Source: Haloarcula rubra
Lineage (GTDB): Archaea; Halobacteriota; Halobacteria; Halobacteriales; Haloarculaceae
Assembly (NCBI RefSeq): GCF_019599465.1
Contig: NZ_RKLR01000003.1
Coordinates: 372,001-436,000 of the forward strand
DNA length: 64,000 bases
Direction: 5' to 3'
The stretch's first letter is position 1. Each line of letters opens with the position of its first letter. A program made the translations under genes and the position numbers. The notes under the pieces were generated by a model. The model searched no databases. It was not told the DNA's origin and saw only the letters and a program-made list of their open reading frames with translations. Below, one piece after another: positions 1 to 64,000 of the stretch.

Positions 1-54
1 GTTCGGCCCTCGCAGTCGCCATCGAGTCACGTTGGACCGCCGAGCGGTATCAAT

Positions 55-852
55 CTACGGGCGTTCCTCGGCGTCGTACGTCTCCGCCAGCGCGTCCAGT
101 GCCTCGTGGTGTTCGGTCGTGTGCGGCGCGGTGAGCGGGGAGACGCTCACTCGCCCGTCGACGACGGCCCGACGGTCGGTTCCCTCGGGGTCCGGGATGT
201 CGCCGTCGGCCATGTGCTCCCAGATGCGGTCGTGGAGCGTGACCGCGTCGCCGTCGCGGACGGCGTCCATCTCGTACAGTCGCGAGGGCCGGGTGACTTC
301 GAGCGGCGCCGGCCCCCACTCGGCGACGGGTGCGTTCACGTTGAGGTAGTCACACTGCTCGAACACGCCGGCGCCGAGCGCGTGGTCCGCCAGATACGAC
401 GTGGCCCGAACCGCTTCGCCGTAGCTGTCGCCGTCGGCCTCGATATCAGAGAACGCCGCGTCCTCCCGGACCGGGATGTACATCGAGACGGCGATAGCGG
501 GGACGTCGAAGAAGGTAGCCTCGACGGCGGCGCTCACCGTGCCCGACCGGCCCAGCACGTACGCACCGAGGTTCGCACCGCGGTTACAGCCGGCCACGAC
601 GAGGTCCGTCTCGGGGACGAGCGCCTCCAGTCCGGCGACGACGCAGTCGGCCGGCGTCCCGTCGACGACGTACCCCATCTCGTGGTCCCGGACGTCGACC
701 TCGTGAGAGATAGCGCGTCCGACAGCGCTCTGGTCCTCCGCCGGCGCCACGGCGGTCACGTCGCCGACCTCGGAGAGTCCGTCGTACACCGCTCGCAACC
801 CGACGCTGTCGATGCCGTCGTCGTTCGTCAGCAGGATGGTCGGCTCGTCCAT
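55..852 (-). CDS. surE: 5'/3'-nucleotidase SurE
   Basis: SurE-family metal-dependent phosphatase that removes phosphate from nucleoside 5'- and 3'-monophosphates in the cytoplasm. The N-terminal LLTNDDGID motif (residues 7-15, metal ligands D11 and D12), the DQSAVG segment with a serine at about 42 and the GCNRGANLG loop around N90 are the family signature. At 265 aa it has full family length and starts with ATG. It is followed downstream only by the window edge; the upstream neighbour on the same strand is the Rsm22-like gene, 58 bases away, so the two could be cotranscribed. Family assignment is firm, the physiological substrate is not visible. Confidence 0.93.
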   Translation of the reverse strand: MDEPTILLTNDDGIDSVGLRAVYDGLSEVGDVTAVAPAEDQSAVGRAISHEVDVRDHEMGYVVDGTPADCVVAGLEALVPETDLVVAGCNRGANLGAYVLGRSGTVSAAVEATFFDVPAIAVSMYIPVREDAAFSDIEADGDSYGEAVRATSYLADHALGAGVFEQCDYLNVNAPVAEWGPAPLEVTRPSRLYEMDAVRDGDAVTLHDRIWEHMADGDIPDPEGTDRRAVVDGRVSVSPLTAPHTTEHHEALDALAETYDAEERP

Positions 853-910
853 ACGCCGTCTGGGGCCGTGGGCGAGAAAAACCCACTGCCCGGGCGTGGC
901 GCGCCGCTCG

Positions 911-2335
911 TCAGCGCGCCCTGTCGACCGTCGTCTCGCCGTCGACGACGACGTTGTACGCCCCCTCGTCGTCGTTCCAGAGGACCAGCGCGTTCTGCAG
1001 GGAGAGCAGGTCGCCGTAGTCGGCGTCTCGCAGGTCGTCGTTCAACAGCGAGGGTTCGGTGACAACGGCGAAGTGGTCGACTTCCTGACTGCCGTCGCCG
1101 AGCAGGTACAGCGGGTTGGACTCCCCCTCCGAGAGGTCGTGGCTGAGTTTGACCGCCAGCAGGTTCACCCGGTCGGTGACGTAGCTCTCGGCGTCGGCCA
1201 TCGGCGCGTGGGTGCCGCGGTCCGGCGTCATCTCGATGGCCCGCCGTCCGTCCGTCCGGAGGACGCTGTAGGCGTACTGGACGTCGACGTTGACGAACTC
1301 GCCCGTCCCGCCCGCGGCGTCGTCGAGTCGTCGCTGCATCGACGGGACGGCGAGGTCGGGTTTGCGGTCGAACGACCACGACTCGCTCTCGGGCATCTGG
1401 TGGGGCCACAGGCGGACCGTCGGGCCGTAGACGTTCGCCGGGCCGTCGTCGGTGACGGCGCGCTCTATCTCGCGCAGGCCCGTCGCGGTGTTCCGGTCGG
1501 CGGGTTCCAGCGCCACCACCGTCCCGTCGTCGGCCAGCGCGCCGAGGTAGCGTTCGAGCACGCTCACCGGGTCGTCGAGTTCGTTGAGCACGTTCCCGAA
1601 CAGCAGGAGGTCGAACGGGCCGTCGGCCGCGACGGCGGCGTCGAGGTCGAACGCCTCCGCCGTCTCCCGGTGTATCGAGACGTCGACGTTCGGTCCGGGG
1701 TCGTCGAGCATCGTCTCGAGGACGTCGGCGGCGGCGCTCGGTTCGATGGCGTGGTAGTCCACGAGCGCCTCGTCCGGCAGGAGGTCGAGCAGTCCCAGCG
1801 CCGGCCCCCCGACGCCGGCGCCGACGTCGAGGACGCGGAGTCTGGTGGGGAGCAAGCCCTCGACCAACAGGTCCGAGAGGACGTACTGCGTGACCGCGTA
1901 GTAGTCGGGCAGGTGGTAGACGGCGTAGCCGTGGGCCGTCAGGTCGTCGTAGGCCACGTCGTCGCGCCGGAGGTAGCGCTCTTTCACGTCGCGGATGCGC
2001 TCGCGTAACTGCTCGCCGCTGTCGCCGCGCTCCCAGTCCGGGCCGTACGCGTCGGTGAGCAGGCTCTCGACCCGCCGGCCGTACTCCTCGGGGAAGCGCT
2101 CGACGCCGTGGAACGGACCCGCCGGCGAGAGCGGTCCCTCCGGCGCCGGGACGAACGTGCCGTCGTCCTGTTCGACCAGCGCGAGGTCGACGGCCTCCTC
2201 GCGGAGCACCTGCCGGACGACGGCCGGGTGTGGCTGGCCGTCGACGTACTCGAATATCTCTTCGGGGTCTACCGGACGGACGTTCCGGAGGTACTGGGCG
2301 TTCTCGCGTATCTGCTGGCGCGTCTCGGGGTTCAT
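911..2335 (-). CDS. Rsm22-like small ribosomal subunit methyltransferase-family protein
   Basis: A 474-residue protein with an N-terminal helical region and a class I SAM-binding fold. The glycine-rich motif LDVGAGVGGPALG lies near residues 166-180 and an FGNVLNEL segment matches the xVLNEL motif typical of Rsm22 proteins, which associate with the small ribosomal subunit in mitochondria. I see no cysteine in the whole chain, so the Fe-S cluster described for mitochondrial METTL17/Rsm22 cannot be present here. Its ATG overlaps the tyrA stop in an ATGA arrangement, which implies translational coupling to tyrA. The role in archaeal ribosome assembly is inferred from family only. Confidence 0.8.
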   Translation of the reverse strand: MNPETRQQIRENAQYLRNVRPVDPEEIFEYVDGQPHPAVVRQVLREEAVDLALVEQDDGTFVPAPEGPLSPAGPFHGVERFPEEYGRRVESLLTDAYGPDWERGDSGEQLRERIRDVKERYLRRDDVAYDDLTAHGYAVYHLPDYYAVTQYVLSDLLVEGLLPTRLRVLDVGAGVGGPALGLLDLLPDEALVDYHAIEPSAAADVLETMLDDPGPNVDVSIHRETAEAFDLDAAVAADGPFDLLLFGNVLNELDDPVSVLERYLGALADDGTVVALEPADRNTATGLREIERAVTDDGPANVYGPTVRLWPHQMPESESWSFDRKPDLAVPSMQRRLDDAAGGTGEFVNVDVQYAYSVLRTDGRRAIEMTPDRGTHAPMADAESYVTDRVNLLAVKLSHDLSEGESNPLYLLGDGSQEVDHFAVVTEPSLLNDDLRDADYGDLLSLQNALVLWNDDEGAYNVVVDGETTVDRAR

Positions 2336-3066
2336 GAGAGGTCCTCGTACAGTGCGGTGAACGTCTCCGCGTCCGCGTCCGCTATCTCTCGGGCCGCCTC
2401 GGCGACGCTGTCGGCCCCCTCGAAGGTCTCCTGTATGTCGGCGTAGACGTGGGCGTCACCGCCGGTGACCTGTCCGACGAGGTCGGCGAGTCCGCCCGAG
2501 ACCGGCGTGTGGAACCGGTCGGGCACGTCGTCGGCGGCCATCGCGTAGGCGAGGACCGCCGCGTGGGCGCCGGCCTGCACCGTCTCCATCGCCTCGTCGT
2601 GTTCGGCCGCCGTCGTCTCGAACGTTTCGTTGCCGGCTGCAGCGATAGCCCCGAGGACAACGTCGACGGCGTCGCCGCCGGCGTCCGTGACGACGGCGAC
2701 GTTACCGGGGGCGTTCTCCGGCGCGAACAGGGGGTGGAGGCTCGCCCGACCGACGTCTGGGGCCGCCGTCTCCATCGCCGCGAGCGGTCCGGCCATGCTC
2801 CCGGTCACGTCGAGGACGGCGTCGGTCGCCGACGGCGCGTACTCGCCGATGGCCTCCTCGGCGACGGGCATCGGCACGGCGACGCAGACCACGTCGAATC
2901 GGTCCGCCGTGTCACTGGGGACGGCGCGGCCGCCGACGGCGTCGGCCGCCCGGCGTGCCGCGTCCGCGTCGAGGTCCGTGAACGCGAGTGTCGCGTCGGC
3001 GTGGTCCCGGAGGGTCCGGCCGAACCAGCGGCCCATGGACCCGGCGCCGACGACGAGACAGTTCAT
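2332..3066 (-). CDS. tyrA: Prephenate dehydrogenase family protein (TyrA)
   Basis: Predicted NAD(P)-dependent prephenate dehydrogenase of tyrosine biosynthesis, 244 aa. It opens with a Rossmann motif VVGAGSMGRWFG (residues 5-16), continues with a VCVAVPMPVAEEAI stretch, a conserved SLHPLFAPE segment of the TyrA family, and a helical C-terminal dimerisation part. It is short because no chorismate mutase or ACT domain is attached, as is usual in haloarchaea. It lies first in a two-gene unit with the Rsm22-like gene, sharing four bases with it. Substrate preference (prephenate versus arogenate) cannot be read from the sequence. Confidence 0.85.
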   Translation of the reverse strand: MNCLVVGAGSMGRWFGRTLRDHADATLAFTDLDADAARRAADAVGGRAVPSDTADRFDVVCVAVPMPVAEEAIGEYAPSATDAVLDVTGSMAGPLAAMETAAPDVGRASLHPLFAPENAPGNVAVVTDAGGDAVDVVLGAIAAAGNETFETTAAEHDEAMETVQAGAHAAVLAYAMAADDVPDRFHTPVSGGLADLVGQVTGGDAHVYADIQETFEGADSVAEAAREIADADAETFTALYEDLS

Positions 3067-3228
3067 GCGACGAGCGTAGCCCGGCGCCTCTCAAAAGCCG
3101 TTCGGTCACTCCCGGCGCGCCGGTATGTGGCGACTGACGAATACGCCGTAGACAGGCGTCGAACCTCCAGCCGGCAGGCCTCCCACCCCTCCTAAACGCT
3201 TATCCGTCGGCCCCGAGTCGTCGGAGTC

Positions 3229-4002
3229 ATGAAGCGCGTTCGATTCCGGGACACCGCGGGGAACGTCCGTGGCGGTCGCTGGACCGTCGAGGACGGAGAA
3301 CCAGTCGTCACGGCGGCCGCCGGTCCGTACGGGCGCATCGCCTTCGGCGACGAGACGTACGCTCCCGACGACGTGGACATCCTGCCACCGTGTGAACCGA
3401 CCAAAATCGTCTGTATCGGCCGCAACTACGCCGACCACGCCGAAGAGATGGGCTCCGACCTGCCGGACAGGCCGATGCTGTTCCTGAAGGCACCGAACGC
3501 CGTCGCCTCCCACGGGAGCAAGCTCACCATGCCGTCGGGGAAAGAGCGCATCGACTTCGAGGCCGAGCTGGGCGTCGTCATCGGCGAGCAGTGCAAGAAC
3601 GTCAGCGAGTCCGGTGCGATGGACGTCGTCGCAGGGTACACCTGCCTCAACGACATCTCGAACCGCGACGACCAGGAGATAGAGCAGAACTGGGTCCGCG
3701 GGAAGGCCTTCGACAACGCCTGTCCCATCGGCCCGCTCGTGGCGACGCCGGAACACGTCCCCGAAGACGCCACCATCGAGAGCCGTGTCAACGGCGAGGT
3801 CAGGCAGTCCTCCTCGCGCGACCACCTCATCTTCTCCGTCGAGGAACTCATCGCCGAGATTACCGAGTACATGACGCTCGAACCCGGCGACGTCATCGCC
3901 ACCGGGACGCCGGAGGGCGTCGGCCCGCTCGAAGACGGCGACGAGGTGGAGATAGAGGTGGAGGGCATCGGGACGCTGAAACACTCCGTGAAGATTCCCT
4001 GA
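3229..4002 (+). CDS. Fumarylacetoacetate hydrolase family protein
   Basis: FAH-superfamily enzyme of 257 aa, expected to hydrolyse or decarboxylate a beta-diketo acid such as acylpyruvate or an aromatic ring-cleavage product. Visible motifs are CIGRNYADHAEEMG near residue 64, the metal-binding IDFEAELGVVIG near 109-120, GKAFDNACPIGP, and the C-terminal PGDVIATGTPEGVGP. Size fits the single-domain YcgM/FAHD1-like group. It stands alone on the plus strand, divergent from tyrA, and no aromatic degradation genes are adjacent, so oxaloacetate decarboxylase or acylpyruvase activity are equally possible. Confidence 0.88.
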   Translation: MKRVRFRDTAGNVRGGRWTVEDGEPVVTAAAGPYGRIAFGDETYAPDDVDILPPCEPTKIVCIGRNYADHAEEMGSDLPDRPMLFLKAPNAVASHGSKLTMPSGKERIDFEAELGVVIGEQCKNVSESGAMDVVAGYTCLNDISNRDDQEIEQNWVRGKAFDNACPIGPLVATPEHVPEDATIESRVNGEVRQSSSRDHLIFSVEELIAEITEYMTLEPGDVIATGTPEGVGPLEDGDEVEIEVEGIGTLKHSVKIP

Positions 4003-4039
4003 CGCCGCGAGCCCCTTCTCGACGCCGTCGATGACAACG

Positions 4040-4060
4040 CCTAAGTTTAGGCTCACCTAA
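4040..4060 (+). promoter_or_regulatory. DtxR/Idr-like iron box upstream of the GMC oxidoreductase
   Basis: The site reads CCTAA-GT-TTAGG-CTCA-CCTAA, three half-sites in alternating orientation; 4047-4060 is a perfect inverted repeat TTAGG-4-CCTAA. This matches the half-site grammar of DtxR/IdeR/SirR-family metal-dependent repressors, which haloarchaea use for iron control. It ends 11 bases before the ATG at 4072, so a bound repressor would cover the transcription start. The regulator identity is inferred. Confidence 0.6.
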
Positions 4061-4071
4061 TCGCTGTCGAG

Positions 4072-5709
4072 ATGGAGCGGACGCCGGAGTCACGCGCGGA
4101 CGTCTGCGTCGTCGGTGCAGGGCCGGCGGGCGCCCTCGTCGCCAGCAGACTCGCGAGCGACGGCTACGACGTGGTGGTTCTGGAGGCCGGTCCACGGTTC
4201 GACTTCGAGGAGCGACCCCGTCGGATGGAGGAGGCCATCCGACCCGCCCACGACGGGTCAGTCTGGGACATGGGCGGCGAGCGCGACGCCTTCTCGGCCA
4301 GCGGCGAGCAGTACTACCCGCTCAACGTCGCCCGGGTGAAGGGCGTCGGGGGGTCGACGCTCCACTGGCAGGGGATGGTGATGCGCCTGCACCCCAGCGA
4401 CTTCGACGGAAGTCACGACAACGACGACCCGGCGTGGCCCATCGACTACGACGACCTGCGGCCGTACTACGCCGACGCCGAACGGGCGATGGGCGTGGCC
4501 GGCGACGCCGACAACCCGTTCGCACCGCCGCGGGACGACCCCTACCCGCTCCCGGGGTTCCCACCCTCGTACAGTGACTCGCTGTTCGCCGAGGCCTGCG
4601 AGTCGCTGGGTATCTCGATGCACGGTGTCCCGAACGCCCGCAACTCCGAGGCCTACGACGGCCGGGGTCCGTGTGTCGGCTACGGCACCTGCCAGCCAGT
4701 GTGTCCCTCCGGCGCGAAGTACGACGCGAGCGTCCACGTCGAAGACGCCGAGGCCGAGGGCGCGACGGTCCTCGACCGCGTGCCGGTCCAGCGACTCGAA
4801 ACCGACGCCGACGGCCGTGTGAGCGCGGCCGTCTACGCGACCCCCGACGGCACCGAACACCGACAGGAGGCCCGCGAGTTCGTCCTCGCGGCGGGCGGCG
4901 TCGAGATTCCGCGCCTCCTCTTGCTCTCCCGGTCGGAAGACGACCCCGACGGCCTCGCGAACTCGTCGGGCCTCGTCGGTCGGTACTTCATGGACCACCT
5001 GTTCGCCGGCGCGGGCGGCACGCTGGACGCGCGAACCCGCCAGAACCACGTCGGCTTTCTCACCAGCGAGTGCCACCAGTTCTACGACGACCCGAGGCAG
5101 GCCGTCGAGCAGGTCGGCGACGACGAGACGGTCGTTCCGGCCTCCGACGACGCGCTCTCGCCCATCAAACTGGAGTTCCTCAACTACGCCGGCCCGTCGC
5201 CGGTAGAGCTAGCGCTCTCGGCCGACGAGTGGGGCGACACACTGCTGGGGGACCTCCGAGAGGCCTACGGCAACAGCATCGCGATGGGCGGCCTCGTCGG
5301 CCAGCCACCCCGGAAGGAGAATCGGGTGACGCTCGACACCTCGACCACCGACGACCACGGCAACCCGGTCCCCGACGTCCAGTGGTCGTGGGGGCCGCGC
5401 GTCCGGCGGTCGATGGGGCGCGCGAACGACATCCAGCACGCGATTCTCGACGAACTGGGTGTCGACGTCTCGTGGACGGCCGGCCCCGAAGGCGGCGGGT
5501 CCGGCCCCGCCTACCACCACATGGGGACCACCCGGATGGGCACCGACCCGGAGACGAGCGTCGTGAACCCGCAGTTACGGACCCACGACGTGGCCAACCT
5601 CTCGGTGGCGTCGTCGTCGGTGTTCGTCACCGCCGGGTCGATGAACCCGACGCTCACCATCGCGGCCCTCGCGCTGAAGTGTGCCGACCACGTCGGCGAG
5701 CGACTCTAG
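4072..5709 (+). CDS. GMC-family FAD-dependent oxidoreductase
   Basis: A 545-residue flavoenzyme of the glucose-methanol-choline family, closest in layout to the large subunit of gluconate/sugar dehydrogenases. The N-terminal dinucleotide-binding motif VVGAGPAGALVASRLA begins near residue 12, GVGGSTLHWQGM follows near 85, a cysteine cluster GPCVGYGTCQPVCPSGAKYD is at about 200, and the C-terminal HMGTTRMG...NLSVASSSVF...NPTLTIAALA is the FAD/active-site end. It likely oxidises a sugar or alcohol and passes electrons to a carrier. No gluconate dehydrogenase subunit 3 or cytochrome lies beside it. The iron-box-like operator just upstream suggests metal-responsive expression. Its stop overlaps that of the convergent membrane gene in CTAG. 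Confidence 0.85.
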   Translation: MERTPESRADVCVVGAGPAGALVASRLASDGYDVVVLEAGPRFDFEERPRRMEEAIRPAHDGSVWDMGGERDAFSASGEQYYPLNVARVKGVGGSTLHWQGMVMRLHPSDFDGSHDNDDPAWPIDYDDLRPYYADAERAMGVAGDADNPFAPPRDDPYPLPGFPPSYSDSLFAEACESLGISMHGVPNARNSEAYDGRGPCVGYGTCQPVCPSGAKYDASVHVEDAEAEGATVLDRVPVQRLETDADGRVSAAVYATPDGTEHRQEAREFVLAAGGVEIPRLLLLSRSEDDPDGLANSSGLVGRYFMDHLFAGAGGTLDARTRQNHVGFLTSECHQFYDDPRQAVEQVGDDETVVPASDDALSPIKLEFLNYAGPSPVELALSADEWGDTLLGDLREAYGNSIAMGGLVGQPPRKENRVTLDTSTTDDHGNPVPDVQWSWGPRVRRSMGRANDIQHAILDELGVDVSWTAGPEGGGSGPAYHHMGTTRMGTDPETSVVNPQLRTHDVANLSVASSSVFVTAGSMNPTLTIAALALKCADHVGERL

Positions 5710-6161
5710 TAGTAGAGGCCGAGGATGGCGCCGGCGTTGACCAGCAGAAGGACGGCGACGAGCGACGCGCCCAGCAGGAACGGGCGGGCGTTACGGGCGG
5801 GTTCGCGGACCTTCTTCTGGTCGAACCCATCGGAGAGTTTCGAGGCCCCGACTTCGACGAGGCCGGCCAGCGCGAACCAGAGGACGACCATCGTGACGAC
5901 GAGGTGGCCGCGACCGGTTCCGGTCAGCGACTCGGCGGTGTAGCGCGTCGCGGCGAGGTGACCGCCCGTGACGAACAGGAGCAGTGCGCTCGCCCGCGAG
6001 ACGGTTTTCAGTTTCCCGGTCATCGTCGAGAGCGGACCGGGACGGGTGTCGCCGTCCATCGCCGTCGGGAGGACGGCGTAGGTAGCGAACAGGACGCTCC
6101 CGGACCAGAGGCCCGCGAAGACGAGGTGTGTCGCGAAAACCGCGGCATCGACTGTGCTCAT
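5706..6161 (-). CDS. CopD-like four-helix membrane protein
   Basis: A 151-residue integral membrane protein with four predicted hydrophobic segments, at about residues 8-30, 55-78, 88-107 and 125-148. The order of helices and the conserved early histidine in AAVFATHLVFAGLWSG resemble CopD/YeaQ-like and haloarchaeal transporter-annotated proteins that may bind copper or haem, but no full diagnostic motif is visible. It is convergent with the GMC oxidoreductase and shares the CTAG stop with it. Function is unassigned; membrane location is secure. Confidence 0.75.
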   Translation of the reverse strand: MSTVDAAVFATHLVFAGLWSGSVLFATYAVLPTAMDGDTRPGPLSTMTGKLKTVSRASALLLFVTGGHLAATRYTAESLTGTGRGHLVVTMVVLWFALAGLVEVGASKLSDGFDQKKVREPARNARPFLLGASLVAVLLLVNAGAILGLYY

Positions 6162-6496
6162 GCCCGTGGGTTGGACGCGGGCCTCTTGAACGCCCCGGAA
6201 CAGGCAGGCTACAGAGCGTCAAGACCCGTCGCAAGCGTCCTCGAACGCCTCCACCCCGCTCGACACGTCTAGTCCGCTCCAGTTGGAGTGGTACCACTCA
6301 TCGGTTCCCCGTCTCGGCGGCCGGGTCTCGACTGGTCGACGAGAAGTGGTATCGCCTACCGGCACCGCGTGCACACTATTGGTACTCTTCGGGAGGGATG
6401 AACTGAACCGCCTGCGTGTGCGTTCGGGTGGACTGCGGAGGACGGCCCTCTCTGCAGGTGAGCACGCTTAAGCCGCCCCACCCGCTTGGCACATCC
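6162..6496. other. 335-base intergenic region before hisC with a 14-bp palindrome
   Basis: No convincing coding sequence is present. It contains the perfect palindrome GAGTGGTACCACTC at 6286-6299 and, 44 bases on, GAAGTGGTATCG at 6343-6354, whose reverse complement recurs at 14926-14937. The region should carry the divergent promoters of the CopD-like gene and hisC. No clear TATA box was assigned. Confidence 0.5.
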
Positions 6497-7579
6497 ATGC
6501 AACCACGGGACCTCTCCGCTCACACCGTCTACCGGGCGGGCCGCGGTATCGAGGAAGTCGCCCGGGAACTCGGTCTCGACCCGGACGAGATGGTGAAACT
6601 CGCGTCGAACGAGAACATGTTCGGTCCGAGTCCGCTGGCCGTCGAGGCCATCCGGGACTCGGCCGAACGGATGCACTCCTACCCGAAGGCCTCCCACGCC
6701 GACCTCGTCGAGAAACTGGCGGCGACGTGGGACGCCGACCCGGAGCAGGTGTGGCTGAGCAACGGCGGCGACGGCGCACTGGACTGTCTCGCCCGCGCGA
6801 TGCTCGAACCCGGCGACGAGGTACTCGTCCCGAAGCCCGGCTTCGCCTACTACGAGATGAGCGCGCGCTATCACCACGGCGAGGTCAGCGAGTACACGCT
6901 CTCGAAGGCCGAGGACTTCGCCCAGACGGCCGACACCGTCCTGAAGGACTACGACGGTGAGCGTATCGTCTACCTCACCAGCCCCCACAACCCGACCGGC
7001 GCGGAGTTCTCCATGGAGGCCGTCCGGACCATCGCCGAGGAGACGGACGAAGCGACGCTCGTCCTCGTCGACGAGGCCTACGGCGAGTTCACGGAGTCGC
7101 CGAGCAAGCGACCCCTCCTCGACGAACGCGACGACGTGGCGCTCCTGCGGACGTTCTCGAAGGCCTACGGACTAGCCGGCGTCCGTCTCGGCTACGCCCT
7201 CGTCCCAGAGTCGTGGGCCGACGCCTACGCACGCATCAACACGCCGTTCTCGGCGAGCGAACTGGCCTGCCGGGCCGGCCTCGCGGCACTCGACGACGAC
7301 GACCACGTCGAGCGCTCCGTCGAGACGGCCGCGTGGGCCCGCGAGTACATCCACGACAACTTGACGGCGGACACGTGGGACAGCGCCGGTAACTTCGTGC
7401 TGGCCGAAGTGGGTGACGCCTCCGCCGTCGCCGACGCCGCACAGGAGGAGGGCGTCATCGTCCGCGACTGTTCCTCGTTCGGCCTGCCCGAGTGCATCCG
7501 CATCACCTGCGGGACCGAGGAGGACACCGAACGGGCCGTCGCGATCCTGAACGACGTCGTCGAGGTGGTCGAGGCGTGA
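6497..7579 (+). CDS. hisC: Histidinol-phosphate aminotransferase HisC
   Basis: PLP-dependent class I/II aminotransferase of 360 aa that converts imidazole-acetol phosphate to histidinol phosphate in histidine biosynthesis. Recognisable features are VKLASNENMFGPSP near residue 35, LSNGGDGALDCL for PLP phosphate contact, the SPHNPTGAEFS loop, VDEAYGEF with the PLP aspartate, and the Schiff-base lysine in TFSKAYGLAGVRLGYA at about 221. The ATG at 6497 is chosen because upstream in-frame residues are basic and low in conservation. The stop overlaps the GTG of the next gene (GTGA), the first link of a three-gene coupled operon. Confidence 0.93.
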   Translation: MQPRDLSAHTVYRAGRGIEEVARELGLDPDEMVKLASNENMFGPSPLAVEAIRDSAERMHSYPKASHADLVEKLAATWDADPEQVWLSNGGDGALDCLARAMLEPGDEVLVPKPGFAYYEMSARYHHGEVSEYTLSKAEDFAQTADTVLKDYDGERIVYLTSPHNPTGAEFSMEAVRTIAEETDEATLVLVDEAYGEFTESPSKRPLLDERDDVALLRTFSKAYGLAGVRLGYALVPESWADAYARINTPFSASELACRAGLAALDDDDHVERSVETAAWAREYIHDNLTADTWDSAGNFVLAEVGDASAVADAAQEEGVIVRDCSSFGLPECIRITCGTEEDTERAVAILNDVVEVVEA

Positions 7580-8082
7580 GAGTCGCGGTCACCGGGACGC
7601 CCGGGACGGGCAAGACCACGGCGACCGAACTGCTCCAGACAGACCTCGACGTCGTCCACCTCAACGACATTATCGAGGACGAGGGGTTCTCGACCGGCGT
7701 CGACGAGGAGCGCGGGAGCGTCGTCGCCGACATGGACGCCGTCGCCGAGTGGTTGTACGGCCGCGACGACGTGCTGTTCGAGTCGCATCTGGCCCACAAC
7801 TTCGCGGCCGATCGCGTGATCGTCCTCCGAGCGCACCCCGACACCGTCGTCGAGCGGCTACGCGAACGGGGCGATTCGGACTCGAAAGCGTACGAGAATG
7901 CGGAGTCGGAGGCCCTCGACGTGATACTCTCCGAGGCCGTCTCCCACCACGGTACCGAGAACGTCTACGAGATAGACACGACCGAGCGCGACCCGGACGA
8001 GGTGGCCGACGGGATCGCGGCCGTCCTCGCCGACGAGGTCGAACCGAGCGCCGGCACCGTCTCCTACGTCGACTGGCTATGA
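7576..8082 (+). CDS. AK6/Fap7-type adenylate kinase family ATPase
   Basis: Small P-loop nucleotide kinase of 168 aa starting at a GTG that overlaps the hisC stop. The Walker A motif GTPGTGKTT is at residues 7-15 and a LID-like segment with RGDSDSKAYENAESE follows about residue 95. Proteins of this size and motif order belong to the archaeal homologues of yeast Fap7/human AK6, which act as adenylate kinase/ATPase and take part in small-subunit rRNA maturation with ribosomal protein S11. An upstream ATG would add 28 basic residues and is unlikely. The stop is fused to the next start as ATGA. Confidence 0.85.
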   Translation: MRVAVTGTPGTGKTTATELLQTDLDVVHLNDIIEDEGFSTGVDEERGSVVADMDAVAEWLYGRDDVLFESHLAHNFAADRVIVLRAHPDTVVERLRERGDSDSKAYENAESEALDVILSEAVSHHGTENVYEIDTTERDPDEVADGIAAVLADEVEPSAGTVSYVDWL

Positions 8083-8687
8083 CGCTGGACAGGTTCCGCT
8101 CGGTCGCCGACCGAGCGCTGGTCCCGTTCGTCGGCGCCGCGAAGACCGTGGGCCTCTCGCCCAACGGCGTCAGCGTCCTCGCGTTCCTGCTGGCCGTCGC
8201 CGCCGCCGGCGTCTACGCAGTCTCGGATAGGGCACCCCTGCTGTATCTCGCCGGGGCCGTCCTCGTCTTCCTCAACGGCTGGCTGGACCTCGTCGACGGC
8301 GCGCTGGCCCGAGAGCTCGACGTGGCCTCCTCTGGAGGAGACCTGCTCGACCACGTCCTCGATCGCTACGCCGACATCGTCATCATCGTCGGTCTCGCGG
8401 CCGGACTCGGCCGATGGGCCCTCGGTATCGCGGCCGTCACCGGCGTCCTGATGACGTCGTATCTCGGCACCCAGGCACAGGCGGTCGGTCTCGACCGAGT
8501 CTACGGCGGCCTGCTTGGCCGGGCGGACCGTCTCGCCCTCGTGGGCATCACGACCGGGGTCGCGGCCTTCGTGAACCCGACGGCGCTGACCCTCACGCTC
8601 GTCGGGTGGCTGCTCGTCGTCTTCGCCGTCGTCGGGCACGTCACCGCCCTCCAGCGGTTCTACTACTCGATGCAGGCGCTGGAGTGA
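8079..8687 (+). CDS. CDP-alcohol phosphatidyltransferase family protein (archaetidylinositol-phosphate synthase-like)
   Basis: Integral membrane enzyme of 202 aa that transfers a CDP-activated archaeol group to an alcohol phosphate for polar lipid synthesis. The full CDP-OH-P motif is visible: D70, D73-G74, A77-R78, G87, D91 and D95, followed by several hydrophobic helices. In archaea this family includes archaetidylinositol-phosphate synthase and archaetidylglycerol-phosphate synthase; the N-terminal MTLDRFR and the absence of inserts make the former plausible but not proven. ATG at 8079 overlaps the kinase stop (ATGA), completing the hisC operon. Confidence 0.85.
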   Translation: MTLDRFRSVADRALVPFVGAAKTVGLSPNGVSVLAFLLAVAAAGVYAVSDRAPLLYLAGAVLVFLNGWLDLVDGALARELDVASSGGDLLDHVLDRYADIVIIVGLAAGLGRWALGIAAVTGVLMTSYLGTQAQAVGLDRVYGGLLGRADRLALVGITTGVAAFVNPTALTLTLVGWLLVVFAVVGHVTALQRFYYSMQALE

Positions 8688-8700
8688 GGGCAACGCACCA

Positions 8701-8708
8701 TTTATACC
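8701..8708 (+). promoter_or_regulatory. TATA box of the aMBF1 gene
   Basis: TTTATACC lies about 27 bases before the ATG at 8731, the spacing expected for a leaderless haloarchaeal transcript. It sits directly after the previous gene, so aMBF1 probably has its own promoter. Confidence 0.6.
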
Positions 8709-8730
8709 GCGCCCTCTCCAACCCGGCAGT

Positions 8731-9258
8731 ATGGTACAGTGCGAGATGTGCGGGACGGAGGTCTCCTCTCCCAACCGCGTCAAAATCGAGGGGGCAGAAC
8801 TCGACGTCTGCGACGAGTGTACCGACTTCGGGACAGAGGTGAAGACGCAGGACGCCTCGTCGTCCACGTCGACGAAGTACTCGACGTCGTCGAGTAGCGG
8901 TGGGTCGTCCTCGTCGTCCAGTTCCTCGTCGAGTTCGTCGGGTGGTGGCGGCCGCCGCCGGGACATGTTCGACGAGATGGACGAGATAGCACAGGACTTC
9001 GACGACCAGATTCGGCAGGCCCGCGAGTCCGAGGGCCTGAGTCAGAAGGACCTCGCCCAGAAACTCAACGAGAAGGCGAGCCTCATCCGAAAGCTCGAAC
9101 AGGGGAACTCGCTCCCCAGCGACGACGTGCGTACGAAACTGGAGCGCGCGCTCGGCATCGACCTGAGCGCGGGCGGCAGCACCGACGACACCGAGTGGTC
9201 CGGTGGGTCCAGTAGCGGCGAGTACACCCTCGGCGACGTGGTCGAACGGAAGGACTAG
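8731..9258 (+). CDS. Archaeal multiprotein bridging factor aMBF1
   Basis: A 175-residue DNA/transcription-associated protein with an N-terminal zinc ribbon (C4, C7, C27, C30), a serine-glycine-rich linker of about 27 residues (roughly 45-71) and a C-terminal Cro/C1-type helix-turn-helix (about 85-145, ESEGLSQKDLAQKLNEKASLIRKLEQG). This is the archaeal form of MBF1, which bridges regulators and basal factors in eukaryotes and binds the small ribosomal subunit in archaea. The long poly-Ser linker is longer than usual for the family. The tail after residue 155 is acidic and probably disordered. The stop is shared with the convergent response regulator. Confidence 0.9.
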   Translation: MVQCEMCGTEVSSPNRVKIEGAELDVCDECTDFGTEVKTQDASSSTSTKYSTSSSSGGSSSSSSSSSSSSGGGGRRRDMFDEMDEIAQDFDDQIRQARESEGLSQKDLAQKLNEKASLIRKLEQGNSLPSDDVRTKLERALGIDLSAGGSTDDTEWSGGSSSGEYTLGDVVERKD

Positions 9259-9812
9259 AGGCGAAGGTCCCGCTCTTCGACGTCTAGCTCGGCGGCCAGC
9301 GAATCGACCCGTTCTTCGATGTCGGCAATCTCCGACTGGAGCCGGCGGTACTGCTCGCTCCCGTCGAGTTCGGTCTGTGTCTTCTCGACCTGCAGGACGT
9401 TTCGCTTCAGTTTGCGGGACGTGAGCCGCTGGAGTTGCTCGTTGTAGGTCGCTATCTTGTCGAGGCGCTCGACGACCTCGGTCAGGTCGTCACGGGTCAC
9501 CGGCTTGACGAGGTAGTCGTCGACGCCCATGTCGATGATGTCGAAGTCGGGGTTGACCGCGGTCACCATCGCGACTCGACAGTCGAGGCCGCGCTCCTCC
9601 ATCTCGGCGAGCACCTCGTTGCCGGAGACGACCGGCATCCGGCGGTCCAACAGGACCACGTCCACGTCCGGCGAGAGCATCTCGATACCCTCCTCGCCGC
9701 TGTACGCCGTCTGGACGTCGAACCGGTCGGACAGGTAGTCGGTGTAGAGGTCGGCGAGGTGCTGTTCGTCTTCCACGATGAGTACGGTCGGCGTCTCGTC
9801 CCCGGTGGTCAC
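9255..9812 (-). CDS. HalX-domain response regulator
   Basis: Two-component receiver protein of 185 aa with a C-terminal HalX domain instead of a DNA-binding domain. The receiver has the acidic pair E14/D15, phosphoacceptor D56 in [10 protein letters not shown]84 and K103 in DDYLVKPV. Residues from about 115 on form an alpha-helical, coiled-coil-like segment ([16 protein letters not shown]) typical of HalX. It starts at GTG; no ATG fits. It is convergent with aMBF1 and divergent from tpiA, with no cognate kinase adjacent, so its partner is unknown. Confidence 0.92.
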
Positions 9813-9925
9813 GACTTGTCTCCCGACTGTTCACCGTCCAGTGTCTTAATGCTCACTCATCGCGGCGTTCGACGCCTCGCCCCGCTCTCGCAACCTATTT
9901 CCCGGCGGCCCCCGGTGGGTGGTGT

Positions 9926-10573
9926 ATGTTCGTCCTCGTCAACCTGAAGGCGTATCCGTGCGACCCAGTCGAAGTAGCGACCGCCGCGGCCGACGTGGCC
10001 GACGACTCCGGCGTCCGCGTGGCCGTCGCGCCGCAGGCCGCGCACCTCGGTGCCGTCGCCGAGACCGGCGTCGAGACGTGGGCCCAGCACGTCAGCCCGA
10101 ACGAGCACGGCAGTCACACCGGGAGTACGCTCGCCGAGGCCGTCGCCGACGCCGGCGCGGTCGGGACCATGCTGAACCACTCGGAGAACCGCCTCAAACT
10201 CGCCGACATCGACGCGTCGCTGGACGCGGCCGACCGGGCCGACTTAGAGACCATCGTCTGTGCGAACAACCCCGACCAGATAGGCGCCGCCGCGGCGCTG
10301 GGCCCCGACGCCGTCGCCGTCGAACCGCCGGAACTCATCGGTACCGGCACCCCGGTCAGCAAGGCCGACCCGGACATCGTCACGGGCGCTGTCGACGCCG
10401 CGGCACGCGTCGACGGCGACGTCGACGTCCTCTGTGGCGCCGGCATCTCGACGGGCGAGGACATCGTCTCCGCCTCGGACCTCGGCGCGAGCGGCGTGCT
10501 CCTCGCGAGCGGCGTCGCGAAGGCCGACGACCCGCGCGCGGCGCTCGAAGACCTCGTCGAACCGCTGAACTAA
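9926..10573 (+). CDS. tpiA: Triosephosphate isomerase (archaeal type)
   Basis: Cytoplasmic TIM-barrel enzyme that interconverts dihydroxyacetone phosphate and glyceraldehyde 3-phosphate. At 215 aa it is the short archaeal form. Diagnostic parts are the N-terminal [10 protein letters not shown] with the catalytic lysine, [10 protein letters not shown] with the electrophilic histidine near residue 86, [11 protein letters not shown] with the catalytic glutamate, and the C-terminal [11 protein letters not shown] and [12 protein letters not shown] phosphate-binding loops. Starts at an ATG 113 bases from the divergent regulator gene. Confidence 0.95.
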
Positions 10574-10586
10574 CCGCAGAAACCGG

Positions 10587-12347
10587 TCACGCCTCGCCGT
10601 GACCGTCGAGTACGTCGCGCTCGATTCGCGTAGCGTAGTCCTCTATCGTCGACTCGTCGAGGGTCTCGTCGCTCTCCTCGCTCACGAGGTCACGGAGTCG
10701 GTAGTCGTACTTCCCGCGACCGACGTGTTCGACGAGGCCGCGCAGCCGTAGCGTCCGGTTCCGGGCGTACGCCGCGGTCCGGTCCCCGTCACCGCCGGCG
10801 GAGAACTGCGCGTTCAGCGGCGTGCCCGGCCCGTGTTCACGGTAGTAGGCCAGCATCCGCAGGGTCTTGTCGTTCATCTCGGTGAGGTCGGCGACGACGG
10901 CGGCGACGACGGCGGGCCGGTCGGTCGCGTCGCTCGCTGGCGAGTCGTCCCCGCTCTCGGCGTCGTCGACGGCGGCCATCGCGGCCGCGAGGGCGGCGTC
11001 GGCGTCGCTCTCCTCGTCGGCGTGTCCGTTCGTCGACGCACCGTTCGTCGCCGGCGCGGCCCCGTTCGTGACGACGGCGTCGTCGCTCCCGCCGTTCATC
11101 GCCACGCCGTCGTCGCTGAAGGCGCTGAACGCGTCGCCGAACCCGCCCCCGGAGGTCGCGTCGGAGGGCGGTGCTTCCTCCGTTTCGTCGGTCCCCGCCG
11201 ACCCGTTCGCCGCTGCCGCGTCGTCCTCCTCGGGCGGACCGGCGAGTCGTTCGCGCTGTCGGCGCATCTCCTCCTGTGCGGTGCGGCCGGGGTTGTACCC
11301 CTCGACGTGTCCGACCAGCGCCTCGGTGAACTGCTCGGCCATCCGCTGGAGGTCGCGTGCGTCCTGCAGTTCCGTCTCCAGTTCGGCGATGCGGGAGTTC
11401 TTCTTGTCCAGTTCCTCGCGGAGTTCCTTGATGCGGTTCTCGGTGGCCTGTTTCTCCTCGCTGATGGTCTCCAGTTCCGAGACCAAATCCTCGCTGACCG
11501 ACTTCAGTTCTGGCCGCTCGAAGTCGTCCAGCCCCGGCGTCGCGCCGGCGTCGAAGGTCTGCTTGCGATGGAACTGGACGCGGCGGACCTGTTCGGCCCA
11601 GTCGGTCATCATGAACGCCTCGCCGTCGTCCAGGTCCTCGACGGCGTCGGCGTAGTCGTTGTCGAGGATGCGACCCACCACTTTGGTGTCGTTGTTCCAC
11701 GTGAGCCGGTGCCACACCAGCCAGTCGCACTGGGTGATGTAGTCCTTCTTGACGTCGGCGGGTCGCTGGCTGATGCCGACGATGCCGAGGCCGTGTTTGC
11801 GGCCCCGCTTCCCGATCTTGATGAGCATCTTGCCGACTTCGCCCATCGACCCTTTCTCCGGAATCCACTCGTGACACTCCTCGACGAGCATCAGGAACGG
11901 CTGTTTCTGTTTCTTCGCTTTGGCGAACAGTTGCTTGGCGACGGCGGTCAGCAACGCCTCCGCCTCTTCCTCGTCGAGAAAGGAAGAGACGTCCAGGATG
12001 ATGGGGACGTTCTGTTCGAGCGCTAGCGAGGCTATCTTGCCCGCGTGCTCCTCGGTGACCTGGATGTCACACTCCTCGTCGCCGCCGACGTGGAGAATCT
12101 CGTACTCCTCTTTCAGGCCGTAGTACTCGCCGTCGATGTCGACGACGAGGAGGCCGAACCCGTTGTCGAGCAACTTCTCGGCGACGACGCTGGCGGTGTT
12201 TGACTTCCCCGACCCGGACTTGCCGGTGATGAACCCACGTCCGGTCAGCAGTTCGACCACCGGAATGTCGACGGACTGCCCCGGGTCCTCGGTGCCGCCG
12301 GGGCCCGCGCTCGTGTCCGCGACGGTAATGTGTTCAGTCTCTGCCAT
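10587..12347 (-). CDS. HerA-like FtsK/HerA superfamily ATPase
   Basis: A 586-residue AAA-type motor of the HerA/DUF87 group. The P-loop GKSGSGKS is at residues 42-49, a Walker B-like LLVVDIDGEY follows, and ECHEWIPEKG plus GISQRPADVKKD mark the conserved core to about residue 280. A coiled coil spans roughly 285-345, then a low-complexity Ala/Asp/Gly/Ser region of about 120 residues, then a winged-helix-like C-terminus (DKTLRMLAYYREHG...YARNRTLRLRGLVEHVGRG). It lacks the long N-terminal barrel of canonical HerA and no nurA gene is adjacent, so end resection with NurA should not be assumed. DNA translocation is the likely activity. Confidence 0.8.
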   Translation of the reverse strand: MAETEHITVADTSAGPGGTEDPGQSVDIPVVELLTGRGFITGKSGSGKSNTASVVAEKLLDNGFGLLVVDIDGEYYGLKEEYEILHVGGDEECDIQVTEEHAGKIASLALEQNVPIILDVSSFLDEEEAEALLTAVAKQLFAKAKKQKQPFLMLVEECHEWIPEKGSMGEVGKMLIKIGKRGRKHGLGIVGISQRPADVKKDYITQCDWLVWHRLTWNNDTKVVGRILDNDYADAVEDLDDGEAFMMTDWAEQVRRVQFHRKQTFDAGATPGLDDFERPELKSVSEDLVSELETISEEKQATENRIKELREELDKKNSRIAELETELQDARDLQRMAEQFTEALVGHVEGYNPGRTAQEEMRRQRERLAGPPEEDDAAAANGSAGTDETEEAPPSDATSGGGFGDAFSAFSDDGVAMNGGSDDAVVTNGAAPATNGASTNGHADEESDADAALAAAMAAVDDAESGDDSPASDATDRPAVVAAVVADLTEMNDKTLRMLAYYREHGPGTPLNAQFSAGGDGDRTAAYARNRTLRLRGLVEHVGRGKYDYRLRDLVSEESDETLDESTIEDYATRIERDVLDGHGEA

Positions 12348-12491
12348 GCGTTCTTGTCGGGACAGAGCACCGCACCACCCATAACTCTCCGTCAGACGCT
12401 AGTCAGCCAGTCGACCAGTCGTACCGGTGAGAGGTGAGCAAGGGCTATTGTGCTGGCGGTCCCCGTGGTAACCAGTGTCGGTGACCACCGC

Positions 12492-12839
12492 ATGACCCGC
12501 TACGACACCCACGTCGAGGACGGCGTCGTCTTCGTCGGGACGAGCGACGGACCGCTGGAGGTGGCACCGCTCGAAGACGTCCTCGACGCCGTCGGTGGCC
12601 CGGCGTGGACGATTACCTACACCGACGCCGAGAAGGCGCGGTACCCGGAGATGGAGACGGACGACGAGGGGTTGGTTGTCGACGTGGTGGACATGCTGAA
12701 CGCGATGACCCACAGCGAGCAGTTCGTCCAGACGCTCGCCGCCCACCCGACGACGGTCCCCGCAGAAGACACCATCTCGCCGCGTGCGGGCCTGTTCGTC
12801 GGGAAGTTACTGGAGAACTTAGAGAACGGCGTCGCCTGA
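12492..12839 (+). CDS. Conserved haloarchaeal hypothetical protein
   Basis: Small acidic cytoplasmic protein of 115 aa with no recognised domain and no membrane segment. The start at ATG 12492 is preferred because the 14 residues upstream do not look like the acidic body. Features are a TRYDTHVEDGVVFVG opening that looks like beta strands and a helical DVVDMLNAMTHSEQFVQTLAAHP centre. It is divergent from the HerA-like gene and convergent with dinB. Codon use matches the neighbours, so it is probably real; function unknown. Confidence 0.7.
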   Translation: MTRYDTHVEDGVVFVGTSDGPLEVAPLEDVLDAVGGPAWTITYTDAEKARYPEMETDDEGLVVDVVDMLNAMTHSEQFVQTLAAHPTTVPAEDTISPRAGLFVGKLLENLENGVA

Positions 12840-12845
12840 GAGCCG

Positions 12846-14165
12846 TCAGTCGAAGTCGTCGAGCGACACCTGTCCGTCGCGGTTCGCAGACGACGCGTCC
12901 TCGTCTCGCCCCGACGCGGTGTCGCCGAACTCGGTGAGCGAAACCTGTCCCTCCGGGTCGTTCTCGGTGGTCGAACCGCCCGTCGCCCCCTCACCGTCGT
13001 CCGTCTGTGGCGAGTCCTCACTGTCGAACCCGCCGAGACTGGCCTGTCGCCCCGCGGAGAAGTCCAGGTTCGAGACGCGGACGCCGACCTTCCGGACCGC
13101 GGCGTCCTCGAACTCCGTCAGCAGGTCCAGCGCCACCGACTTGACGAGGTCCGCGTCGTCGACGGGCCCGGGCAGTGACCGGGCGCGGGTGTTCACGTCG
13201 AACGGCGGTTCGACGACCTTGATGCCGATAGTCTGGTAGCGGGCCTCCTTGCGATGGGCGCGGTCGGCGACGGCCGCCGCGAGCGTCTCGACCTTCTGGC
13301 GCTTCTGATCGGTGTCTTCGACGGCCTCGGTGAACGCCGACTCGCGCGAGAGACTCTTCGGGTCGCCCTTCGGCGTGATGGTGCGCGTGTCCTCGCCGCG
13401 GGCGTAGCGCCGTATCTCCAGCCCCCGGTCGCCGAATCGCTCGGCGACCGTCTCCGGGTCGGCCGCGGCGAGGTCCCCCGCCGTCTCGATGTCCAGCGCC
13501 GCGAGTTCACGGGCCGTCACCGGGCCGACGCCGTGGACTTCCTCGACGGGGAGGTCCGCGAAGAACTCCCGGACGTCCCCCGGTCGAACGACGACGAGGC
13601 CGTCGGGCTTGTCGTGGTCGCTGGCGACTTTCGCGGCGCTCATCGTCGGCGCGACGCCGACGCTCGCCACGACGCCCACCTCCGACTCGATGGTCGCCTT
13701 TAGCGTGTCGGCCCACGACTCGGCCTCGTCCCACGCGACGTCGTCGGTGACGTCTAGGTACGCCTCGTCGATGCTGACCTCGCGGACCACCTCGGCGGCG
13801 TCGTGGAGGACGTCCTTGACCTCGCTCGCGACCGCCTCGTAGTGGTCCATATCGACCGGGCGGTAGTATCCCGCCGCCTCGACCGACGTCTCGGGGTCTT
13901 CGGCGGCCTCGACTCGCCGAGGGAGGCGTTCGAGTGCCTCCGAGATAGCCATCGCCGACTCTACACCGTACTCCCGTGCTTCGTAACTCGCCGTCGCGAC
14001 TGCGCCGTGGGTCTCCCCGTTCTCGTACCCCATCCCGACGACGAGCGGTTCGCCTTCGAGGGCGGGTTCTCGCCGCCGTTCACAGGCCGCGTAGAAGCAG
14101 TCCATGTCGACGTGCGCGACTACCTGGTCGGTCGTCTGGGTTCCGGGAAGCCGCGCCGCGTCCAT
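12846..14165 (-). CDS. dinB: DNA polymerase IV (Y-family, DinB)
   Basis: Translesion DNA polymerase of 439 aa. Catalytic carboxylates are in VDMDCFYA (D20, D22) and in REVSIDEAYLDV at about residues 128-139. Then come the helix-hairpin-helix segment VHGVGPVTARELAALD and the little-finger domain. The C-terminal tail is unusual in carrying three QxSLxxF motifs: QASLGGFD (374-381), QVSLTEFG (407-414) and QVSLDDFD (432-439), all resembling PCNA-interacting peptides, separated by acidic disordered spacers. ATG 14165 is chosen over one 19 codons upstream. Expected role is lesion bypass guided by PCNA. Confidence 0.93.
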   Translation of the reverse strand: MDAARLPGTQTTDQVVAHVDMDCFYAACERRREPALEGEPLVVGMGYENGETHGAVATASYEAREYGVESAMAISEALERLPRRVEAAEDPETSVEAAGYYRPVDMDHYEAVASEVKDVLHDAAEVVREVSIDEAYLDVTDDVAWDEAESWADTLKATIESEVGVVASVGVAPTMSAAKVASDHDKPDGLVVVRPGDVREFFADLPVEEVHGVGPVTARELAALDIETAGDLAAADPETVAERFGDRGLEIRRYARGEDTRTITPKGDPKSLSRESAFTEAVEDTDQKRQKVETLAAAVADRAHRKEARYQTIGIKVVEPPFDVNTRARSLPGPVDDADLVKSVALDLLTEFEDAAVRKVGVRVSNLDFSAGRQASLGGFDSEDSPQTDDGEGATGGSTTENDPEGQVSLTEFGDTASGRDEDASSANRDGQVSLDDFD

Positions 14166-14231
14166 ATCCGAGAGTACACACGCGGGGTCAAAACCTCTCC
14201 GCCCGAGCGGACCACTCGCCACCGACCACTC

Positions 14232-14753
14232 TCACTCGCCGTTCTCCGCCGAGACGTACACACGCGTCGGGCCAGCTATCCGGTCGAGGTTCTCACGGAG
14301 CGCCGCAGTCTGTTCGTCCGTCGCGCCCGGCGTCAGCGTCACGGTGACCTGTCCGTCGAACGGGTGTGCCTCCAGTTGGCTCCGAGCCTCGAACAGGCGG
14401 CCGTAGCCGTCGCTCCCCCACTCGACGTCCGTGGTGAACACCATCGACCCGAAGTCCCGGCCGTAGTTCGCCTCGGCCTTCGTCGAGAGTGTGTCGAGTC
14501 GCTGCCCGATGGACGAGAGCGCTCGCGCTTCGGGTATCGCGAGCAGTACGTCCGTCACCGGGTACGTCGTCTCGGCGGCGAAGTCCGGTGCGTACCCGCC
14601 CGGGTACCGCTCCAGTTCCGGGCCCTCCGTCACCCGGTAGGCGACGAGTCGCGGGAGGCCACCGTCGTAGAGGTGCGCCTCGACGCGTGGGACCATCCCC
14701 GTACCTATCGGCGGTGTCTCGCCGACCCTGAGAACTGCGGCCAAGGTGCTCAT
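14232..14753 (-). CDS. Conserved haloarchaeal hypothetical protein
   Basis: A 173-residue soluble protein with no recognised family. ATG at 14753 is preferred over one ten codons earlier. It has a mixed alpha/beta pattern, including VEAHLYDGGLPRLVAYRV and a C-terminal GQVTVTLTPGATDEQTAALRENLDRIAGPTRVYVSAE that reads as strand-helix-strand. It lies 66 bases upstream of dinB on the same strand and could be in the same transcript. Nothing in the sequence assigns a function. Confidence 0.65.
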   Translation of the reverse strand: MSTLAAVLRVGETPPIGTGMVPRVEAHLYDGGLPRLVAYRVTEGPELERYPGGYAPDFAAETTYPVTDVLLAIPEARALSSIGQRLDTLSTKAEANYGRDFGSMVFTTDVEWGSDGYGRLFEARSQLEAHPFDGQVTVTLTPGATDEQTAALRENLDRIAGPTRVYVSAENGE

Positions 14754-14975
14754 TGGGACGACATAGCGGGAGAAGAACCTCAACCTGTCGACGCCGTCAC
14801 GAAACGAAGCGCACGTCGGCGGGGTGGCCTAGCCCGCCGACGATAGTTGGCCGTCGATGCCAATCCCGGAAGCTACAGCGGTCGTTCCCGCTGGGAGCTC
14901 GGGGGCTCCGTGTTAACGTTGTACACGATACCACTTCAATGTTGTTCAGTCAGATTGACAGGAGAGGGGCCGGCG

Positions 14976-15299
14976 TCAGGCGACGTCGTCCAGTTCGACG
15001 GTGTCCTCGTCGACGTCGTCCCAATCCTCGCCGACCCACTCACGGAGGCGGTCCGTGACGCCGGCGAAGTCGTCACCGTCCTCGAACTGCTCGACGAGTA
15101 CCCACCGCTCGTCGCGCCCGTCGAACCCGAGGCTGTACCCGTGGTCGCCGTCCACGATGACGACGAACGCCGTCACCACGTCCAACTCCGGGAAGAACCC
15201 GACCGGCGCGACGCCGTAGTCGTCGTGTTGCGCTTCGAGGGCCGTGACCTCTGTCGTCGATAGGGGGCGCTCGGGCAACGAGTCGCGCAGCGTAGTCAT
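14976..15299 (-). CDS. Acidic haloarchaeal hypothetical protein
   Basis: A 107-residue, very acidic protein; the last 30 residues (EWVGEDWDDVDEDTVELDDVA region) hold about half Asp/Glu. No cysteine, signal peptide or membrane helix is visible. The body alternates short strands (VTAFVVIVDGDHGYSLGFDGRDERWVLVEQF split around turns) suggesting a small beta domain. It probably exists, given the codon bias and acidity, but its role is unknown. Confidence 0.6.
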   Translation of the reverse strand: MTTLRDSLPERPLSTTEVTALEAQHDDYGVAPVGFFPELDVVTAFVVIVDGDHGYSLGFDGRDERWVLVEQFEDGDDFAGVTDRLREWVGEDWDDVDEDTVELDDVA

Positions 15300-15341
15300 C
15301 GGGTCAGTGTCGCCACAGGACGCCCAAATCGGTTTCGGGAC

Positions 15342-15722
15342 TCAGTGGAGCAGGCGCTCTGCTTCGGCCACCGACGCCGCCGTCTCGCCTTCGTACCCGG
15401 CCGCGCGTGACCGTCGGGCGAACGCGTTCTCGGTGACGGCGCTCGTCTCCGACGCGACGACACGGACGACGTCGCCGACGCCCATCTGTTTCAACTCGCT
15501 CTGAGCGTCCTCGATAGGTTTCGCCGCCTCCGGCGACGGCGGCGTGAACGCAGAGATGTCGTTGATGACGGAGAAGCCCTCGGAGAGATGCCGGGCCGAC
15601 GTGAGGGCCTCGGCAGCGGCCTGCTTGATCTGGGCTGGAGAGAGCGTCCCCGAGAATTCGAGGTACAGCGTGTTCGCCTGTGTGTCCGCTTCGACGTCGA
15701 ATCCTGCTTCCGTGACAGCCAT
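15342..15722 (-). CDS. STAS/SpoIIAA-like hypothetical protein
   Basis: Small 126-residue soluble protein. The pattern LYLEFSGTLSPAQIKQAAAEALT, then FSVINDISAFTPPSPEA and VGDVVRVVA resembles the strand-helix order of SpoIIAA/STAS-like domains, which often mediate protein contacts. Identity is too low for a firm call from sight. It lies 42 bases upstream of the acidic hypothetical on the same strand and may share its transcript. Confidence 0.6.
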   Translation of the reverse strand: MAVTEAGFDVEADTQANTLYLEFSGTLSPAQIKQAAAEALTSARHLSEGFSVINDISAFTPPSPEAAKPIEDAQSELKQMGVGDVVRVVASETSAVTENAFARRSRAAGYEGETAASVAEAERLLH

Positions 15723-15975
15723 ACGAGTACGTCGCTACACCGGTGCTTTGGAGTTGGCCCTTACCAGTAAGGCACGCCCTCGCGAGCAGTGTCGCCGCTC
15801 AGATGGCGTGGTCGGTAGAACGGGGAACTGGCGCACTATACCACAACCAGGTCCCCACTAGCCCGATACCGAGGGCCGTTATCAGCTTTCTGTTCGTCGC
15901 CGGACACCGAACCGGTGTCTCGGCCACGTGAACGACCACACACCTTTAGCACGGTGCCACGTGAATTGCTTACGT

Positions 15976-16335
15976 ATGTCACTGGTCCCGTCGCTCCGCG
16001 ACGAGGTTGGCGACAACCTTCGCGCCGTCGCAGCGTACCGAGAGGACACCTGCAAGATACTCTACGAGCGGCCGGACGTACAGTCCAAACCGCGCGTTAT
16101 CGACCGCATCCACCAGGAACTCGTCATGGAGGGATTGGGGACCGAACACCTCGAAGACGTCTTCGACGTCGGGCGGTTGAACTGTACCGTCCACAGTTTC
16201 GAGGAGGCGATGTGCTTCCACTTCGTTCGCCCGAACATATCGGGGGTCTTCGTCTCTATCGACCCCGATTCGCTCCTCGCGATGCGGGAGTTCGTCGACC
16301 TCTGCAAGACCGAGCCGATCGACAGTACGCTGTGA
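15976..16335 (+). CDS. Conserved haloarchaeal protein (DUF7522-like)
   Basis: A 119-residue soluble protein. ATG 15976 is preferred; the earlier start adds 16 residues unlike the rest. Motifs DNLRAVAAYREDTCKILYERPDVQ and FHFVRPNISGVFVSID resemble small haloarchaeal DUF7522-type proteins, a comparison made from memory. Two cysteines are internal and not arranged as a zinc site. It is a single gene followed by a hairpin-rich non-coding stretch. Confidence 0.6.
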   Translation: MSLVPSLRDEVGDNLRAVAAYREDTCKILYERPDVQSKPRVIDRIHQELVMEGLGTEHLEDVFDVGRLNCTVHSFEEAMCFHFVRPNISGVFVSIDPDSLLAMREFVDLCKTEPIDSTL

Positions 16336-16898
16336 GTGCCCACAGTCGGTCCCTCGGAGAGGGAAAGAGAAAGAGCCGGTGGGTGGACCGGCCGATGGCG
16401 TCGAGTGCAAACCGTTGGGGGGTGCCGGTGACAGGAACGAGGGCAGCGACGACAGGGGGGATGTTGTCGGTAGTGCCTCTGACACCGGGCAGTTTCGTTG
16501 TGTAGAGCTAACACATTCAACACTGTGGGTAACTGTATTCGCCGCGTCGGCCGTGCGGTGAATATGTATTCACGTCCTCGCCCTCGACGGGCCCCCCGAC
16601 GTCGAGCCTACGTCTCACTTCTCCCGGCTATCTCTGTCGACGTCGCTCGATCCGACTCTCCAGTTCTGTGTCGTCTCCGTGACTCTCGATGGCGGTTCAC
16701 TCCACGGGCTTCAGCTGCGACACCTTCACACTATTCCCCGAGCGTCACGTCCGGTCGAGCAGGTCCGAGGCTGACTCGGAAGTCGGGATGGGTCGGAGCG
16801 AGCGTGACGATGGGCGTTTGCGCCTGTTCCACGTATCGGCCCCGACGTCGCCAGAACAGGGTCTCACGGTTCGAGATATCGTCGGTGACAATATGGAG
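16336..16898. other. 563-base gene-free region with a 16-bp inverted repeat
   Basis: No haloarchaeal-type protein is encoded; the open frames here are Arg/Ser-rich and lack the acidic bias. A GCCGGT-6-ACCGGC hairpin (near 16375-16392) follows the upstream gene and may assist termination. At 16558-16573 GTGAATA-TG-TATTCAC is a perfect inverted repeat, AT-rich for this genome. The rest has no feature I can name. Confidence 0.5.
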
Positions 16899-17079
16899 TG
16901 GGGTCGGAGGGATTTGAACCCCCGATCGGCTGATATCTCCGTCCTGTGCCTCGGAACTCCAGAGGGTCATCGTCGCGAACCGATGATCAGTCGGCCGCTC
17001 AGTATATCAGCCCTTGGAGTCTCGTCCCAGGCACGTGGCCTCTGGAGTCAGCCGCCTTCCCGGACTAGGCCACGACCCC
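16899..17079 (-). tRNA. tRNA-Trp (CCA anticodon) with 107-base intron
   Basis: The acceptor stem GGGGTCG/CGACCCC, D arm GCCT/AGGC, anticodon stem GCTGA/TCAGC with loop CTCCAGA, and T arm GGGGG TTCAAAT CCCTC fold as a tRNA with anticodon CCA; discriminator A73 is at 16899 and CCA is not encoded. The mature molecule is 74 bases. The intron occupies 16935-17041, between positions 37 and 38 as in haloarchaeal tRNA-Trp. A TTTAGGTTAA element near 17100-17110 is a plausible TATA box. Confidence 0.95.
16935..17041 (-). ncRNA. tRNA-Trp intron resembling a box C/D methylation guide RNA
   Basis: Reading the minus strand, a GTGCCT/AGGCAC stem brackets a box C-like GGGACGA and box D-like CCGA; internal box D' is CTGA and box C' ACGATGA. 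The stretch before box D, CCTCTGGAGT, is complementary to the anticodon loop and puts C34 at the fifth base from box D. The stretch before box D', GGCTGATAT, is complementary to the 3' exon junction and puts U39 at the fifth base. This is the arrangement known for Haloferax volcanii pre-tRNA-Trp, which guides 2'-O-methylation of C34 and U39. Confidence 0.85.
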
Positions 17080-17134
17080 GCACTCCGTCGTTTACCGAGT
17101 TAACCTAAAGGGATTTCGATTGCCCGGCGGCGTT

Positions 17135-17362
17135 TCAGTCCCGATCGGTGTCGGACCAGTCACACTCTTGGCACTTGTACCCGGTGACGAACTCCAGCGC
17201 CGAGGGCATGTACCCCACGGAGACGACGTTCTCGCCACACTCCGGACACGACTCGTCGGCGTCCTCTATCGGTTCTGCGTCCATCACGCTCTCGCCTTCG
17301 ATGAGTTCGGCGAGGCTCTCGGGTGTCTGCATCCGTCCCTGAACCACGCGGTTGTCGGCCAT
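17135..17362 (-). CDS. Small zinc-ribbon protein (DUF5795-like)
   Basis: A 75-residue protein ending in a zinc ribbon, CPECGENVVSVGY...GYKCQECDW, with four cysteines in two CxxC pairs. The N-terminal half (RVVQGRMQTPESLAELIEGESVMDAEPIEDAD) matches my recollection of the conserved haloarchaeal DUF5795 family. No function is known. It sits between tRNA-Trp and the DUF5794-like membrane gene, 38 bases downstream of that gene on the same strand. Confidence 0.8.
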   Translation of the reverse strand: MADNRVVQGRMQTPESLAELIEGESVMDAEPIEDADESCPECGENVVSVGYMPSALEFVTGYKCQECDWSDTDRD

Positions 17363-17400
17363 ATCGGACAGCAGAGCGTGAGCGGCCTAAACGTTCCCCC

Positions 17401-18288
17401 TCAGAGCCACGGCGCGCGTTCCTGGTCGGGGTCGTACTCGACGGTTGCGCCGTCGTCGGTGCGTTCGTCCGCCGCGACGCCCTGGGAAGCACCGCCGTCG
17501 GAGAACGCGGCCGTGAGGTCGATGCTGTCGGGACGGTACTCGGCGTGTCGTTCACGGGCGTTGTCGGGGTCGAACGAGAGCAACGCCGTGACGGCGAGGA
17601 CCGCGAGGGCGACAGGGGCCGTCGTGGGCATCAGACCCAGCACGGAGAGTGCGAGGACGCCCAGTGCGACGGCACTCCCGAAGCGGAAGCGGTCGATGTC
17701 GACGGCGTTGCGCAGCCACGGACTGGCGAGGGCGACGACGAGAGCGAACCCGACGCCGATACCCGCCGTCGCCGCGGCGCGGGCCATCGTCGCCACGTCG
17801 GCCTCGACGACCAGCGACGCGCCCGCGGGGTCGAGACTCGCGAGGAGACCCAGTCCCACGATTATCGCGGGGCGGGGCAGTATCTCTCCGATGCGGGCGC
17901 TCGCCGTCTGGGCCGCGATAGCCATGATGACGATGCCGGCGAAACGCTCGAATATCTCGAGACGCACGACTCCGGCGATAGTCGGTGCGATAGCGGCTTC
18001 GAGCACCGCGATGGGGAGCAACAGCGCCCCGATGAGCAGGACGGTTCTGGCCTGTTCGCGGGGGCCGCCCTCCATCTCCGCGAGGACGACGGCGACCATC
18101 GCGGACCCGCCGAAGACGAGCAGCCCGACTTCGAGCATGCCGGTCCACGTCGTCAGCGCACCGGCGAGGACGAGGACGGGGAAGATACCGTCGACTAAGG
18201 GGAGTCCCATGACCGTCGCCAGCAGGCGACCGCCGCGACCGACGCGTCGCTCAATGTCGAGTGCGACCGGGTGTCTGGAGCTACTCAT
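17401..18288 (-). CDS. Multi-pass membrane protein (DUF5794-like)
   Basis: A 295-residue integral membrane protein with seven or eight hydrophobic segments between about residues 20 and 235 and an acidic, probably cytoplasmic tail of about 60 residues. The sequence HPVALDIERRVGRGGRLLATVMGLPLVDGIFPVLVLAGAL split over the first helices is typical of a haloarchaeal-only family that I recall as DUF5794. No transport or catalytic motif is visible. Its downstream neighbour is the DUF5795-like gene, a pairing that suggests a common task. Confidence 0.75.
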   Translation of the reverse strand: MSSSRHPVALDIERRVGRGGRLLATVMGLPLVDGIFPVLVLAGALTTWTGMLEVGLLVFGGSAMVAVVLAEMEGGPREQARTVLLIGALLLPIAVLEAAIAPTIAGVVRLEIFERFAGIVIMAIAAQTASARIGEILPRPAIIVGLGLLASLDPAGASLVVEADVATMARAAATAGIGVGFALVVALASPWLRNAVDIDRFRFGSAVALGVLALSVLGLMPTTAPVALAVLAVTALLSFDPDNARERHAEYRPDSIDLTAAFSDGGASQGVAADERTDDGATVEYDPDQERAPWL

Positions 18289-18658
18289 CGCGTGTTACGG
18301 ACGGGGATACCCCTGTACCCGATGGGTGCTTACAGCGCCGACCAGACCGACGGTCGATTGCCACCCCTTCGATTTCCCGAAATCCACCCAGAATGTGTTC
18401 GACGCCGTCGAGCACGTCGATTGCAGGCCGCTGGCCTCGGGGGTGGATTCGGTGAGACGCATATCTATAACTATCTTTCACCAGAGTATAAGCGTTGTGT
18501 GAGATTCGGCCCCACACCCCGTGAAACGTGCGAATCTGTCCCACACAACTGGATAGACGTCCCGCGACGACACCGAATACCGGACACCCCGTGTGGCACT
18601 CCACCCCAGTCTCGGCCAGTCTCGCAACGTTTTTGCCCGGCCGTCGTGGACGACTTAC
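18289..18658. other. 370-base intergenic region before guaB with a long imperfect inverted repeat
   Basis: No coding sequence is supported. TATA-like ATATCTATAACTA at about 18461-18474 is followed by an imperfect inverted repeat: GTTGTGTG-AGATTCG (18494-18508) against CGAATCT (18531-18537) and CACACAAC (18542-18549). The second arm has four extra bases, giving a bulged hairpin. It ends about 110 bases before guaB and could be in its leader, or a small RNA. A T-rich CGTTTTTGCC lies 25-35 bases before the guaB ATG and may be the proximal promoter. Confidence 0.45.
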
Positions 18659-20143
18659 ATGGCGAACGATTCCGAGCCTTTCTCCGAGAAACTCCGCGTT
18701 CCGGAGGCGCTGACCTTCGACGACGTACTGCTGCGACCCAAAGAGTCCCGCGTCGAACCTGACGAAGCGGACACCGCGACGCGCGTCTCGAAGAGCGTCC
18801 AGCTAAACGTCCCCGTGCTGACCGCCGCGATGGACACCGTCACGGAGAGCGACATGGCCATCGCCATGGCTCGGCAGGGTGGACTGGGCGTCCTCCACCG
18901 CAACATGGACGCCGACCAGATGGCCGCCGAAATCGAGCGCGTCAAACGTGCCGACGAACTCATCATCCGCGACGTCGTCACCGCGAGCCCCCAGCAGACG
19001 GTCCGCGAAGTCGACGAGATGATGGACCGGCAGGGCGTCTCCGGTGCCCCCGTCGTCGACGACGAGAACGGCGAAGTGCTCGGCATCATCTCCGGGACGG
19101 ACATCCGGCCGTACCTCGAGGTCGGCGAGTCCGACGCCGTCACGGAGGCCATGACCGACGAGGTTGTCACGGCCCCCGAGGACGTCACGCCGCGGGAGGC
19201 GCTCGAACTCATGTACGACCACAAGATAGAGCGCGTCCCCATCGTGGACGAGGAGAACCGACTCGTCGGTCTCGTGACGATGAAGGGCGTCCTCCAGCGT
19301 CGCGAGTACGACGAGGCCGCTCGCGACGAGAAGGGCAAACTGCGCGTCGGGGCCGCCGTCGGCCCGTTCGAGGTCGACCGCGCCCAGACCGCCGACGAGG
19401 CCGGCGCGGACATCCTGTTCATCGACTGCGCCCACGCCCACAACGCGAACGTCATCGACAGCGCCCGCGAAATCGAGGCCGAAGTCGACGCCGACGTCGT
19501 CGTCGGCAACGTCGGCACCCGAGAGGCCGCAGAGGCCGTCGTCGACTTCGCCGACGGCGTGAAAGTCGGTATCGGCCCGGGCTCTATCTGTACCACCCGC
19601 GTCGTCACCGGGGCCGGGATGCCCCAGATTACGGCCGTCGCACAGGTCGCAGACGTCGCCAGCCAGCACGACGTGCCCGTCATCGCCGACGGTGGCATCC
19701 GGTACTCCGGCGACGCCATCAAGGCCATCGCCGCCGGCGCGGACGCGGTGATGCTCGGGTCGTACTTCGCCGGCACCGACGAGGCGCCCGGCCGCGTCAT
19801 CACGATGAACGGCAAGAAGTACAAGCAGTACCGCGGCATGGGGTCGGTCGGCGCGATGAACGAGGGCGGCGGCGAGCGCTACCTCAAGGACGACGAGGAA
19901 GGTGAGGAGTACGTCCCCGAAGGTGTCGAGGCCGCCACGCCGTACAAGGGCTCGCTGGAGTCCGAACTCCACCAGCTCGTCGGCGGGATGCAGTCCGGGA
20001 TGGGCTACGTCGGCGCCGAGACGATTCCGGAGTTCAAGGAGCGCTCCGAGTTCGTCCGCGTCTCCGCGGCCGGCCAGCAGGAGAGCCACCCCCACGACGT
20101 GATGATTACGGACGAGGCTCCCAACTACAGCCCCGATAGCTGA
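18659..20143 (+). CDS. guaB: Inosine-5'-monophosphate dehydrogenase
   Basis: Converts IMP to XMP with NAD, the committed step of GMP synthesis. The 494-residue chain has the TIM barrel with LTFDDVLLRP at the N-terminus, a tandem CBS (Bateman) domain at about residues 95-215, the active-site loop GIGPGSICTTRVVTG with the catalytic cysteine near 311, DGGIRYSGDAIKAIAAGAD, and the flap region YRGMGSVGAM. ATG 18659 is used because the preceding in-frame 22 residues do not belong to the family. Single-gene transcript by context. Confidence 0.96.
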   Translation: MANDSEPFSEKLRVPEALTFDDVLLRPKESRVEPDEADTATRVSKSVQLNVPVLTAAMDTVTESDMAIAMARQGGLGVLHRNMDADQMAAEIERVKRADELIIRDVVTASPQQTVREVDEMMDRQGVSGAPVVDDENGEVLGIISGTDIRPYLEVGESDAVTEAMTDEVVTAPEDVTPREALELMYDHKIERVPIVDEENRLVGLVTMKGVLQRREYDEAARDEKGKLRVGAAVGPFEVDRAQTADEAGADILFIDCAHAHNANVIDSAREIEAEVDADVVVGNVGTREAAEAVVDFADGVKVGIGPGSICTTRVVTGAGMPQITAVAQVADVASQHDVPVIADGGIRYSGDAIKAIAAGADAVMLGSYFAGTDEAPGRVITMNGKKYKQYRGMGSVGAMNEGGGERYLKDDEEGEEYVPEGVEAATPYKGSLESELHQLVGGMQSGMGYVGAETIPEFKERSEFVRVSAAGQQESHPHDVMITDEAPNYSPDS

Positions 20144-20218
20144 GGGCGTCGGTCGGTGCGTCGGGGCGTCTGTCCGGGGTGAACTGGGCAGCGGACACCG
20201 ACTCTCTGGACCGGTTTT

Positions 20219-20443
20219 TCAGTCGTAGTAGTCGTCGTCTATCGGGAGGTCGACCTCCGTCTCGCGGGCCGACTCGACCGGCGCAGTGAGCGCCAGCGTC
20301 TCGCTACACTCCGGGCACACCGTCGCCACCTCGACGTACAACGACCCGTCTCGTTCGTAGATGTCGAGGACGTCCGCGTCGGCGGGGTAGAGGTACTCGG
20401 CCGCCAACTCGTGTTCGTGGTCGCTGGCATACGCCGCTGACAT
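20219..20443 (-). CDS. Small haloarchaeal hypothetical protein with one CPEC motif
   Basis: A 74-residue acidic protein if started at 20443; a start at 20551 would add 36 residues with four further cysteines (KRLCGGKCISAC) but would overlap the ATG of the divergent acetyltransferase and leave no promoter. The shorter form contains a single CPEC pair and ends in the acidic DLPIDDDYYD. No family is recognised with confidence. Which start is right decides whether the protein can bind zinc by itself. Confidence 0.6.
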   Translation of the reverse strand: MSAAYASDHEHELAAEYLYPADADVLDIYERDGSLYVEVATVCPECSETLALTAPVESARETEVDLPIDDDYYD

Positions 20444-20549
20444 ACAGGCAGAGATACACTTGCCACCACAGAGACGTTTTCGGCGAGTCCCACGCGGCAG
20501 GCACGGGACGAACGCAAGATACTCCGCCGTCAGTTCGCTACTGGTGGCC

Positions 20550-20987
20550 ATGACGTCCTACGAGTGTTACGTCGGCGGCGAAGCGGCACTGGGGGACCAG
20601 GCCCGGTCGGTCCGTCGCGACGTCTTCATCGAGGAACAAGGCGTCTCGGAGGCCGAGGAGATGGACGACAAGGACGACGAGGCGACCCACGTCGTCGTCA
20701 CCGACGACGGCGACCCGGTCGCCACCGCGCGCTTCCGGTTCGTCGACGAGACGACGGCACGGATAGAGCGCGTCGCCGTCCTCGACTCCCACCGCGGCGA
20801 GGGCCTCGGCGTCCGCGTCATGGACGCCGCCGAGACGACGGCCCGCGAGCAGGGGGCGACGGCGGCGTTCCTGCACGGGCAACTCCGCGTGCAGGAGTTC
20901 TACGAGAGCATCGGGTACGAGGCCGAGGGGGAGACGTTCGAGGAGGCCGGCATCCCGCACGTCGAGATGGTCAAGCCACTCGACTGA
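20550..20987 (+). CDS. GNAT family N-acetyltransferase (ElaA-like)
   Basis: A 145-residue acetyl-CoA-dependent acyltransferase. VRRDVFIEEQGV near residue 22 and the acetyl-CoA loop HRGEGLGVRVM (Q/RxxGxG/A form) near 86-96 are diagnostic, followed by AAFLHGQLRVQEFYESIGYEAEGE, the usual GNAT end. The FIEEQGV opening recalls ElaA-like members. ATG 20550 is chosen since upstream residues are Arg-rich. Substrate is unknown. Confidence 0.88.
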   Translation: MTSYECYVGGEAALGDQARSVRRDVFIEEQGVSEAEEMDDKDDEATHVVVTDDGDPVATARFRFVDETTARIERVAVLDSHRGEGLGVRVMDAAETTAREQGATAAFLHGQLRVQEFYESIGYEAEGETFEEAGIPHVEMVKPLD

Positions 20988-20999
20988 GCGAGTCGGGCG

Positions 21000-21143
21000 C
21001 TAATCGCGGCCGACGACGAGGTAGACGACGATGACCAGAACCCCCGGGATGAGACCGATGAAGAACCCGAGTCCCGTCAGGACGGCCCAGAGTACGGCGT
21101 TGTCGTTCCCGCGCCCCTTCGCGTCGGAGTCGACTCGGGACAC
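21000..21143 (-). CDS. 47-residue single-span membrane microprotein
   Basis: Short GTG-started frame, too small for usual gene finding. It encodes a polar N-terminus (SRVDSDAKGRGNDNAV), then a roughly 28-residue hydrophobic stretch interrupted by a proline (VLWAVLTGLGFFIGLIPG, then VLVIVVYLVVG), and ends RD. The composition and the helix-Pro-helix pattern match small haloarchaeal membrane proteins. It lies between the acetyltransferase and tRNA-Lys with its stop 13 bases from the acetyltransferase stop. Function unknown; expression not shown. Confidence 0.65.
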   Translation of the reverse strand: MSRVDSDAKGRGNDNAVLWAVLTGLGFFIGLIPGVLVIVVYLVVGRD

Positions 21144-21238
21144 CGACAAATTTCTTCGGGTGCCTGCCGAACGGCGCTACGAGTCCACTGGCGTGCTAAA
21201 CCCGTCACTCGGGGCTGAATCAGTTCGCGACAGCAAAG

Positions 21239-21312
21239 CGGGCCGGAAGGGATTTGAACCCTCGACCGACGGCTTAAGAGGCCGTCGCTCTGCCAGACTG
21301 AGCTACCGGCCC
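21239..21312 (-). tRNA. tRNA-Lys (CTT anticodon)
   Basis: Acceptor stem GGGCCGG/CCGGCCC, D arm GCTC/GAGC, anticodon stem ACGGC/GCCGT with loop CTCTTAA (anticodon CTT) and T arm GAGGG TTCAAAT CCCTT fold as a standard 74-base tRNA without intron; discriminator is G73 at 21239 and CCA is not encoded. A minus-strand TATTTACAA element at 21338-21346 is about 30 bases upstream and fits a TATA box. Confidence 0.96.
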
Positions 21313-21438
21313 TGCACTCATTGGTTGCGGAGGCCGTTGTAAATACGTTTCCTTTCGAATCGACGGACGACACCGACGTCCGTACCGCTACGGACTCCCC
21401 GTGGCCCGCCAGTCACGCCCCTGTGGGCGAGACGGTGT

Positions 21439-21446
21439 GATATAAG
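21439..21446 (+). promoter_or_regulatory. TATA box of the DHH phosphoesterase gene
   Basis: GATATAAG is centred about 29 bases before the ATG at 21472, consistent with a leaderless transcript. It also supports this ATG over the internal ATGs at codons 9 and 12. Confidence 0.6.
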
Positions 21447-21471
21447 TACGTCCCAGCCACAGTCACACCCA

Positions 21472-22932
21472 ATGAGTGCAGCCAGCGGCATCACGATGGC
21501 CTCGATGTCCACGTACGCCATTCTGGGGTGTGGGAGCGTGGGCCACGCCGTGGCAGAGGAACTCGTCGACGAGGGGAAAGACGTCCTCATCTTAGACGCA
21601 GACGAAGGGCGCGTCGAAGCACTACGCGACCAGGACCTGAACGCCAAACAGGCGGACATCTCCGAGCAGGACATCGTCGAGACGGTGCAGGACCGGGACG
21701 TGGTCCTCATCATGTCCTCGGACGTGACCGCCAACGCCGAGGCCGTCAGGAACATCCGGTTGTCGGACGGCGACCAGTTCATCGTCGCCCGTGCGGACGA
21801 CCCCGTCTCGGCCGACGAACTCACCGAACTCGGTGCCGACGTGGTCATCAACCCTTCGGCGGTCATCGCCGACTCGGCCCTGCGGGCGCTGGAGACGGGC
21901 GAACTGGAGTACAAAGCCTCGCAACTGGGCGACGTCATCGACGCCACCGAGGAGCGGATGGCGATTCTCATCCACCGCTCGCCGGACCCGGACTCCATCG
22001 CCTCCGCTGCCGCACTGCGGGCCATCGCCGAGAGCCGCGACGTCGAGGCCGACATCGTCTACGAGGGCGAAATCGGGCACCAGGAGAACCGCGCGTTCGT
22101 GAACCTCCTGGGCATCGAACTCGCCTCGCGCCAGTCCGTCTCGCTGGACGACTACGACACGTTCGCCCTCGTCGACGTCGCCAAAGGCGGCGAACCGGAC
22201 GTCCAATCGGTCGACATCGTCATCGACCACTACGAACACGACCACGACCACGACGCCGCATTCTCCGACATCCGGCCGAACGTCTCGGCCACCTCCACCA
22301 TCCTCACGAAGTACATCCAGGAACTCGACCTGACGCTGGACCAGACCGTGGCCACCGCGTTGCTGTACGGCATCCGAGCCGAGACGCTAGACTTCAAGCG
22401 CGACACGACGCCGGCGGACCTCACGGCCGCGGCGTACCTCTACCCGTTCGCGGACCACGACACCCTCGAACAGGTCGAGTCGCCGTCGATGAGTCCGGAG
22501 ACGCTGGACGTCCTCGCCGAGGCCATCCGGAACCGCGAAGTGCAGGGGAGCCACCTCGTCTCCAACGCCGGGTTCATCCGCGACCGAGACGCCCTCTCAC
22601 AGGCCGCACAACACCTGCTCAACCTCGAAGGTATCACGACGACTGCGGTGTTCGCCATCGCCGACGACACCATCTACCTCGCCGCGCGGTCGAAGGACAT
22701 CCGGATGAACATCGGGAAGGTACTCGCCGACGCCTTCGGCGACATGGGCGAGACGGCCGGCCACTCGACGGACGCGAGCGTCGAGATTCCGCTCGGCATC
22801 TTCACCGGACTGGACACGAGCGACGACAACCGCGACACGCTACTGGAACTGACCGAAGAAGCGGTCAAACGAAAACTGTTCGAGGCGATGGGCGTCGACA
22901 GTTCGAGCGGCGAGAGCGCGAACGGGAACTAG
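21472..22932 (+). CDS. TrkA-N (RCK) plus DHH phosphoesterase fusion protein
   Basis: A 486-residue protein. Residues about 13-130 form a Rossmann/RCK-N domain (YAILGCGSVGHAVAEELVDEG, LILDADEGRVEAL). The rest is a DHH-DHHA1 phosphoesterase: IHRSPDPDSIASAAAL near 165, ALVDVAKGGEPD, DIVIDHYEHDHDHDAAF as the variant DHH motif, and a DHHA1 region in the last 140 residues. The family includes nanoRNase, RecJ-like and cyclic-dinucleotide phosphodiesterases. The RCK-N domain suggests nucleotide or redox control of phosphodiester cleavage. It shares a CTAG stop with the PRC-barrel gene. Confidence 0.87.
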   Translation: MSAASGITMASMSTYAILGCGSVGHAVAEELVDEGKDVLILDADEGRVEALRDQDLNAKQADISEQDIVETVQDRDVVLIMSSDVTANAEAVRNIRLSDGDQFIVARADDPVSADELTELGADVVINPSAVIADSALRALETGELEYKASQLGDVIDATEERMAILIHRSPDPDSIASAAALRAIAESRDVEADIVYEGEIGHQENRAFVNLLGIELASRQSVSLDDYDTFALVDVAKGGEPDVQSVDIVIDHYEHDHDHDAAFSDIRPNVSATSTILTKYIQELDLTLDQTVATALLYGIRAETLDFKRDTTPADLTAAAYLYPFADHDTLEQVESPSMSPETLDVLAEAIRNREVQGSHLVSNAGFIRDRDALSQAAQHLLNLEGITTTAVFAIADDTIYLAARSKDIRMNIGKVLADAFGDMGETAGHSTDASVEIPLGIFTGLDTSDDNRDTLLELTEEAVKRKLFEAMGVDSSSGESANGN

Positions 22933-23237
22933 GCCGGGACCTCTTCTTCCTCGTCCTCGTCGGTATCTGGCTGGCGCAGGCGCTCGACGATGTCGTTGAC
23001 GATGATGACGTCGCCCACGGCCTGCACCCAGCGGTACGGAACGATGACGCCGCGGGACGAGCGTGCGTCGGCGCCGAACAGTTCGTTGTTGAGCTGGTGG
23101 AGGGCGAGCCCCGTGACCGCCTCGTGGTCGAGGTCGAGGCGGATGTCCTCGACTTCGCCGACGAACACACCGTTCTTCGAGTACACCTCTCTCCCGACGA
23201 GCGTCGTAATCTCCTGTGGAGCGCTCCTGTGATCCAT
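22929..23237 (-). CDS. PRC-barrel domain protein, CdpB-like
   Basis: A 102-residue single PRC-barrel protein (EITTLVGREVYSKNGVFVGEVEDIRLDL, VPYRWVQAVGDVIIVND split as strands) with a short acidic tail. Haloarchaeal stand-alone PRC-barrel proteins CdpB1 and CdpB2 were recently described as division-site proteins acting with SepF and FtsZ; this protein has their size and general motif order. Which paralogue it is cannot be told by eye. It is convergent with the DHH gene and shares its stop tetranucleotide. Confidence 0.8.
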   Translation of the reverse strand: MDHRSAPQEITTLVGREVYSKNGVFVGEVEDIRLDLDHEAVTGLALHQLNNELFGADARSSRGVIVPYRWVQAVGDVIIVNDIVERLRQPDTDEDEEEEVPA

Positions 23238-23366
23238 ACTCTCTTGCTGGACCGGACGGGTCTTAAACTTTCATTGCGCGTCAGACGTTCGTCTGCGACC
23301 GAGGTGCGACACCCGGATTAGGGCGACACGGGAAGCTTTTCAGGGGACGAGCCTAACGCACCCACG

Positions 23367-23798
23367 ATGCCGGAGGTCAGCGCCAGTATCGACGTTCCAG
23401 CGCCGCCGAGCGTCGTCTGGACGGTGTTGACCGACGTCGACGCCTACCCAAAGTGGAATACGCTACTGGCGGTCGACGGCGAATTCACAGTCGGGGAGTC
23501 CGTCTCGGCGCGGCTCTCGGTCCCCGGACTCCCGACAGTGTCGTTCAGTCCGGAGATTACGGCGGTCGACCCACCTCGCGAACTACGCTGGCGGTCGCGG
23601 CTCTTCGGCTACGACGCCGAACACAGTTTCCTGCTCGAACCGAGCGGCGGCGGGGGTACGCGGTTCGTCCAACACGAGACTATCGACGGCCCGTTCGCCG
23701 GTCACATCGTCGACCGCCTCGGTCGGCGGATGCGTCGCGGGTTCGAGCAGATGAACGTCGGGGTGCGCCGCCGGGCCATCGAACTCACGGAGCGGTGA
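23367..23798 (+). CDS. SRPBCC family protein
   Basis: A 143-residue START/Bet v1-like hydrophobic-ligand-binding protein. It begins with the usual EVSASIDVPAPPSVVWTVLTDVDAYPKWNT and has the strand pair PELR-like ELRWRSRLFGYDAEHSFLLEP and a C-terminal long helix (GRRMRRGFEQMNVGVRRRAIEL). Ligand and role are unknown; family members include polyketide cyclases and general lipid binders. Single gene between the PRC-barrel gene and thioredoxin. Confidence 0.85.
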   Translation: MPEVSASIDVPAPPSVVWTVLTDVDAYPKWNTLLAVDGEFTVGESVSARLSVPGLPTVSFSPEITAVDPPRELRWRSRLFGYDAEHSFLLEPSGGGGTRFVQHETIDGPFAGHIVDRLGRRMRRGFEQMNVGVRRRAIELTER

Positions 23799-23866
23799 GA
23801 TACGGTCGTGTACGCCCGTGACACACCGACAGAGCGGTTAAGCGTCGTGGTCTCGTAGCGGGCCGC

Positions 23867-24214
23867 ATGGGCGACGCGAGCGAGACGGCGCCGACCGACA
23901 CGCCGGTACACGTCGAGAGTATCGCACACCTCGACGGCCTCGTTGCCGACACGTCGGTCCTCCTCGTGGACTTCTACGCGGACTGGTGTGGGCCGTGCAG
24001 ACTCCTCGAACCGACGGTCGAGACAATCGCGGCCGACACCCTCGCAGTCGTCGCGAAAGTCGACGTCGACGACGTGCCGACGCTCGCTCGCGAGTACGAC
24101 GTGCGGGGCGTCCCGACGCTGCTGCTGTTCGCCGAAGGTGAAGTGGTCGAGCGACGGGTCGGCATCGAGGACGAGGCGACGCTCAGAGCGCTCGTCGACG
24201 GGTACAGCCAGTAG
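23867..24214 (+). CDS. trxA: Thioredoxin
   Basis: A 115-residue thioredoxin with the redox motif WCGPC in DFYADWCGPCRLLEP (about residues 39-54) and the cis-proline in RGVPTLLLFAEGE. It reduces protein disulfides in the cytoplasm. An N-terminal extension of about 15 acidic, Thr/Pro-rich residues precedes the domain. It stands alone with no thioredoxin reductase nearby. Confidence 0.92.
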   Translation: MGDASETAPTDTPVHVESIAHLDGLVADTSVLLVDFYADWCGPCRLLEPTVETIAADTLAVVAKVDVDDVPTLAREYDVRGVPTLLLFAEGEVVERRVGIEDEATLRALVDGYSQ

Positions 24215-24231
24215 CTCGGCCGGCGACTCGG

Positions 24232-24315
24232 TCACCGCCGGTCGGCGTCCGTGTCGAACAACCGCCGAAGCAGGTCCCACGTCTGGTCGTCGACGGCGTC
24301 CACCTCACTACTCAC
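24232..24315 (-). CDS. Possible 27-residue acidic microprotein
   Basis: A GTG-started frame encoding SSEVDAVDDQTWDLLRRLF followed by DTDADRR and a stop. The composition is strongly haloarchaeal (8 Asp/Glu of 27) and the centre is amphipathic. A TACTTGTACTACC stretch about 25-35 bases upstream on this strand could be a weak promoter. It lies directly after thioredoxin, on the other strand. Too short to be confident; a chance frame remains likely. Confidence 0.3.
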   Translation of the reverse strand: MSSEVDAVDDQTWDLLRRLFDTDADRR

Positions 24316-24405
24316 GCTCCGCCCCCGTCTCGTCTGGGCGGTAGTACAAGTACGTTCGGTGCGACCCACCACAACACTCATCCCGGTCGTGTCGTGAGTG
24401 AACGT

Positions 24406-25083
24406 ATGCCATCGTTGGTCGTCCACTACGCGTTCGTGGGGTTGCTCGCAGCGACCCTGCTCGGTGCGGCCTTCGACAGACGGTCGCTGTTGCTCTCTCT
24501 GGTCGTCGTCACGGTTCCCGACGCGGACGCGTTCATCGCGCTGGTCTCGCAGTTCGGCCACCGAACCGCGACGACGAACCTCGTCATCCCGGCGATAGTG
24601 GCGGGCGTGTTGGCGTTCGACCTGTACGCTCGCGAGGAGTCGTACGTCCGCGGGCGGTGGGGTGCGTACGGCGTGCGGGTCGCGTGGTTCTGTGTCGTCG
24701 TCTACGCGGTCGGCCACGTACTGTTCGACGCCGTCACTGGCGGTGCGAACCTCCTGTGGCCGATTCACGACGAGTTCTACGTCGTCAGGGGGAAACTGGA
24801 ACTGTCGAGCCAGCGTGGCATCGTCCAGACGTTCGTCGAGTGGAACGGCGGGAACGGCGCGAACGGCGGCGGAGGCGGCGGTCCCTCGCTCCGCTCTATC
24901 GGGAACACGAGCACCGTGCAGATGGACACCGGCGTCGACCCGACGCCGGGGAAGAGAGAACCGGAGAACGTCGACCGAATCTTCCCGGTCGCTCGCGGTG
25001 GCTGGCAACTGTACCTCCTCGTCACGGGGACGCTGGCGACGGTGGCCCGCTTCGTCGTCGGGTACGACCTGCCCGAGGAGTGA
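24406..25083 (+). CDS. Membrane metal-dependent hydrolase-like protein (YdjM type)
   Basis: A 225-residue membrane protein. An early His in LVVHYAFVGLLAATLLG, then TVPDADAFIALVSQFGHR and VYAVGHVLFDAVTGG show the spaced His/Asp pattern of the YdjM/LexA-regulated family annotated as metal-dependent hydrolases. There are four to five hydrophobic segments, with a soluble Gly/Asn-rich loop (NGGNGANGGGGGG) around residue 155 that faces one side. ATG 24406 is used rather than the GTG four codons before. It lies 46 bases before the PssA gene and may be in one operon with it. Confidence 0.75.
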   Translation: MPSLVVHYAFVGLLAATLLGAAFDRRSLLLSLVVVTVPDADAFIALVSQFGHRTATTNLVIPAIVAGVLAFDLYAREESYVRGRWGAYGVRVAWFCVVVYAVGHVLFDAVTGGANLLWPIHDEFYVVRGKLELSSQRGIVQTFVEWNGGNGANGGGGGGPSLRSIGNTSTVQMDTGVDPTPGKREPENVDRIFPVARGGWQLYLLVTGTLATVARFVVGYDLPEE

Positions 25084-25129
25084 CGCCGGTTTCGACTCTT
25101 TCATGTAGGCGGTGGCCCACCGGGCAGGC

Positions 25130-25816
25130 ATGGGATTCGAGGTGCATCGCCGACTCAGTGTCGCCGACGCCGTCACGCTCGTCAACGCCGTCGTCGGGTT
25201 CGCCGCCGGGGCCGTCGCCTTCGCCGACCTCCATCTGGCCGCCCGTCTCCTCCTCCTGTCGGTCATCGTCGACGCCCTCGACGGCATCGTCGCCCGCAGT
25301 AGCGACAGTTCCGAGGTCGGCCCGCTACTGGACTCGATAACCGACGTGGTCTCTTTCGGCGTCACGCCGAGTCTGTTCGTCTACGTCCTGCTGACCGACG
25401 CCTTCGGGGGTATCGAGGCCGGAGCGCCACTCGTCTTCGTCGGCCTCGTCGTCGTGGCGTCGCTGTACGCCGTCCTCTCGGTGGTCCGGACCGCGTTCTA
25501 CTCGACGTACTTCGACGCGCCCGACGAGCGTCCGGGGATGCCAAACTCGCTCGGTGCCATCGTCCTCGCGACGGCGTATCTGGCCGGCGTCACGGACCCC
25601 GTCGTCGTGGCCGCGGGCGTGACCCTCCTCGCCGTCGCACAGGTCGCGCCGTTCGACTACCCCAAACCGGGCGTGAAGACCGTCGGACCGATGGGCGTAG
25701 TGCTGTTCGGCGCCGTCGTCGCACCGACGGCGCTGGGTCGGGCCGCCCCGCGACTCATGCTCGCCATCGCGCTCCTCTTCTTCGCGTTGGGCCCGCGGTA
25801 CTACTGGCTCGACTGA
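25130..25816 (+). CDS. pssA: Archaetidylserine synthase (PssA-type CDP-alcohol phosphatidyltransferase)
   Basis: Membrane enzyme of 228 aa, predicted to make archaetidylserine from CDP-archaeol and serine. The CDP-OH-P motif is complete: DALDGIVARSSDSSEVGPLLDSITD at about residues 45-69, followed by VSFGVTPSLFVYV as in phosphatidylserine synthases. Haloarchaeal PssA supplies lipid for archaeosortase-dependent anchoring of surface proteins to archaetidylethanolamine-type lipids. No pssD decarboxylase is adjacent. ATG at 25130 avoids six non-conserved upstream residues. Confidence 0.85.
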   Translation: MGFEVHRRLSVADAVTLVNAVVGFAAGAVAFADLHLAARLLLLSVIVDALDGIVARSSDSSEVGPLLDSITDVVSFGVTPSLFVYVLLTDAFGGIEAGAPLVFVGLVVVASLYAVLSVVRTAFYSTYFDAPDERPGMPNSLGAIVLATAYLAGVTDPVVVAAGVTLLAVAQVAPFDYPKPGVKTVGPMGVVLFGAVVAPTALGRAAPRLMLAIALLFFALGPRYYWLD

Positions 25817-25818
25817 GG

Positions 25819-26604
25819 TCACTCGCTCGCGAGTCGAGCGGCGAGGAAGTCCCGCACCGTCTCGTTGAAGACGGCCGGCCGTTCGAGCATCGCGAGGTGA
25901 GCGGCGTCGGGAATCACGGCGAACTCGCCGGCGGGAATCTCGCTCGCCAGTCGCTCGTGGTACGACCGTGGCGTGAGCGTGTCGTGTTCGCCACAGACGG
26001 CGAGCGTCGGCACCCCGATTTCTGCGAGGCGCTCGGTCACGTCGAACCGGTGGCTGGTCAGGAAGTCACGCCGTGTGACTGTACGGCCCGTCTCGCGCAT
26101 CTCTGCTCTGGAGCGGGTCAGGAGGTCCTCGTCGGCGTCGTGAAAGAGTCGGTCCCGCCCGTGGAGGAACTCGACCGCCCGGTCGAAGTCCGACTCCAGC
26201 CACTCCCTGAGGCCGTCGAACACCGGGAGCGTCGGCCCGGTTCCCAGTAACACGAGCGCGTCGGGACGCCAGTCCGTCTCCAGCGTGACCCACTGCGCGA
26301 CGGCCCCGCCGAGCGAGTTCCCGACGAGCACGTCCGCGTCGACGGCGCGAGCGACGGCGACGACGTCGGCCGCGTAGGCCGAGAGTGTCTCGCCCCCTGG
26401 CGGCGTCTCTACGTCCTCGGACGCCCCGTGACCGCTCAGGTCCAGTGCGGCCGCGGGCAGCGTAGGGCCACTCGGCGCGTACTGGGTCGCCCAGACGCGG
26501 TGGGTCGCGCCACTCCCGTGGACGTACAGCGCCACGGGCCCGTCACCGTCGCCGCTACGCACTCGGTACGCCGTCGTCCGTCCGTCGTGCGCGACTGTCT
26601 CCAT
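25819..26604 (-). CDS. Alpha/beta hydrolase
   Basis: A 261-residue alpha/beta hydrolase-fold enzyme. YVHGSGATHRVW carries the oxyanion-hole HG motif, VGNSLGGAVAQW the nucleophile elbow with serine near residue 97, and the catalytic Asp and His are in CGEHDTLTPRSYH and IPDAAHLAMLERP. The nucleophile motif is GNSLGG, as in many esterases and lactonases. ATG 26604 is chosen; the longer frame adds 22 Arg/Pro-rich residues. Substrate unknown. It is convergent with pssA. Confidence 0.88.
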   Translation of the reverse strand: METVAHDGRTTAYRVRSGDGDGPVALYVHGSGATHRVWATQYAPSGPTLPAAALDLSGHGASEDVETPPGGETLSAYAADVVAVARAVDADVLVGNSLGGAVAQWVTLETDWRPDALVLLGTGPTLPVFDGLREWLESDFDRAVEFLHGRDRLFHDADEDLLTRSRAEMRETGRTVTRRDFLTSHRFDVTERLAEIGVPTLAVCGEHDTLTPRSYHERLASEIPAGEFAVIPDAAHLAMLERPAVFNETVRDFLAARLASE

Positions 26605-26720
26605 GCGTGCACGCACACGGGGGGACGGAATAAAGCCATCCGACCGCGGACGTGGAGATGTGAACCGCAAACAGTCAACTCTCTCCGATTTACCGCCGTA
26701 TGGCGTATTTCAGCGACAGA

Positions 26721-26728
26721 TTTATATA
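26721..26728 (+). promoter_or_regulatory. Strong TATA box of the DUF7127-cdc48 operon
   Basis: TTTATATA is centred about 29 bases before the ATG at 26754, an almost consensus TATA box with leaderless spacing. It supports ATG 26754 over the ATG at 26700, which lies upstream of the TATA box. Confidence 0.75.
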
Positions 26729-26753
26729 CTTATCGCGCTTACTCGTGGTTAGG

Positions 26754-27002
26754 ATGAATTCAGAACAGCAGTTGTTCGACGAGACGCCGCTCCGCCGATT
26801 CGAGTACGACGACAGCGTCGTACTCGCGGCGGACGTGGGTGCCCTAGACGACGCCAACGTCGATGTCGTCGACGGTACGGTCATCGTCGTCGCGGGTGAC
26901 GAGCAGTACGAGCAGGAGGTTCCGGAGGCCGCCGACGGACGAGCGTTTATCAACAACGGCGTCCTCACTATCGAACTGTCAGACGAGGAGGACTCTAACT
27001 GA
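26754..27002 (+). CDS. Hsp20-like small acidic protein (DUF7127-like) upstream of cdc48
   Basis: An 82-residue, very acidic protein with a repeated short-strand pattern ([59 protein letters not shown]). This resembles the beta-sandwich strands of the Hsp20/alpha-crystallin C-terminal part, and I recall haloarchaeal homologues labelled DUF7127. Its TGA overlaps the cdc48 ATG as TGATG, so the two are translationally coupled. A role as a Cdc48 partner or substrate adaptor is an inference from context. Confidence 0.75.
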
Positions 27003-29269
27003 TGAAACTCACCGTCAAACCCCTCAAGCAGAAGGACGCGGGCCGTGGCCTCGCCGCCATCGACAGAGCCGCGATGGACGAGATGGACCTCGAGAACGGC
27101 GACTACATCGTTCTGGAAGGCAAGAGCGGTAACCGCGCCGTCGCGCGCGTCTGGCCCGGCTACCCCGAGGACGAGGCGAAGGGCATCGTCCGTATCGACG
27201 GCCAACTCCGACAGGAGGCCGGCGTCGGTATCGACGACAGCGTCACCGTCGAGAAGGCCGACGTCAAGCCGGCCACCAACGTCACGGTCGCGCTCCCGCA
27301 GAACCTCCGCGTTCGGGGGAACGTGGGCCCGATGATTCGGAACAACCTCAGCGGGCAGGCCGTCACGCAGGGCCAGACCGTCCCGGTGAGCTTCGGCCTC
27401 GGACCGCTCTCGTCGATGTCCGGCCAGAAGATTCCGCTGAAAATCGCCGACACCGACCCAACGGGGACCGTCGTCGTCACCGACTCCACCGAGATTCAGG
27501 TGAGCGAGAAGCCCGCCGAACAGATTCGCGGCGAGGAGGGCGCGACCGACCGTGACTCGCCCGACGTGACCTACGAGGACATCGGCGGCCTCGACAGCGA
27601 GCTCGAACAGGTCCGGGAGATGATAGAACTCCCGATGCGCCACCCCGAACTGTTCCAGCAGTTGGGCATCGAGCCGCCGAAAGGCGTCCTGCTCCACGGC
27701 CCGCCGGGGACCGGGAAGACCCTCATGGCGAAGGCCGTCGCCAACGAGATAGACGCCTACTTCACGACCATCTCCGGCCCGGAGATCATGTCGAAGTACT
27801 ACGGCGAGAGCGAGGAGCAACTCCGTGAGGTGTTCGAGGAAGCCGAGGAGAACTCCCCCGCCATCGTCTTCATCGACGAGATAGACTCTATCGCCCCCAA
27901 GCGCGGCGAGACGCAGGGCGACGTCGAGCGCCGCGTCGTCGCACAGCTCCTGTCGCTGATGGACGGCCTCGAAGAGCGCGGGCAGGTCATCGTCATCGGC
28001 GCGACCAACCGCGTCGACGCCATCGACCCCGCGCTCCGCCGTGGCGGCCGCTTCGACCGCGAAATCGAGATCGGCGTCCCGGACAAGGAGGGCCGCAAGG
28101 AGATCCTGCAGGTCCACACCCGCGGGATGCCCCTCTCCGAGGAGATCGACCTCGACAGCTACGCCGAGAACACCCACGGGTTCGTCGGCGCCGACCTCGC
28201 CTCCCTGACGAAGGAGAGCGCGATGAACGCGCTCCGGCGCATCCGCCCGGAACTCGACCTCGAATCCGACGAGATAGACGCCGAGGTGCTGGAGAAGCTG
28301 GAGATTACCGACGACGACGTCCGCGAGGCGAAGAAGGGTATCGAGCCCTCTGCCCTGCGGGAAGTGTTCGTCGAGGTGCCCGAAGTCACGTGGGAATCCG
28401 TCGGTGGCCTCGAAGACACCAAGGAGCGCCTCCGCGAGACCATCCAGTGGCCGCTGGAGTACGGTGAAGTGTTCGACTCGATGGACCTAGACGCCGCGAA
28501 GGGCGTCCTGCTCTACGGCCCGCCCGGCACGGGGAAGACCCTGCTGGCGAAGGCCGTCGCCAACGAGGCCGACTCGAACTTCATCTCGGTGAAGGGCCCC
28601 GAGCTGCTGAACAAGTTCGTCGGGGAGTCCGAGAAGGGCGTCCGAGAAGTGTTCAGCAAGGCCCGCGAGAACGCCCCGACCGTGGTGTTCTTCGACGAGA
28701 TAGACTCCATCGCGACCGAACGCGGTGGCGGGCAGACCGACTCCGGCGTCGGCGAACGGGTCGTCTCCCAGCTGCTGACCGAGTTGGACGGCATCGAGGA
28801 CATGGAGGACGTCGTGGTCGTCGCGACGACCAACCGGCCGGACCTCATCGACAGCGCGCTACTGCGACCCGGCCGACTGGACCGCCACGTCCACGTGCCG
28901 GTGCCCGACGAAGCGGCCCGCCGGGCCATCTTCACGGTCCACACGCGCGAGAAGCCACTCGCGGACGGCGTCGACCTCGACAGCCTCGCCCGTCGGACGG
29001 AGGGCTACGTGGGCGCCGACATCGAGGCCGTCTGCCGCGAGGCGTCGATGGCCGCGACCCGCGAGTTCATCAACAGCGTCGACCCCGAGGACATCGGTGA
29101 CTCGGTCGGGAACGTCCGCGTGACGATGGACCACTTCGAGCACGCGCTCGACGAGGTGGGCCCGAGCGTCACCGACGAGACCCGGGAGCGCTACGACGAG
29201 ATCGAGAAGCGCTTCGACACCTCCGAACCCGAACTCGAAGAGGACAAGGTCAGCCGGACGTTCCAGTAG
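27002..29269 (+). CDS. cdc48: Cdc48/VAT-type AAA+ ATPase
   Basis: The 755-residue archaeal homologue of p97/Cdc48, a hexameric unfoldase that feeds proteins to the proteasome. Order: N domain with double-psi barrel (1 to about 185), D1 AAA domain with P-loop GPPGTGKT near 233-240 and Walker [15 protein letters not shown]2 AAA domain with a second GPPGTGKT near 506-513 and [14 protein letters not shown], arginine-finger regions in RRGGRFDRE and RPGRLDRH. The C-terminus ends SRTFQ and lacks a HbYX proteasome-docking motif. It is expressed from the promoter in front of the small Hsp20-like gene. Confidence 0.96.
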
Positions 29270-29340
29270 ACCGGCCCCTCGTCTCCGTTCGGGAGTCAGT
29301 ATCCGTTTTTCGCCCGTGTGTTCACCTCCCGTCCGGACCA

Positions 29341-29348
29341 GTTATTTA
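29341..29348 (+). promoter_or_regulatory. TATA box of coxC
   Basis: GTTATTTA is centred about 29 bases before the coxC ATG at 29374, giving a leaderless transcript separate from cdc48. Confidence 0.55.
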
Positions 29349-29373
29349 ACGTCCGCGGCCGCATCCTCTGTCA

Positions 29374-30207
29374 ATGGCCGGGTCGACAGACGTCGCGTCC
29401 GAACACGCTCCCGAGGGGTACGAGGACGATGACGAACACGAACACGAGCACCGGAGTCGGTGGCCGCTCGTCGCGGCTATCGGCGCGGCGACCCTGTACC
29501 TCGGTGCCGGCCTCTTCTTCGTCGGCGGTAGTCTCGTCCCCTCGCTGATTCCGTTAGCCCTCGCGCCCGTCGGTGCCGTCGGTCTGGTCGTCGGCCTCGC
29601 CGGGTGGGCCAACGAAGCGTTCGTCGCAGACTACCGGCAGTCCCACGCCGGCGAGTCGGACCTCTACAGCACGACCATGGTGCTGTTCCTCGTCTCCGAC
29701 GTGGCGACGTTCGCCGCCGGGTTCGTCTACTACGCGTTCGTCCGCGTCGGTGCGTGGCCGCCCGACCACCTCCCGCCCTTGCTGGGGTCGCTCGTCCTCG
29801 TCAACACGGCGTTGCTGGTCGCCAGTAGTTTCACGCTCCACTACGGACACGAGGCGCTGGAGGCCGGGCACCGACGACGCTACCTCGGCTTGCTCGGCGC
29901 GACGCTACTGCTGGGCGTCGTGTTCCTCGTCGGGCAGGCCGTCGAGTACTACGAACTCGTCGTCGGGGACGGCTTCACGTTCTCCAGCGGCATCCTCGGG
30001 AGCGCCTTCTACGGCCTGACGGGGCTCCACGGCCTCCACGTCGCACTCGGCGTCCTCCTCATCGCTATCGCGTTCGGCCGGTCGCTTCGCGGCCACTACG
30101 CCCCCGACCGCGACACCGCCATCCGGACCACGTCGCTGTACTGGCACTTCGTCGACGCCGTCTGGATAGTGCTCGTCCTCGTCCTCTACGTCGGGTCGAC
30201 GCTCTAG
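29374..30207 (+). CDS. coxC: Cytochrome c oxidase subunit III
   Basis: A 277-residue membrane protein with seven predicted helices after a His/Glu/Asp-rich N-terminal tail (DDDEHEHEHRSR, residues about 18-29). SDLYSTTMVLFLVSDVATFAAGF and GHEALEAGHRRRY, then LTGLHGLHVALG and TTSLYWHFVDAVWIVL are the conserved subunit III segments. It belongs to the terminal oxidase that reduces oxygen at the cell membrane. The His-rich tail is unusual and could bind metal. It converges with the small oxidase-linked gene, sharing a CTAG stop. Confidence 0.93.
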   Translation: MAGSTDVASEHAPEGYEDDDEHEHEHRSRWPLVAAIGAATLYLGAGLFFVGGSLVPSLIPLALAPVGAVGLVVGLAGWANEAFVADYRQSHAGESDLYSTTMVLFLVSDVATFAAGFVYYAFVRVGAWPPDHLPPLLGSLVLVNTALLVASSFTLHYGHEALEAGHRRRYLGLLGATLLLGVVFLVGQAVEYYELVVGDGFTFSSGILGSAFYGLTGLHGLHVALGVLLIAIAFGRSLRGHYAPDRDTAIRTTSLYWHFVDAVWIVLVLVLYVGSTL

Positions 30208-30716
30208 TCTCCGGCCGACCGTTCGAGTGCGACCAGTTTCCGGTACAGCGGCGGGGTCAGGATGCCGACCACGCCGAAGGCGATGGCGAACACGCCGAGC
30301 GGGAACTGCAGCGGTGCGGCCTCGAAGCAGGGGTTCTCCGAGACGATGGTCACGTAGTGACGCTCGCCCTCGTGCCGAACTATCGACCCGTTGCGGAACT
30401 GGGCGGCGTTCGGGAAGTCGCCGGTGACGTGGGCCTCGCCCCTCGGGTCGGTCAGCGCCTCCGTGAACGCCGTCTGCTCGGCCGTGGACAGGTCCTCGTA
30501 GTCGAACCGAGCCACTTGTGGCGTCGTCTCGGCGAACCGCCGTGCGGTCTCCTCGGGCCCCTCGACGGCTATCGTCGGTTCACCGCAGGTGCTTATCTCG
30601 TCCTGGATGAGCGCGTAGCCACCCGGCACGGCCGCACCGATGCCGACGGCGACCAGTAGGACGCCGAGGAACGGCGCGAGGTAGGTGAACAGCACCGACT
30701 CGGGTTGGTCGCTCAT
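30204..30716 (-). CDS. Oxidase-cluster membrane protein, two helices
   Basis: A 170-residue protein with a transmembrane helix at each end (about 11-33 and 140-160) and a soluble domain of about 100 residues between them. The domain holds two cysteines (STCGEPT and ENPCFEA), which could form a disulfide on the outside. It begins 3 bases after the coxA stop, so it is in the coxA transcript and probably belongs to the oxidase. No subunit IV motif is visible, so a specific role is not assigned. Confidence 0.75.
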   Translation of the reverse strand: MSDQPESVLFTYLAPFLGVLLVAVGIGAAVPGGYALIQDEISTCGEPTIAVEGPEETARRFAETTPQVARFDYEDLSTAEQTAFTEALTDPRGEAHVTGDFPNAAQFRNGSIVRHEGERHYVTIVSENPCFEAAPLQFPLGVFAIAFGVVGILTPPLYRKLVALERSAGD

Positions 30717-30719
30717 CGG

Positions 30720-32993
30720 TCAGGCCTCCATCTCCCGTCGCTCGCGTCGGCGCGAGCGGAGGTACTGGAAGGTCACGGTCAGTCCAAGTCCGTACGCCCA
30801 GTGCGCGACGAGGACGAACCCGAGGTAGCCGACGAGTGCCAGTCCCTGCTGGCCGGTGTAGAAGGCGATGGCGAACCCGGTGGAGATGAGCGTCGCGAAC
30901 ACGAGTCCCGTCTCGAACAGCAGTCGCCCGGGGAGGTACTCCTGGAACGCGAGAAAGAGGAGCGGCCACGTCACCGTGCCGCCGACGAGGAACAGCGCCG
31001 CGCCGAGGAGTGGGTCCGCCGGCAGGCCGACGAGTTCGGCTATCTCGCCGAACGACGACGGGTCGAGGACGTCGACGACGACGGCAGTCCCGATACCACC
31101 GGTCATCAACACCGTGCCGACGAAGCCACCGGCGGCCGCCATCGACGCGTTCCGGTAGACGTTCTCGGCGACGGTCCCGACCCCGCCGAGGAGCCCCAGC
31201 GGTTCCATCTCCGGCGCGTACGACCGCCGCGTGGTCGTCGGTTCGGCCGGTTCGAGGTCGTACTTCTCCACCATCCGCTCCTCGAACCACTGCCACTCGC
31301 GGGTGAACTGGTCGGTCGCTTTCAGTTCCCACGGGTCCGTCGTCTGGACGACGTCGCCCTGCCAGTAGGACACCAGCATATTGTAGAGCCACAGCAGGGC
31401 GCTGAGGCCGATGACGTAGGCGCCGACGGTCGCTATCTGCTGGGCGAGTTGGTACTCCGGCGGGTAGATTGCCTGTCGGCGCGGCAGTCCCAGTCCGCCG
31501 ATGACTAACAGGGTCATGAACGTCACGAACGACCCGAAGACGATGAGGACTGCCTGAAACTTCGCCAGTCGCGTGTCGTACCAGCGACCGGTGATGAGCG
31601 GGTACCAGTAGTAACTGGCCGCTATCATCAGGAACGGGATGATACCGACGACGATGAGGTGGAAGTGCCCGACGACGTAGTAGGTGCCGTGGTACAGTAC
31701 GTCGATGGGGATGACGGCGAGGAAGACGCCCGTGACCCCGCCGACGATGAACGTCGAGATGCCCCCCGCACAGAGGATGAACGGGGCCGTCATGCGGACG
31801 TCGCCGTCCCACAGCGTCGTTATCCAGTTGAACACCTTGATGGCGCTGGGCACGGCGATGGCGATAGAGATGGCCATGAAGGAGGCCTTGATCCGGGGGT
31901 CCACGCTCGTCGTGAACATGTGGTGGGCCCAGACGCCGAACGACAGCACGCCGAGGCCCAGCGTCGAGTAGACGACGAACTTGTAGCCGAACAGTTTCCG
32001 GCCGACGAACTTCGGGAGGAGCGTACTCATCAACCCCGAGGCGGGGAGGAACAGGATGTACACCTCCGGGTGTCCCCAGAACCAGAACAGGTGTTGCCAG
32101 AGGATGGCACCGCCGCCCTCCGTCGCGAAGAACGTCGTCCCGAGGTTCCGGTCCAGCAGGAGCATCACCAGCGCACTCCCCAGCAGTGGGAACGCGAACA
32201 GGGCGAGGCCGCTGGTCACGAGCATGTTCCACGAGAAGATGTCGAGGTTCGCCCACGTCACGTCGTCCGCTCGCTCGTAGACGATGGTGGAGATGAAGTT
32301 GATGGCACCCACCGTCGTCGCGATGCCCGAGAGGTGCAGTCCGAGCAACAGCATGTCTATCTGTGGGTTCGGTTGCTGGACCGACAGTGGCGCGTACAGC
32401 GTCCACCCGACGCTCACCTCGCGGACGGTGAGGAAGAAGGCGATGGTGTCCTCGGGGAGGAACAGGCTGAGGAACTGGCCGCCGACCTGTACGAGCAGTC
32501 CCATCCTGACGAGCAACAGCGCCGGGGGCAACAGCCAGAAGCCGATGGCGTTGACGCGCGGGAACGCCATGTCGTCGGCGCCGATGAGCAGCGGCAGGAC
32601 GTAGTTGCCGATGCCGAAGAACACGGGCAGGACGAAGAAGATGAGCATCGTCAGGCCGTGCGTGGTGAACAGCGCGTTGTACGTCTCCGGCGACCAGATG
32701 TCGGCGGGCGGGGAGAGCAGTTCCGTCCGCAGCATCATCGCGTCGACGCCGCCCCACAGGCCGGCGACAGTCCCGAAGGCGATGTAGAGGAGGCCGATGT
32801 CGCGGTGGTTCGTCGTGGTCAGCCAGCGGTACACCTGCGACTGGAGGCGGCCTATCTCGAAGCGAATCTCTTCGCGCGTCGTGTACCCGCCGTCGCTCTC
32901 CGGGCGGGCGCGGCGACGGGCCACGAACCAGAGGGTCAGTATCCCCAGCGCGAGAACCGCGAGGGCAGACCCTTCGACGACCGCTCGGTTCAT
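30720..32993 (-). CDS. coxA: Cytochrome c oxidase subunit I with C-terminal membrane extension
   Basis: Catalytic haem-copper subunit, 757 aa. TTNHRDIGLLYIAFG, the haem ligand in FTTHGLTMLIFFVLP, WFWGHPEVYILFLP with the CuB His, E and cross-linked Tyr, WAHHMFTT and VGHFHLIVVG all match type A1 oxidases. The core ends near residue 600; about 147 further residues (from 611) carry four hydrophobic segments of a different kind (ASMAAAGGFVGTVLMTGG...), resembling haloarchaeal DUF6789-type membrane domains. ATG 32993 is chosen since it starts right before the first helix. Divergent from coxB. Confidence 0.93.
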   Translation of the reverse strand: MNRAVVEGSALAVLALGILTLWFVARRRARPESDGGYTTREEIRFEIGRLQSQVYRWLTTTNHRDIGLLYIAFGTVAGLWGGVDAMMLRTELLSPPADIWSPETYNALFTTHGLTMLIFFVLPVFFGIGNYVLPLLIGADDMAFPRVNAIGFWLLPPALLLVRMGLLVQVGGQFLSLFLPEDTIAFFLTVREVSVGWTLYAPLSVQQPNPQIDMLLLGLHLSGIATTVGAINFISTIVYERADDVTWANLDIFSWNMLVTSGLALFAFPLLGSALVMLLLDRNLGTTFFATEGGGAILWQHLFWFWGHPEVYILFLPASGLMSTLLPKFVGRKLFGYKFVVYSTLGLGVLSFGVWAHHMFTTSVDPRIKASFMAISIAIAVPSAIKVFNWITTLWDGDVRMTAPFILCAGGISTFIVGGVTGVFLAVIPIDVLYHGTYYVVGHFHLIVVGIIPFLMIAASYYWYPLITGRWYDTRLAKFQAVLIVFGSFVTFMTLLVIGGLGLPRRQAIYPPEYQLAQQIATVGAYVIGLSALLWLYNMLVSYWQGDVVQTTDPWELKATDQFTREWQWFEERMVEKYDLEPAEPTTTRRSYAPEMEPLGLLGGVGTVAENVYRNASMAAAGGFVGTVLMTGGIGTAVVVDVLDPSSFGEIAELVGLPADPLLGAALFLVGGTVTWPLLFLAFQEYLPGRLLFETGLVFATLISTGFAIAFYTGQQGLALVGYLGFVLVAHWAYGLGLTVTFQYLRSRRRERREMEA

Positions 32994-33074
32994 CCGCGTC
33001 CCTCCGAGAAGCCACCGCCAGTCGGGAGGCACACAGTCCGGAGCGACATTGCCACACACTGCCAGTCCCACGCT

Positions 33075-33101
33075 GATAAAACTACCCGACGACGGGGTAG
33101 T
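33075..33101. promoter_or_regulatory. coxA TATA box with overlapping inverted repeat
   Basis: On the minus strand AGTTTTAT (33075-33083) fits a TATA box for coxA with a leader near 55 bases. Overlapping its upstream edge is the inverted repeat ACTACCC-7-GGGTAGT at 33081-33101. Located between divergent coxA and coxB, it could be an operator for the oxidase. No regulator is known from the sequence. Confidence 0.5.
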
Positions 33102-33127
33102 GATGGACCGGCCACCCGCTGGCCAAG

Positions 33128-33136
33128 CTATTTGTG
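33128..33136 (+). promoter_or_regulatory. TATA-like element of coxB
   Basis: CTATTTGTG is centred about 28 bases before the ATG at 33160, fitting a leaderless coxB transcript, 27 bases from the inverted repeat. Confidence 0.45.
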
Positions 33137-33159
33137 ACGCCCGGCGGAAGCTATTCGCA

Positions 33160-33939
33160 ATGCGTCTCAGTCGCGTGGCGGCGTGGCTCTGTGTCCTCGC
33201 TGCCGGCGCCCTCCTGTTCACGACGCCCGCCGCCGCACAGTCGCTGAACAGAGCGGCCATCGACGAACTGAACGAGCAACTGCTGTACGTCGCCCTGCCG
33301 CTGACGCTGTTCGTCGAACTGACGCTCGTCTACGCCATCTACCGGTTCCGGAACAACGACGAGCCGAAACCGACCATCGACGACCCCGCACTGGAGATTA
33401 CGTGGACGGCCGCGACGGGCGCGATTCTCGTGTTCGTCGGCATCTCCGCGTTCTTCGTGCTGTCGAACCCCTACATCACGCCCGCGGCCGCCGGTCCGAC
33501 CGAACCCGGCGGCGAACTCCAGAGCGACATGGAGATAGAGGTCCTCGCCTACCAGTGGGGATGGGAGTTCCACTACCCCGACTCGAACGTCACCACGCAG
33601 TCCCGTCTCGTCGTCCCGGCGAACACGGACGTCCGGTTCACGCTCAGGTCGGCCGACGTCATCCACTCCATCTACGTGCCCGAACTCGGCGTCAAGCAGG
33701 ACATCTTCCCGGGGCAGGCGACTGTCGCGCGAACGAACGCGACCCAGACCGGGTCCTACCGGCTCTACTGTGCCGAACTGTGTGGCTCCGGTCACACTCG
33801 GATGCACGCCACCGTCGTCGTGTTGAACCAGTCCGCGTACGACGACTGGGTGGCCGGCCAGCGGTCGGGGAACGCCGCCGACTCGACGGGCGGAGCGAAC
33901 GCGACCGAGACGACCGCTCGCGTCGACGCTCGGCCCTGA
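33160..33939 (+). CDS. coxB: Cytochrome c oxidase subunit II (CuA)
   Basis: A 259-residue subunit that receives electrons through a CuA centre. It has an N-terminal signal peptide (residues 1 to about 27, ending AAAQS), two transmembrane helices (about 38-60 and 82-104) and an external cupredoxin domain. The CuA ligands are the His in DVIHSIYVPEL and the CAELCGSGHTRM segment (C, E, C, H, M spacing exact). The last 30 residues are Ala/Thr-rich and disordered. No haem c site is fused. The long upstream frame is discarded because this ATG follows a TATA-like element. Confidence 0.94.
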   Translation: MRLSRVAAWLCVLAAGALLFTTPAAAQSLNRAAIDELNEQLLYVALPLTLFVELTLVYAIYRFRNNDEPKPTIDDPALEITWTAATGAILVFVGISAFFVLSNPYITPAAAGPTEPGGELQSDMEIEVLAYQWGWEFHYPDSNVTTQSRLVVPANTDVRFTLRSADVIHSIYVPELGVKQDIFPGQATVARTNATQTGSYRLYCAELCGSGHTRMHATVVVLNQSAYDDWVAGQRSGNAADSTGGANATETTARVDARP

Positions 33940-33940
33940 G

Positions 33941-34888
33941 TCACTGCAAGTACCCCAACTGACGGAGGTGTTCGTCGGTGTCCGTCTCGGCTTCTCGTTC
34001 CGGCGGCACCAGCGTCGGCTCGAACGACTCGGTGTCGGTGGCCGTCGTCTCGGCCCACGGGACGCGCCGGACGGTCGGCACCGGGACGGCGTAGCGGTGC
34101 ATGTACATCCCCCACTCGCCGTAGGCGTTGCCGTGGTCGGCGCTCAGCACCACCCGGTCGGCGTCCAGATTCTCCAGAAGCAGTTCCACTTCGTCCAGCA
34201 CCCAGCGGAGGTTGTCGAGGTACGCGTTCCAGACCTTCTCGTAGTCGCCGCCGTTCTTGAGGTAGTCGAACGGTTCCCCCTCCCACGGTTCCAGCGTCTC
34301 GCGCCCCTCGGCGATGGCCCGTGCCGTGAACGGGTGGTGTGGCTGTTCGTAGTGGACGACGAGGCGTTCCGGGTCCCGCTCTCGGCCGACGCTGATGGCC
34401 CGTTCGGTCACCGGTCGCGGGAGCGTCAGTCCGACCGGCGGCGGGTCGGCGTACTTCCACGGTTGGTCGACGTAGTCGAAGTCCTCCGGGCGGAGGGTCT
34501 GCCAGTCGGTGAACGAGATGCCGCGGCCAGTCTCGGGGAACTCTCGGTTGCGCAGGACTCGCTCCGTGAACGCGTTCGCGGAGACCAGCGCCGTCCCTTC
34601 GACGTCGGAGCGGTAGCGTTCGGTGAACGTCTGGGCGATCCACTCCGCGGACGCGGACCCCACGGACCAGATGGCGTCGACGTCCTCGACGAAGTCGTAC
34701 TCCGGGGCCACCTCTCGGAGTGCGTCCACCCGGCACGTATCGAGGATGACGAGGGCGTCCCAGTCCCGTTCGTAGACGTTCGTCCCGACGGGATACCGGG
34801 ACAGCACCGACATGGCGGCCCCGACGTACTGGTAGTAGGCCCACTTGAGTAGCGATGTCACACGGGGCTCTCGGGAGAGAAGACACAT
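33941..34888 (-). CDS. Alkaline phosphatase/sulfatase superfamily protein
   Basis: A 315-residue protein of the sulfatase-like fold. WDALVILDTCRVDAL near residue 44 gives the first metal ligands, ISFTDWQ lies mid-chain, and VVLSADHGNAYGEWG near 245 has the DHG metal site typical of sulfatases and phosphoglycerol transferases. The first 25 residues are basic and mildly hydrophobic (TSLLKWAYYQYVGAA), common in haloarchaeal members found near surface-polymer genes. An alternative GTG start at 34861 removes nine residues. Whether it acts on sulfate, phosphate or glycan esters is open. It is convergent with coxB. Confidence 0.78.
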   Translation of the reverse strand: MCLLSREPRVTSLLKWAYYQYVGAAMSVLSRYPVGTNVYERDWDALVILDTCRVDALREVAPEYDFVEDVDAIWSVGSASAEWIAQTFTERYRSDVEGTALVSANAFTERVLRNREFPETGRGISFTDWQTLRPEDFDYVDQPWKYADPPPVGLTLPRPVTERAISVGRERDPERLVVHYEQPHHPFTARAIAEGRETLEPWEGEPFDYLKNGGDYEKVWNAYLDNLRWVLDEVELLLENLDADRVVLSADHGNAYGEWGMYMHRYAVPVPTVRRVPWAETTATDTESFEPTLVPPEREAETDTDEHLRQLGYLQ

Positions 34889-35078
34889 TGTAACACACAG
34901 AAAACGCGTTCTAAGACGGCCCTAAAGACATTCTTCTCTCGAAGGTATTTGTTGTCGAAGGTGGACTGTATCCGTGCAGTCTCGTCGTAAGCAGGTTGTA
35001 CTGTCCCCGGGGCGTCCTCGGGACGTCTCCCCGGGCCGTGTCACAACCCACATTATCGCGACCCACCTACGTCGTCAC

Positions 35079-35636
35079 ATGATAGCTGTTCGTGAGCGCG
35101 TCCCTGCACTGACCGGGTTGTTGACCGTCGTCTCGCTGGCCCTCGTGTTCGGTGCGGTACTGGGCGCGATTCCGCGTACCGTCCTCCCGCGGGCGCCGGA
35201 CGCCGTCGTCGCAGCCATCCCGCACGTCAACGCCGTCGTCAGTGCGACGGCCATCGTCACCATCCTCGCCGGTATCAGCGCGATTCGAGACGGAGAGGTC
35301 CGTCGACACCGGCGACTGATGGTCACGACGTTCGGGTTGTTCGCGACGTTCCTCGTCCTCTATCTCTACCGGGTGACGCTGGAAGGGCCGACGGACTTCG
35401 CCGGCCCCGCCGTCGTCGAGTCGTACGTCTACCTCCCGCTACTGGCCGTCCACATCCTCCTCGCCATCGTGGCCATCCCGGCCGTCTACTACGTCCTCCT
35501 GCTGGCCGCGAGCTATCCCGTCTCGGAACTCGGCCAGACGAACCACCCGCGGGCCGGCAAACTGGCCGCGGGACTGTGGCTCGTCTCCTTCTCGCTGGGC
35601 ATCGTCGTCTACGCGATGTTGTATCTGGTGTGGTGA
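35079..35636 (+). CDS. DUF420 membrane protein (oxidase-associated)
   Basis: A 185-residue protein with five hydrophobic helices. HVNAVVSATAIVTILAG, RRHRRLMVTTFG and AVHILLAIVAIP hold the conserved histidines of DUF420, a family linked in many genomes with haem-copper oxidase operons and thought to help assembly or haem handling. ATG 35079 is selected; the longer frame is Arg-rich. Its place 1.1 kb from coxB fits, although a sulfatase-like gene intervenes. Confidence 0.85.
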   Translation: MIAVRERVPALTGLLTVVSLALVFGAVLGAIPRTVLPRAPDAVVAAIPHVNAVVSATAIVTILAGISAIRDGEVRRHRRLMVTTFGLFATFLVLYLYRVTLEGPTDFAGPAVVESYVYLPLLAVHILLAIVAIPAVYYVLLLAASYPVSELGQTNHPRAGKLAAGLWLVSFSLGIVVYAMLYLVW

Positions 35637-35793
35637 CTCGAACGACGGGTCGGCGACGCACGAACGAGTGGCCGGACAGGTCGAGGAAGGCGCCGCGAAT
35701 CCGGCCGTGATTGAGTCACGGTTTCGCTTCGCTCGGGCGCGTGCAGCGAAACGACCTGTGGTCTCTCGACTCGACGGGCGCGAGAACCCACGG

Positions 35794-37608
35794 TCAGGCG
35801 AACTGGTCGCTCCGGTACTCCGTCAACACGGGGTCGTCCCTGTGGTACTCGAGGAGCGACGTGAGCGTCAGCACGTGGTACCGCTGTGTCCGTGTGTACG
35901 CCCCGGGGTCGTCGAGGACGGTCCGTTCGAGGCCGTGTCTGTCGAGGACCGCCCGCTGGGTGCGTGTGGCTTGCTCGCGCAGGCAGTCGACGAACGCCGC
36001 GGCGGGCCGGTCGCTGTCGCTACTGATCCCCAAGACGGACTTTATCGCCGGTTTGACGGCCTCGAAGAGGTCCGGATGGCGTTGTAAGGCGTTGTAGAGA
36101 GCGACCCGTGCTTCGTGCCCGACGCTGCTCGGCGGCGCGCCGAAGTTCGCGTTCGGCACGGCCGCCAGTTCGGGCGAAAGCTCCTCTAGAAACGCCGCGT
36201 AGAGCCGGTAGCGCCGTTTCTGGGTATCCGGGATAGACATCGCGTATTCGAAGACGTCGGGGGCGTAGAACGGCGTCGTCGTCCAGAGGTGGTTCCGGTT
36301 CGTGTCCGTCGCCTCGAAGAGCCACGCGAACGCTCGCTGGAACAGTTCGAAGTGGACGAACCGCTTCGAGAGCGACGATTCCGGATAGTCGAGGACTGTC
36401 TCACGGACGTCGGCTCGAATCTCGGCCTCCGAGACGCCGGTCATCGCCTCGACGTCCTCGGCGTCGAACCTCCCCTCGGACTGCAGGACGTACGAGACGA
36501 GGTCCTCGACTGACGCTACCTCGACGACCGGGGAGATGTCGGGGACGAGTTTGTCGCCGCCGTCGCCGGTGTACGACCACGCCGGCCCGTCGGCGTCCGC
36601 CCTGACCCGTCTGAGGAACGGTTGCATGTGTGCGATGCTGAACGAGTCCGTCCCTCCGGTCATGTCTAGGTGGTGGAGCAGGTCCGTCCCGTCCGGACCG
36701 GGCGTCGGCAAGCGGTCCCAGTTCGAACCGACGGCGTCGGTCAGTCGCTGGGCGAGGTCGATGTCCGCGCGAGAATCGTGTTCGAAGTCGCGGGTCATGG
36801 CGCGGTACGACACGTCGCACCGCTCGAACGCCCCGAGCACTGCCCGCGAGTCCAGCCCGCCGCTCAGGAGGACTACGTTCTCACCGGGAGCAGCGGTCGC
36901 CCGGCGCTCGCAGGCGTCCGTGAACCGGCGTGCTAGCTCACGGGCGTTCTCCCTGACGCTGGCGTCCGCGTTCGTCTCCTCGTCGAAGTCGAACTCGTAG
37001 TGTCGTTCGACGGTCAGGGCACCGGTGTCCGTCTCGACTCGGACGTGGTGGCCCTCGGGGAGGCGGCGGAGGCCAGCGTAGAGCGTCCGGTCGGCCAGCG
37101 CGTAACCGAGACGGAGGTACTCGGCGACGGCGAGGCGGTCGAACTCCGTACAGTTCCCGAGACGGGCGAGAATCGGTTTGTTGCGACCGACCAGCGCGAC
37201 ATCGGCGTCGGGCGCGTAGAACAGTGGCAGTTGCCCCAGACGGTCCGGGACGACGGTCATCGTTTCCGCGGCGGCGTCGTGTGCGTAGAACACGAACTCG
37301 CCGTCGAGGCTTCGAAGCCACGTCGGGTCCGTCGGCGCGGCGTCGCCGTCGACGAACCGCCGTTCGAGTTCGGCCCGGAGCGTCGCCTCGTCGCGGTTGT
37401 AGACGACGCCCTCGACGAACACCGAACACTCCCCGAACGTGAAGCGTCTGAACGGATACTCGGGGTACAGGGCCGTCGTCACGCGACAGTTCCCGAGGTC
37501 GTACGAATCGTACTCGTACCGGTCGTCGTAGAGCGCCGGGCGGTGAGCCGCCTCGGTCTCGTCGGTCGCCGGAAGCCGCGCCCCAGCCAACACGTTGATA
37601 CCGGGCAT
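35794..37608 (-). CDS. Asparagine synthetase-like protein lacking the glutaminase cysteine
   Basis: A 604-residue protein with the two-domain layout of AsnB. The N-terminal half follows the Ntn glutaminase fold (SLDGEFVFYAHD, VPDRLGQLPLFYA) but the start is MPGINV, without the catalytic Cys2. The C-terminal half has an intact ATP-pyrophosphatase loop LLSGGLDSRAVLG (near 258) and YTGDGGDK in place of the usual GEGADELF. Such Cys-less relatives, like beta-lactam synthetase, adenylate a carboxylate and form an amide without glutamine. The true product is unknown. An inverted repeat directly before the ATG suggests tight control. Confidence 0.8.
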   Translation of the reverse strand: MPGINVLAGARLPATDETEAAHRPALYDDRYEYDSYDLGNCRVTTALYPEYPFRRFTFGECSVFVEGVVYNRDEATLRAELERRFVDGDAAPTDPTWLRSLDGEFVFYAHDAAAETMTVVPDRLGQLPLFYAPDADVALVGRNKPILARLGNCTEFDRLAVAEYLRLGYALADRTLYAGLRRLPEGHHVRVETDTGALTVERHYEFDFDEETNADASVRENARELARRFTDACERRATAAPGENVVLLSGGLDSRAVLGAFERCDVSYRAMTRDFEHDSRADIDLAQRLTDAVGSNWDRLPTPGPDGTDLLHHLDMTGGTDSFSIAHMQPFLRRVRADADGPAWSYTGDGGDKLVPDISPVVEVASVEDLVSYVLQSEGRFDAEDVEAMTGVSEAEIRADVRETVLDYPESSLSKRFVHFELFQRAFAWLFEATDTNRNHLWTTTPFYAPDVFEYAMSIPDTQKRRYRLYAAFLEELSPELAAVPNANFGAPPSSVGHEARVALYNALQRHPDLFEAVKPAIKSVLGISSDSDRPAAAFVDCLREQATRTQRAVLDRHGLERTVLDDPGAYTRTQRYHVLTLTSLLEYHRDDPVLTEYRSDQFA

Positions 37609-37646
37609 ATACCACAACCGAGTGGTATGCACATCAAAAAGTATAG
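37609..37646 (-). promoter_or_regulatory. Promoter and inverted-repeat operator of the asparagine synthetase-like gene
   Basis: On the minus strand CTATACTTTTT (37636-37646) is a TATA box about 33 bases from the ATG. The inverted repeat ATACCAC-6-GTGGTAT (37609-37628) ends at the base before the start codon and covers the expected transcription start. This is a classical place for a repressor. Confidence 0.6.
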
Positions 37647-37808
37647 AGCGCAATTCGTAGTTTAGCCGGCGTTTACTGTCACAGAGAGTGTAAGGCGCTT
37701 ACCAGATGGTTCCGCTGGCACCGGCCTAGTGAACGGTCGTCGCACCACTGGGGCCCGGTACTGAACCACGCTCGTGTGAGAGAAACAGCCGCCTCGCTGC
37801 GCGTGCTC

Positions 37809-39251
37809 TCAATCGTCGGCGACGGTCGGTTCGCCGCCGATCTCGGGGCGCGTGACATCGCGGTCGGTCTCCTCGCCCTCGATGTCGTAGGGGTACTCGC
37901 CGGTCACACAGCCCAGACAGAGGTCGGCTCTGCTCGTCTCCAGCGTCTCGGCGATGGCGTCGATGGAGAGGTACGACAGGGAGTCGGCCTCGATTTCGTC
38001 GCGAATCTCCTCGACGGACTGGTCGCCGGCGATGAGTTCGTCGCGCGAGGCCATGTCGATGCCCATGTAACACGGCGCGACGATGGGCGGCGCGCCGATG
38101 CGGACGTTGACCTCCTCGGCGCCGGCGTCTTTCAGCAACTGGATGAGTTGGGTCGAGGTCGTCCCGCGGACGATGGAGTCGTCGATGATGGTGACCTTCT
38201 TGCCCTCTATCGTCGACTTGATGGGGTTGAGTTTCAGGCGGACGGCCCGCTCGCGTTCGTCCTGTGTCGGCATGATGAACGTGCGGCCGACGTAGCGGTT
38301 CTTCATCAGGCCCTCGGCGAACTCGATGTCCGAGCCGTCGTCCTGGGCGGCCTCGGCGTACCCGGAGGCGAAGGCGCGCCCGGAGTCCGGAACCGGGAGC
38401 ACGACGTCGGACTCGACGCCGGACTCCTCCCAGAGTTTGCGGCCCAGTTCACGTCGCACCTCGTAGACCAGACTGTCGTCGATGGTCGAGTCCGGGCGGG
38501 CGAAGTAGACGTGTTCGAAGAAGCAGTGGGCCGTGTTCGTCTGTTCGACGAGTTGGTACGTGTCGTAGCCTGTGCCGTCGGGGTGGAGGACGACCAGTTC
38601 GCCCGGCGCGACGTCCCGGATGAGTTCGCCGTCCAGCGTGTCGATGGCGGCCGACTCCGAGGTGAGGACGTAGCCGTCGTCCAGTTTCCCGATACAGAGC
38701 GGTCGGTTCCCCTGCGGGTCCCGGACGCCCAGTACCGTCTCGTCGTGCATGATGGTCAGCGAGTACGACCCGTGGATGCGCTCCATCGTCCGCTTGACGG
38801 CGCGGACGAGGTCTTCTTCCAGTAAGTTGCGCGCGAGGTCGTGGGCGATGACCTCGGTGTCGCCGTCGCTCGTGAAGGCGTGACCGAGGTCGGCCAGTTC
38901 GTCGCCTATCTCGTCGGCGTTGACGAGGTTCCCGTTGTGAGAGAGGCCCAGCGACCCGGACTTGAACGAGACGGAGAACGGTTGCGCACAGCAGGCGTTG
39001 ACGCTCCCCGCCGTGGGGTACCGGACGTGGCCGATGCCGTTCGACCCGTTCAGCGATTCGAGGTCACCGGGGCCGAAGGCGTCGCCGACGAGGCCCATCT
39101 CGACGTGGCTGTGTTGCTGGAACCCGTCGTGGGTGACGATGCCGGCCGACTCCTGGCCGCGGTGCTGGAGGGCGTACAGGGAGTAGTAGAGGGGGCGGGC
39201 GGCGTCACGGTCCTCGAGGGAGATGCCGACGACGCCGCACTTCTCGTGCAT
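37809..39251 (-). CDS. purF: Amidophosphoribosyltransferase PurF
   Basis: First committed enzyme of de novo purine synthesis, making phosphoribosylamine from PRPP and glutamine. The 480-residue chain starts MHEKCGVVGI, so the glutaminase cysteine is C5 after a four-residue propeptide. Further marks are GHVRYPTAGS, FSVSFKSGSLGLSHNGNL split around the glutamine site, and the PRPP loop VTIIDDSIVRGTTSTQ near residue 345. It is the third gene of the lsm-rpl37e-purF unit, 12 bases after the L37e stop. Confidence 0.95.
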   Translation of the reverse strand: MHEKCGVVGISLEDRDAARPLYYSLYALQHRGQESAGIVTHDGFQQHSHVEMGLVGDAFGPGDLESLNGSNGIGHVRYPTAGSVNACCAQPFSVSFKSGSLGLSHNGNLVNADEIGDELADLGHAFTSDGDTEVIAHDLARNLLEEDLVRAVKRTMERIHGSYSLTIMHDETVLGVRDPQGNRPLCIGKLDDGYVLTSESAAIDTLDGELIRDVAPGELVVLHPDGTGYDTYQLVEQTNTAHCFFEHVYFARPDSTIDDSLVYEVRRELGRKLWEESGVESDVVLPVPDSGRAFASGYAEAAQDDGSDIEFAEGLMKNRYVGRTFIMPTQDERERAVRLKLNPIKSTIEGKKVTIIDDSIVRGTTSTQLIQLLKDAGAEEVNVRIGAPPIVAPCYMGIDMASRDELIAGDQSVEEIRDEIEADSLSYLSIDAIAETLETSRADLCLGCVTGEYPYDIEGEETDRDVTRPEIGGEPTVADD

Positions 39252-39263
39252 GGTAGGTGAGTG

Positions 39264-39437
39264 TTATTCGCCGGCTTTCGACTGCCACTCGTAGTCTCGT
39301 CGTTTGGCCGATTTACCGAACCCGCACGACGAACAGACTTTCTTCTTGGTGTGATACGACTTCTCGCCACACCGCCGACACTTCGTGTGTGTCGTGGTGT
39401 TCTTCTTCCCCTGGCTCGGGGTTCCTGCACCAGTCAT
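39264..39437 (-). CDS. rpl37e: 50S ribosomal protein L37e
   Basis: A 57-residue ribosomal protein. It contains the zinc finger C20-x2-C23-x11-C35-x2-C38 (TKCRRCGEK and KVCSSCGFG), many Lys/Arg residues and the conserved [12 protein letters not shown] end. Its ATG overlaps the Lsm stop by four bases. It is too short for most frame lists but certain by sequence. It binds 23S rRNA in the large subunit. Confidence 0.97.
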
Positions 39438-39616
39438 GGGTTAATCGAGACGACGTTATCCCCGCGTATAATCGTTGTGTCTTCGTCTTCGATGACGAGG
39501 TTCATGTGCTGGTCGTACCCAGTCAGCGTCCCCTCGAACATCTCGCCGCCCTTGAGTTGTACAGTGACTTCCTCGCCGAGCGAGGCTTCGAGAACGTCAA
39601 GCGGTCGTCCACTCAT
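39434..39616 (-). CDS. lsm: Lsm/Sm-like RNA-binding protein
   Basis: A 60-residue archaeal Sm protein, short because loop 4 is reduced. Sm1 motif is [30 protein letters not shown] split by strands, and Sm2 is [11 protein letters not shown]. It forms heptameric rings that bind U-rich RNA. It heads the lsm-rpl37e-purF operon, a layout conserved in haloarchaea. The promoter is the TTTAAG element about 28 bases upstream. Confidence 0.95.
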
Positions 39617-39638
39617 GTTCGGTTGGGATAGTGACTGC

Positions 39639-39648
39639 CGCTTAAACG
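39639..39648 (-). promoter_or_regulatory. TATA box of the lsm-rpl37e-purF operon
   Basis: Minus-strand CGTTTAAGC is centred about 28 bases before the lsm ATG (39616), giving a leaderless mRNA. Confidence 0.55.
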
Positions 39649-39714
39649 TACCGCTTGCGCGGCCCGGGACGGGACGTAGATTCGACAGATGCGGGTGCTA
39701 ACGGGCAGACCTGT

Positions 39715-40863
39715 CTACGCAGGGTCACTTTCCGGCGAGTTGTTCGTCGGGTCCTCGGCCGTATCCGGCTCCGCTGGCTCGTGGTCCGCAGGCTCTGTGT
39801 GTGGCGGGGGCGTCGTCGGCCGGCCGCCGGCGACGAGCGTCGGCAGGACTATACGCGCGAAGTGGAACACGACGACGAGCACCAGCGGACCGAGGAAGAG
39901 GCCGTACCAGCCGAACAGCAGTGGGCCGAGCACGTACGCTATCATCACGAGCCCGACGTGGAGGTTGCGCCCGGAGACGTACGGCCGGAGGAGCACGTCG
40001 GGGATGAGGTCGACGAACACGACGGTCAGGACGACGAACGCGGTGGGGAACCAGAGCGGGTCGTCCGCCACGACGGCGCGCGCGAACAGGCCGACGGCGA
40101 CGGGGACGTACACCAGTTTCATGCCGACCACCGGAATCAGACTCGCGGCACCGGCGAGGACGCCGACCAGCGCCGGGTACGGGATGCCCGTCGCCGGCGC
40201 GAAGGCGTTCAACACGGTGTAGAGGACGACGGCGACGATGGCGACGACGAACGCGTTGAGGATGTTCCCGAAGTAGACGCTGCCGAGGTCCTCGTCGACC
40301 GCGTGGACGTACGCGTCGAACGTCCCGGTCCCGTTCCCGAAGGTCCCCCGGAGCCACCGTCCGAGTCGCGGGCCATCTCGGAGGAGGTAGAACGCGACGG
40401 CGAGCGCCAGAAAGAGGTTGACGAGCGCCGTCCCGACCAGCGGGATGTAGTCGAGGACCCCCTCCGCGAGCAACTGGCCGGCGTCGACGACGTCGGGGTT
40501 CCGGAGCAACATGGCCGGGTCCTGTACGATTTCGGAGACGTCCAGATACGGTTCGACTCGGTCGGCCAACGGTCCGAGGTCGACCGCCTGAGCGAGTCGG
40601 TCGAGTTCCTGTGCGGCGACGGCGAGGGTGTACCCCACGAGGAGGACGACCGGGACGGCGAGCGCTCCGATAGCCGTCGCCGCGGCGATGCTGGGGCGTA
40701 ATCTGTTCCGCAGTCGTCGGTGGGCCGGCCGCGCGACGTAGTAGAGGAACACCCCGAAGACGAACGTCCCGACGTAACTGGCGACCACCCACGCCACGAC
40801 GACGGCGGCGACGAGTCCGGCGACCACCCACGCCGCCCGGCCCCGTGAGAACGGCAGGTCCAT
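39715..40863 (-). CDS. AI-2E family transporter
   Basis: A 382-residue polytopic membrane protein with about eight hydrophobic segments. Typical family parts are FGVFLYYVARPAHRRLRNRL near residue 35, a long soluble loop with DLGPLADRVEPYLDVSEIV, FYLLRDGP, PYPALVGVLAGAASLIPVVG and the C-terminal GLVMIAYVLGPLLFGWYGLFLGPL. The tail of about 45 residues is Pro/Glu-rich. AI-2E proteins include the TqsA exporter and Na+/H+ antiporters, so the substrate is open. ATG 40863 is favoured over a start 32 residues upstream. Confidence 0.85.
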   Translation of the reverse strand: MDLPFSRGRAAWVVAGLVAAVVVAWVVASYVGTFVFGVFLYYVARPAHRRLRNRLRPSIAAATAIGALAVPVVLLVGYTLAVAAQELDRLAQAVDLGPLADRVEPYLDVSEIVQDPAMLLRNPDVVDAGQLLAEGVLDYIPLVGTALVNLFLALAVAFYLLRDGPRLGRWLRGTFGNGTGTFDAYVHAVDEDLGSVYFGNILNAFVVAIVAVVLYTVLNAFAPATGIPYPALVGVLAGAASLIPVVGMKLVYVPVAVGLFARAVVADDPLWFPTAFVVLTVVFVDLIPDVLLRPYVSGRNLHVGLVMIAYVLGPLLFGWYGLFLGPLVLVVVFHFARIVLPTLVAGGRPTTPPPHTEPADHEPAEPDTAEDPTNNSPESDPA

Positions 40864-41012
40864 ACTACGACGTCGTCCTCCTCGACGGTCGGAGACGGGT
40901 CGCTGGAGCGAAGCGGGGGCGACAGGAAGCGGCGCCGGCCATGTATCGCCTTCCGCCACGACGCCGGTTGGTTATAGTCCGGATACCCCTCGGCCACCGA
41001 GGTAAGGCCCGC

Positions 41013-42071
41013 TTAGACGTCGACGCTGAACGGCGCGTGGTCGTCGGCGCGGACGGCGAATCCGGCTATCAGGTCCGCGACTCCCGCTAAGTCGTCCGGG
41101 TCGACGACCTCGACGGGAGTGTGCATGTATCGGTTCGGCAGGCCGACGTTGGCCGACGGGATGCCGCCGCGTGCCGTGAAGAACGCGTCGGCGTCCGTCC
41201 CGGTCCTGATGCCCGCGGCCTGCAACTGGACGTCACGGTCCTCGTCCGCACCGGCCTCGCGGAGGGCGTCGACGACGACCGGGTGGTTGGCGCTCCCGCG
41301 TGCGACGACCGGGCCGCCGCCGAGTTCGATGCCGTTCGACCGCTTGCCCGGCGAGTCGGGGTTGTCCGTCGCGTGGGTGACGTCGACGGCGAGGACGGCG
41401 TCCGGGTCGAGGTCGAACCCGACCATCTTCGCGCCCTGTAGCCCGACCTCCTCCTGTACCGTCGAGACGGCGTGGACGGTGGCGTCGACGCCGCGTTCCG
41501 CGGCCCGGCGCAGGCCCTCTGCGGCGGCCCAGATGCCGATGCGGTTGTCCATCCCACGGGCGGCGAGCCGACCGTTCTCGAGTTCGCTGAGGGTCTGCTG
41601 GAACGTCACCGGGTCGCCACGGTCGACCAGTTCCGCGAGTTCGTCGCCGTCCTCGGCACCCACGTCGACGTGCTGTTCGGCCACGTCGGGAACGCTCTCG
41701 TCGTCCGGGTCCCTGAGGTGGATGGCCGTCTGGCCGACGACGCCCGAGACGGGGCCGTCGGCGGTGTGGACCGTGACGTGTTGGCCGCGAGAGACGGTCT
41801 TGTCGGACCCGCCGATGCGTTCGATGCGGAGGAAGCCGTCGTCGGTCAAATCGCGCACGATGAAGCCGATCTCGTCGCCGTGACCCGCCAGCGCCACCGA
41901 CGTGTCGTTGCCGTGGAGGGTTGCGACGGCGTTCCCGTAGTCGTCGGTGCGTACCTCGTCGGCGAACTCGCGCACGTAGTCGAGCCACACCCGCTGGCTC
42001 TCGGCCTCGTAGCCGGACGGTGCCGGCGTCGTCAGTAGCGATTCGAGGAACGTTCGTCGACGTTCGTCCAT
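41013..42071 (-). CDS. M42-family aminopeptidase (endoglucanase-like annotation)
   Basis: A 352-residue dinuclear metallopeptidase of the TET/M42 family, cutting N-terminal residues from peptides in large self-compartmentalised complexes. Ligand motifs are VALAGHGDEIGF near residue 65, GMDNRIGIWAA near 175, VQEEVGLQGAKM with the catalytic Glu pair near 210, and AVDVTHATD. The C-terminal NRYMHTPVEVVDPDDL closes the active site. Starts at ATG 42071; single gene divergent from the small membrane gene. Confidence 0.9.
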   Translation of the reverse strand: MDERRRTFLESLLTTPAPSGYEAESQRVWLDYVREFADEVRTDDYGNAVATLHGNDTSVALAGHGDEIGFIVRDLTDDGFLRIERIGGSDKTVSRGQHVTVHTADGPVSGVVGQTAIHLRDPDDESVPDVAEQHVDVGAEDGDELAELVDRGDPVTFQQTLSELENGRLAARGMDNRIGIWAAAEGLRRAAERGVDATVHAVSTVQEEVGLQGAKMVGFDLDPDAVLAVDVTHATDNPDSPGKRSNGIELGGGPVVARGSANHPVVVDALREAGADEDRDVQLQAAGIRTGTDADAFFTARGGIPSANVGLPNRYMHTPVEVVDPDDLAGVADLIAGFAVRADDHAPFSVDV

Positions 42072-42119
42072 ACCCGGCCTATGCCGTCGGCTGTGAAGAA
42101 TTACGGGGCCGCCACAACC

Positions 42120-42127
42120 GATAAAAG
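42120..42127 (+). promoter_or_regulatory. TATA box of the 83-residue membrane protein gene
   Basis: GATAAAAG is centred 26 bases before the ATG at 42149, fitting a leaderless transcript. Confidence 0.55.
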
Positions 42128-42148
42128 CCGGGCCGGCGAACTATCAGT

Positions 42149-42400
42149 ATGGCGAAATTCACCCTCCTCGAACTGCACTTGGACGGCGCCGAGTTCACCG
42201 CGAACGCACCCGGCGTCGGTAGCGACGAGACTGCCGAGACGGCCACCGACGAAGGCGACGCGAGCGACTCCGGCGGCCGCGGCGGAGTGCTCGCACTGGT
42301 CGTCCTCCTCGCCCTCGTCGGCGTGGCCGTAGCCGGCAAGAAACTGCTCTCGGGGAGCGACGACGAGGAACTGCCGTCCGTCGATATGGACGAGGAGTGA
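42149..42400 (+). CDS. Small single-span membrane protein
   Basis: An 83-residue protein. An N-terminal strand-like FTLLELHLDGAEF is followed by a Thr/Asp/Gly-rich linker, one transmembrane helix (GGVLALVVLLALVGVAVAG, about 47-64) and an acidic tail ending DMDEE. No family is recognised. The clear TATA box and acidic ends support a real gene. It is followed after 61 bases by the zinc metalloprotease on the same strand. Confidence 0.7.
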   Translation: MAKFTLLELHLDGAEFTANAPGVGSDETAETATDEGDASDSGGRGGVLALVVLLALVGVAVAGKKLLSGSDDEELPSVDMDEE

Positions 42401-42461
42401 TGCGGAATCACGCCCCCGGCGTGGGGAGAAGGACTATGCCGCCCCGTCCCCTCCTTCGGGT

Positions 42462-43412
42462 ATGGGATTATATCATAGCGTTCGCGCCGTCGCCGGCGCT
42501 TCTGGCGACGGTCCGATAGACTGGACCGCCGTCGCCGAGGCCGCGAAGTCGGCGACGGATCCCGGCGACCTCGACGTATCCGCCACGGAGCGACAGGGGT
42601 ACGCGACGGACGTCCGGGACGCCCGGGATCGCGTCCGGGAAGTCGGGCAGCTCGACTTCGACCTCCCCGAAACAGTCGAGATTCAGCACCGACACCACTG
42701 GATAGACGCCAACGTCGCCACCTTCGAACGAGTGATGGCGCCTATCGAACAGCAGGCGGAGTTCATCCCCGGCGTCGCCCGCGTGGTCAACACCGGGTCG
42801 ATGGCGTTCGCGCTCTCCTTTCTCGGAAACAACGTCCTCGGGCAGTACGACCCCCTCTTGCTCGCCGACGGCGACGACCACGCCCTGTACTTCGTCCGGC
42901 CGAACATCCGGAAGGTCGCCGACCAACTCGACGTGGACCACGACCGGTTCCGCCGCTGGATAGCGTTCCACGAGGTGACACACGCCGCCGAGTTCGGGGC
43001 CGCGCCGTGGCTCTCCGACCACATGGAGGAGACGATGGAGGAAGCCATCGACCGCCTCACCGACGGCACCCTCGACCGGGACTCGCTGGGAGAACTGGAC
43101 ACGACGATGACCGCCGTCGAGGGGTACGCCGAGTTGCTGATGGACCGGGCCTTCGACGACGAGTACGACGACCTGCGGCGGAAGGTCGACGAGCGACGAC
43201 AGGGCCGCGGCCCGGTCGCCGAACTCGTCCGGCGGGTCCTGGGCCTCGGGATGAAACGCCAGCAGTACGAACGCGGGAAGGCCTTCTTCGAGGCGGTGGC
43301 CGACGAACGCGGCGTCGCGGCCGCCGGTCGGGTGTGGGACTCCCCGGAGACCCTGCCGACCGACGACGAAATCGAGACGCCCGCGCTGTGGATAGAGCGC
43401 GTCGACCCGTAG
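42462..43412 (+). CDS. Zinc-dependent metalloprotease (DUF2342/F420-associated type)
   Basis: A 316-residue protein with the zincin motif HEVTHAAEF near residues 168-176, the defining mark of the DUF2342 family, named coenzyme F420 biosynthesis-associated in actinobacteria. Upstream parts include LPETVEIQHRHHWIDANVATFERVM and GNNVLGQYDPLLL. The chain is mostly helical with no signal peptide, so it acts in the cytoplasm. No F420 genes are close, so the association with F420 is not supported here. True substrate unknown. Confidence 0.83.
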   Translation: MGLYHSVRAVAGASGDGPIDWTAVAEAAKSATDPGDLDVSATERQGYATDVRDARDRVREVGQLDFDLPETVEIQHRHHWIDANVATFERVMAPIEQQAEFIPGVARVVNTGSMAFALSFLGNNVLGQYDPLLLADGDDHALYFVRPNIRKVADQLDVDHDRFRRWIAFHEVTHAAEFGAAPWLSDHMEETMEEAIDRLTDGTLDRDSLGELDTTMTAVEGYAELLMDRAFDDEYDDLRRKVDERRQGRGPVAELVRRVLGLGMKRQQYERGKAFFEAVADERGVAAAGRVWDSPETLPTDDEIETPALWIERVDP

Positions 43413-43508
43413 GTCGGCGCCAGAGCGGCCGAACGTCGGCCGCTAGTGGTCCTTACCGCACGAAATTTCACCATTACATAGTCCCCGCTTCGAGTAAGCC
43501 GGTGGCAG

Positions 43509-44603
43509 ATGCACATCGTCAGTCGTCTCGCGTCCGGATTCGCTGGTGGCGCCCCGGTTGCGAGCGGCCAGTCACGGCTCGAGGTCGACGTTCTCGAGTC
43601 GGTGCGGGAACTGTCTCGCGACGAGTGGAACCACGTCGTCGAGCACGCGAGTCGGGGGAGCGTCTTCCACCGCTACGAGTGGCTCGACGCCGTGGAAGCG
43701 GGGCTCGACCGCACGCCCCGACACCTCGTCGTCAGGAAAGACGACAACCTCGTCGGCCTCTTTCCGAACTTCGTCGCGCCCCTCGACGGGGCAGAGCGGC
43801 CTCCGTTCCGGCGGCTGACCTCGGTCGACCCCGGGTTCGGCGGGCCGGTGATGACCACGGATACGGACGCAGTGCTCTCGGCGCTGCTCGACGCGGTGCC
43901 CGACCTGCTCTCGCCGCGCACTATCGTCCACGAGATACGGGCGCTGGACCCGAGCTATCTCCGGTACAACACGGTCTTGCGGGCCCACGACTACGTGCCG
44001 AACCGACGCCGCTGTCGGTTCCTGCTCCACCTGTCGCAGGGGTACGACGACGTCCTCGCGGGGATGAGTCGGTCACGGCGCCGTGGCATCGAGCGCGGGC
44101 GCGAGGCGGACTGTCTGGAGGTCGTCGAGGAACCGGTGACGTGGGACTCACTCGACCGATACTACCGCACCTACGAGCAGGTGATGGCCCGTGTCGGCAC
44201 CGACCCCTTCCCGTTCCGGTTCTTCGAGGAGTTGCTGGATATGGACGACCGACTGCTCCTCGTGACGGCGCGCGTCGACGGACAGTACGCCGGGGGACTG
44301 CTGGAGATTCTGGACGACGAGCAGTCGTCGGTCCACGGCTACCTCTCGGCCGTTCCGAAACGGTACTTCGAGCACCACACGTCCGAGCGCCTCTACGACT
44401 ACGTCCTCCGCTGGGGCATCGACCACGGGTACGACACCTACGACCTCGGGTCGACGAAGCCCGACTACGAGAACGGCGTGTTCCGGTACAAAGAGGGGTT
44501 CGGCGGGCAGACGATTCCGACGTTGGTGTGGGAGCGGGGCGCCAGTCCCGTCTGGGACGTCTTCGCCACTGGCCGGTCGCTGTATCTCAAGCACGTCGGC
44601 TGA
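43509..44603 (+). CDS. FemAB/GNAT-like peptidyl or aminoacyl transferase
   Basis: A 364-residue double-GNAT protein of the FemAB type. WNHVVEHASRGSVFHRYEWLDAVEAGL near residue 40 and LLEILDDEQSSVHGYLSAVPKRY near 262, then DYVLRWGIDHGYDTYDLGSTKPDYENGVFRYKEGFGG at the end are typical. In bacteria FemAB enzymes add amino acids to peptidoglycan; archaea lack it, so here the acceptor is likely a surface glycan or lipid. The first 15 residues are not conserved and the real start may be later. Confidence 0.8.
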   Translation: MHIVSRLASGFAGGAPVASGQSRLEVDVLESVRELSRDEWNHVVEHASRGSVFHRYEWLDAVEAGLDRTPRHLVVRKDDNLVGLFPNFVAPLDGAERPPFRRLTSVDPGFGGPVMTTDTDAVLSALLDAVPDLLSPRTIVHEIRALDPSYLRYNTVLRAHDYVPNRRRCRFLLHLSQGYDDVLAGMSRSRRRGIERGREADCLEVVEEPVTWDSLDRYYRTYEQVMARVGTDPFPFRFFEELLDMDDRLLLVTARVDGQYAGGLLEILDDEQSSVHGYLSAVPKRYFEHHTSERLYDYVLRWGIDHGYDTYDLGSTKPDYENGVFRYKEGFGGQTIPTLVWERGASPVWDVFATGRSLYLKHVG

Positions 44604-44609
44604 CGGTCA

Positions 44610-44948
44610 CTACTCGCGCTTCGACCGTCGGCCGTCGCCGTCCGTCGCTCGCGTCAGCCCATCGTCGTCCGACTCGGAGCGCCGTCGCTTCGTTCGCGCC
44701 CCGGGTTTCGGCCCGCGGTCGGTCGTGTCCTCGTAGGGGGTCTCGGCGATGCTGTCGGGGAACGTGAACTCCGCGAGGAGGCGTCCGACGGCGGTCGTAC
44801 CGACAGCGACGCCGACGACGAGTGGCAGTTCCGCACCACCCCAGAGCGTGACCAGCGCCATCGACCCGCCCACCAGGATGGCGAACCCGAGTTTGAGTTG
44901 CTTCAGGAACTTCTCGCGGTCCGCACTGGAGATAGAGGGGCCGACCAT
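44610..44948 (-). CDS. Small membrane protein with basic-acidic tail
   Basis: A 112-residue protein with two adjacent hydrophobic helices (about 20-40 and 43-60) followed by a charged tail in which Arg/Lys clusters alternate with Asp/Glu (RTKRRRSESDDD). No family is recognised. It is convergent with the FemAB-like gene and lies 34 bases downstream of the next gene on its strand, which suggests cotranscription. Confidence 0.65.
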   Translation of the reverse strand: MVGPSISSADREKFLKQLKLGFAILVGGSMALVTLWGGAELPLVVGVAVGTTAVGRLLAEFTFPDSIAETPYEDTTDRGPKPGARTKRRRSESDDDGLTRATDGDGRRSKRE

Positions 44949-44982
44949 CAGGCGTCTCCCGTGCTGTCGTGTGGGTGTGTCA

Positions 44983-45528
44983 TCAGTAGAATCCTCGTTC
45001 GACGTCTTCCTCGACGACGTCCTCGAACTCCTTGTCGAGCAGTTCCTCGGCCTCCTCGAAGGTGTCGGTCAGCGAGTCCATCCGCTCTGGACGGTCGTAC
45101 TGGTCGAACTCCATCGGCCCGTAGGCTGGCGAGTCGACGGCGTCCATCACGTCTTCGAGCATCGCTCGCGGCGTCGTCGGCGCGTCGGCGTGCGTCTCGA
45201 GGACTGTCTCGAGGTTCTTCGCCTTCTCCTCGGCGTCGTCCTCGTCTTCCGGCGCCTGCTGGACGCCGAACAGACCCGTCCCGTTCTCGGGGAAGAGCGG
45301 GTCGATGTCCTCGTCGATGCGGCGTGCGACCCGCGTGCCGACCCCCTGCACTTCGAAGGGGTTCTTCGCGTACGTCTTGAGTTGGTAGACTCCGGAAGAG
45401 GGGTGGCCGACGTACAGGTCCTCGCCGATGCCGTTCGTGCGGTCGCCACCGACGGCGCGCCACCCGCCGGGGTCGGCGTTGCTGTCCATCACGTCTTCGA
45501 TGATGTCCTGCCAGTCACGAACGCGCAT
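44983..45528 (-). CDS. Conserved haloarchaeal hypothetical protein
   Basis: A 181-residue, very acidic soluble protein. The N-terminal WQDIIEDVMDSNADPGGWRAVGGDR, then GEDLYVGHPSSGVYQLKTYAKNPFEVQGVGTRVARRID, reads like a small alpha/beta fold; the C-terminal 90 residues are helical and Asp/Glu-rich. No catalytic motif or known domain is visible. Codon use and composition support a real gene. Confidence 0.7.
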   Translation of the reverse strand: MRVRDWQDIIEDVMDSNADPGGWRAVGGDRTNGIGEDLYVGHPSSGVYQLKTYAKNPFEVQGVGTRVARRIDEDIDPLFPENGTGLFGVQQAPEDEDDAEEKAKNLETVLETHADAPTTPRAMLEDVMDAVDSPAYGPMEFDQYDRPERMDSLTDTFEEAEELLDKEFEDVVEEDVERGFY

Positions 45529-45645
45529 TGTCGGTCGGAGGTTGGTCCCGCGTCAGAATGAAGGCATCGGTCTCCACGGTACGCCGTCGGCCGCGGCCCG
45601 ACGAGAGAGCCGAACCCCTTTACGCGGACACCCGGAGCTAGCGGT

Positions 45646-46026
45646 ATGGAGAGCGAGTCGAACGTCCTGGGCGGCGACCTCGAAAGCTGTTCACAGGACC
45701 CGGTGACCGGGTTCATGCGCGACGGCTACTGCTACCCGCTGCAACGTGACCCCGGCCGGCACGAAATCTGTGCGGTGATGACCGAGACGTTTCTGGAGTA
45801 CAGCAAGGCGGCGGGCAACGACCTCGTCACGCCCCGCCCCGAACTGAACTTCCCGGGGCTCGAACCGGGCGACCGATGGTGTGTCTGCGTCCCGCGCTGG
45901 ATAGAGGCCCACGAGGACGGCCACGCGCCGCCGGTCGTGCTGTCGGCCACCAGCGAGGACGTGCTCGAAGACGTCTCACTGGAGACGCTTCGGAGCTACA
46001 GCCACGAGAACGAGACGGAGTCCTGA
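45646..46026 (+). CDS. DUF2237 family protein
   Basis: A 126-residue protein of the DUF2237 family. NVLGGDLESCSQDPVTGFMRDGYCYPL at the start, CAVMTETFLEYSKAAGNDL and GDRWCVCVPRWIEAHEDGHAPPVVL are characteristic and include four or five conserved cysteines. The family occurs in bacteria, plants and haloarchaea and has no known function. It begins at ATG 45646 with a short divergent space to the previous gene. Confidence 0.88.
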   Translation: MESESNVLGGDLESCSQDPVTGFMRDGYCYPLQRDPGRHEICAVMTETFLEYSKAAGNDLVTPRPELNFPGLEPGDRWCVCVPRWIEAHEDGHAPPVVLSATSEDVLEDVSLETLRSYSHENETES

Positions 46027-46034
46027 GACGCGGA

Positions 46035-46208
46035 CTATCGCCACTCCGAGACCGTCACGGCGGCGCTCGTCGGAACCGATAGCCACGCCTCGTCGGTCGT
46101 GACGTCGGCGACGACGAGGCGGCGCTGGCCGTCTGTCTCGTCCACGGCCGCGACGACGCGCTGGGTATCGACGGGACGACTCTCGACCGGCTCGGTTTCC
46201 GCGCTCAT
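46035..46208 (-). CDS. Small haloarchaeal protein (DUF7556-like)
   Basis: A 57-residue protein when started at ATG 46208: VAAVDETDGQRRLVVADVTTDEAWLSVPTSAAVTV follows a Thr/Glu-rich start. The longer frame adds 30 residues with a different composition. TATTTAT-like sequence on this strand about 25 bases upstream (46228-46236) supports the short form. It resembles small haloarchaeal proteins I recall as DUF7556; function unknown. Confidence 0.65.
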   Translation of the reverse strand: MSAETEPVESRPVDTQRVVAAVDETDGQRRLVVADVTTDEAWLSVPTSAAVTVSEWR

Positions 46209-46457
46209 ATCTCGTCGTTCTCCCTCCGAATAAATGAATGTGGCGGAATTAAGTCGAGAAGAACACATCCAAGTAATGCTGTCGCAGATAACGTCCACTT
46301 CCCGCCATCCTCTGCGTCAAAGTGAAACATCCGCTCCGCGTATCAGTATCGTCGGTTCTGTCGGGAGACGACGAGCACCGCTCCCGACACCGAAGAGTCG
46401 GCGCTCGGGCCGTCGTCGCAGAGCGGAGTGACCGACAGCGTTTTTCCGTGCCCCGCC

Positions 46458-49256
46458 GTGACTCAGGCCGTGCAACTTCGCGGCCCCGTCGTCGAGGTGA
46501 GCGACCCGAAGACCGTGAACACGCAGTACGGCGAGAGCGACCTCTGTGAGGTGACGCTCCGTCCGGACCGCGGGGCCGGCGACCCGACGACGGTCACGCT
46601 CTGGGGGAAGTGGACCGAGACGGCCGACGTACTCGAACCCGGGATGGAACTGGCCGTCTACGACCCGGACGAGCGACAGTATCAGGGCGAGACGCAGTAC
46701 TCGGTGGGGAGCGACGCCACCGTCGTCGTCGAACCGGACTTCCTCGTGGACGTGACCGACGTCCGGGCGTGGGTGCAGTGCCCCCGGATGTACTACCTCC
46801 GGAAACTGGACGGGGCGGACCTCGCGTATCCGCTCGTGAAAGGGACCGTCGTCCACGAGGTGTTCGGTGACCTCCTGCGGGGCCGGGACGTCGAGGCGGC
46901 CATCGAGGACCAGGTCGAGGCCGCGGGCCTCGACATCGGCTTGCTCGGCCGGGAGGCCGACGAGGTGGCCGGCGACGTGCGGGACCACGCGAAGGCCATC
47001 GAGGGGTGGCTGAATCAGGGGACGCTCACGGACAAAGACGGAGCGGCGAAAGCCGCTGACAGCGCGGAGCGGGACTTCAGTCCCGCGGAGAGCGAGTGGC
47101 GCTCCGAGATGACGCTCATCTCCGAACGGTACGGGATGAAGGGGCGGGCCGACGCCGTCCGACGGGGGATGCCGGTCGAACTGAAGACGGGCAAGAACAC
47201 GAAGCGCGAACCGCGGTTTCAGGACAAGATTCAGGCGACGGCGTACGCGCTGATGCTCGGCGAACGGGCGGCGAACTCGCTGGACGCGAGCGCCGTGATG
47301 GCCGGTGACGGTGGGACCACGACGCCCATCGAGGCCGCACCGGACACCGGGACCCTCCTGTACACGAAGAACGCTGCCGTCGACCGCACCGAGGAGAGCG
47401 GGGACCTCTCGCCGGCCAAGGAGTTCTCCATCGGGTCGGGCCTGCTGAACTACGTGATTCGGACCCGGAACGCCATCGCGGCGATGGAACACGACACCGG
47501 CGTCCCGACGGGGTACGAGGCCAACGCCAAGTGTGAGTACTGCTTCGAGCAGGACACCTGCATGGCCGTCTCCGGCCGTCTCGACCAGGAGTCGAAGGCC
47601 GGACAGGTCGGCGTCGCCATCCCCGAAGAGGAGCGGGACTACTTCGAGCGGTACTACGACGCCATCGAGGCCGAGCGTCGGGCGGTCCACCGCGAGTACG
47701 CGAAACTCTGGGAGCAGTCCCCCCAGGAACGGGCCGACGACGACCGGGCGCTGGTGGACCTCGACCCCGTCGGGCGCACGGAACTCGACAGCGGGCGCTG
47801 GGAGCTCCGGGCCACCGGTACCGGCGCCGTCTCGAAGATTCGCGAAGGTGACCTCGTGATGGCCAGCGACGGGGACCCCGTCACCGGGGACGCGGAACTG
47901 GCGCGAGTCGAGCGAGTGGGTGAGGAGATAGTCGTCACCGCCGACGAACCACTGGACCTCCGCCGACTGGACGTGTACCCCTCTGAGCTGACCACCGACC
48001 GCCTCCAGAACGCGCTCCACGACGCCCTGTTGACCCAGTCGCCGGACGAGAAGGACGTGCTGTTCGGGCGTCGGGCCCCCGAGTTCGAGACTGTCGAGGA
48101 GACGTTCATCGACAACAACGAGGCCCAGAACGAGGCGGTCCAGTTGGCCGTCGGCGCCCAGGACTTCGCGCTGGTCCACGGGCCTCCGGGGACCGGGAAG
48201 ACCTACACGCTCGCGCGGATGGTCCGGACGCTCGTCGACCGGGGTGACCGCGTCCTGCTGTCGGCGTTCACGAACCGCGCCGTCGACAACGCCATCGAGG
48301 CGCTGGAAGAGCAAGGCTACACGGACGTCGTCCGCGTCGGCACCGAGAGCGGCGTTCGCGAGGACATGCAGCAGTACAGACTGGAACAGTCGGGTGACCC
48401 CGGCGAGTGTGCGGCGACGCTCCAGAACGCGCAGGTCGTGGCCGCGACGACGGCCACCTGCGGCGGCACCGCGATGCAGAGCCAGTCGTTCGACGTCGCC
48501 GTCGTCGACGAGGCCGGTCAGTTGACCGAACCCGGCACGCTGGCGGCGACGACCCTCGCCGACCGGTTCGTCCTCGTGGGCGACCACCAGCAACTCCCAC
48601 CGGTGGTCCAGTCCGACGACGCCACGCTCTCGACGTCGCTGTTCCAGCGACTCATCGAGACACACCCCGACGCCGGCGTGATGCTCGACCGCCAGTACCG
48701 GATGGCACAACACATTCAGGCGTTCGCCTCGCGGGAGTTCTACGACGGTCAGCTACGGCCGGCGACCGGCGAGGTGGCCGCCCAGCGAATCGACGACCTC
48801 CCGGGCGTCTCGATGGACGCGTTGCCCGCCCACCTCCGTGACCGCGTCGCTTTCGTCGACCCGGAGGGGACGCAGACGGGCAACACGAACCCCGTCGAGG
48901 CCGACGCCGTGGCCGAGGTGGTCGCGGCGTACCGAGACGCGGGGGTGCCCGCGGACGACATCGGCGTCATCGCGCCGTTCCGCGCACAGGTCGCCGAACT
49001 CGACCGGCGCCTGCCGGACGTCGCCGTCGACACGGTGGACCGGTTTCAGGGGTCGAGCAAGGAGGTCATCGTCGTCTCCTTCGTCGCGACGGGAGCCCTC
49101 GAAGGGCCGATTTTCGAGGACTACCGGCGTATCAACGTCGCGATGACGCGAGCGAAGAAGGCCCTCGTCCTCGTGGGCGACGCGGACGCACTCGGTACGG
49201 ACGAGGTGTACGGACGGATGGTCGAGTGGGCCGGAGGCGGGCGGGACCCTGCATAG
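46458..49256 (+). CDS. Archaeal Dna2-type OB-fold / Fe-S nuclease / SF1 helicase
   Basis: A 932-residue multidomain enzyme, started at a GTG (VTQAVQLRGPVVEV). Residues about 1-95 form an OB-like beta domain. A RecB/Cas4-type nuclease follows with VELKTGKN as the catalytic strand and four cysteines, C108, C359, C362 and C368, with the C-xn-CxxCx5C spacing of Dna2/AddB/Cas4 Fe-S nucleases. The helicase has Walker A GPPGTGKT (575-582), VVDEAGQLTEP (about 684), QYRM and the C-terminal VDTVDRFQGSSKEVI...MTRAKKAL. It should process flaps or DNA ends in replication and repair. Confidence 0.9.
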   Translation: MTQAVQLRGPVVEVSDPKTVNTQYGESDLCEVTLRPDRGAGDPTTVTLWGKWTETADVLEPGMELAVYDPDERQYQGETQYSVGSDATVVVEPDFLVDVTDVRAWVQCPRMYYLRKLDGADLAYPLVKGTVVHEVFGDLLRGRDVEAAIEDQVEAAGLDIGLLGREADEVAGDVRDHAKAIEGWLNQGTLTDKDGAAKAADSAERDFSPAESEWRSEMTLISERYGMKGRADAVRRGMPVELKTGKNTKREPRFQDKIQATAYALMLGERAANSLDASAVMAGDGGTTTPIEAAPDTGTLLYTKNAAVDRTEESGDLSPAKEFSIGSGLLNYVIRTRNAIAAMEHDTGVPTGYEANAKCEYCFEQDTCMAVSGRLDQESKAGQVGVAIPEEERDYFERYYDAIEAERRAVHREYAKLWEQSPQERADDDRALVDLDPVGRTELDSGRWELRATGTGAVSKIREGDLVMASDGDPVTGDAELARVERVGEEIVVTADEPLDLRRLDVYPSELTTDRLQNALHDALLTQSPDEKDVLFGRRAPEFETVEETFIDNNEAQNEAVQLAVGAQDFALVHGPPGTGKTYTLARMVRTLVDRGDRVLLSAFTNRAVDNAIEALEEQGYTDVVRVGTESGVREDMQQYRLEQSGDPGECAATLQNAQVVAATTATCGGTAMQSQSFDVAVVDEAGQLTEPGTLAATTLADRFVLVGDHQQLPPVVQSDDATLSTSLFQRLIETHPDAGVMLDRQYRMAQHIQAFASREFYDGQLRPATGEVAAQRIDDLPGVSMDALPAHLRDRVAFVDPEGTQTGNTNPVEADAVAEVVAAYRDAGVPADDIGVIAPFRAQVAELDRRLPDVAVDTVDRFQGSSKEVIVVSFVATGALEGPIFEDYRRINVAMTRAKKALVLVGDADALGTDEVYGRMVEWAGGGRDPA

Positions 49257-49265
49257 TTAGTACCG

Positions 49266-49275
49266 TATTTTAAAA
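49266..49275 (+). promoter_or_regulatory. TATA box of the 34-residue zinc microprotein
   Basis: TATTTTAAAA is centred about 29 bases before the ATG at 49299, one of the strongest TATA-like elements in the window, with leaderless spacing. Confidence 0.65.
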
Positions 49276-49298
49276 CCCGCCGGCCACGAATACAACGT

Positions 49299-49403
49299 AT
49301 GACAGACTGCCCTGACTGTGGGTTCCCGCTGGCCGCCGAACAGGAGCTGTCCGACCGGACCCTCTTCTCCTGCCAGCAGTGTGGGAAGCGACACGTCGAG
49401 TGA
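49299..49403 (+). CDS. 34-residue zinc-ribbon microprotein
   Basis: A short frame encoding TDCPDCGFPLAAEQELSDR, then TLFSCQQCGKRHVE and a stop. Two CxxC pairs (C4/C7 and C25/C28) 17 residues apart make a minimal zinc ribbon. Haloarchaea express many proteins of this kind, a few with known effects on swarming or biofilm. The strong TATA box right before it supports expression. It follows the Dna2-like gene by 42 bases. Specific role unknown. Confidence 0.8.
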   Translation: MTDCPDCGFPLAAEQELSDRTLFSCQQCGKRHVE

Positions 49404-49485
49404 CCGCTCGGGCCGGACCGCCCTGACGTCGCCCTCCACGCGCCACAGTCCCGGTCCCCCGACCACGTCCCCCTCTACAGAACCG

Positions 49486-51063
49486 CTACCGACCGCTCTC
49501 GTCCATCCTGCGTGCGCGTTTCCGCGCCAGTAAATCCGTGTACAGACGCTTCCGGAGTTCCGTCCGCAGGTCGGTCGCCGTCTCCTCGTCGACGTCGTAG
49601 GCAGTCGCCGATCCGCCGAGAACACTCGCCGTACTGGCGGTGTCGGCGGTGACCGTCGCGAGGTCACGGCGGCGCTGGAACGGCGACCGGCCGACGAACA
49701 CCGTCTGGACGCGATAGTACGGCACGATTCGCGTCGTCTGCGACCAGAACCCCGCACGCGTGGCGAGGACGTCGTCGTCCAGTGCGAACCCGCGGTGTCG
49801 CCACCGGAGGTGGGCCGCCAGTGGCACGAGGACGAACAGCCCCAACAGGACCCACCAGTCGCCGGACTCCAGCAAGAACGTGTCGACGGCGTAGCCGACC
49901 CCGTTGAGGACGGCGGCGACGACGGCGAAGCGGAACGCGTACCGCCGACGTGCGCGGGTCGGCGGTCGCTCGAACTCGAAGGTGCCGAACGGTTCGATGT
50001 CCCGCGCGAGTTCGTACACCTCCTCGCGGGGAGCCATCGGCACGGCGACGCCCTGTTCCGACTGCTGGGTCCCGCCGCCGTACCCCGCCGTCTCGACGAC
50101 GAGGGTGGCCAGTCCGAACCGTCGCATCAGGACGTTCTCCTTGACCGTCACCGTCTGGACCTTCGACAGCGGGATGGTGCCGCTGTACCGCCGGACGAGG
50201 CCGCGCTGATACCGCAGGTCGTCGCCCTCCCGGAACAGGCGGAAGTCGTAGTACTCGACGACGGTGAGCACGACGCTGACGACCAGCGCCGCCAGCAGGA
50301 ACTCGACGAGCGTCAGCAGCGCGAGTGCGACCAGTCGCGGCGGGCCGAACGGTTCCAGCACCGACGGCGTCAGCGCCGGTTCTGCGCCCACGAGCGTGAG
50401 GTTGAACCGGACGATGGCGGCGACGAGGTCCCCACCCAGCGGGAGGCCGGCGAGCGTCAACACCGGCGCGGCCGGGCGCACGGAGACCACGGCGTAGGTG
50501 AGCAGGTCGCGCCACGAGAAGGCGAAGAGGTCGGTCACCTCGTCGTCGGCCGCCGACTCGCTCGAAGCCTCACTGTCCGTCTCGTCCGCCGACGAGTCGA
50601 CGGTCCCGGCCGCTCGGTCGCGGCTCTCACGGTCGAACTGCTGGACGAGGCGACGGAGTCTATCGGCCTCCTCGGGGGCGACGGCGTCCAGCGAGGCCTC
50701 GGTGGTGCTCCCACCGGCCGTCTCGAAGTCGACGATTGTCAGCCCGAGCAACCGGTTCAGGACGCCCTGCCGGAGGTCGACGTTCTGAATCCGACCGAGC
50801 GGTATCTCACGCGACTGTCTGGCCAGCACCCCCGACTCGACGGCCAGCGTCTCGTCGACAATCTCGTAGCGGAACCGGTAGTACCGGACCAGCGCGAACC
50901 CCCCGGTGACCGTCGCTCCGAGTGGGGCCAGCGCGGGCCCGACCCACGCCGGCAGGCCGAGCGACCCCGCCAACGCCGTCCCGACGAAGAAGCCGAAGAC
51001 GGCGCCCTGAACGGCGGCCCGGCCGACGCGCAAGACTGCGCTCCGCGGGTGGAGCCGTCTCAT
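49486..51063 (-). CDS. Multi-PH-domain membrane protein (DUF304/bPH2 type)
   Basis: A 525-residue membrane protein with three bacterial-PH-like (DUF304) units. RYEIVDETLAVESGVLARQSREIPLGRIQNVDLRQGVLNRLLGL split near residue 65, FREGDDLRYQRGLVRRYSGTIPLSKVQTVTVKEN near 280 and FALDDDVLATRAGFWSQTTRIVPYYRVQTVFVGRSPFQRR near 430 each follow hydrophobic helices. A Ser/Asp/Glu linker sits at about 150-175. Its start overlaps the preceding smaller PH gene (ATGA-like, 4 bases), matching the bacterial YdbS-YdbT pair. Function is unknown; likely membrane lipid or stress related. Confidence 0.85.
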   Translation of the reverse strand: MRRLHPRSAVLRVGRAAVQGAVFGFFVGTALAGSLGLPAWVGPALAPLGATVTGGFALVRYYRFRYEIVDETLAVESGVLARQSREIPLGRIQNVDLRQGVLNRLLGLTIVDFETAGGSTTEASLDAVAPEEADRLRRLVQQFDRESRDRAAGTVDSSADETDSEASSESAADDEVTDLFAFSWRDLLTYAVVSVRPAAPVLTLAGLPLGGDLVAAIVRFNLTLVGAEPALTPSVLEPFGPPRLVALALLTLVEFLLAALVVSVVLTVVEYYDFRLFREGDDLRYQRGLVRRYSGTIPLSKVQTVTVKENVLMRRFGLATLVVETAGYGGGTQQSEQGVAVPMAPREEVYELARDIEPFGTFEFERPPTRARRRYAFRFAVVAAVLNGVGYAVDTFLLESGDWWVLLGLFVLVPLAAHLRWRHRGFALDDDVLATRAGFWSQTTRIVPYYRVQTVFVGRSPFQRRRDLATVTADTASTASVLGGSATAYDVDEETATDLRTELRKRLYTDLLARKRARRMDESGR

Positions 51064-51521
51064 ACTGCGTCGGTGGCCTCGCTCTCGCTGGCGAGGTCAC
51101 GGAGGCGCTCGCGCAGTTCCGTCGCTCGCTCGGGACGCAGACCGGGGATGGTGATGTCCGCGCCGCGAGAGCCGGCGGTGTAGACGACGACGCTCGCGAG
51201 ACCCGCCGCTCGCTCGACCGGTCCTCTGGTCGTGTCGACGTGTTGGACCCTGACGTAGGGGACCGACGTGTCCGTTCGCGTCAGGACCCCGCGGACGAGG
51301 AACAGCGCGTCGTCCTGCAACCCGAACCGCCAGATTCGGTGGGCGAACACCGCGTGGACGGCGCCGAGAACCACTAGCACGCCCCACCCGACGGCGACGA
51401 GGTCGAGCGGTACCGATACCACCAACCGGTCTGCGAGGACCGCGAGTCCGAGCAGGACTGACGCGAAGACGACTGTCCGGCCGGCCCACAGCAGTCTCAC
51501 TCGCGGATGCAACGACTCCAT
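51060..51521 (-). CDS. PH-domain membrane protein (YdbS-like)
   Basis: A 153-residue protein with two transmembrane helices (about 13-34 and 38-58) and a single DUF304 bPH2 unit: WRFGLQDDALFLVRGVLTRTDTSVPYVRVQHVDTTRGPVERAAGLASVVVYTAG broken into strands and a helix. ATG 51521 is favoured because upstream residues are Arg-rich. It is the first gene of a two-gene unit with the larger PH protein and overlaps it by four bases. Confidence 0.85.
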   Translation of the reverse strand: MESLHPRVRLLWAGRTVVFASVLLGLAVLADRLVVSVPLDLVAVGWGVLVVLGAVHAVFAHRIWRFGLQDDALFLVRGVLTRTDTSVPYVRVQHVDTTRGPVERAAGLASVVVYTAGSRGADITIPGLRPERATELRERLRDLASESEATDAV

Positions 51522-51841
51522 ACGCCACCCGTAGTGCGAGACGCGGATTAAGTGTGGGGCCGAGCGCCGCCCCACCGGGTGTCTCTCACGGCGAAGCGAC
51601 CCTCGACGTTCCGAGTCTGACACTTCGATCCGGGTCCACGGCACGAACCGTCTGCCAGATTACACGATTGCGCGTTATCACCGGTCCCCCGTCACGGGGT
51701 CTATACGGACGTATCCGACACTTACTCTACCGTCTCGTCCAGCGACACAGCGTACGCTTCGCTACCGACCCGTTCGAGACACATAACTATGCGACCGCGC
51801 CGGGTGTGCTAGGTCGGGTGACACGAGTCACCCGGATTCAC
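51522..51841. other. 320-base intergenic region with an operator-like hairpin
   Basis: No coding sequence is supported. The perfect inverted repeat CGGGTGAC-ACGA-GTCACCCG at 51815-51834 ends seven bases before the ATG at 51842. A CATAACTATG element at 51780-51789 could be the TATA box, placing transcription start near 51808, just before the repeat. So the repeat is either an operator or a hairpin over the translation start. Confidence 0.5.
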
Positions 51842-52720
51842 ATGCCAGACCCACAATCAGCGAACGGACTGACACGACGCGACGCACTCAAGCGAGGGCT
51901 GGCGACGAGTACGGTGCTCGTGGGGTCGCTCACCGTCGGCGGTGCGGCCCTCTCGACGCGGACGGCGGCCCATCCGAAACCCGAAAACCACGACGTCGTG
52001 TGGGGTGACGACGTCGGCTACCTCGACGGCGTCGTCCAGACGTACGCGACGACGAACCCGCAGGGGGCACTCTCCTCGCTCGGCGTCTACGTCGACGCAG
52101 ACGCACTGGCGGCCTTCGACGACGACGCATTGGGGGTGCATCTGGGACTGCCCTCGTCGGTGGACACACACCAGTTCACCTTCGTGGGGTTCCACTACAA
52201 CCCGGAGGGCCACCCACCGCCGGACGTCTACACCGTCCCGCACTACGACTTCCACTTCTACGTGGTCCCGGAAGAGATGGTCGAGGGCATCCTCGGCGGG
52301 CCGGCGACCTTCGACCTCCCAGACGCGCAGACGCCCACGGACTACCAGCGCTTGCCCGTCATCGACAGCGACGGGGACGGCGAACGCGACACCCCACTCG
52401 TCGAACCGCACATGGGCGAACACCTCGCCGACACGACAGGGGCGGAGTTCCAGCCCGACGGGTCGTTCACGCACACGAACATCTACGGCGCGTACGACCC
52501 GGACGGAGACGGCACCGGACAGTTGACGTTCGTCGAACCGATGGTGACGACCGAGTTCATCGACGGTCTCGACGAGGAACGGGTCGTCGAGATGAAGACG
52601 CCCGACGTGTACGCCGTCGCCGACGAGTACCCGACCGCGTACGTCATGCAACCGACGATGCGCGGCGGCGTGTTCGTCTCTATCGAGGAGTTCGCCGAGT
52701 TCGACGGCGCGGGGGAGTGA
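51842..52720 (+). CDS. Tat-exported secreted protein (DUF5602-like)
   Basis: A 292-residue exported protein. The N-terminal TRRDALKRGLATSTVLVGSL is a twin-arginine signal, with cleavage likely after TRTAAH near residue 39. The mature part has VTPHYDFHFYV-like PHYDFHFYVVPEEM, HMGEHLADTTGAEFQPDGSFTHTNIYGAYDPDG and MVTTEFIDGLDEERVVEM; the His-rich strands suggest a metal site. It recalls DUF5602 (TTHB210-like) proteins. No lipobox is seen. Function unknown; the hairpin upstream suggests regulated expression. Confidence 0.8.
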   Translation: MPDPQSANGLTRRDALKRGLATSTVLVGSLTVGGAALSTRTAAHPKPENHDVVWGDDVGYLDGVVQTYATTNPQGALSSLGVYVDADALAAFDDDALGVHLGLPSSVDTHQFTFVGFHYNPEGHPPPDVYTVPHYDFHFYVVPEEMVEGILGGPATFDLPDAQTPTDYQRLPVIDSDGDGERDTPLVEPHMGEHLADTTGAEFQPDGSFTHTNIYGAYDPDGDGTGQLTFVEPMVTTEFIDGLDEERVVEMKTPDVYAVADEYPTAYVMQPTMRGGVFVSIEEFAEFDGAGE

Positions 52721-52771
52721 GACGGAGTCAGTCGACCACCGACACCACCACGCCCCTCGCTCCCGGTCGAC

Positions 52772-53398
52772 TCACACTCGCTCGTTGACCTGTTCGGCCA
52801 CTCGCTCGCCCGGCCGCCTGAGGTGCCCGCTCTCCACCTCGTAGACGTACCCCGTCACCGTCACGTCGTCCGGAATCAGTTCGTGGTTCCGCAAGTACTC
52901 CACCTGTGCCGCACAGGCTTCGTCGATGTCGTCGGTCATGCGAATCCACTCCGCGACGGAGTGGTCGCCGAGGTTCAGGTCCGGCATCGACGGGTCGACG
53001 TCTACGTCGTCTAAGTCCCCGCCAGCGGCGGCCTCCAGTCCCGCGACCACGTCCTCGTCGCTCGCGCTCATCATCCCGCAGTCGGTGTGGTTCACGACGA
53101 TAATCTCGGTCGTGTCGAAGAACTGTGTCGTCAGCGCCGCCGACCGGACGACGTCGTCCGTCACCTTCCCGCCGGCGTTCCGGTAAATCTGTGCGTCCCC
53201 CAGCGAGAGGCCGAGCGCCTCCTCGACGGGGATTCGTTCGTCCATACAGGCGACGACGAGCAGTTGCTTGTCGGTCGGGATGCCCTTCCGTCGCCGCCGC
53301 GCCCAGTCGTCGCGGGCGTCGACGTCGGCGTCGACGGCCTCGTGGACGTGTCCGGGTTCCGGTTCCTCGCGGTCCTCGCCGTGTGTGTGGTGTGGCAT
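52772..53398 (-). CDS. Beta-class carbonic anhydrase
   Basis: A 208-residue enzyme hydrating carbon dioxide to bicarbonate. VVACMDERIPVEEALG near residues 47-62 has zinc ligand Cys and the Asp-Arg dyad; NHTDCGMM near 103 has the His and Cys ligands; NAGGKVTDDVVRSA fits the family. The first 40 residues are His/Glu-rich (HHTHGEDREEPEPGHVHE), a halophilic or metal-loading extension. ATG 53398 is chosen over a start 20 residues earlier. Confidence 0.9.
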   Translation of the reverse strand: MPHHTHGEDREEPEPGHVHEAVDADVDARDDWARRRRKGIPTDKQLLVVACMDERIPVEEALGLSLGDAQIYRNAGGKVTDDVVRSAALTTQFFDTTEIIVVNHTDCGMMSASDEDVVAGLEAAAGGDLDDVDVDPSMPDLNLGDHSVAEWIRMTDDIDEACAAQVEYLRNHELIPDDVTVTGYVYEVESGHLRRPGERVAEQVNERV

Positions 53399-53467
53399 CA
53401 CTGGACGTTCGGTCGCCACTATGACCCGTCTTGTCGTTCGGGCAACTGATACCGCCATCTACGACGC

Positions 53468-56218
53468 TCAGTCGTCGGTGGCGACCGACCGGTCGGTGTC
53501 CCCGTCGCCCTCTATCTCTTCGAGGACGCGACGGTGGAACTCCTCGAGGACGGCGGACTCGTCCTCGGCGAGGACCACGTCGCTGGCCATCAGCGTCGCC
53601 AGCCCGAACGCGCGCGGCGACGGCGAGTCGACCCGCGTCGAGACGACGTCGACGGCACCCCGCTGTACGTCGGTCAACACGTCCTCGATGCCGGCGACGT
53701 TGAGTTTGTCCTCCAGAATCTCCCGGTACGTCTCCTCGACGACGGCGAAGTCACCGAGGTCCTCGGCGAACCCGAGCAACATCTCCGAGGACACCTGCTG
53801 TTCGCTGGCGGACTTCTCGTAGCCCTTGTACCGTTTCAGAATCATCAGCGACCGCGTGGCGTTGATGCGGAAGTACCGCTGGAGGAGGTCGGTGCCGTCG
53901 AGACTCGCTCGCAGGTCACCCCGCACGTCCTCCGGGTCGACGTTCTCGACGATGCGCTGGATATCGACCTTCCGATTGAGCGGCATCGAGAGCGTGAACC
54001 CGTTGTCCGCCACGGCCACCTGCACGTTGGCGTTGGCCGCCTGTGCCACGCGGTAGGCGAGCAGTCGCGAGAGGCCGTCGTTGAACCGCCGGCCGTAGTT
54101 GGAGTGGACGTAGTAGTGGCGCTCGTACTCGTCGTGGTCCATCGCCTCCTCTATCACCAGTCGCTCGTCCGTGGCGACGCTCTCCGGGCCGGCGTAGGCC
54201 ACCTGTTCGCGGAACATCCGCGCGATGGCGCGGACGCTGTTCTCGTCCAAGGGGAAGTTCCGGAGCCAGTTTCGCACCTCCGACATCCCGCCGCGTTCGA
54301 GTTTCTCGAGCAGTTCGCGCTGGAAGGCGAGAATCTCCCGCCCGAGGTCGTACGACAGCGGCAGGCGCTCGGAGAACCACGACGGCACCGTCGGCCGGGC
54401 GCTCGTCGGGTCGACGTACACCTTCGACCCGCGGCGGTAGCGGTACTCGTAGTTGGACCCGCCCAGCACGAAGACGTCGCCCTGTTCCAGCGTGTCGAGG
54501 TAGGACTCGTCCAGTTGCCCGACCCACTCGTCGCCGCCGCGGACGAACACGTCGCAGGTGAACGAGTCGGGGATGGTGCCGATGTTGGTCATGTAAATGA
54601 CGCGGGCGAGTCGGCCGCGTTTGCCGACGAGCGGTTCGCCCACCTCGTACTCCTCGTAGTGGTACTCGCCGTCGGGCGGGTCGTTCGTGTCCCGCCATAT
54701 CTTCGCGTAGACGTTCTTCTCCTCCATCCCGGGGTAGTCCGCGGTGAGGTAGCGACACAGTTGCTCCCACGACTCGTCGGTGTAGTTCCGGTAGGGGTAC
54801 GCTCGTTCGAGGATGCCGCGGACCTCCCGTTCGGGCCGGACCCGATTGATGGCCATCCCGTAGACGTGTTGTGTCGCCACGTCCTGTGCGTTCTCGGGAA
54901 TGAACACCCGGTCGACGAACCCGTCTTCGGCCTTCTGCAGCATCACCGCACACTCGACCAGTTCGTCGCGGTCGAGTGCGACCACGCGACCCTCGACGGT
55001 CTGCCCGAGTTGGTGGCCGGCGCGGCCGACGCGCTGGAGGAGCGAGGCGACGGACTTCGGGGACCCGACCTGTACGACGAGGTCGATGTAGGGCATGTCG
55101 ATACCCAGTTCCAGACTGGTCGACGTCGTGACGACGTCCAGTTCGCCGTCCTTCAGAGCCTGCTCGATGCCCTGTCGTTTCTCCTTCGACAGGGACCCGT
55201 GGTGACACCCGGAGTTGTCCGCGTCGTAGTCGGCGAAGTTCTCGCGGAGGTTCTGGAGGACGCGTTCGGCTCCGGAGCGCGTGTTCGTGAACACGAGCGT
55301 GTTCGTGTGGTCCTGAATCTGCTCGTGGAGGTCGCGGTAGAAGCGTTCGGTGACGACGTCACTCGGCGTGTTGATGAGGTCGTCGGTCGGGCAGGTCAGT
55401 TCGACGTCGAAGTCCCGCGCGAACCGCGTGTCGACGATTTCGTACGGTCGGGACTCGCCGCCCGGTTCCTCGCGGCCGACGAGGAACTCCGCGACGGTGT
55501 CCAGCGGTTCGACCGTCGCGGAACACCCGATACGGGTGGGCGACGTCTCGGTCATGGCCTCCAGTCGCTCCAGCGACACCGAGAGATGGGTCCCGCGCTT
55601 GTTCTCGGCGAGGCTGTGAATCTCGTCGACGACGACGTACTCCACCGTCTCCAGTTTCTCCTTGAACTTCGGGGAGTTCAGCAGGATGGCGAGCGTCTCC
55701 GGCGTCGTGTTGAGGATGTGCGGCGTCGTCTCCAGCATCGCCTGTCGCTCGCTGTCGCTCGTGTCGCCGTGGCGGATGGCGTGGCGAATCGCCACGTCCT
55801 CGCCCTGTTCGTCGAGTCTGTCGGTGATGCCGTCCAGCGGCACCTCCAGATTCCGGTGGATGTCGTTTGCCAGCGACTTCAGCGGCGAGACGTACAGGCA
55901 GTAGACGGAGTTGTCGAGGTCGTCCTCGCGGGCCTTCGCGAACAGTTCGTTGATGATGCCGGTGAAGGACGCGAGCGTCTTGCCCGACCCCGTCGGCGCA
56001 CAGATGAGGGCGTTCTCGCCCTCGTGGATGAGCGGGATGGCCTCCTTCTGTGGCGGGGTGAAGAATCCGCCGTTCCCGGGGACGTACTCGCCGAACTGCT
56101 CGACCCACCAGTCCTGCACGACGGGCGCGAGACAGTCCAGTACGTCCGCGTCGTCGATAGCGACCGAGTCGGCGTCGAACGCCGGGTCGGTCGCCGCGAG
56201 GCGCTCTCGTCCTCCCAT
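53468..56218 (-). CDS. Lhr-type DEAD/DEAH superfamily 2 helicase
   Basis: A 916-residue helicase of the Lhr-core group. Motif I is APTGSGKT near residue 73, motif II VVDEIHSLAENKRG, motif III CSATVEP, motif IV-VI include VFTNTRSGAERVLQN, TTSTSLELGIDMPYID and QRVGRAGHQ. The Lhr-specific winged helix and the DUF1998-free C-terminal domain (DRVFIPENAQDV...RRGSKVYVDPTSARPTVPSWFSERL) follow. It likely unwinds branched DNA or RNA-DNA in repair. ATG 56218 is chosen; a GTG at 56269 would add 17 residues. Confidence 0.92.
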   Translation of the reverse strand: MGGRERLAATDPAFDADSVAIDDADVLDCLAPVVQDWWVEQFGEYVPGNGGFFTPPQKEAIPLIHEGENALICAPTGSGKTLASFTGIINELFAKAREDDLDNSVYCLYVSPLKSLANDIHRNLEVPLDGITDRLDEQGEDVAIRHAIRHGDTSDSERQAMLETTPHILNTTPETLAILLNSPKFKEKLETVEYVVVDEIHSLAENKRGTHLSVSLERLEAMTETSPTRIGCSATVEPLDTVAEFLVGREEPGGESRPYEIVDTRFARDFDVELTCPTDDLINTPSDVVTERFYRDLHEQIQDHTNTLVFTNTRSGAERVLQNLRENFADYDADNSGCHHGSLSKEKRQGIEQALKDGELDVVTTSTSLELGIDMPYIDLVVQVGSPKSVASLLQRVGRAGHQLGQTVEGRVVALDRDELVECAVMLQKAEDGFVDRVFIPENAQDVATQHVYGMAINRVRPEREVRGILERAYPYRNYTDESWEQLCRYLTADYPGMEEKNVYAKIWRDTNDPPDGEYHYEEYEVGEPLVGKRGRLARVIYMTNIGTIPDSFTCDVFVRGGDEWVGQLDESYLDTLEQGDVFVLGGSNYEYRYRRGSKVYVDPTSARPTVPSWFSERLPLSYDLGREILAFQRELLEKLERGGMSEVRNWLRNFPLDENSVRAIARMFREQVAYAGPESVATDERLVIEEAMDHDEYERHYYVHSNYGRRFNDGLSRLLAYRVAQAANANVQVAVADNGFTLSMPLNRKVDIQRIVENVDPEDVRGDLRASLDGTDLLQRYFRINATRSLMILKRYKGYEKSASEQQVSSEMLLGFAEDLGDFAVVEETYREILEDKLNVAGIEDVLTDVQRGAVDVVSTRVDSPSPRAFGLATLMASDVVLAEDESAVLEEFHRRVLEEIEGDGDTDRSVATDD

Positions 56219-56392
56219 TGTCGGCTCTTGTGTCAGCGTCGGCCTGCGGGGGGAAGTGGGTTCCGCCACGATAGTTAGGCATCCGGGCAGTACGGACGTG
56301 GGTAATACCGTCTTAAACTGGCCACTGGAACAGTGAAATTCCCGTCGCAGTCTCCACGAGATTCATTACGCTGGACATTGGTAGACTCGATT

Positions 56393-57190
56393 ATGTCTCT
56401 GTTGCCCTCGCGTGGTCCCGACGCGAGTGCGTCACAGGACGGCGAACTCCAGATCGTCGGTGTCGACGACGACGTCTCCGCTGTCCTCGACGCGCTCTCC
56501 TCCGAGACGGCCCGCGAGATACTCAACGCCGTCTACGACGACCCGGGAACGCCATCCGAACTCGCGGACCGACTGGGGATGTCTATCCAGAAGGTCTCCT
56601 ACCACCTCGAAAAGCTCGAAACCGAGGAGTTGATAGCCGTCGCCGGCACGCAGTACTCCGAGAAGGGCCAGGAGATGAAGGTGTACGAACCGCCCGAGGA
56701 CCCCCTCGTGCTGTTCGTGGGCACACAGGACCGGAAACGGTCGCTCAAGTCCCTCGTCAAGCGCCTGATGCCCGCCGTCGGTATCCTGACGGCAGCGAGC
56801 CTGATTCTCCAGATACTGCTCGGAAATGTCCCGTTCCCCTTCGGGACCGCCGCCTCCGGTGACGGCGCCGAGTCGGGCGGGTCGGGTGGCGGGGACGCGG
56901 CCGTACAGGGTACCGAGGCGACCCCGACGCCGACGGCCGTCTCGACGGAGACAGAGGCTGCCACGACGTCCGGCGACGGCGGCGGTGTCAGCATCGCCGA
57001 GGCGACGGAGACGCCGACGCCCACCGAAGTCGCCACCGAAGAACCAGAGGCCCTCGACGTGGCGACGGAGGTGGCGACGACGGCCGCCGGCAGCGGTGGG
57101 TTCGAGGTCGAACCGGGGGTGGCCTTCTTTCTCGGGGGACTCCTCGTCGTCGCCATCGTCGCGGTGACGCTCGCGTACGCCGACTACTGA
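56393..57190 (+). CDS. Membrane-anchored helix-turn-helix regulator
   Basis: A 265-residue protein. Residues about 25-105 make an ArsR/winged-helix domain (DALSSETAREILNAVYDDPGTPSELADRLGMSIQKVSYHLEKLETEELI over several helices). Then come a transmembrane helix near 127-148, a Thr/Ala/Glu-rich linker of about 85 residues (many TPTPT and ATE units) and a second helix near 240-263. The layout suggests a sensor that binds DNA while tethered, with a linker outside. Partner and signal are unknown. ATG 56393 is favoured over a longer frame. Confidence 0.82.
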   Translation: MSLLPSRGPDASASQDGELQIVGVDDDVSAVLDALSSETAREILNAVYDDPGTPSELADRLGMSIQKVSYHLEKLETEELIAVAGTQYSEKGQEMKVYEPPEDPLVLFVGTQDRKRSLKSLVKRLMPAVGILTAASLILQILLGNVPFPFGTAASGDGAESGGSGGGDAAVQGTEATPTPTAVSTETEAATTSGDGGGVSIAEATETPTPTEVATEEPEALDVATEVATTAAGSGGFEVEPGVAFFLGGLLVVAIVAVTLAYADY

Positions 57191-57207
57191 CCGGCTTCCG
57201 GTCGCTC

Positions 57208-57225
57208 AAAACGAGTTTTGAGCCT
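57208..57225 (+). terminator. Hairpin terminator candidate after the HTH gene
   Basis: CTCAAAA-CGAG-TTTTGAG is a perfect 7-bp stem with a four-base loop, 17 bases after the stop, followed by CCTCAGTTGGAC and a run of five T. In archaea the T-run matters more than the stem, so this is a plausible terminator, but a regulator-binding palindrome is also possible. Confidence 0.5.
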
Positions 57226-57370
57226 CAGTTGGACTTTTTATATACCCGGAACAACCCCTAAACGCGCCGTCGCGGGGCGACCCGGTTCGGCCGACTCCGC
57301 CCTGACCCGGTGGCACGCTCCCCTGTCACCGCTCCACCGGTCCCCGCCGGCGGCCACAGCTGCCCACCCC

Positions 57371-57450
57371 TCCGCTGACGCGGCCCTGAACGGTCCCCCT
57401 CCCCCAGCCCTCCGCCGACGCGACCCTGAACGGTCCCCCTCCCAACCCTC
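57371..57450 (+). repeat. Two-copy 40-base C-rich tandem repeat
   Basis: Copies at 57371-57410 and 57411-57450 share CCGAC/CTGACGCG-CCCTGAACGGTCCCCCTCCC with few differences; a partial third copy (TCCATCGACG) starts near 57449. The unit has no Shine-Dalgarno or coding sense. It is the only tandem repeat of this length noticed in the window. Confidence 0.7.
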
Positions 57451-57516
57451 CATCGACGTCCGCCCACCCCGCTGACGACACCAATACCTTTCCGCCTCCG
57501 AGCGGTCGTCCCGGGT

Positions 57517-58275
57517 ATGCGACTCACGTTCCTCGGCACCGGCAGTGCCATGCCGACCGGGCACCGCGCGCAGTCGGGTTACCTCGTCGAGAGCGGCGAC
57601 GACGCCCTGCTCGTCGACTGCGGGAGCGGGGTCCTCGACGCACTCGCTCGCACGGACCGCGGCTACGAGGGCGTCGACACCGTCCTCCTGACACACCACC
57701 ACTTAGACCACGTCTCGGACCTCGACGTCCTGCTGAAAGCCCGTTGGCTGGCCGGCGAGACGGACCTGACGATAGCGGGGCCGCCCGGCACCCAGTCGCT
57801 CGTCGAAGACCTGCTCTCGGTCCACGAGTACATGCAGGACCGCCTCGACTTGACGCTCCGGGACGTCGACGGTCCCGTCTCGCTCGCCGGGTTCGACGTC
57901 GAGCACGTCGAGACGAGACACTCGATGCAGTGTTTCGCTTACCGGGTGACGCCGGCCACCGGGGGGCCGACGATAGCGTTCAGCGGCGACTCCGAGGCGT
58001 TCCCCGACCTCGTCGAGTTCGCCGACGGCGCGGCCGTGTTCGTCCACGATTGCTCTTTCCCCGACGACGTCGACGTCTCGAACCACCCGACACCGTCGGC
58101 GCTCGGTGAGGCTCTCGCTGGGGCCGACGCGGACCTCGGACGGGTGTACCTCACGCACCTCTACCCCCACACGGAGGGCCGACACGAGGAGATGTTGTCG
58201 TCGCTCGGCGACCGCTACGACGGCGACGTCCGGTTCGCAGAAGACGGCCTCTCGATAACGGTCGACGAGCGCTGA
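57517..58275 (+). CDS. MBL-fold metallo-hydrolase (RNase Z-like)
   Basis: A 252-residue metallo-beta-lactamase-fold enzyme. MRLTFLGTGSAMPT opens the family; the metal motif is LLTHHHLDHVSDLDVLL near residues 49-65 (HxHxDH), with further ligands in ETRHSMQCFAYRV, IAFSGDSEAFPDL and YLTHLYPHTEG. The layout resembles tRNase Z/arylsulfatase-type proteins, but the flexible exosite arm of tRNase Z is not evident, so a different phosphodiester or small ester substrate is more likely. It converges with the histidine kinase gene, with one base between stops. Confidence 0.87.
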   Translation: MRLTFLGTGSAMPTGHRAQSGYLVESGDDALLVDCGSGVLDALARTDRGYEGVDTVLLTHHHLDHVSDLDVLLKARWLAGETDLTIAGPPGTQSLVEDLLSVHEYMQDRLDLTLRDVDGPVSLAGFDVEHVETRHSMQCFAYRVTPATGGPTIAFSGDSEAFPDLVEFADGAAVFVHDCSFPDDVDVSNHPTPSALGEALAGADADLGRVYLTHLYPHTEGRHEEMLSSLGDRYDGDVRFAEDGLSITVDER

Positions 58276-58276
58276 C

Positions 58277-59434
58277 TCAGACGCGCTGGAGCGTGACCCG
58301 GAAGTCCGCCCCGCCCAGTTCGCTGTCGCCGACGCTGACGCTCCCGCCGTAGGACTCGGTCAGCGCCCGGACGAAGCCGAGACCGAACCCGCTCCCGGAA
58401 CTGTCCGGACCCTTCGCCCCCATCTCGAATATCTCCTCGCGGAGGCGCTCCGGGACGCCGTCGCCGTCGTCGGCGAACCCGACGACCACCTCCTCGGTCC
58501 CGAGTTCCTCGGTGTAGACCCGCACCTCGACGTCGCCCTCGTTGTGGACGGCGGCGTTCGAGACGAGGTTCGTGAACACGGAGTCGAGCAGTTCCCCGCC
58601 GTACACCCGGTGGTCGAACTCGTCCGGGTCGAAGTCGACGGACAGACTGTCGTAGTTCCCCGCGACTTCGGTGACGGTCCTCCGGAGTATCGCGCCGAGG
58701 TCGCGCGGTTCCGGTTCGTCCTGTGCTTCGAGGGTCGAGACGAGGTCGCCGACGCGTTCGATGAGGTCGGCGGAACTCCGGGCCGCCCGCTGTATCTTGC
58801 CGACGTACTCTTCGGTCTGGCCGTCGACGTCGGCCGCGACGGCGTCGGCGAACCCGGCGATGACCTGCAGGTCGTTACCCAGGTCGTGGCGCAAGAGCCG
58901 GTCGTACATCTCTATCATCTCCTTGCGCGTCTCTAAGTCCTGCCGAGCGCGTTCGAGGCGCTCGCGCGAGCGGATGTTACTGATGGCGGTCCCGGCGTGG
59001 GAGGCCAGAATCTCGAGCGGGCGGGTCTGTTCCTCGCCGAACGAGTCGACGGACGTGGAGCGAGTCACCAGAATCGCCGTCACCTCCCCGCCGACCTGCG
59101 TCGGGACGGCGAGCGTGGCGGTCACCTCCGAGTCGGCGGTCATGCCGGCCTCTTCGCCGGTCGCGACGACCGTCTCGCCGGCCGCCAGTGCGCGGGCCGC
59201 GACGTCGCTCGGCTGATCGCCCGCCGTCGTCCGGGGGTTCGTACTGTGGACCACGTGCGGGTCACCGTCACGGACCTCGACGAAGGTCGAGTAGGAGAAC
59301 TGGAAGAGCAGCGACATCGCCTCCAGCGTCAGCGAGACCACCTCCTCGACGGTCTCACAGCGGTTGAGTGCCTGACCGTACTTGTTCAAGTCGGCCACCT
59401 GTCGCGCGAAGTCCGGTTGTTCCTCGAATGCCAT
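58277..59434 (-). CDS. GAF-domain sensor histidine kinase
   Basis: A 385-residue soluble kinase. A GAF domain (about 20-160) is followed by a coiled coil (RERLERARQDLETRKEMIEMYDRLL) and the H-box LLRHDLGNDLQVIAGF with the phosphorylated His near 193. The ATPase part has the N-box SVFTNLVSNAAVHN, G1 FADDGDGVP and G2 GSGFGLGFVRAL. No receiver or transmembrane segment is present, so it senses a cytoplasmic signal through GAF. ATG 59434 is used rather than the GTG three codons upstream. No response regulator is adjacent. Confidence 0.92.
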   Translation of the reverse strand: MAFEEQPDFARQVADLNKYGQALNRCETVEEVVSLTLEAMSLLFQFSYSTFVEVRDGDPHVVHSTNPRTTAGDQPSDVAARALAAGETVVATGEEAGMTADSEVTATLAVPTQVGGEVTAILVTRSTSVDSFGEEQTRPLEILASHAGTAISNIRSRERLERARQDLETRKEMIEMYDRLLRHDLGNDLQVIAGFADAVAADVDGQTEEYVGKIQRAARSSADLIERVGDLVSTLEAQDEPEPRDLGAILRRTVTEVAGNYDSLSVDFDPDEFDHRVYGGELLDSVFTNLVSNAAVHNEGDVEVRVYTEELGTEEVVVGFADDGDGVPERLREEIFEMGAKGPDSSGSGFGLGFVRALTESYGGSVSVGDSELGGADFRVTLQRV

Positions 59435-59557
59435 CCAGGCCACCCTCTCGACGAGTGTATAACTCCTCCTCGGTAGGACAGGGAAAAACGGTTTCGGGCG
59501 ATTACAAGATACGATACTCCGGGTGAGTGGCGGACCGACTCGTACCGACGGCGAGCG

Positions 59558-60625
59558 TCAGTCGAGACGATAGCGAAGCAGAGCGGCGATACCGCCGAGG
59601 TTCGACAGTTGCTGGCCGGGGGCGAACTCCGCGGAGAAGACGGTCACAGACCCGCCTTTCTGTTCGGCCGTCTCGATGATGTGGTCGACGTCGACGTCCC
59701 AGTCGCCCTCGCCCGACCGCTCCTCGCGGAGTCGCTCGTCGACGACCAACAGCGTCTCGATGGCGCCGAAGTCGGCGGCTTTGGCGACTTCCTCCGGGCC
59801 GTAGGCCACCTCGCTCCCCTCGCCGATGCGGGCCATCAGTTCGTCGACGAGGTCGGCCTCCTCGGCGATGCGGGTCTGTTGCTGGACGTCCTCGACCGCG
59901 CCGCGTTTCAGTACCTCGTGGACGCCCCGGTCACCGACTGCGGCCGTGTCGACGACGGTAATCTGCTCGGCGATATCCGGAATCTCGTCCTCGAAGTAGT
60001 CCAGCGCGTCCTGCTTCGTGAACCCGGGACCGGCGAGGATGTATGCGTCCACGTCCTGTCGTTTCAACACGTCGGCGAGTTCGCCGAACAGTTCGTCGCG
60101 TGGCCGGGCGTACTCGCCTTTCCCAGTCGTCGACGTTATCGAGGCGCGTTCCTCGGTGCCGTACTGGGCGACGGTGTGGACGTGGGCCTCGCCCTCTTCG
60201 ACGGTGGCGATTGCCACGTCGGGGTTCTCTGTCGCCTCGACGGCCTCCTCCAATCGCGCGTTCTGGTCCGGTTTCCAGCGCTTCTCGATTGTCAGTTCGG
60301 TGTGTTCCTCGACGTTCAGCGTGTGGTGAAAGCCCAGTTGGTCCTCGCGGGAACAGTCGACGATTTCGCCGCCGATTCGGAGACGGTTGGCGAACTTCGC
60401 GAACTCGACGTCGGTGACGTCTATCTTCAGCCACATCGGTTCACGCTCCCCGCCCTTGTCACGGAGATTGTCGTCGTTGCGCTGGATGCGCCGCGTGGTG
60501 TCACCGGAGACGTGGTCGCCGGGTTCGACGACGTGTGAGAGGTGCCAGAGGTCGTCGAGCGTCTCGGGGACCACCTCGACGCGTTCGCGACCCTCGCCGG
60601 TGGCCTGCCGGCTCTTGATCTGCAT
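59558..60625 (-). CDS. pelA: mRNA surveillance protein pelota
   Basis: A 355-residue archaeal pelota/Dom34, which with aEF1A (aPelota-aEF1A-GTP) enters the A site of stalled ribosomes and releases subunits. The three eRF1-like domains are visible: [38 protein letters not shown] at the start (Sm-like domain 1), [19 protein letters not shown] to [18 protein letters not shown] (domain 2, no GGQ), and [25 protein letters not shown] (domain 3). It starts at ATG 60625, just downstream of a DUF4013 gene on the same strand. Confidence 0.95.
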
Positions 60626-60664
60626 ACCGAGTGGTGGGCCGCCCGTCCACAAGTGCCCTGCTAT

Positions 60665-61387
60665 TCACACCGCTGGCTGACTGGCCGTGGCGTCCTCGTC
60701 GGCCTCGTCCCGTAGCTCGAGGTCGGCGACGCCCACGCCGATGGCGTACGCGCCGGCGACGTTGGCGTAGAAGAGGAGGAACGGGACCAGAAGCCCGCCG
60801 ACGCCGGTCGCCGCGACGGCCCCCGAGACCACCTGTGCGAGCACCGCGATGGCGACGAAGACGAGCCAGCCGGTGGCGTAGCGCCGGTCGCCGGCGACGG
60901 TCCGCAGGTCGCCGGGTGAGAACGCCGCGGTGACCCGGCCGGTGCGGGCGTAGGCCGCGATGCCCGCCGGGAACAGGTACAGCGCGACCAGCAACAGCAG
61001 CAGCGTCACCGACAGTGCCAGCAACGCCACCAGCAGTCCGCCGGCCGCCAGCATCCCCGCTCTGGGACCCACGCCGCCCTCGACGACGGTGACGGGCACG
61101 AGGAAGGCAAACGCCGCCAGTGCGATGGCCACGACCGGGACGAAGAGATACACCACCGAAACGACGAACGCCACGACGCCGTCGACCAGCAGTTCTTCCC
61201 AGTCGTCGAATCGCGGCGGCGTCGCGGCGTCACCGGCCGCGGTCTGCCGGACGACCCGGACCATGTAGCCGTACACGAACAGTATCGGAACGAGCAGGAA
61301 CCCGAGCAGGCTCAACACGCCGCCGATGAGCAGGGTCTCGGCTCGCTTCTCGCCTCGCCAGGGGTATCTGAGTGCGTCTTCGAACAT
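60665..61387 (-). CDS. DUF4013 membrane protein, copy 1
   Basis: A 240-residue protein with five or six hydrophobic segments. MFEDALRYPWRGEKRAETLLIGGVLSLLGFLLVPILFVYGYMVRVVRQ broken across the first helix, PPRFDDWEELLVDGVVAFVVSVVYL and FLLFYANVAGAYAIGVGVAD are DUF4013 features. It is paralogous to the next gene upstream. ATG 61387 is used instead of a GTG three codons earlier. A GCCTTTATCCCC element near 61481-61492 on this strand is a possible TATA box. Function is unknown; the gene lies 39 bases before pelota. Confidence 0.88.
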   Translation of the reverse strand: MFEDALRYPWRGEKRAETLLIGGVLSLLGFLLVPILFVYGYMVRVVRQTAAGDAATPPRFDDWEELLVDGVVAFVVSVVYLFVPVVAIALAAFAFLVPVTVVEGGVGPRAGMLAAGGLLVALLALSVTLLLLLVALYLFPAGIAAYARTGRVTAAFSPGDLRTVAGDRRYATGWLVFVAIAVLAQVVSGAVAATGVGGLLVPFLLFYANVAGAYAIGVGVADLELRDEADEDATASQPAV

Positions 61388-61551
61388 GGGTATCACTTTG
61401 TCACCGCCTCCGTCGGCGCCACGTTCGAGAACACTCGTCGTTGGCCCAGCGTAGCAGTAACGGAGGAAAGTACGTCTGCCAAGGGGATAAAGGCGGGCTG
61501 AAAAGACACTACGAGTAGCATGCTGGATACGGGCACGCTCGATAGCCGATG

Positions 61552-61567
61552 GTCGTCACTTGACGAC
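61552..61567. repeat. 16-bp inverted repeat between the DUF4013 paralogues
   Basis: GTCGTCA-CT-TGACGAC is a 7-bp inverted repeat with a two-base spacer, 40 bases after the stop of copy 2 and about 165 bases before the start of copy 1. It may be an operator or a terminator hairpin without a T-run. Confidence 0.4.
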
Positions 61568-61606
61568 GACTGTCACGAAAATCCGGTCCACCTCGTGTTC
61601 GGTCGC

Positions 61607-62308
61607 TCAGGCCGCGGGTTGGCTGGCCGGGGCGTCGGGCCCCTCGTCGACGGCGGGCATCTCCCGGACCGCCGAGCCGATCGCGTGGACCCCCGCGACG
61701 TTCGCGTAGAACGTGACGAAGGGGGCGAGGATGGCGCCGACGACGACGACGTTCAGCAGGCCGATGACGATACCGCTCAGGAGGCTGATACCGAAGGCGA
61801 CGAGCCACCCGGTGGCGTAGGTTCGGCTGAAGACCGTCGGGCGGAGTTCGGCGGGCGAGAACGCCGCGCCGAGGCTGTCGGTGCGGACCCAGGCGACGAC
61901 GGCTGCCGGAATCACGTACGCGACGAGCAGCGAGACGACGGTCACGAGGAGCGCCGTCACGACCGCGATGAGGCCGATTGCGAGCCCGGCCCCACTGCTG
62001 TCTCCGCCGATGCCGGCGGTGACGCCGGTGGCGAACAGCGCCGCGATTGCGATGACGGTGGGTACCAGCGCGTAGACGAACCCGATGGCGAACACCTTCA
62101 GGCCGTCGACGAGCATCGGGCCCCAGTCGTCGAACGCCGGGGGTTCCTCGACGCCGTCTATCACGTGCCGGAGCGTCCGGGCGAGGTAGCCGAAGACGAG
62201 GAACGTCGGGACGAGCAGGAAGCTAAAGACCAGTAGTAGACCGCCGACGACGACGTTCTTGACCGCGCTGTCGCTGTTCCGTGGGTAGTTTAGGGCTTCT
62301 TGAAACAT
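61607..62308 (-). CDS. DUF4013 membrane protein, copy 2
   Basis: A 233-residue paralogue of the previous gene, with the same MFQEALNYPRNSDSAVKNVVVGGLLL start, PPAFDDWGPMLVDGLKVFAIGF motif and FVTFYANVAGVHAIGSAVR end. Five or six helices are predicted. It has no catalytic motif. ATG 62308 corresponds to the start of the sister gene; a longer form would add six residues. TATA-like CATATACTT on this strand near 62388-62396 fits its promoter. The pair probably arose by tandem duplication. Confidence 0.88.
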   Translation of the reverse strand: MFQEALNYPRNSDSAVKNVVVGGLLLVFSFLLVPTFLVFGYLARTLRHVIDGVEEPPAFDDWGPMLVDGLKVFAIGFVYALVPTVIAIAALFATGVTAGIGGDSSGAGLAIGLIAVVTALLVTVVSLLVAYVIPAAVVAWVRTDSLGAAFSPAELRPTVFSRTYATGWLVAFGISLLSGIVIGLLNVVVVGAILAPFVTFYANVAGVHAIGSAVREMPAVDEGPDAPASQPAA

Positions 62309-62413
62309 TGTTGGCTCCCGAGACACGGACGGGGTGTCGTCCTGTCCGTACGGCGCCCCGCGTCTCTACACGTATACTACGACCGACAAGTATATGAAGC
62401 TGCGTGAGCCGTG

Positions 62414-64000
62414 CTACTCCTCGACCATTCGGCTCCCGCCCGGGGGGAGGAACTCCTGAATCTTGTCGGGGCTGGCGACTTTCCGGACGAACGTCTCGTC
62501 GGCGAAGCGTTCCTTGAACTCCCGATAGAGCCGCTTGGCGATGTCGTTCTGGGCGTACTGGCCCGGTTCGACGGTGATACTCGTCGCGGCGTGCGGGCGG
62601 ATTGCGGCGGGCGGACCGCCGACGACGTGGGTCCGGTCCTCGCAAGTGATACCGATGGCGACGCCGACCGGCGTGTCCTCGAAGTAGGTCCGGTCGCCGC
62701 GGACGGCGAACCCACCCTTCTCCAGATACTCGCCGCTCTCGGGCGTCTTCGACACCTGCTCCGGGTCGACCATGTACACGTCGCCAGCGAACTTCCCGTC
62801 CTTCCAGACCGAGGAGTACGAGACGGCGAACTTCGCCGCTTCCTCCAGTGAGGAGTCCGGGAAGTCGACTTCCTTCGCGGGTTCGCTCGGCCCCGTCGCC
62901 TTCAGCACCGTGACCGGGCCGCCGTGGGCCTGTGCGTGGAAGAACTTGTCACCCCGCTCGCAGTACTTCTGGACGAGTTCCTCGTTGTCGTCGGCGTCCC
63001 GGCCGCCGATGACGAGGTAGCCGTCGGAGGTGTGGAACCAGCGGAACTGTTCGTACCACTGCTCGTTGTTGCGGATGGGGATAGAGGGCTCGGAGAGCCA
63101 GTCGGTGGGTTCGTCGTCGTCCTCCTCGTCCGGTTCCGGGGCCGTATCGGTGTCGTCGGCCTCCCACTCCTCGCGGCGCTGTTTCACGGCTTCGAGGTCC
63201 TCGCGCGTGTCCTCGATGGCCGCCATCGCGCCCTCCTTCTTGCCCTCGATGCGCTTGGCCTCCTGATACAGTTCGTCGGCGTTCTTCTCGACGCCGGTGT
63301 TGGCGTCGACGGTGACGCGGGTCCCGTCGACGTCGAGCGTGACGGTCCCCTCGCTGCCGTCGAGGCCGACGACGGCCTCCGCTTCGGGGATGCCTCGTTC
63401 CGCGCCCGTCTCGAAGGTGGCCTCGATTTCCTCCCAGGGCACGTCGTCCTCGCGGGCCTGCTGGACCGTCGACAGCACCTCGTCGACGAGGTCGTAGCGA
63501 GCGTACAGCAGTTCCGCCTTCTCGCGTTCGGCCTCGGCGTCGGCCTCGAAGTCCTCGATAGCGCCCTGCTGTTGCTGGATGATGTGCTCGTACTTCGAAA
63601 TCTCCGCCTCGAAGTCGGGGCGCTGAGTCTCGCCGCCCTCGACCTCCTGCTCCCGCTGGAAGTTGAAGAAGTAGTCGTCCAGTGCGTCGTTGAACGATTC
63701 GAACGCCTCGCTGTATCGGTGTTCGTACTCCTCCAGCGGAACGGGCGTGACGTCGACGCGCTGGCGGTTCTCCTCGGTGTCCTCGCTCCCTTCGGGCGTG
63801 TCGTAGTACACCCGTGGGTCGAGGTCACCCTCGCGGAGACGGGTACCCAACTCCGAGACGATGTCGTAGAGCCGTTCGAGTTGTTCGTCGGTCACCTCCT
63901 CGACGGGGACGTTGTAGTCGATGTCCGCCCGCGTACACAGTTCCTCCCCGTAGAGGCCCCCGAAGTTGAGTTGGGTCGCCAGCGTCCGGACGATGTCCGA
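62414..64000 (-). CDS. rqcH: Ribosome rescue protein RqcH (NFACT/Rqc2 family), 5' end beyond the window
   Basis: Partial gene; the frame stays open to the window edge, so the N-terminal NFACT-N part is missing. Seen are FGGLYGEELCTRADIDYNVPV, a central coiled-coil region with a long acidic linker (DDTDTAPEPDEEDDDEPTDW), and the C-terminal NFACT-R domain NNEQWYEQFRWFHTSDGYLVIGGRDADDNE, HAQAHGGPVTVLKA and the VEPGQYAQNDIAKRLYREFKERF end. Archaeal RqcH homologues are thought to tag stalled nascent chains on 50S subunits after ribosome splitting, as Rqc2 and bacterial RqcH do. The apparent GTG at 63895 is not the real start. Confidence 0.93.
   Translation of the reverse strand, partial: SDIVRTLATQLNFGGLYGEELCTRADIDYNVPVEEVTDEQLERLYDIVSELGTRLREGDLDPRVYYDTPEGSEDTEENRQRVDVTPVPLEEYEHRYSEAFESFNDALDDYFFNFQREQEVEGGETQRPDFEAEISKYEHIIQQQQGAIEDFEADAEAEREKAELLYARYDLVDEVLSTVQQAREDDVPWEEIEATFETGAERGIPEAEAVVGLDGSEGTVTLDVDGTRVTVDANTGVEKNADELYQEAKRIEGKKEGAMAAIEDTREDLEAVKQRREEWEADDTDTAPEPDEEDDDEPTDWLSEPSIPIRNNEQWYEQFRWFHTSDGYLVIGGRDADDNEELVQKYCERGDKFFHAQAHGGPVTVLKATGPSEPAKEVDFPDSSLEEAAKFAVSYSSVWKDGKFAGDVYMVDPEQVSKTPESGEYLEKGGFAVRGDRTYFEDTPVGVAIGITCEDRTHVVGGPPAAIRPHAATSITVEPGQYAQNDIAKRLYREFKERFADETFVRKVASPDKIQEFLPPGGSRMVEE

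Follow-up and report, generated by a model that had tools for sequence, protein, structure and literature searches.

An AsnB-like gene inserted between DUF420 and purF

We analysed a stretch of 64,000 nucleotides from Haloarcula rubra, hereafter the window, in which one gene for an asparagine synthetase (AsnB)-like protein lies between a DUF420 gene and purF. The features of the locus are:

35644..37808, no strand: DUF420-purF intergenic segment, a single-gene insertion present only here (2165 bp, BLAST boundaries)
35794..37608, minus strand: AsnB-like CDS, 604 aa, stop codon within the coordinates, ATG start, MPGINV
About residues 1-210 of the CDS, minus strand: N-terminal domain with a degenerate glutaminase fold
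About residues 218-604 of the CDS, minus strand: PP-ATPase synthetase domain
36547..36570, minus strand: second pyrophosphate/Mg motif TGDGGDKL (residues 347-354), from the family alignment
36841..36864, minus strand: PP-loop SGGLDSRA (residues 249-256), predicted to bind the ATP pyrophosphate, from the family alignment
37603..37608, minus strand: codons 1-2 (Met-Pro), the position of the AsnB catalytic Cys2, from the 35-member alignment
37609..37628, no strand: perfect inverted repeat ATACCAC-AACCGA-GTGGTAT, immediately next to the ATG
37629..37700, minus strand: promoter region with TATA-like CTATACTTTTT about 37 nt upstream of the ATG (MAFFT alignment and inspection)

A preliminary description of this DNA had placed the gene at 35794-37646; the first coordinate stands, but the CDS stops at 37608 and the remainder is promoter. 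Translation of 35794-37608 on the minus strand confirms that the protein starts with MPGINV instead of MCG. The promoter region shares a GACAGTA-AC-CC stretch with that of the homologue in Haloarcula pellucida (MAFFT alignment and inspection).

The inverted repeat, ATACCAC-6-GTGGTAT, had been read as an operator. It is present, directly against the ATG. The window contains 184 perfect repeats with arms of at least 7 and spacers of 3-12, including 19 with a spacer of 6, while base shuffles, which ignore coding bias, give 71-97 and 5-9 respectively. No second exact copy was found in the 4.67-Mb genome, and matches with 2 mismatches occur genome-wide at a frequency near that of a reversed-pattern control. 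The repeat was not found upstream of homologues that are 76 %, 63 % and 55 % identical (L033, L034 and L075), and the L033 promoter lacks it yet shares flanking promoter sequence with the window copy. Because comparable repeats are this frequent, the genome holds a single copy and the relatives' promoters are without it, we rejected the operator reading and judge the repeat, from these sequence comparisons, to be a chance feature.

The DUF420-purF interval measures 108 bp in Haloarcula pellucida compared to 2165 bp in the window, and the copy in H. pellucida lies at another site, 8.6 kb from a flippase gene. The empty site and the different location of that copy together identify the window copy as an orphan single-gene insertion. 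Among the purF loci of other Haloarcula genomes, 27 of 29 have DUF420 near purF and no AsnB-like gene in between, the spacing being 46-112 bp in five and up to about 950 bp in others; the insertion is missing from this site in 29 other Haloarcula genomes. The earlier statement that no biosynthetic cluster accompanies the gene is thus correct for the window copy, which has none because it is an orphan insertion; it fails for the relatives, which are located in surface-glycan clusters.

Two other genes in the window have counterparts near relatives. Just downstream of the AsnB-like gene, 33941-34888 (minus strand) encodes an AlkP/sulfatase-like protein (weak PF00884); in L075 the family member is followed directly by a gene for a 40 % identical protein, although the one in the window seems older than the insertion. 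At a distance of 6 kb, 43509-44600 (plus strand) encodes a FemAB/GNAT-like protein (PF13480, PF04339) whose Pfam domain is also that of VimA-like GNATs in the relatives' glycan loci.

Fold and active-site residues

The proposal of a complete AsnB fold was upheld by several methods. Pfam assigned Asn_synthase (PF00733, 36 bits) and GATase_7 (27 bits) to the 604-aa protein, both above cut-off, and hhalign matched the family to haloarchaeal AsnB with 99.7 % probability over 487 columns. AlphaFold2 run on the family alignment returned a model with a mean pLDDT of 91.8 and a pTM of 0.92. The best solved structures found by Foldseek were the TsnB9 hydroxyamidotransferase, beta-lactam synthetase, human ASNS, E. 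coli AsnB and carbapenam synthetase (CarA), with E values of 1e-14 to 1e-19 and TM scores of 0.49-0.66 on the query. A PDB search with the single sequence found nothing; the family profile gave matches.

In NCBIfam the protein scored 69.5 bits against asn_synth_AEB (TIGR01536, cut-off 267.1), 63 bits against eps_aminotran_1 (TIGR03108, cut-off 816.9), 45.3 bits against the lasso cyclase NF033535 (cut-off 525) and 37 bits against the macrolactam cyclase (cut-off 300). All are below cut-off, which places the protein outside every NCBIfam family matched.

We counted residues in an alignment of 35 full-length family members. At residue 2, 25 members have Pro, 10 have Val and none has Cys, confirming the absence of the glutaminase cysteine; a homologue with Cys2 restored, which would have spoken against the early reading, did not appear among the 35. 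Besides Cys2, the glutaminase residues of AsnB are Arg, Asn, Glu and Asp (PMC3885529). The AsnB N74 column is Glu in all 35 members, E76 is kept as Glu in two, and neither the HRGPD...RLS segment nor the Asp segment of AsnB is retained in the profile-profile alignment.

The ATP side of the protein is preserved. S249, G250, G251, D253, S254 and R255 are invariant (35/35), so that the SGGxDS PP-loop is kept, with DSR where AsnB has DSS/T. The GDGGDK reported earlier in the ATP domain is there, within TGDGGDKL: GDG and D349 occur in all 35 members, D352 and K353 in 33 each, and the complete GDGGDK in 32. Compared to AsnB and ASNS (1ct9, 6gq3), the family has the same two-domain fold, domain order, SGGxDS PP-loop and GxGxD motif, but it has GGDK for ADE and has lost Cys2, the RLS Arg, N74, E76, D98, SLExR and K449.

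The loss of SLExR and of the catalytic Lys K449 comes from the profile-profile alignment of the 35 members. The K449 column holds R, G, Y or Q with no conserved counterpart, although it abuts an alignment gap and its placement rests on the profile alignment. Seven polar residues are invariant and specific to the family (E410, H419, R425, D435, R438, Y448 and K464), K464 being the only invariant Lys near the K449 column. From the lost acceptor-side motifs we infer that aspartate is probably not the substrate, and from the preserved ATP motifs that the enzyme probably adenylates. With K449 and SLExR gone, AsnB-type amidation chemistry cannot be assumed, and the apparent absence of the catalytic Lys is the chief argument against it.

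The same losses would fit a protein of AsnB fold that has no catalytic activity, or a regulatory one, and that acts as a scaffold during glycan assembly while binding ATP or a nucleotide sugar. We take this as a serious rival, although a fairly improbable one: the PP-loop and GDG are invariant in all 35 members, the seven polar residues are fixed, and the gene is under purifying selection. The dN/dS is 0.22 against the 76 % identical homologue and 0.16-0.29 for other pairs, values for which dS is partly saturated. Invariant ATP motifs, an invariant polar set and purifying selection are what one would expect of an active site that still works but differs from that of AsnB.

Distribution and phylogeny of the family

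Of 392 Halobacteriales genomes examined with profile searches, 51 contain relatives, which are full length with few exceptions. In a phylum-wide sample of 393 genomes every strong match was within Halobacteriales, and those in other orders were weak and covered part of the protein (E 1e-26 to 1e-33); the Cys-less family has so far been seen only in Halobacteriales. Its distribution in Haloarcula is patchy, with 3 of 32 genomes including the source genome: two of the 31 others carry a full-length homologue (76 % and 63 % identical), both at other genomic sites. The nearest named homologue, from Haloarcula pellucida, was the sole relative returned by the scan of genome contigs.

The AsnB-like family forms one clade with 100/100 support in a tree of 42 rows, and the gene is a member of this monophyletic family. 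Another 100/100 branch parts the Cys-bearing AsnBs from all Cys-less archaeal rows; the latter all carry DSR after SGG and include several groups outside this family, and as the tree is unrooted it fits a single loss of the Cys as well as multiple losses. The absence of Cys2, the DSR in the PP-loop and the separation from AsnB in the tree place the protein in what we define here as the Cys-less archaeal SGGxDSR clade.

The tree also bears on whether the protein is an ordinary asparagine synthetase using free ammonia, a reading that has the fold in its favour. We consider it highly improbable given the separate clade, the loss of SLExR and of the catalytic Lys, the asn_synth_AEB score and the occurrence in 3 of 32 Haloarcula genomes. 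The preliminary view of the protein as something other than an ordinary asparagine synthetase is therefore sustained.

No viral relatives were found in IMG/VR, and a viral origin of the gene was rejected on that result. Family members on haloarchaeal plasmids are named 'asparagine synthase-related protein' or 'hypothetical protein' by NCBI, and the open-access literature, to which our search was confined, yielded no described haloarchaeal family of this kind.

Other AsnB-like or Asn_synthase proteins were also seen. Families of the phylum outside Halobacteriales (L068-L071) have AsnB-like proteins of the form 'MPG/MTG...SGGLDSR', a wider group for which we found no description. In the source genome, in which the window lies on contig 31, contig 34 carries a second, very divergent Cys-less AsnB-like protein with SGGYDSR at about 41 kb (L002/L152), along with beta-helix proteins and flippases at 56-96 kb, and contig 35 carries at 171 kb (L148/L149) an Asn_synthase protein of 363 aa or longer that has SGGVDSALL and lacks an N-terminal MCG. 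An MCG-type AsnB is absent from the source-genome PF00733 matches that were read, which are all but two on contig 22.

Surface-glycan loci and a proposed function

We examined about 20 kb around 45 family members, the window included; the ORFs of relatives were predicted by composition score, with approximate starts, and then clustered. A flippase gene lies within about 10 kb in 22 of the 45 loci, compared to about 1.4 expected from 161 listed PF01943 matches in 25 of these genomes (6.4 per genome), although common descent makes the 45 loci partly dependent on one another. A Tat-signal parallel beta-helix protein is encoded right beside the family gene in 25 loci, in varying orientation, and such genes number just 3-4 per genome in the four genomes tested. 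These beta-helix proteins (e.g. L080:7302-8786) match Pfam weakly or not at all and have a conserved, repeated C-terminal domain; they are possibly glycan lyases or epimerases, or coat proteins.

At least one glycan-type gene is present in 34 of the 45 loci, and the 11 loci with no glycan marker gene include the window. A type I phosphodiesterase-like AlkP protein is found in 16 loci, a family-4 glycosyltransferase in seven and a nucleotide-sugar dehydrogenase within 10 kb in three, uronate-making genes being present in few. Annotated plasmids with family members agree, carrying flippase, glycosyltransferase, polysaccharide deacetylase, GNAT and alkaline phosphatase family genes. Outside the window copy, the family for the most part sits in surface-glycan loci.

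The run on the Haloprofundus halobius plasmid is acyltransferase, DegT aminotransferase, Gfo/Idh oxidoreductase and nucleotide-sugar dehydrogenase (WbpD-E-B-A-like genes), then deacetylase, GNAT, flippase, two glycosyltransferases, a DUF354 gene and the AsnB-like gene. For steps of this kind NCBIfam gave 343 bits for the nucleotide-sugar dehydrogenase, over its cut-off, and 218 bits for the UDP-GlcNAc 3-dehydrogenase and 71 bits (5e-20) for the VimE deacetylase, both under theirs; these scores lend support to a uronic-acid route. A uronic-acid glycan locus surrounds the homologues L077, L078 and L081/L166 but not the window copy.

The Wbp/Vim pathway of Porphyromonas gingivalis yields a linking sugar of the 2,3-diamino-uronic type, whose acid is converted to the uronamide by the AsnB homologue WbpS (PGN_1234); the related WbqG is required for the uronamide in E. 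coli O121 (PMC7468200). Like these uronamide-forming amidotransferases, the family combines an AsnB fold with a surface-glycan locus, and some of its loci have the same set of WbpA/B/E/D-like genes, flippase and VimE/VimA-like genes. It differs from the WbpS type in its eps_aminotran_1 score, in the absence of glutaminase residues, in its acceptor-side residues and in being archaeal.

The neighbourhoods also weigh on a small-molecule or RiPP cyclase of the beta-lactam synthetase or lasso-cyclase type. Beta-lactam synthetase likewise lacks Cys2, and Cys2-less relatives such as this enzyme take amines other than ammonia. Beta-lactam and carbapenam synthetases (1mbz, 1q15) share the AsnB fold with the family but are 14-16 % identical to it in structural alignment, and they use a catalytic Tyr-Glu dyad and Lys443. 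In the family, the column aligned with AsnB K449 holds no conserved Lys. No clavam or carbapenem genes were seen near the family, a search of 12 genomes gave no PF13471 gene of the lasso B type in its vicinity, and the neighbours are glycan genes. With lasso and macrolactam scores far under their cut-offs as well, the lasso-cyclase analogy drawn earlier falls and we rejected the lasso and beta-lactam types, leaving a cyclase of this kind very unlikely. TsnB9 (7ylz), the best structural match (TM 0.66/0.68), is 14 % identical and is a natural-product enzyme from a different context.

Given the neighbour set in common with Wbp/Vim, our best guess for the family is an amide step like that one, and the loss of the glutaminase site means that the nitrogen would come from ammonia or an amine. 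Our leading reading, a tentative one, is that the protein may be an ATP-dependent, glutamine-independent amide ligase with a surface-glycan sugar acid as its substrate; both the sugar acid and the nitrogen donor are inferred. Besides the lost Lys and SLExR, the scarcity of uronate-making genes within 10 kb and the 11 loci free of glycan markers count against it. The C-terminal PP-ATPase domain would bind ATP through SGGLDSR and GDGGD and adenylate a sugar acid at its carboxylate. This sugar acid, in a surface-glycan precursor, would most probably be a uronic acid and perhaps a 2,3-diamino-uronic acid. Free ammonia or an amino compound would then displace AMP to form the amide, while the N-terminal domain would keep its glutaminase fold solely as a scaffold. 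The glycan-amide role is surer for the family than for the orphan window copy.

An amide ligase in the same loci could instead have another target: it might attach an amino acid or amino sugar to the glycan, or act on a surface-protein anchor precursor. Vim-like GNAT and deacetylase genes lie nearby in some loci, an archaetidylserine decarboxylase of a protein-sorting system lies near two plasmid copies, and the use of non-ammonia amines by beta-lactam synthetase offers a precedent. The sorting-system link is limited to few loci, and we regard this version as unlikely though distinctly possible. More speculatively, and with a rather slim chance, haloarchaea may have a Wbp/Vim 'linking sugar' pathway of their own. 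Its AsnB-fold ligase, working without glutamine, would amidate a diamino-uronic sugar or join an amine to it; this sugar would decorate surface proteins or anchor them, and the Tat-exported beta-helix protein encoded next door would be a partner or client.

Returning to the sugar-acid amide ligase, the enzyme more likely amidates a sugar acid of the surface coat than makes asparagine. AsnB-fold enzymes that do without glutamine have gained new amide chemistry repeatedly, and a coherent family so far called 'asparagine synthase-related' or 'hypothetical' would thereby receive a specific role in the archaeal surface coat. If this is true, amidated uronic acids, or amide-linked groups, are expected in haloarchaeal glycans, and an enzyme class would be added to a type of pathway hitherto known from bacteria.
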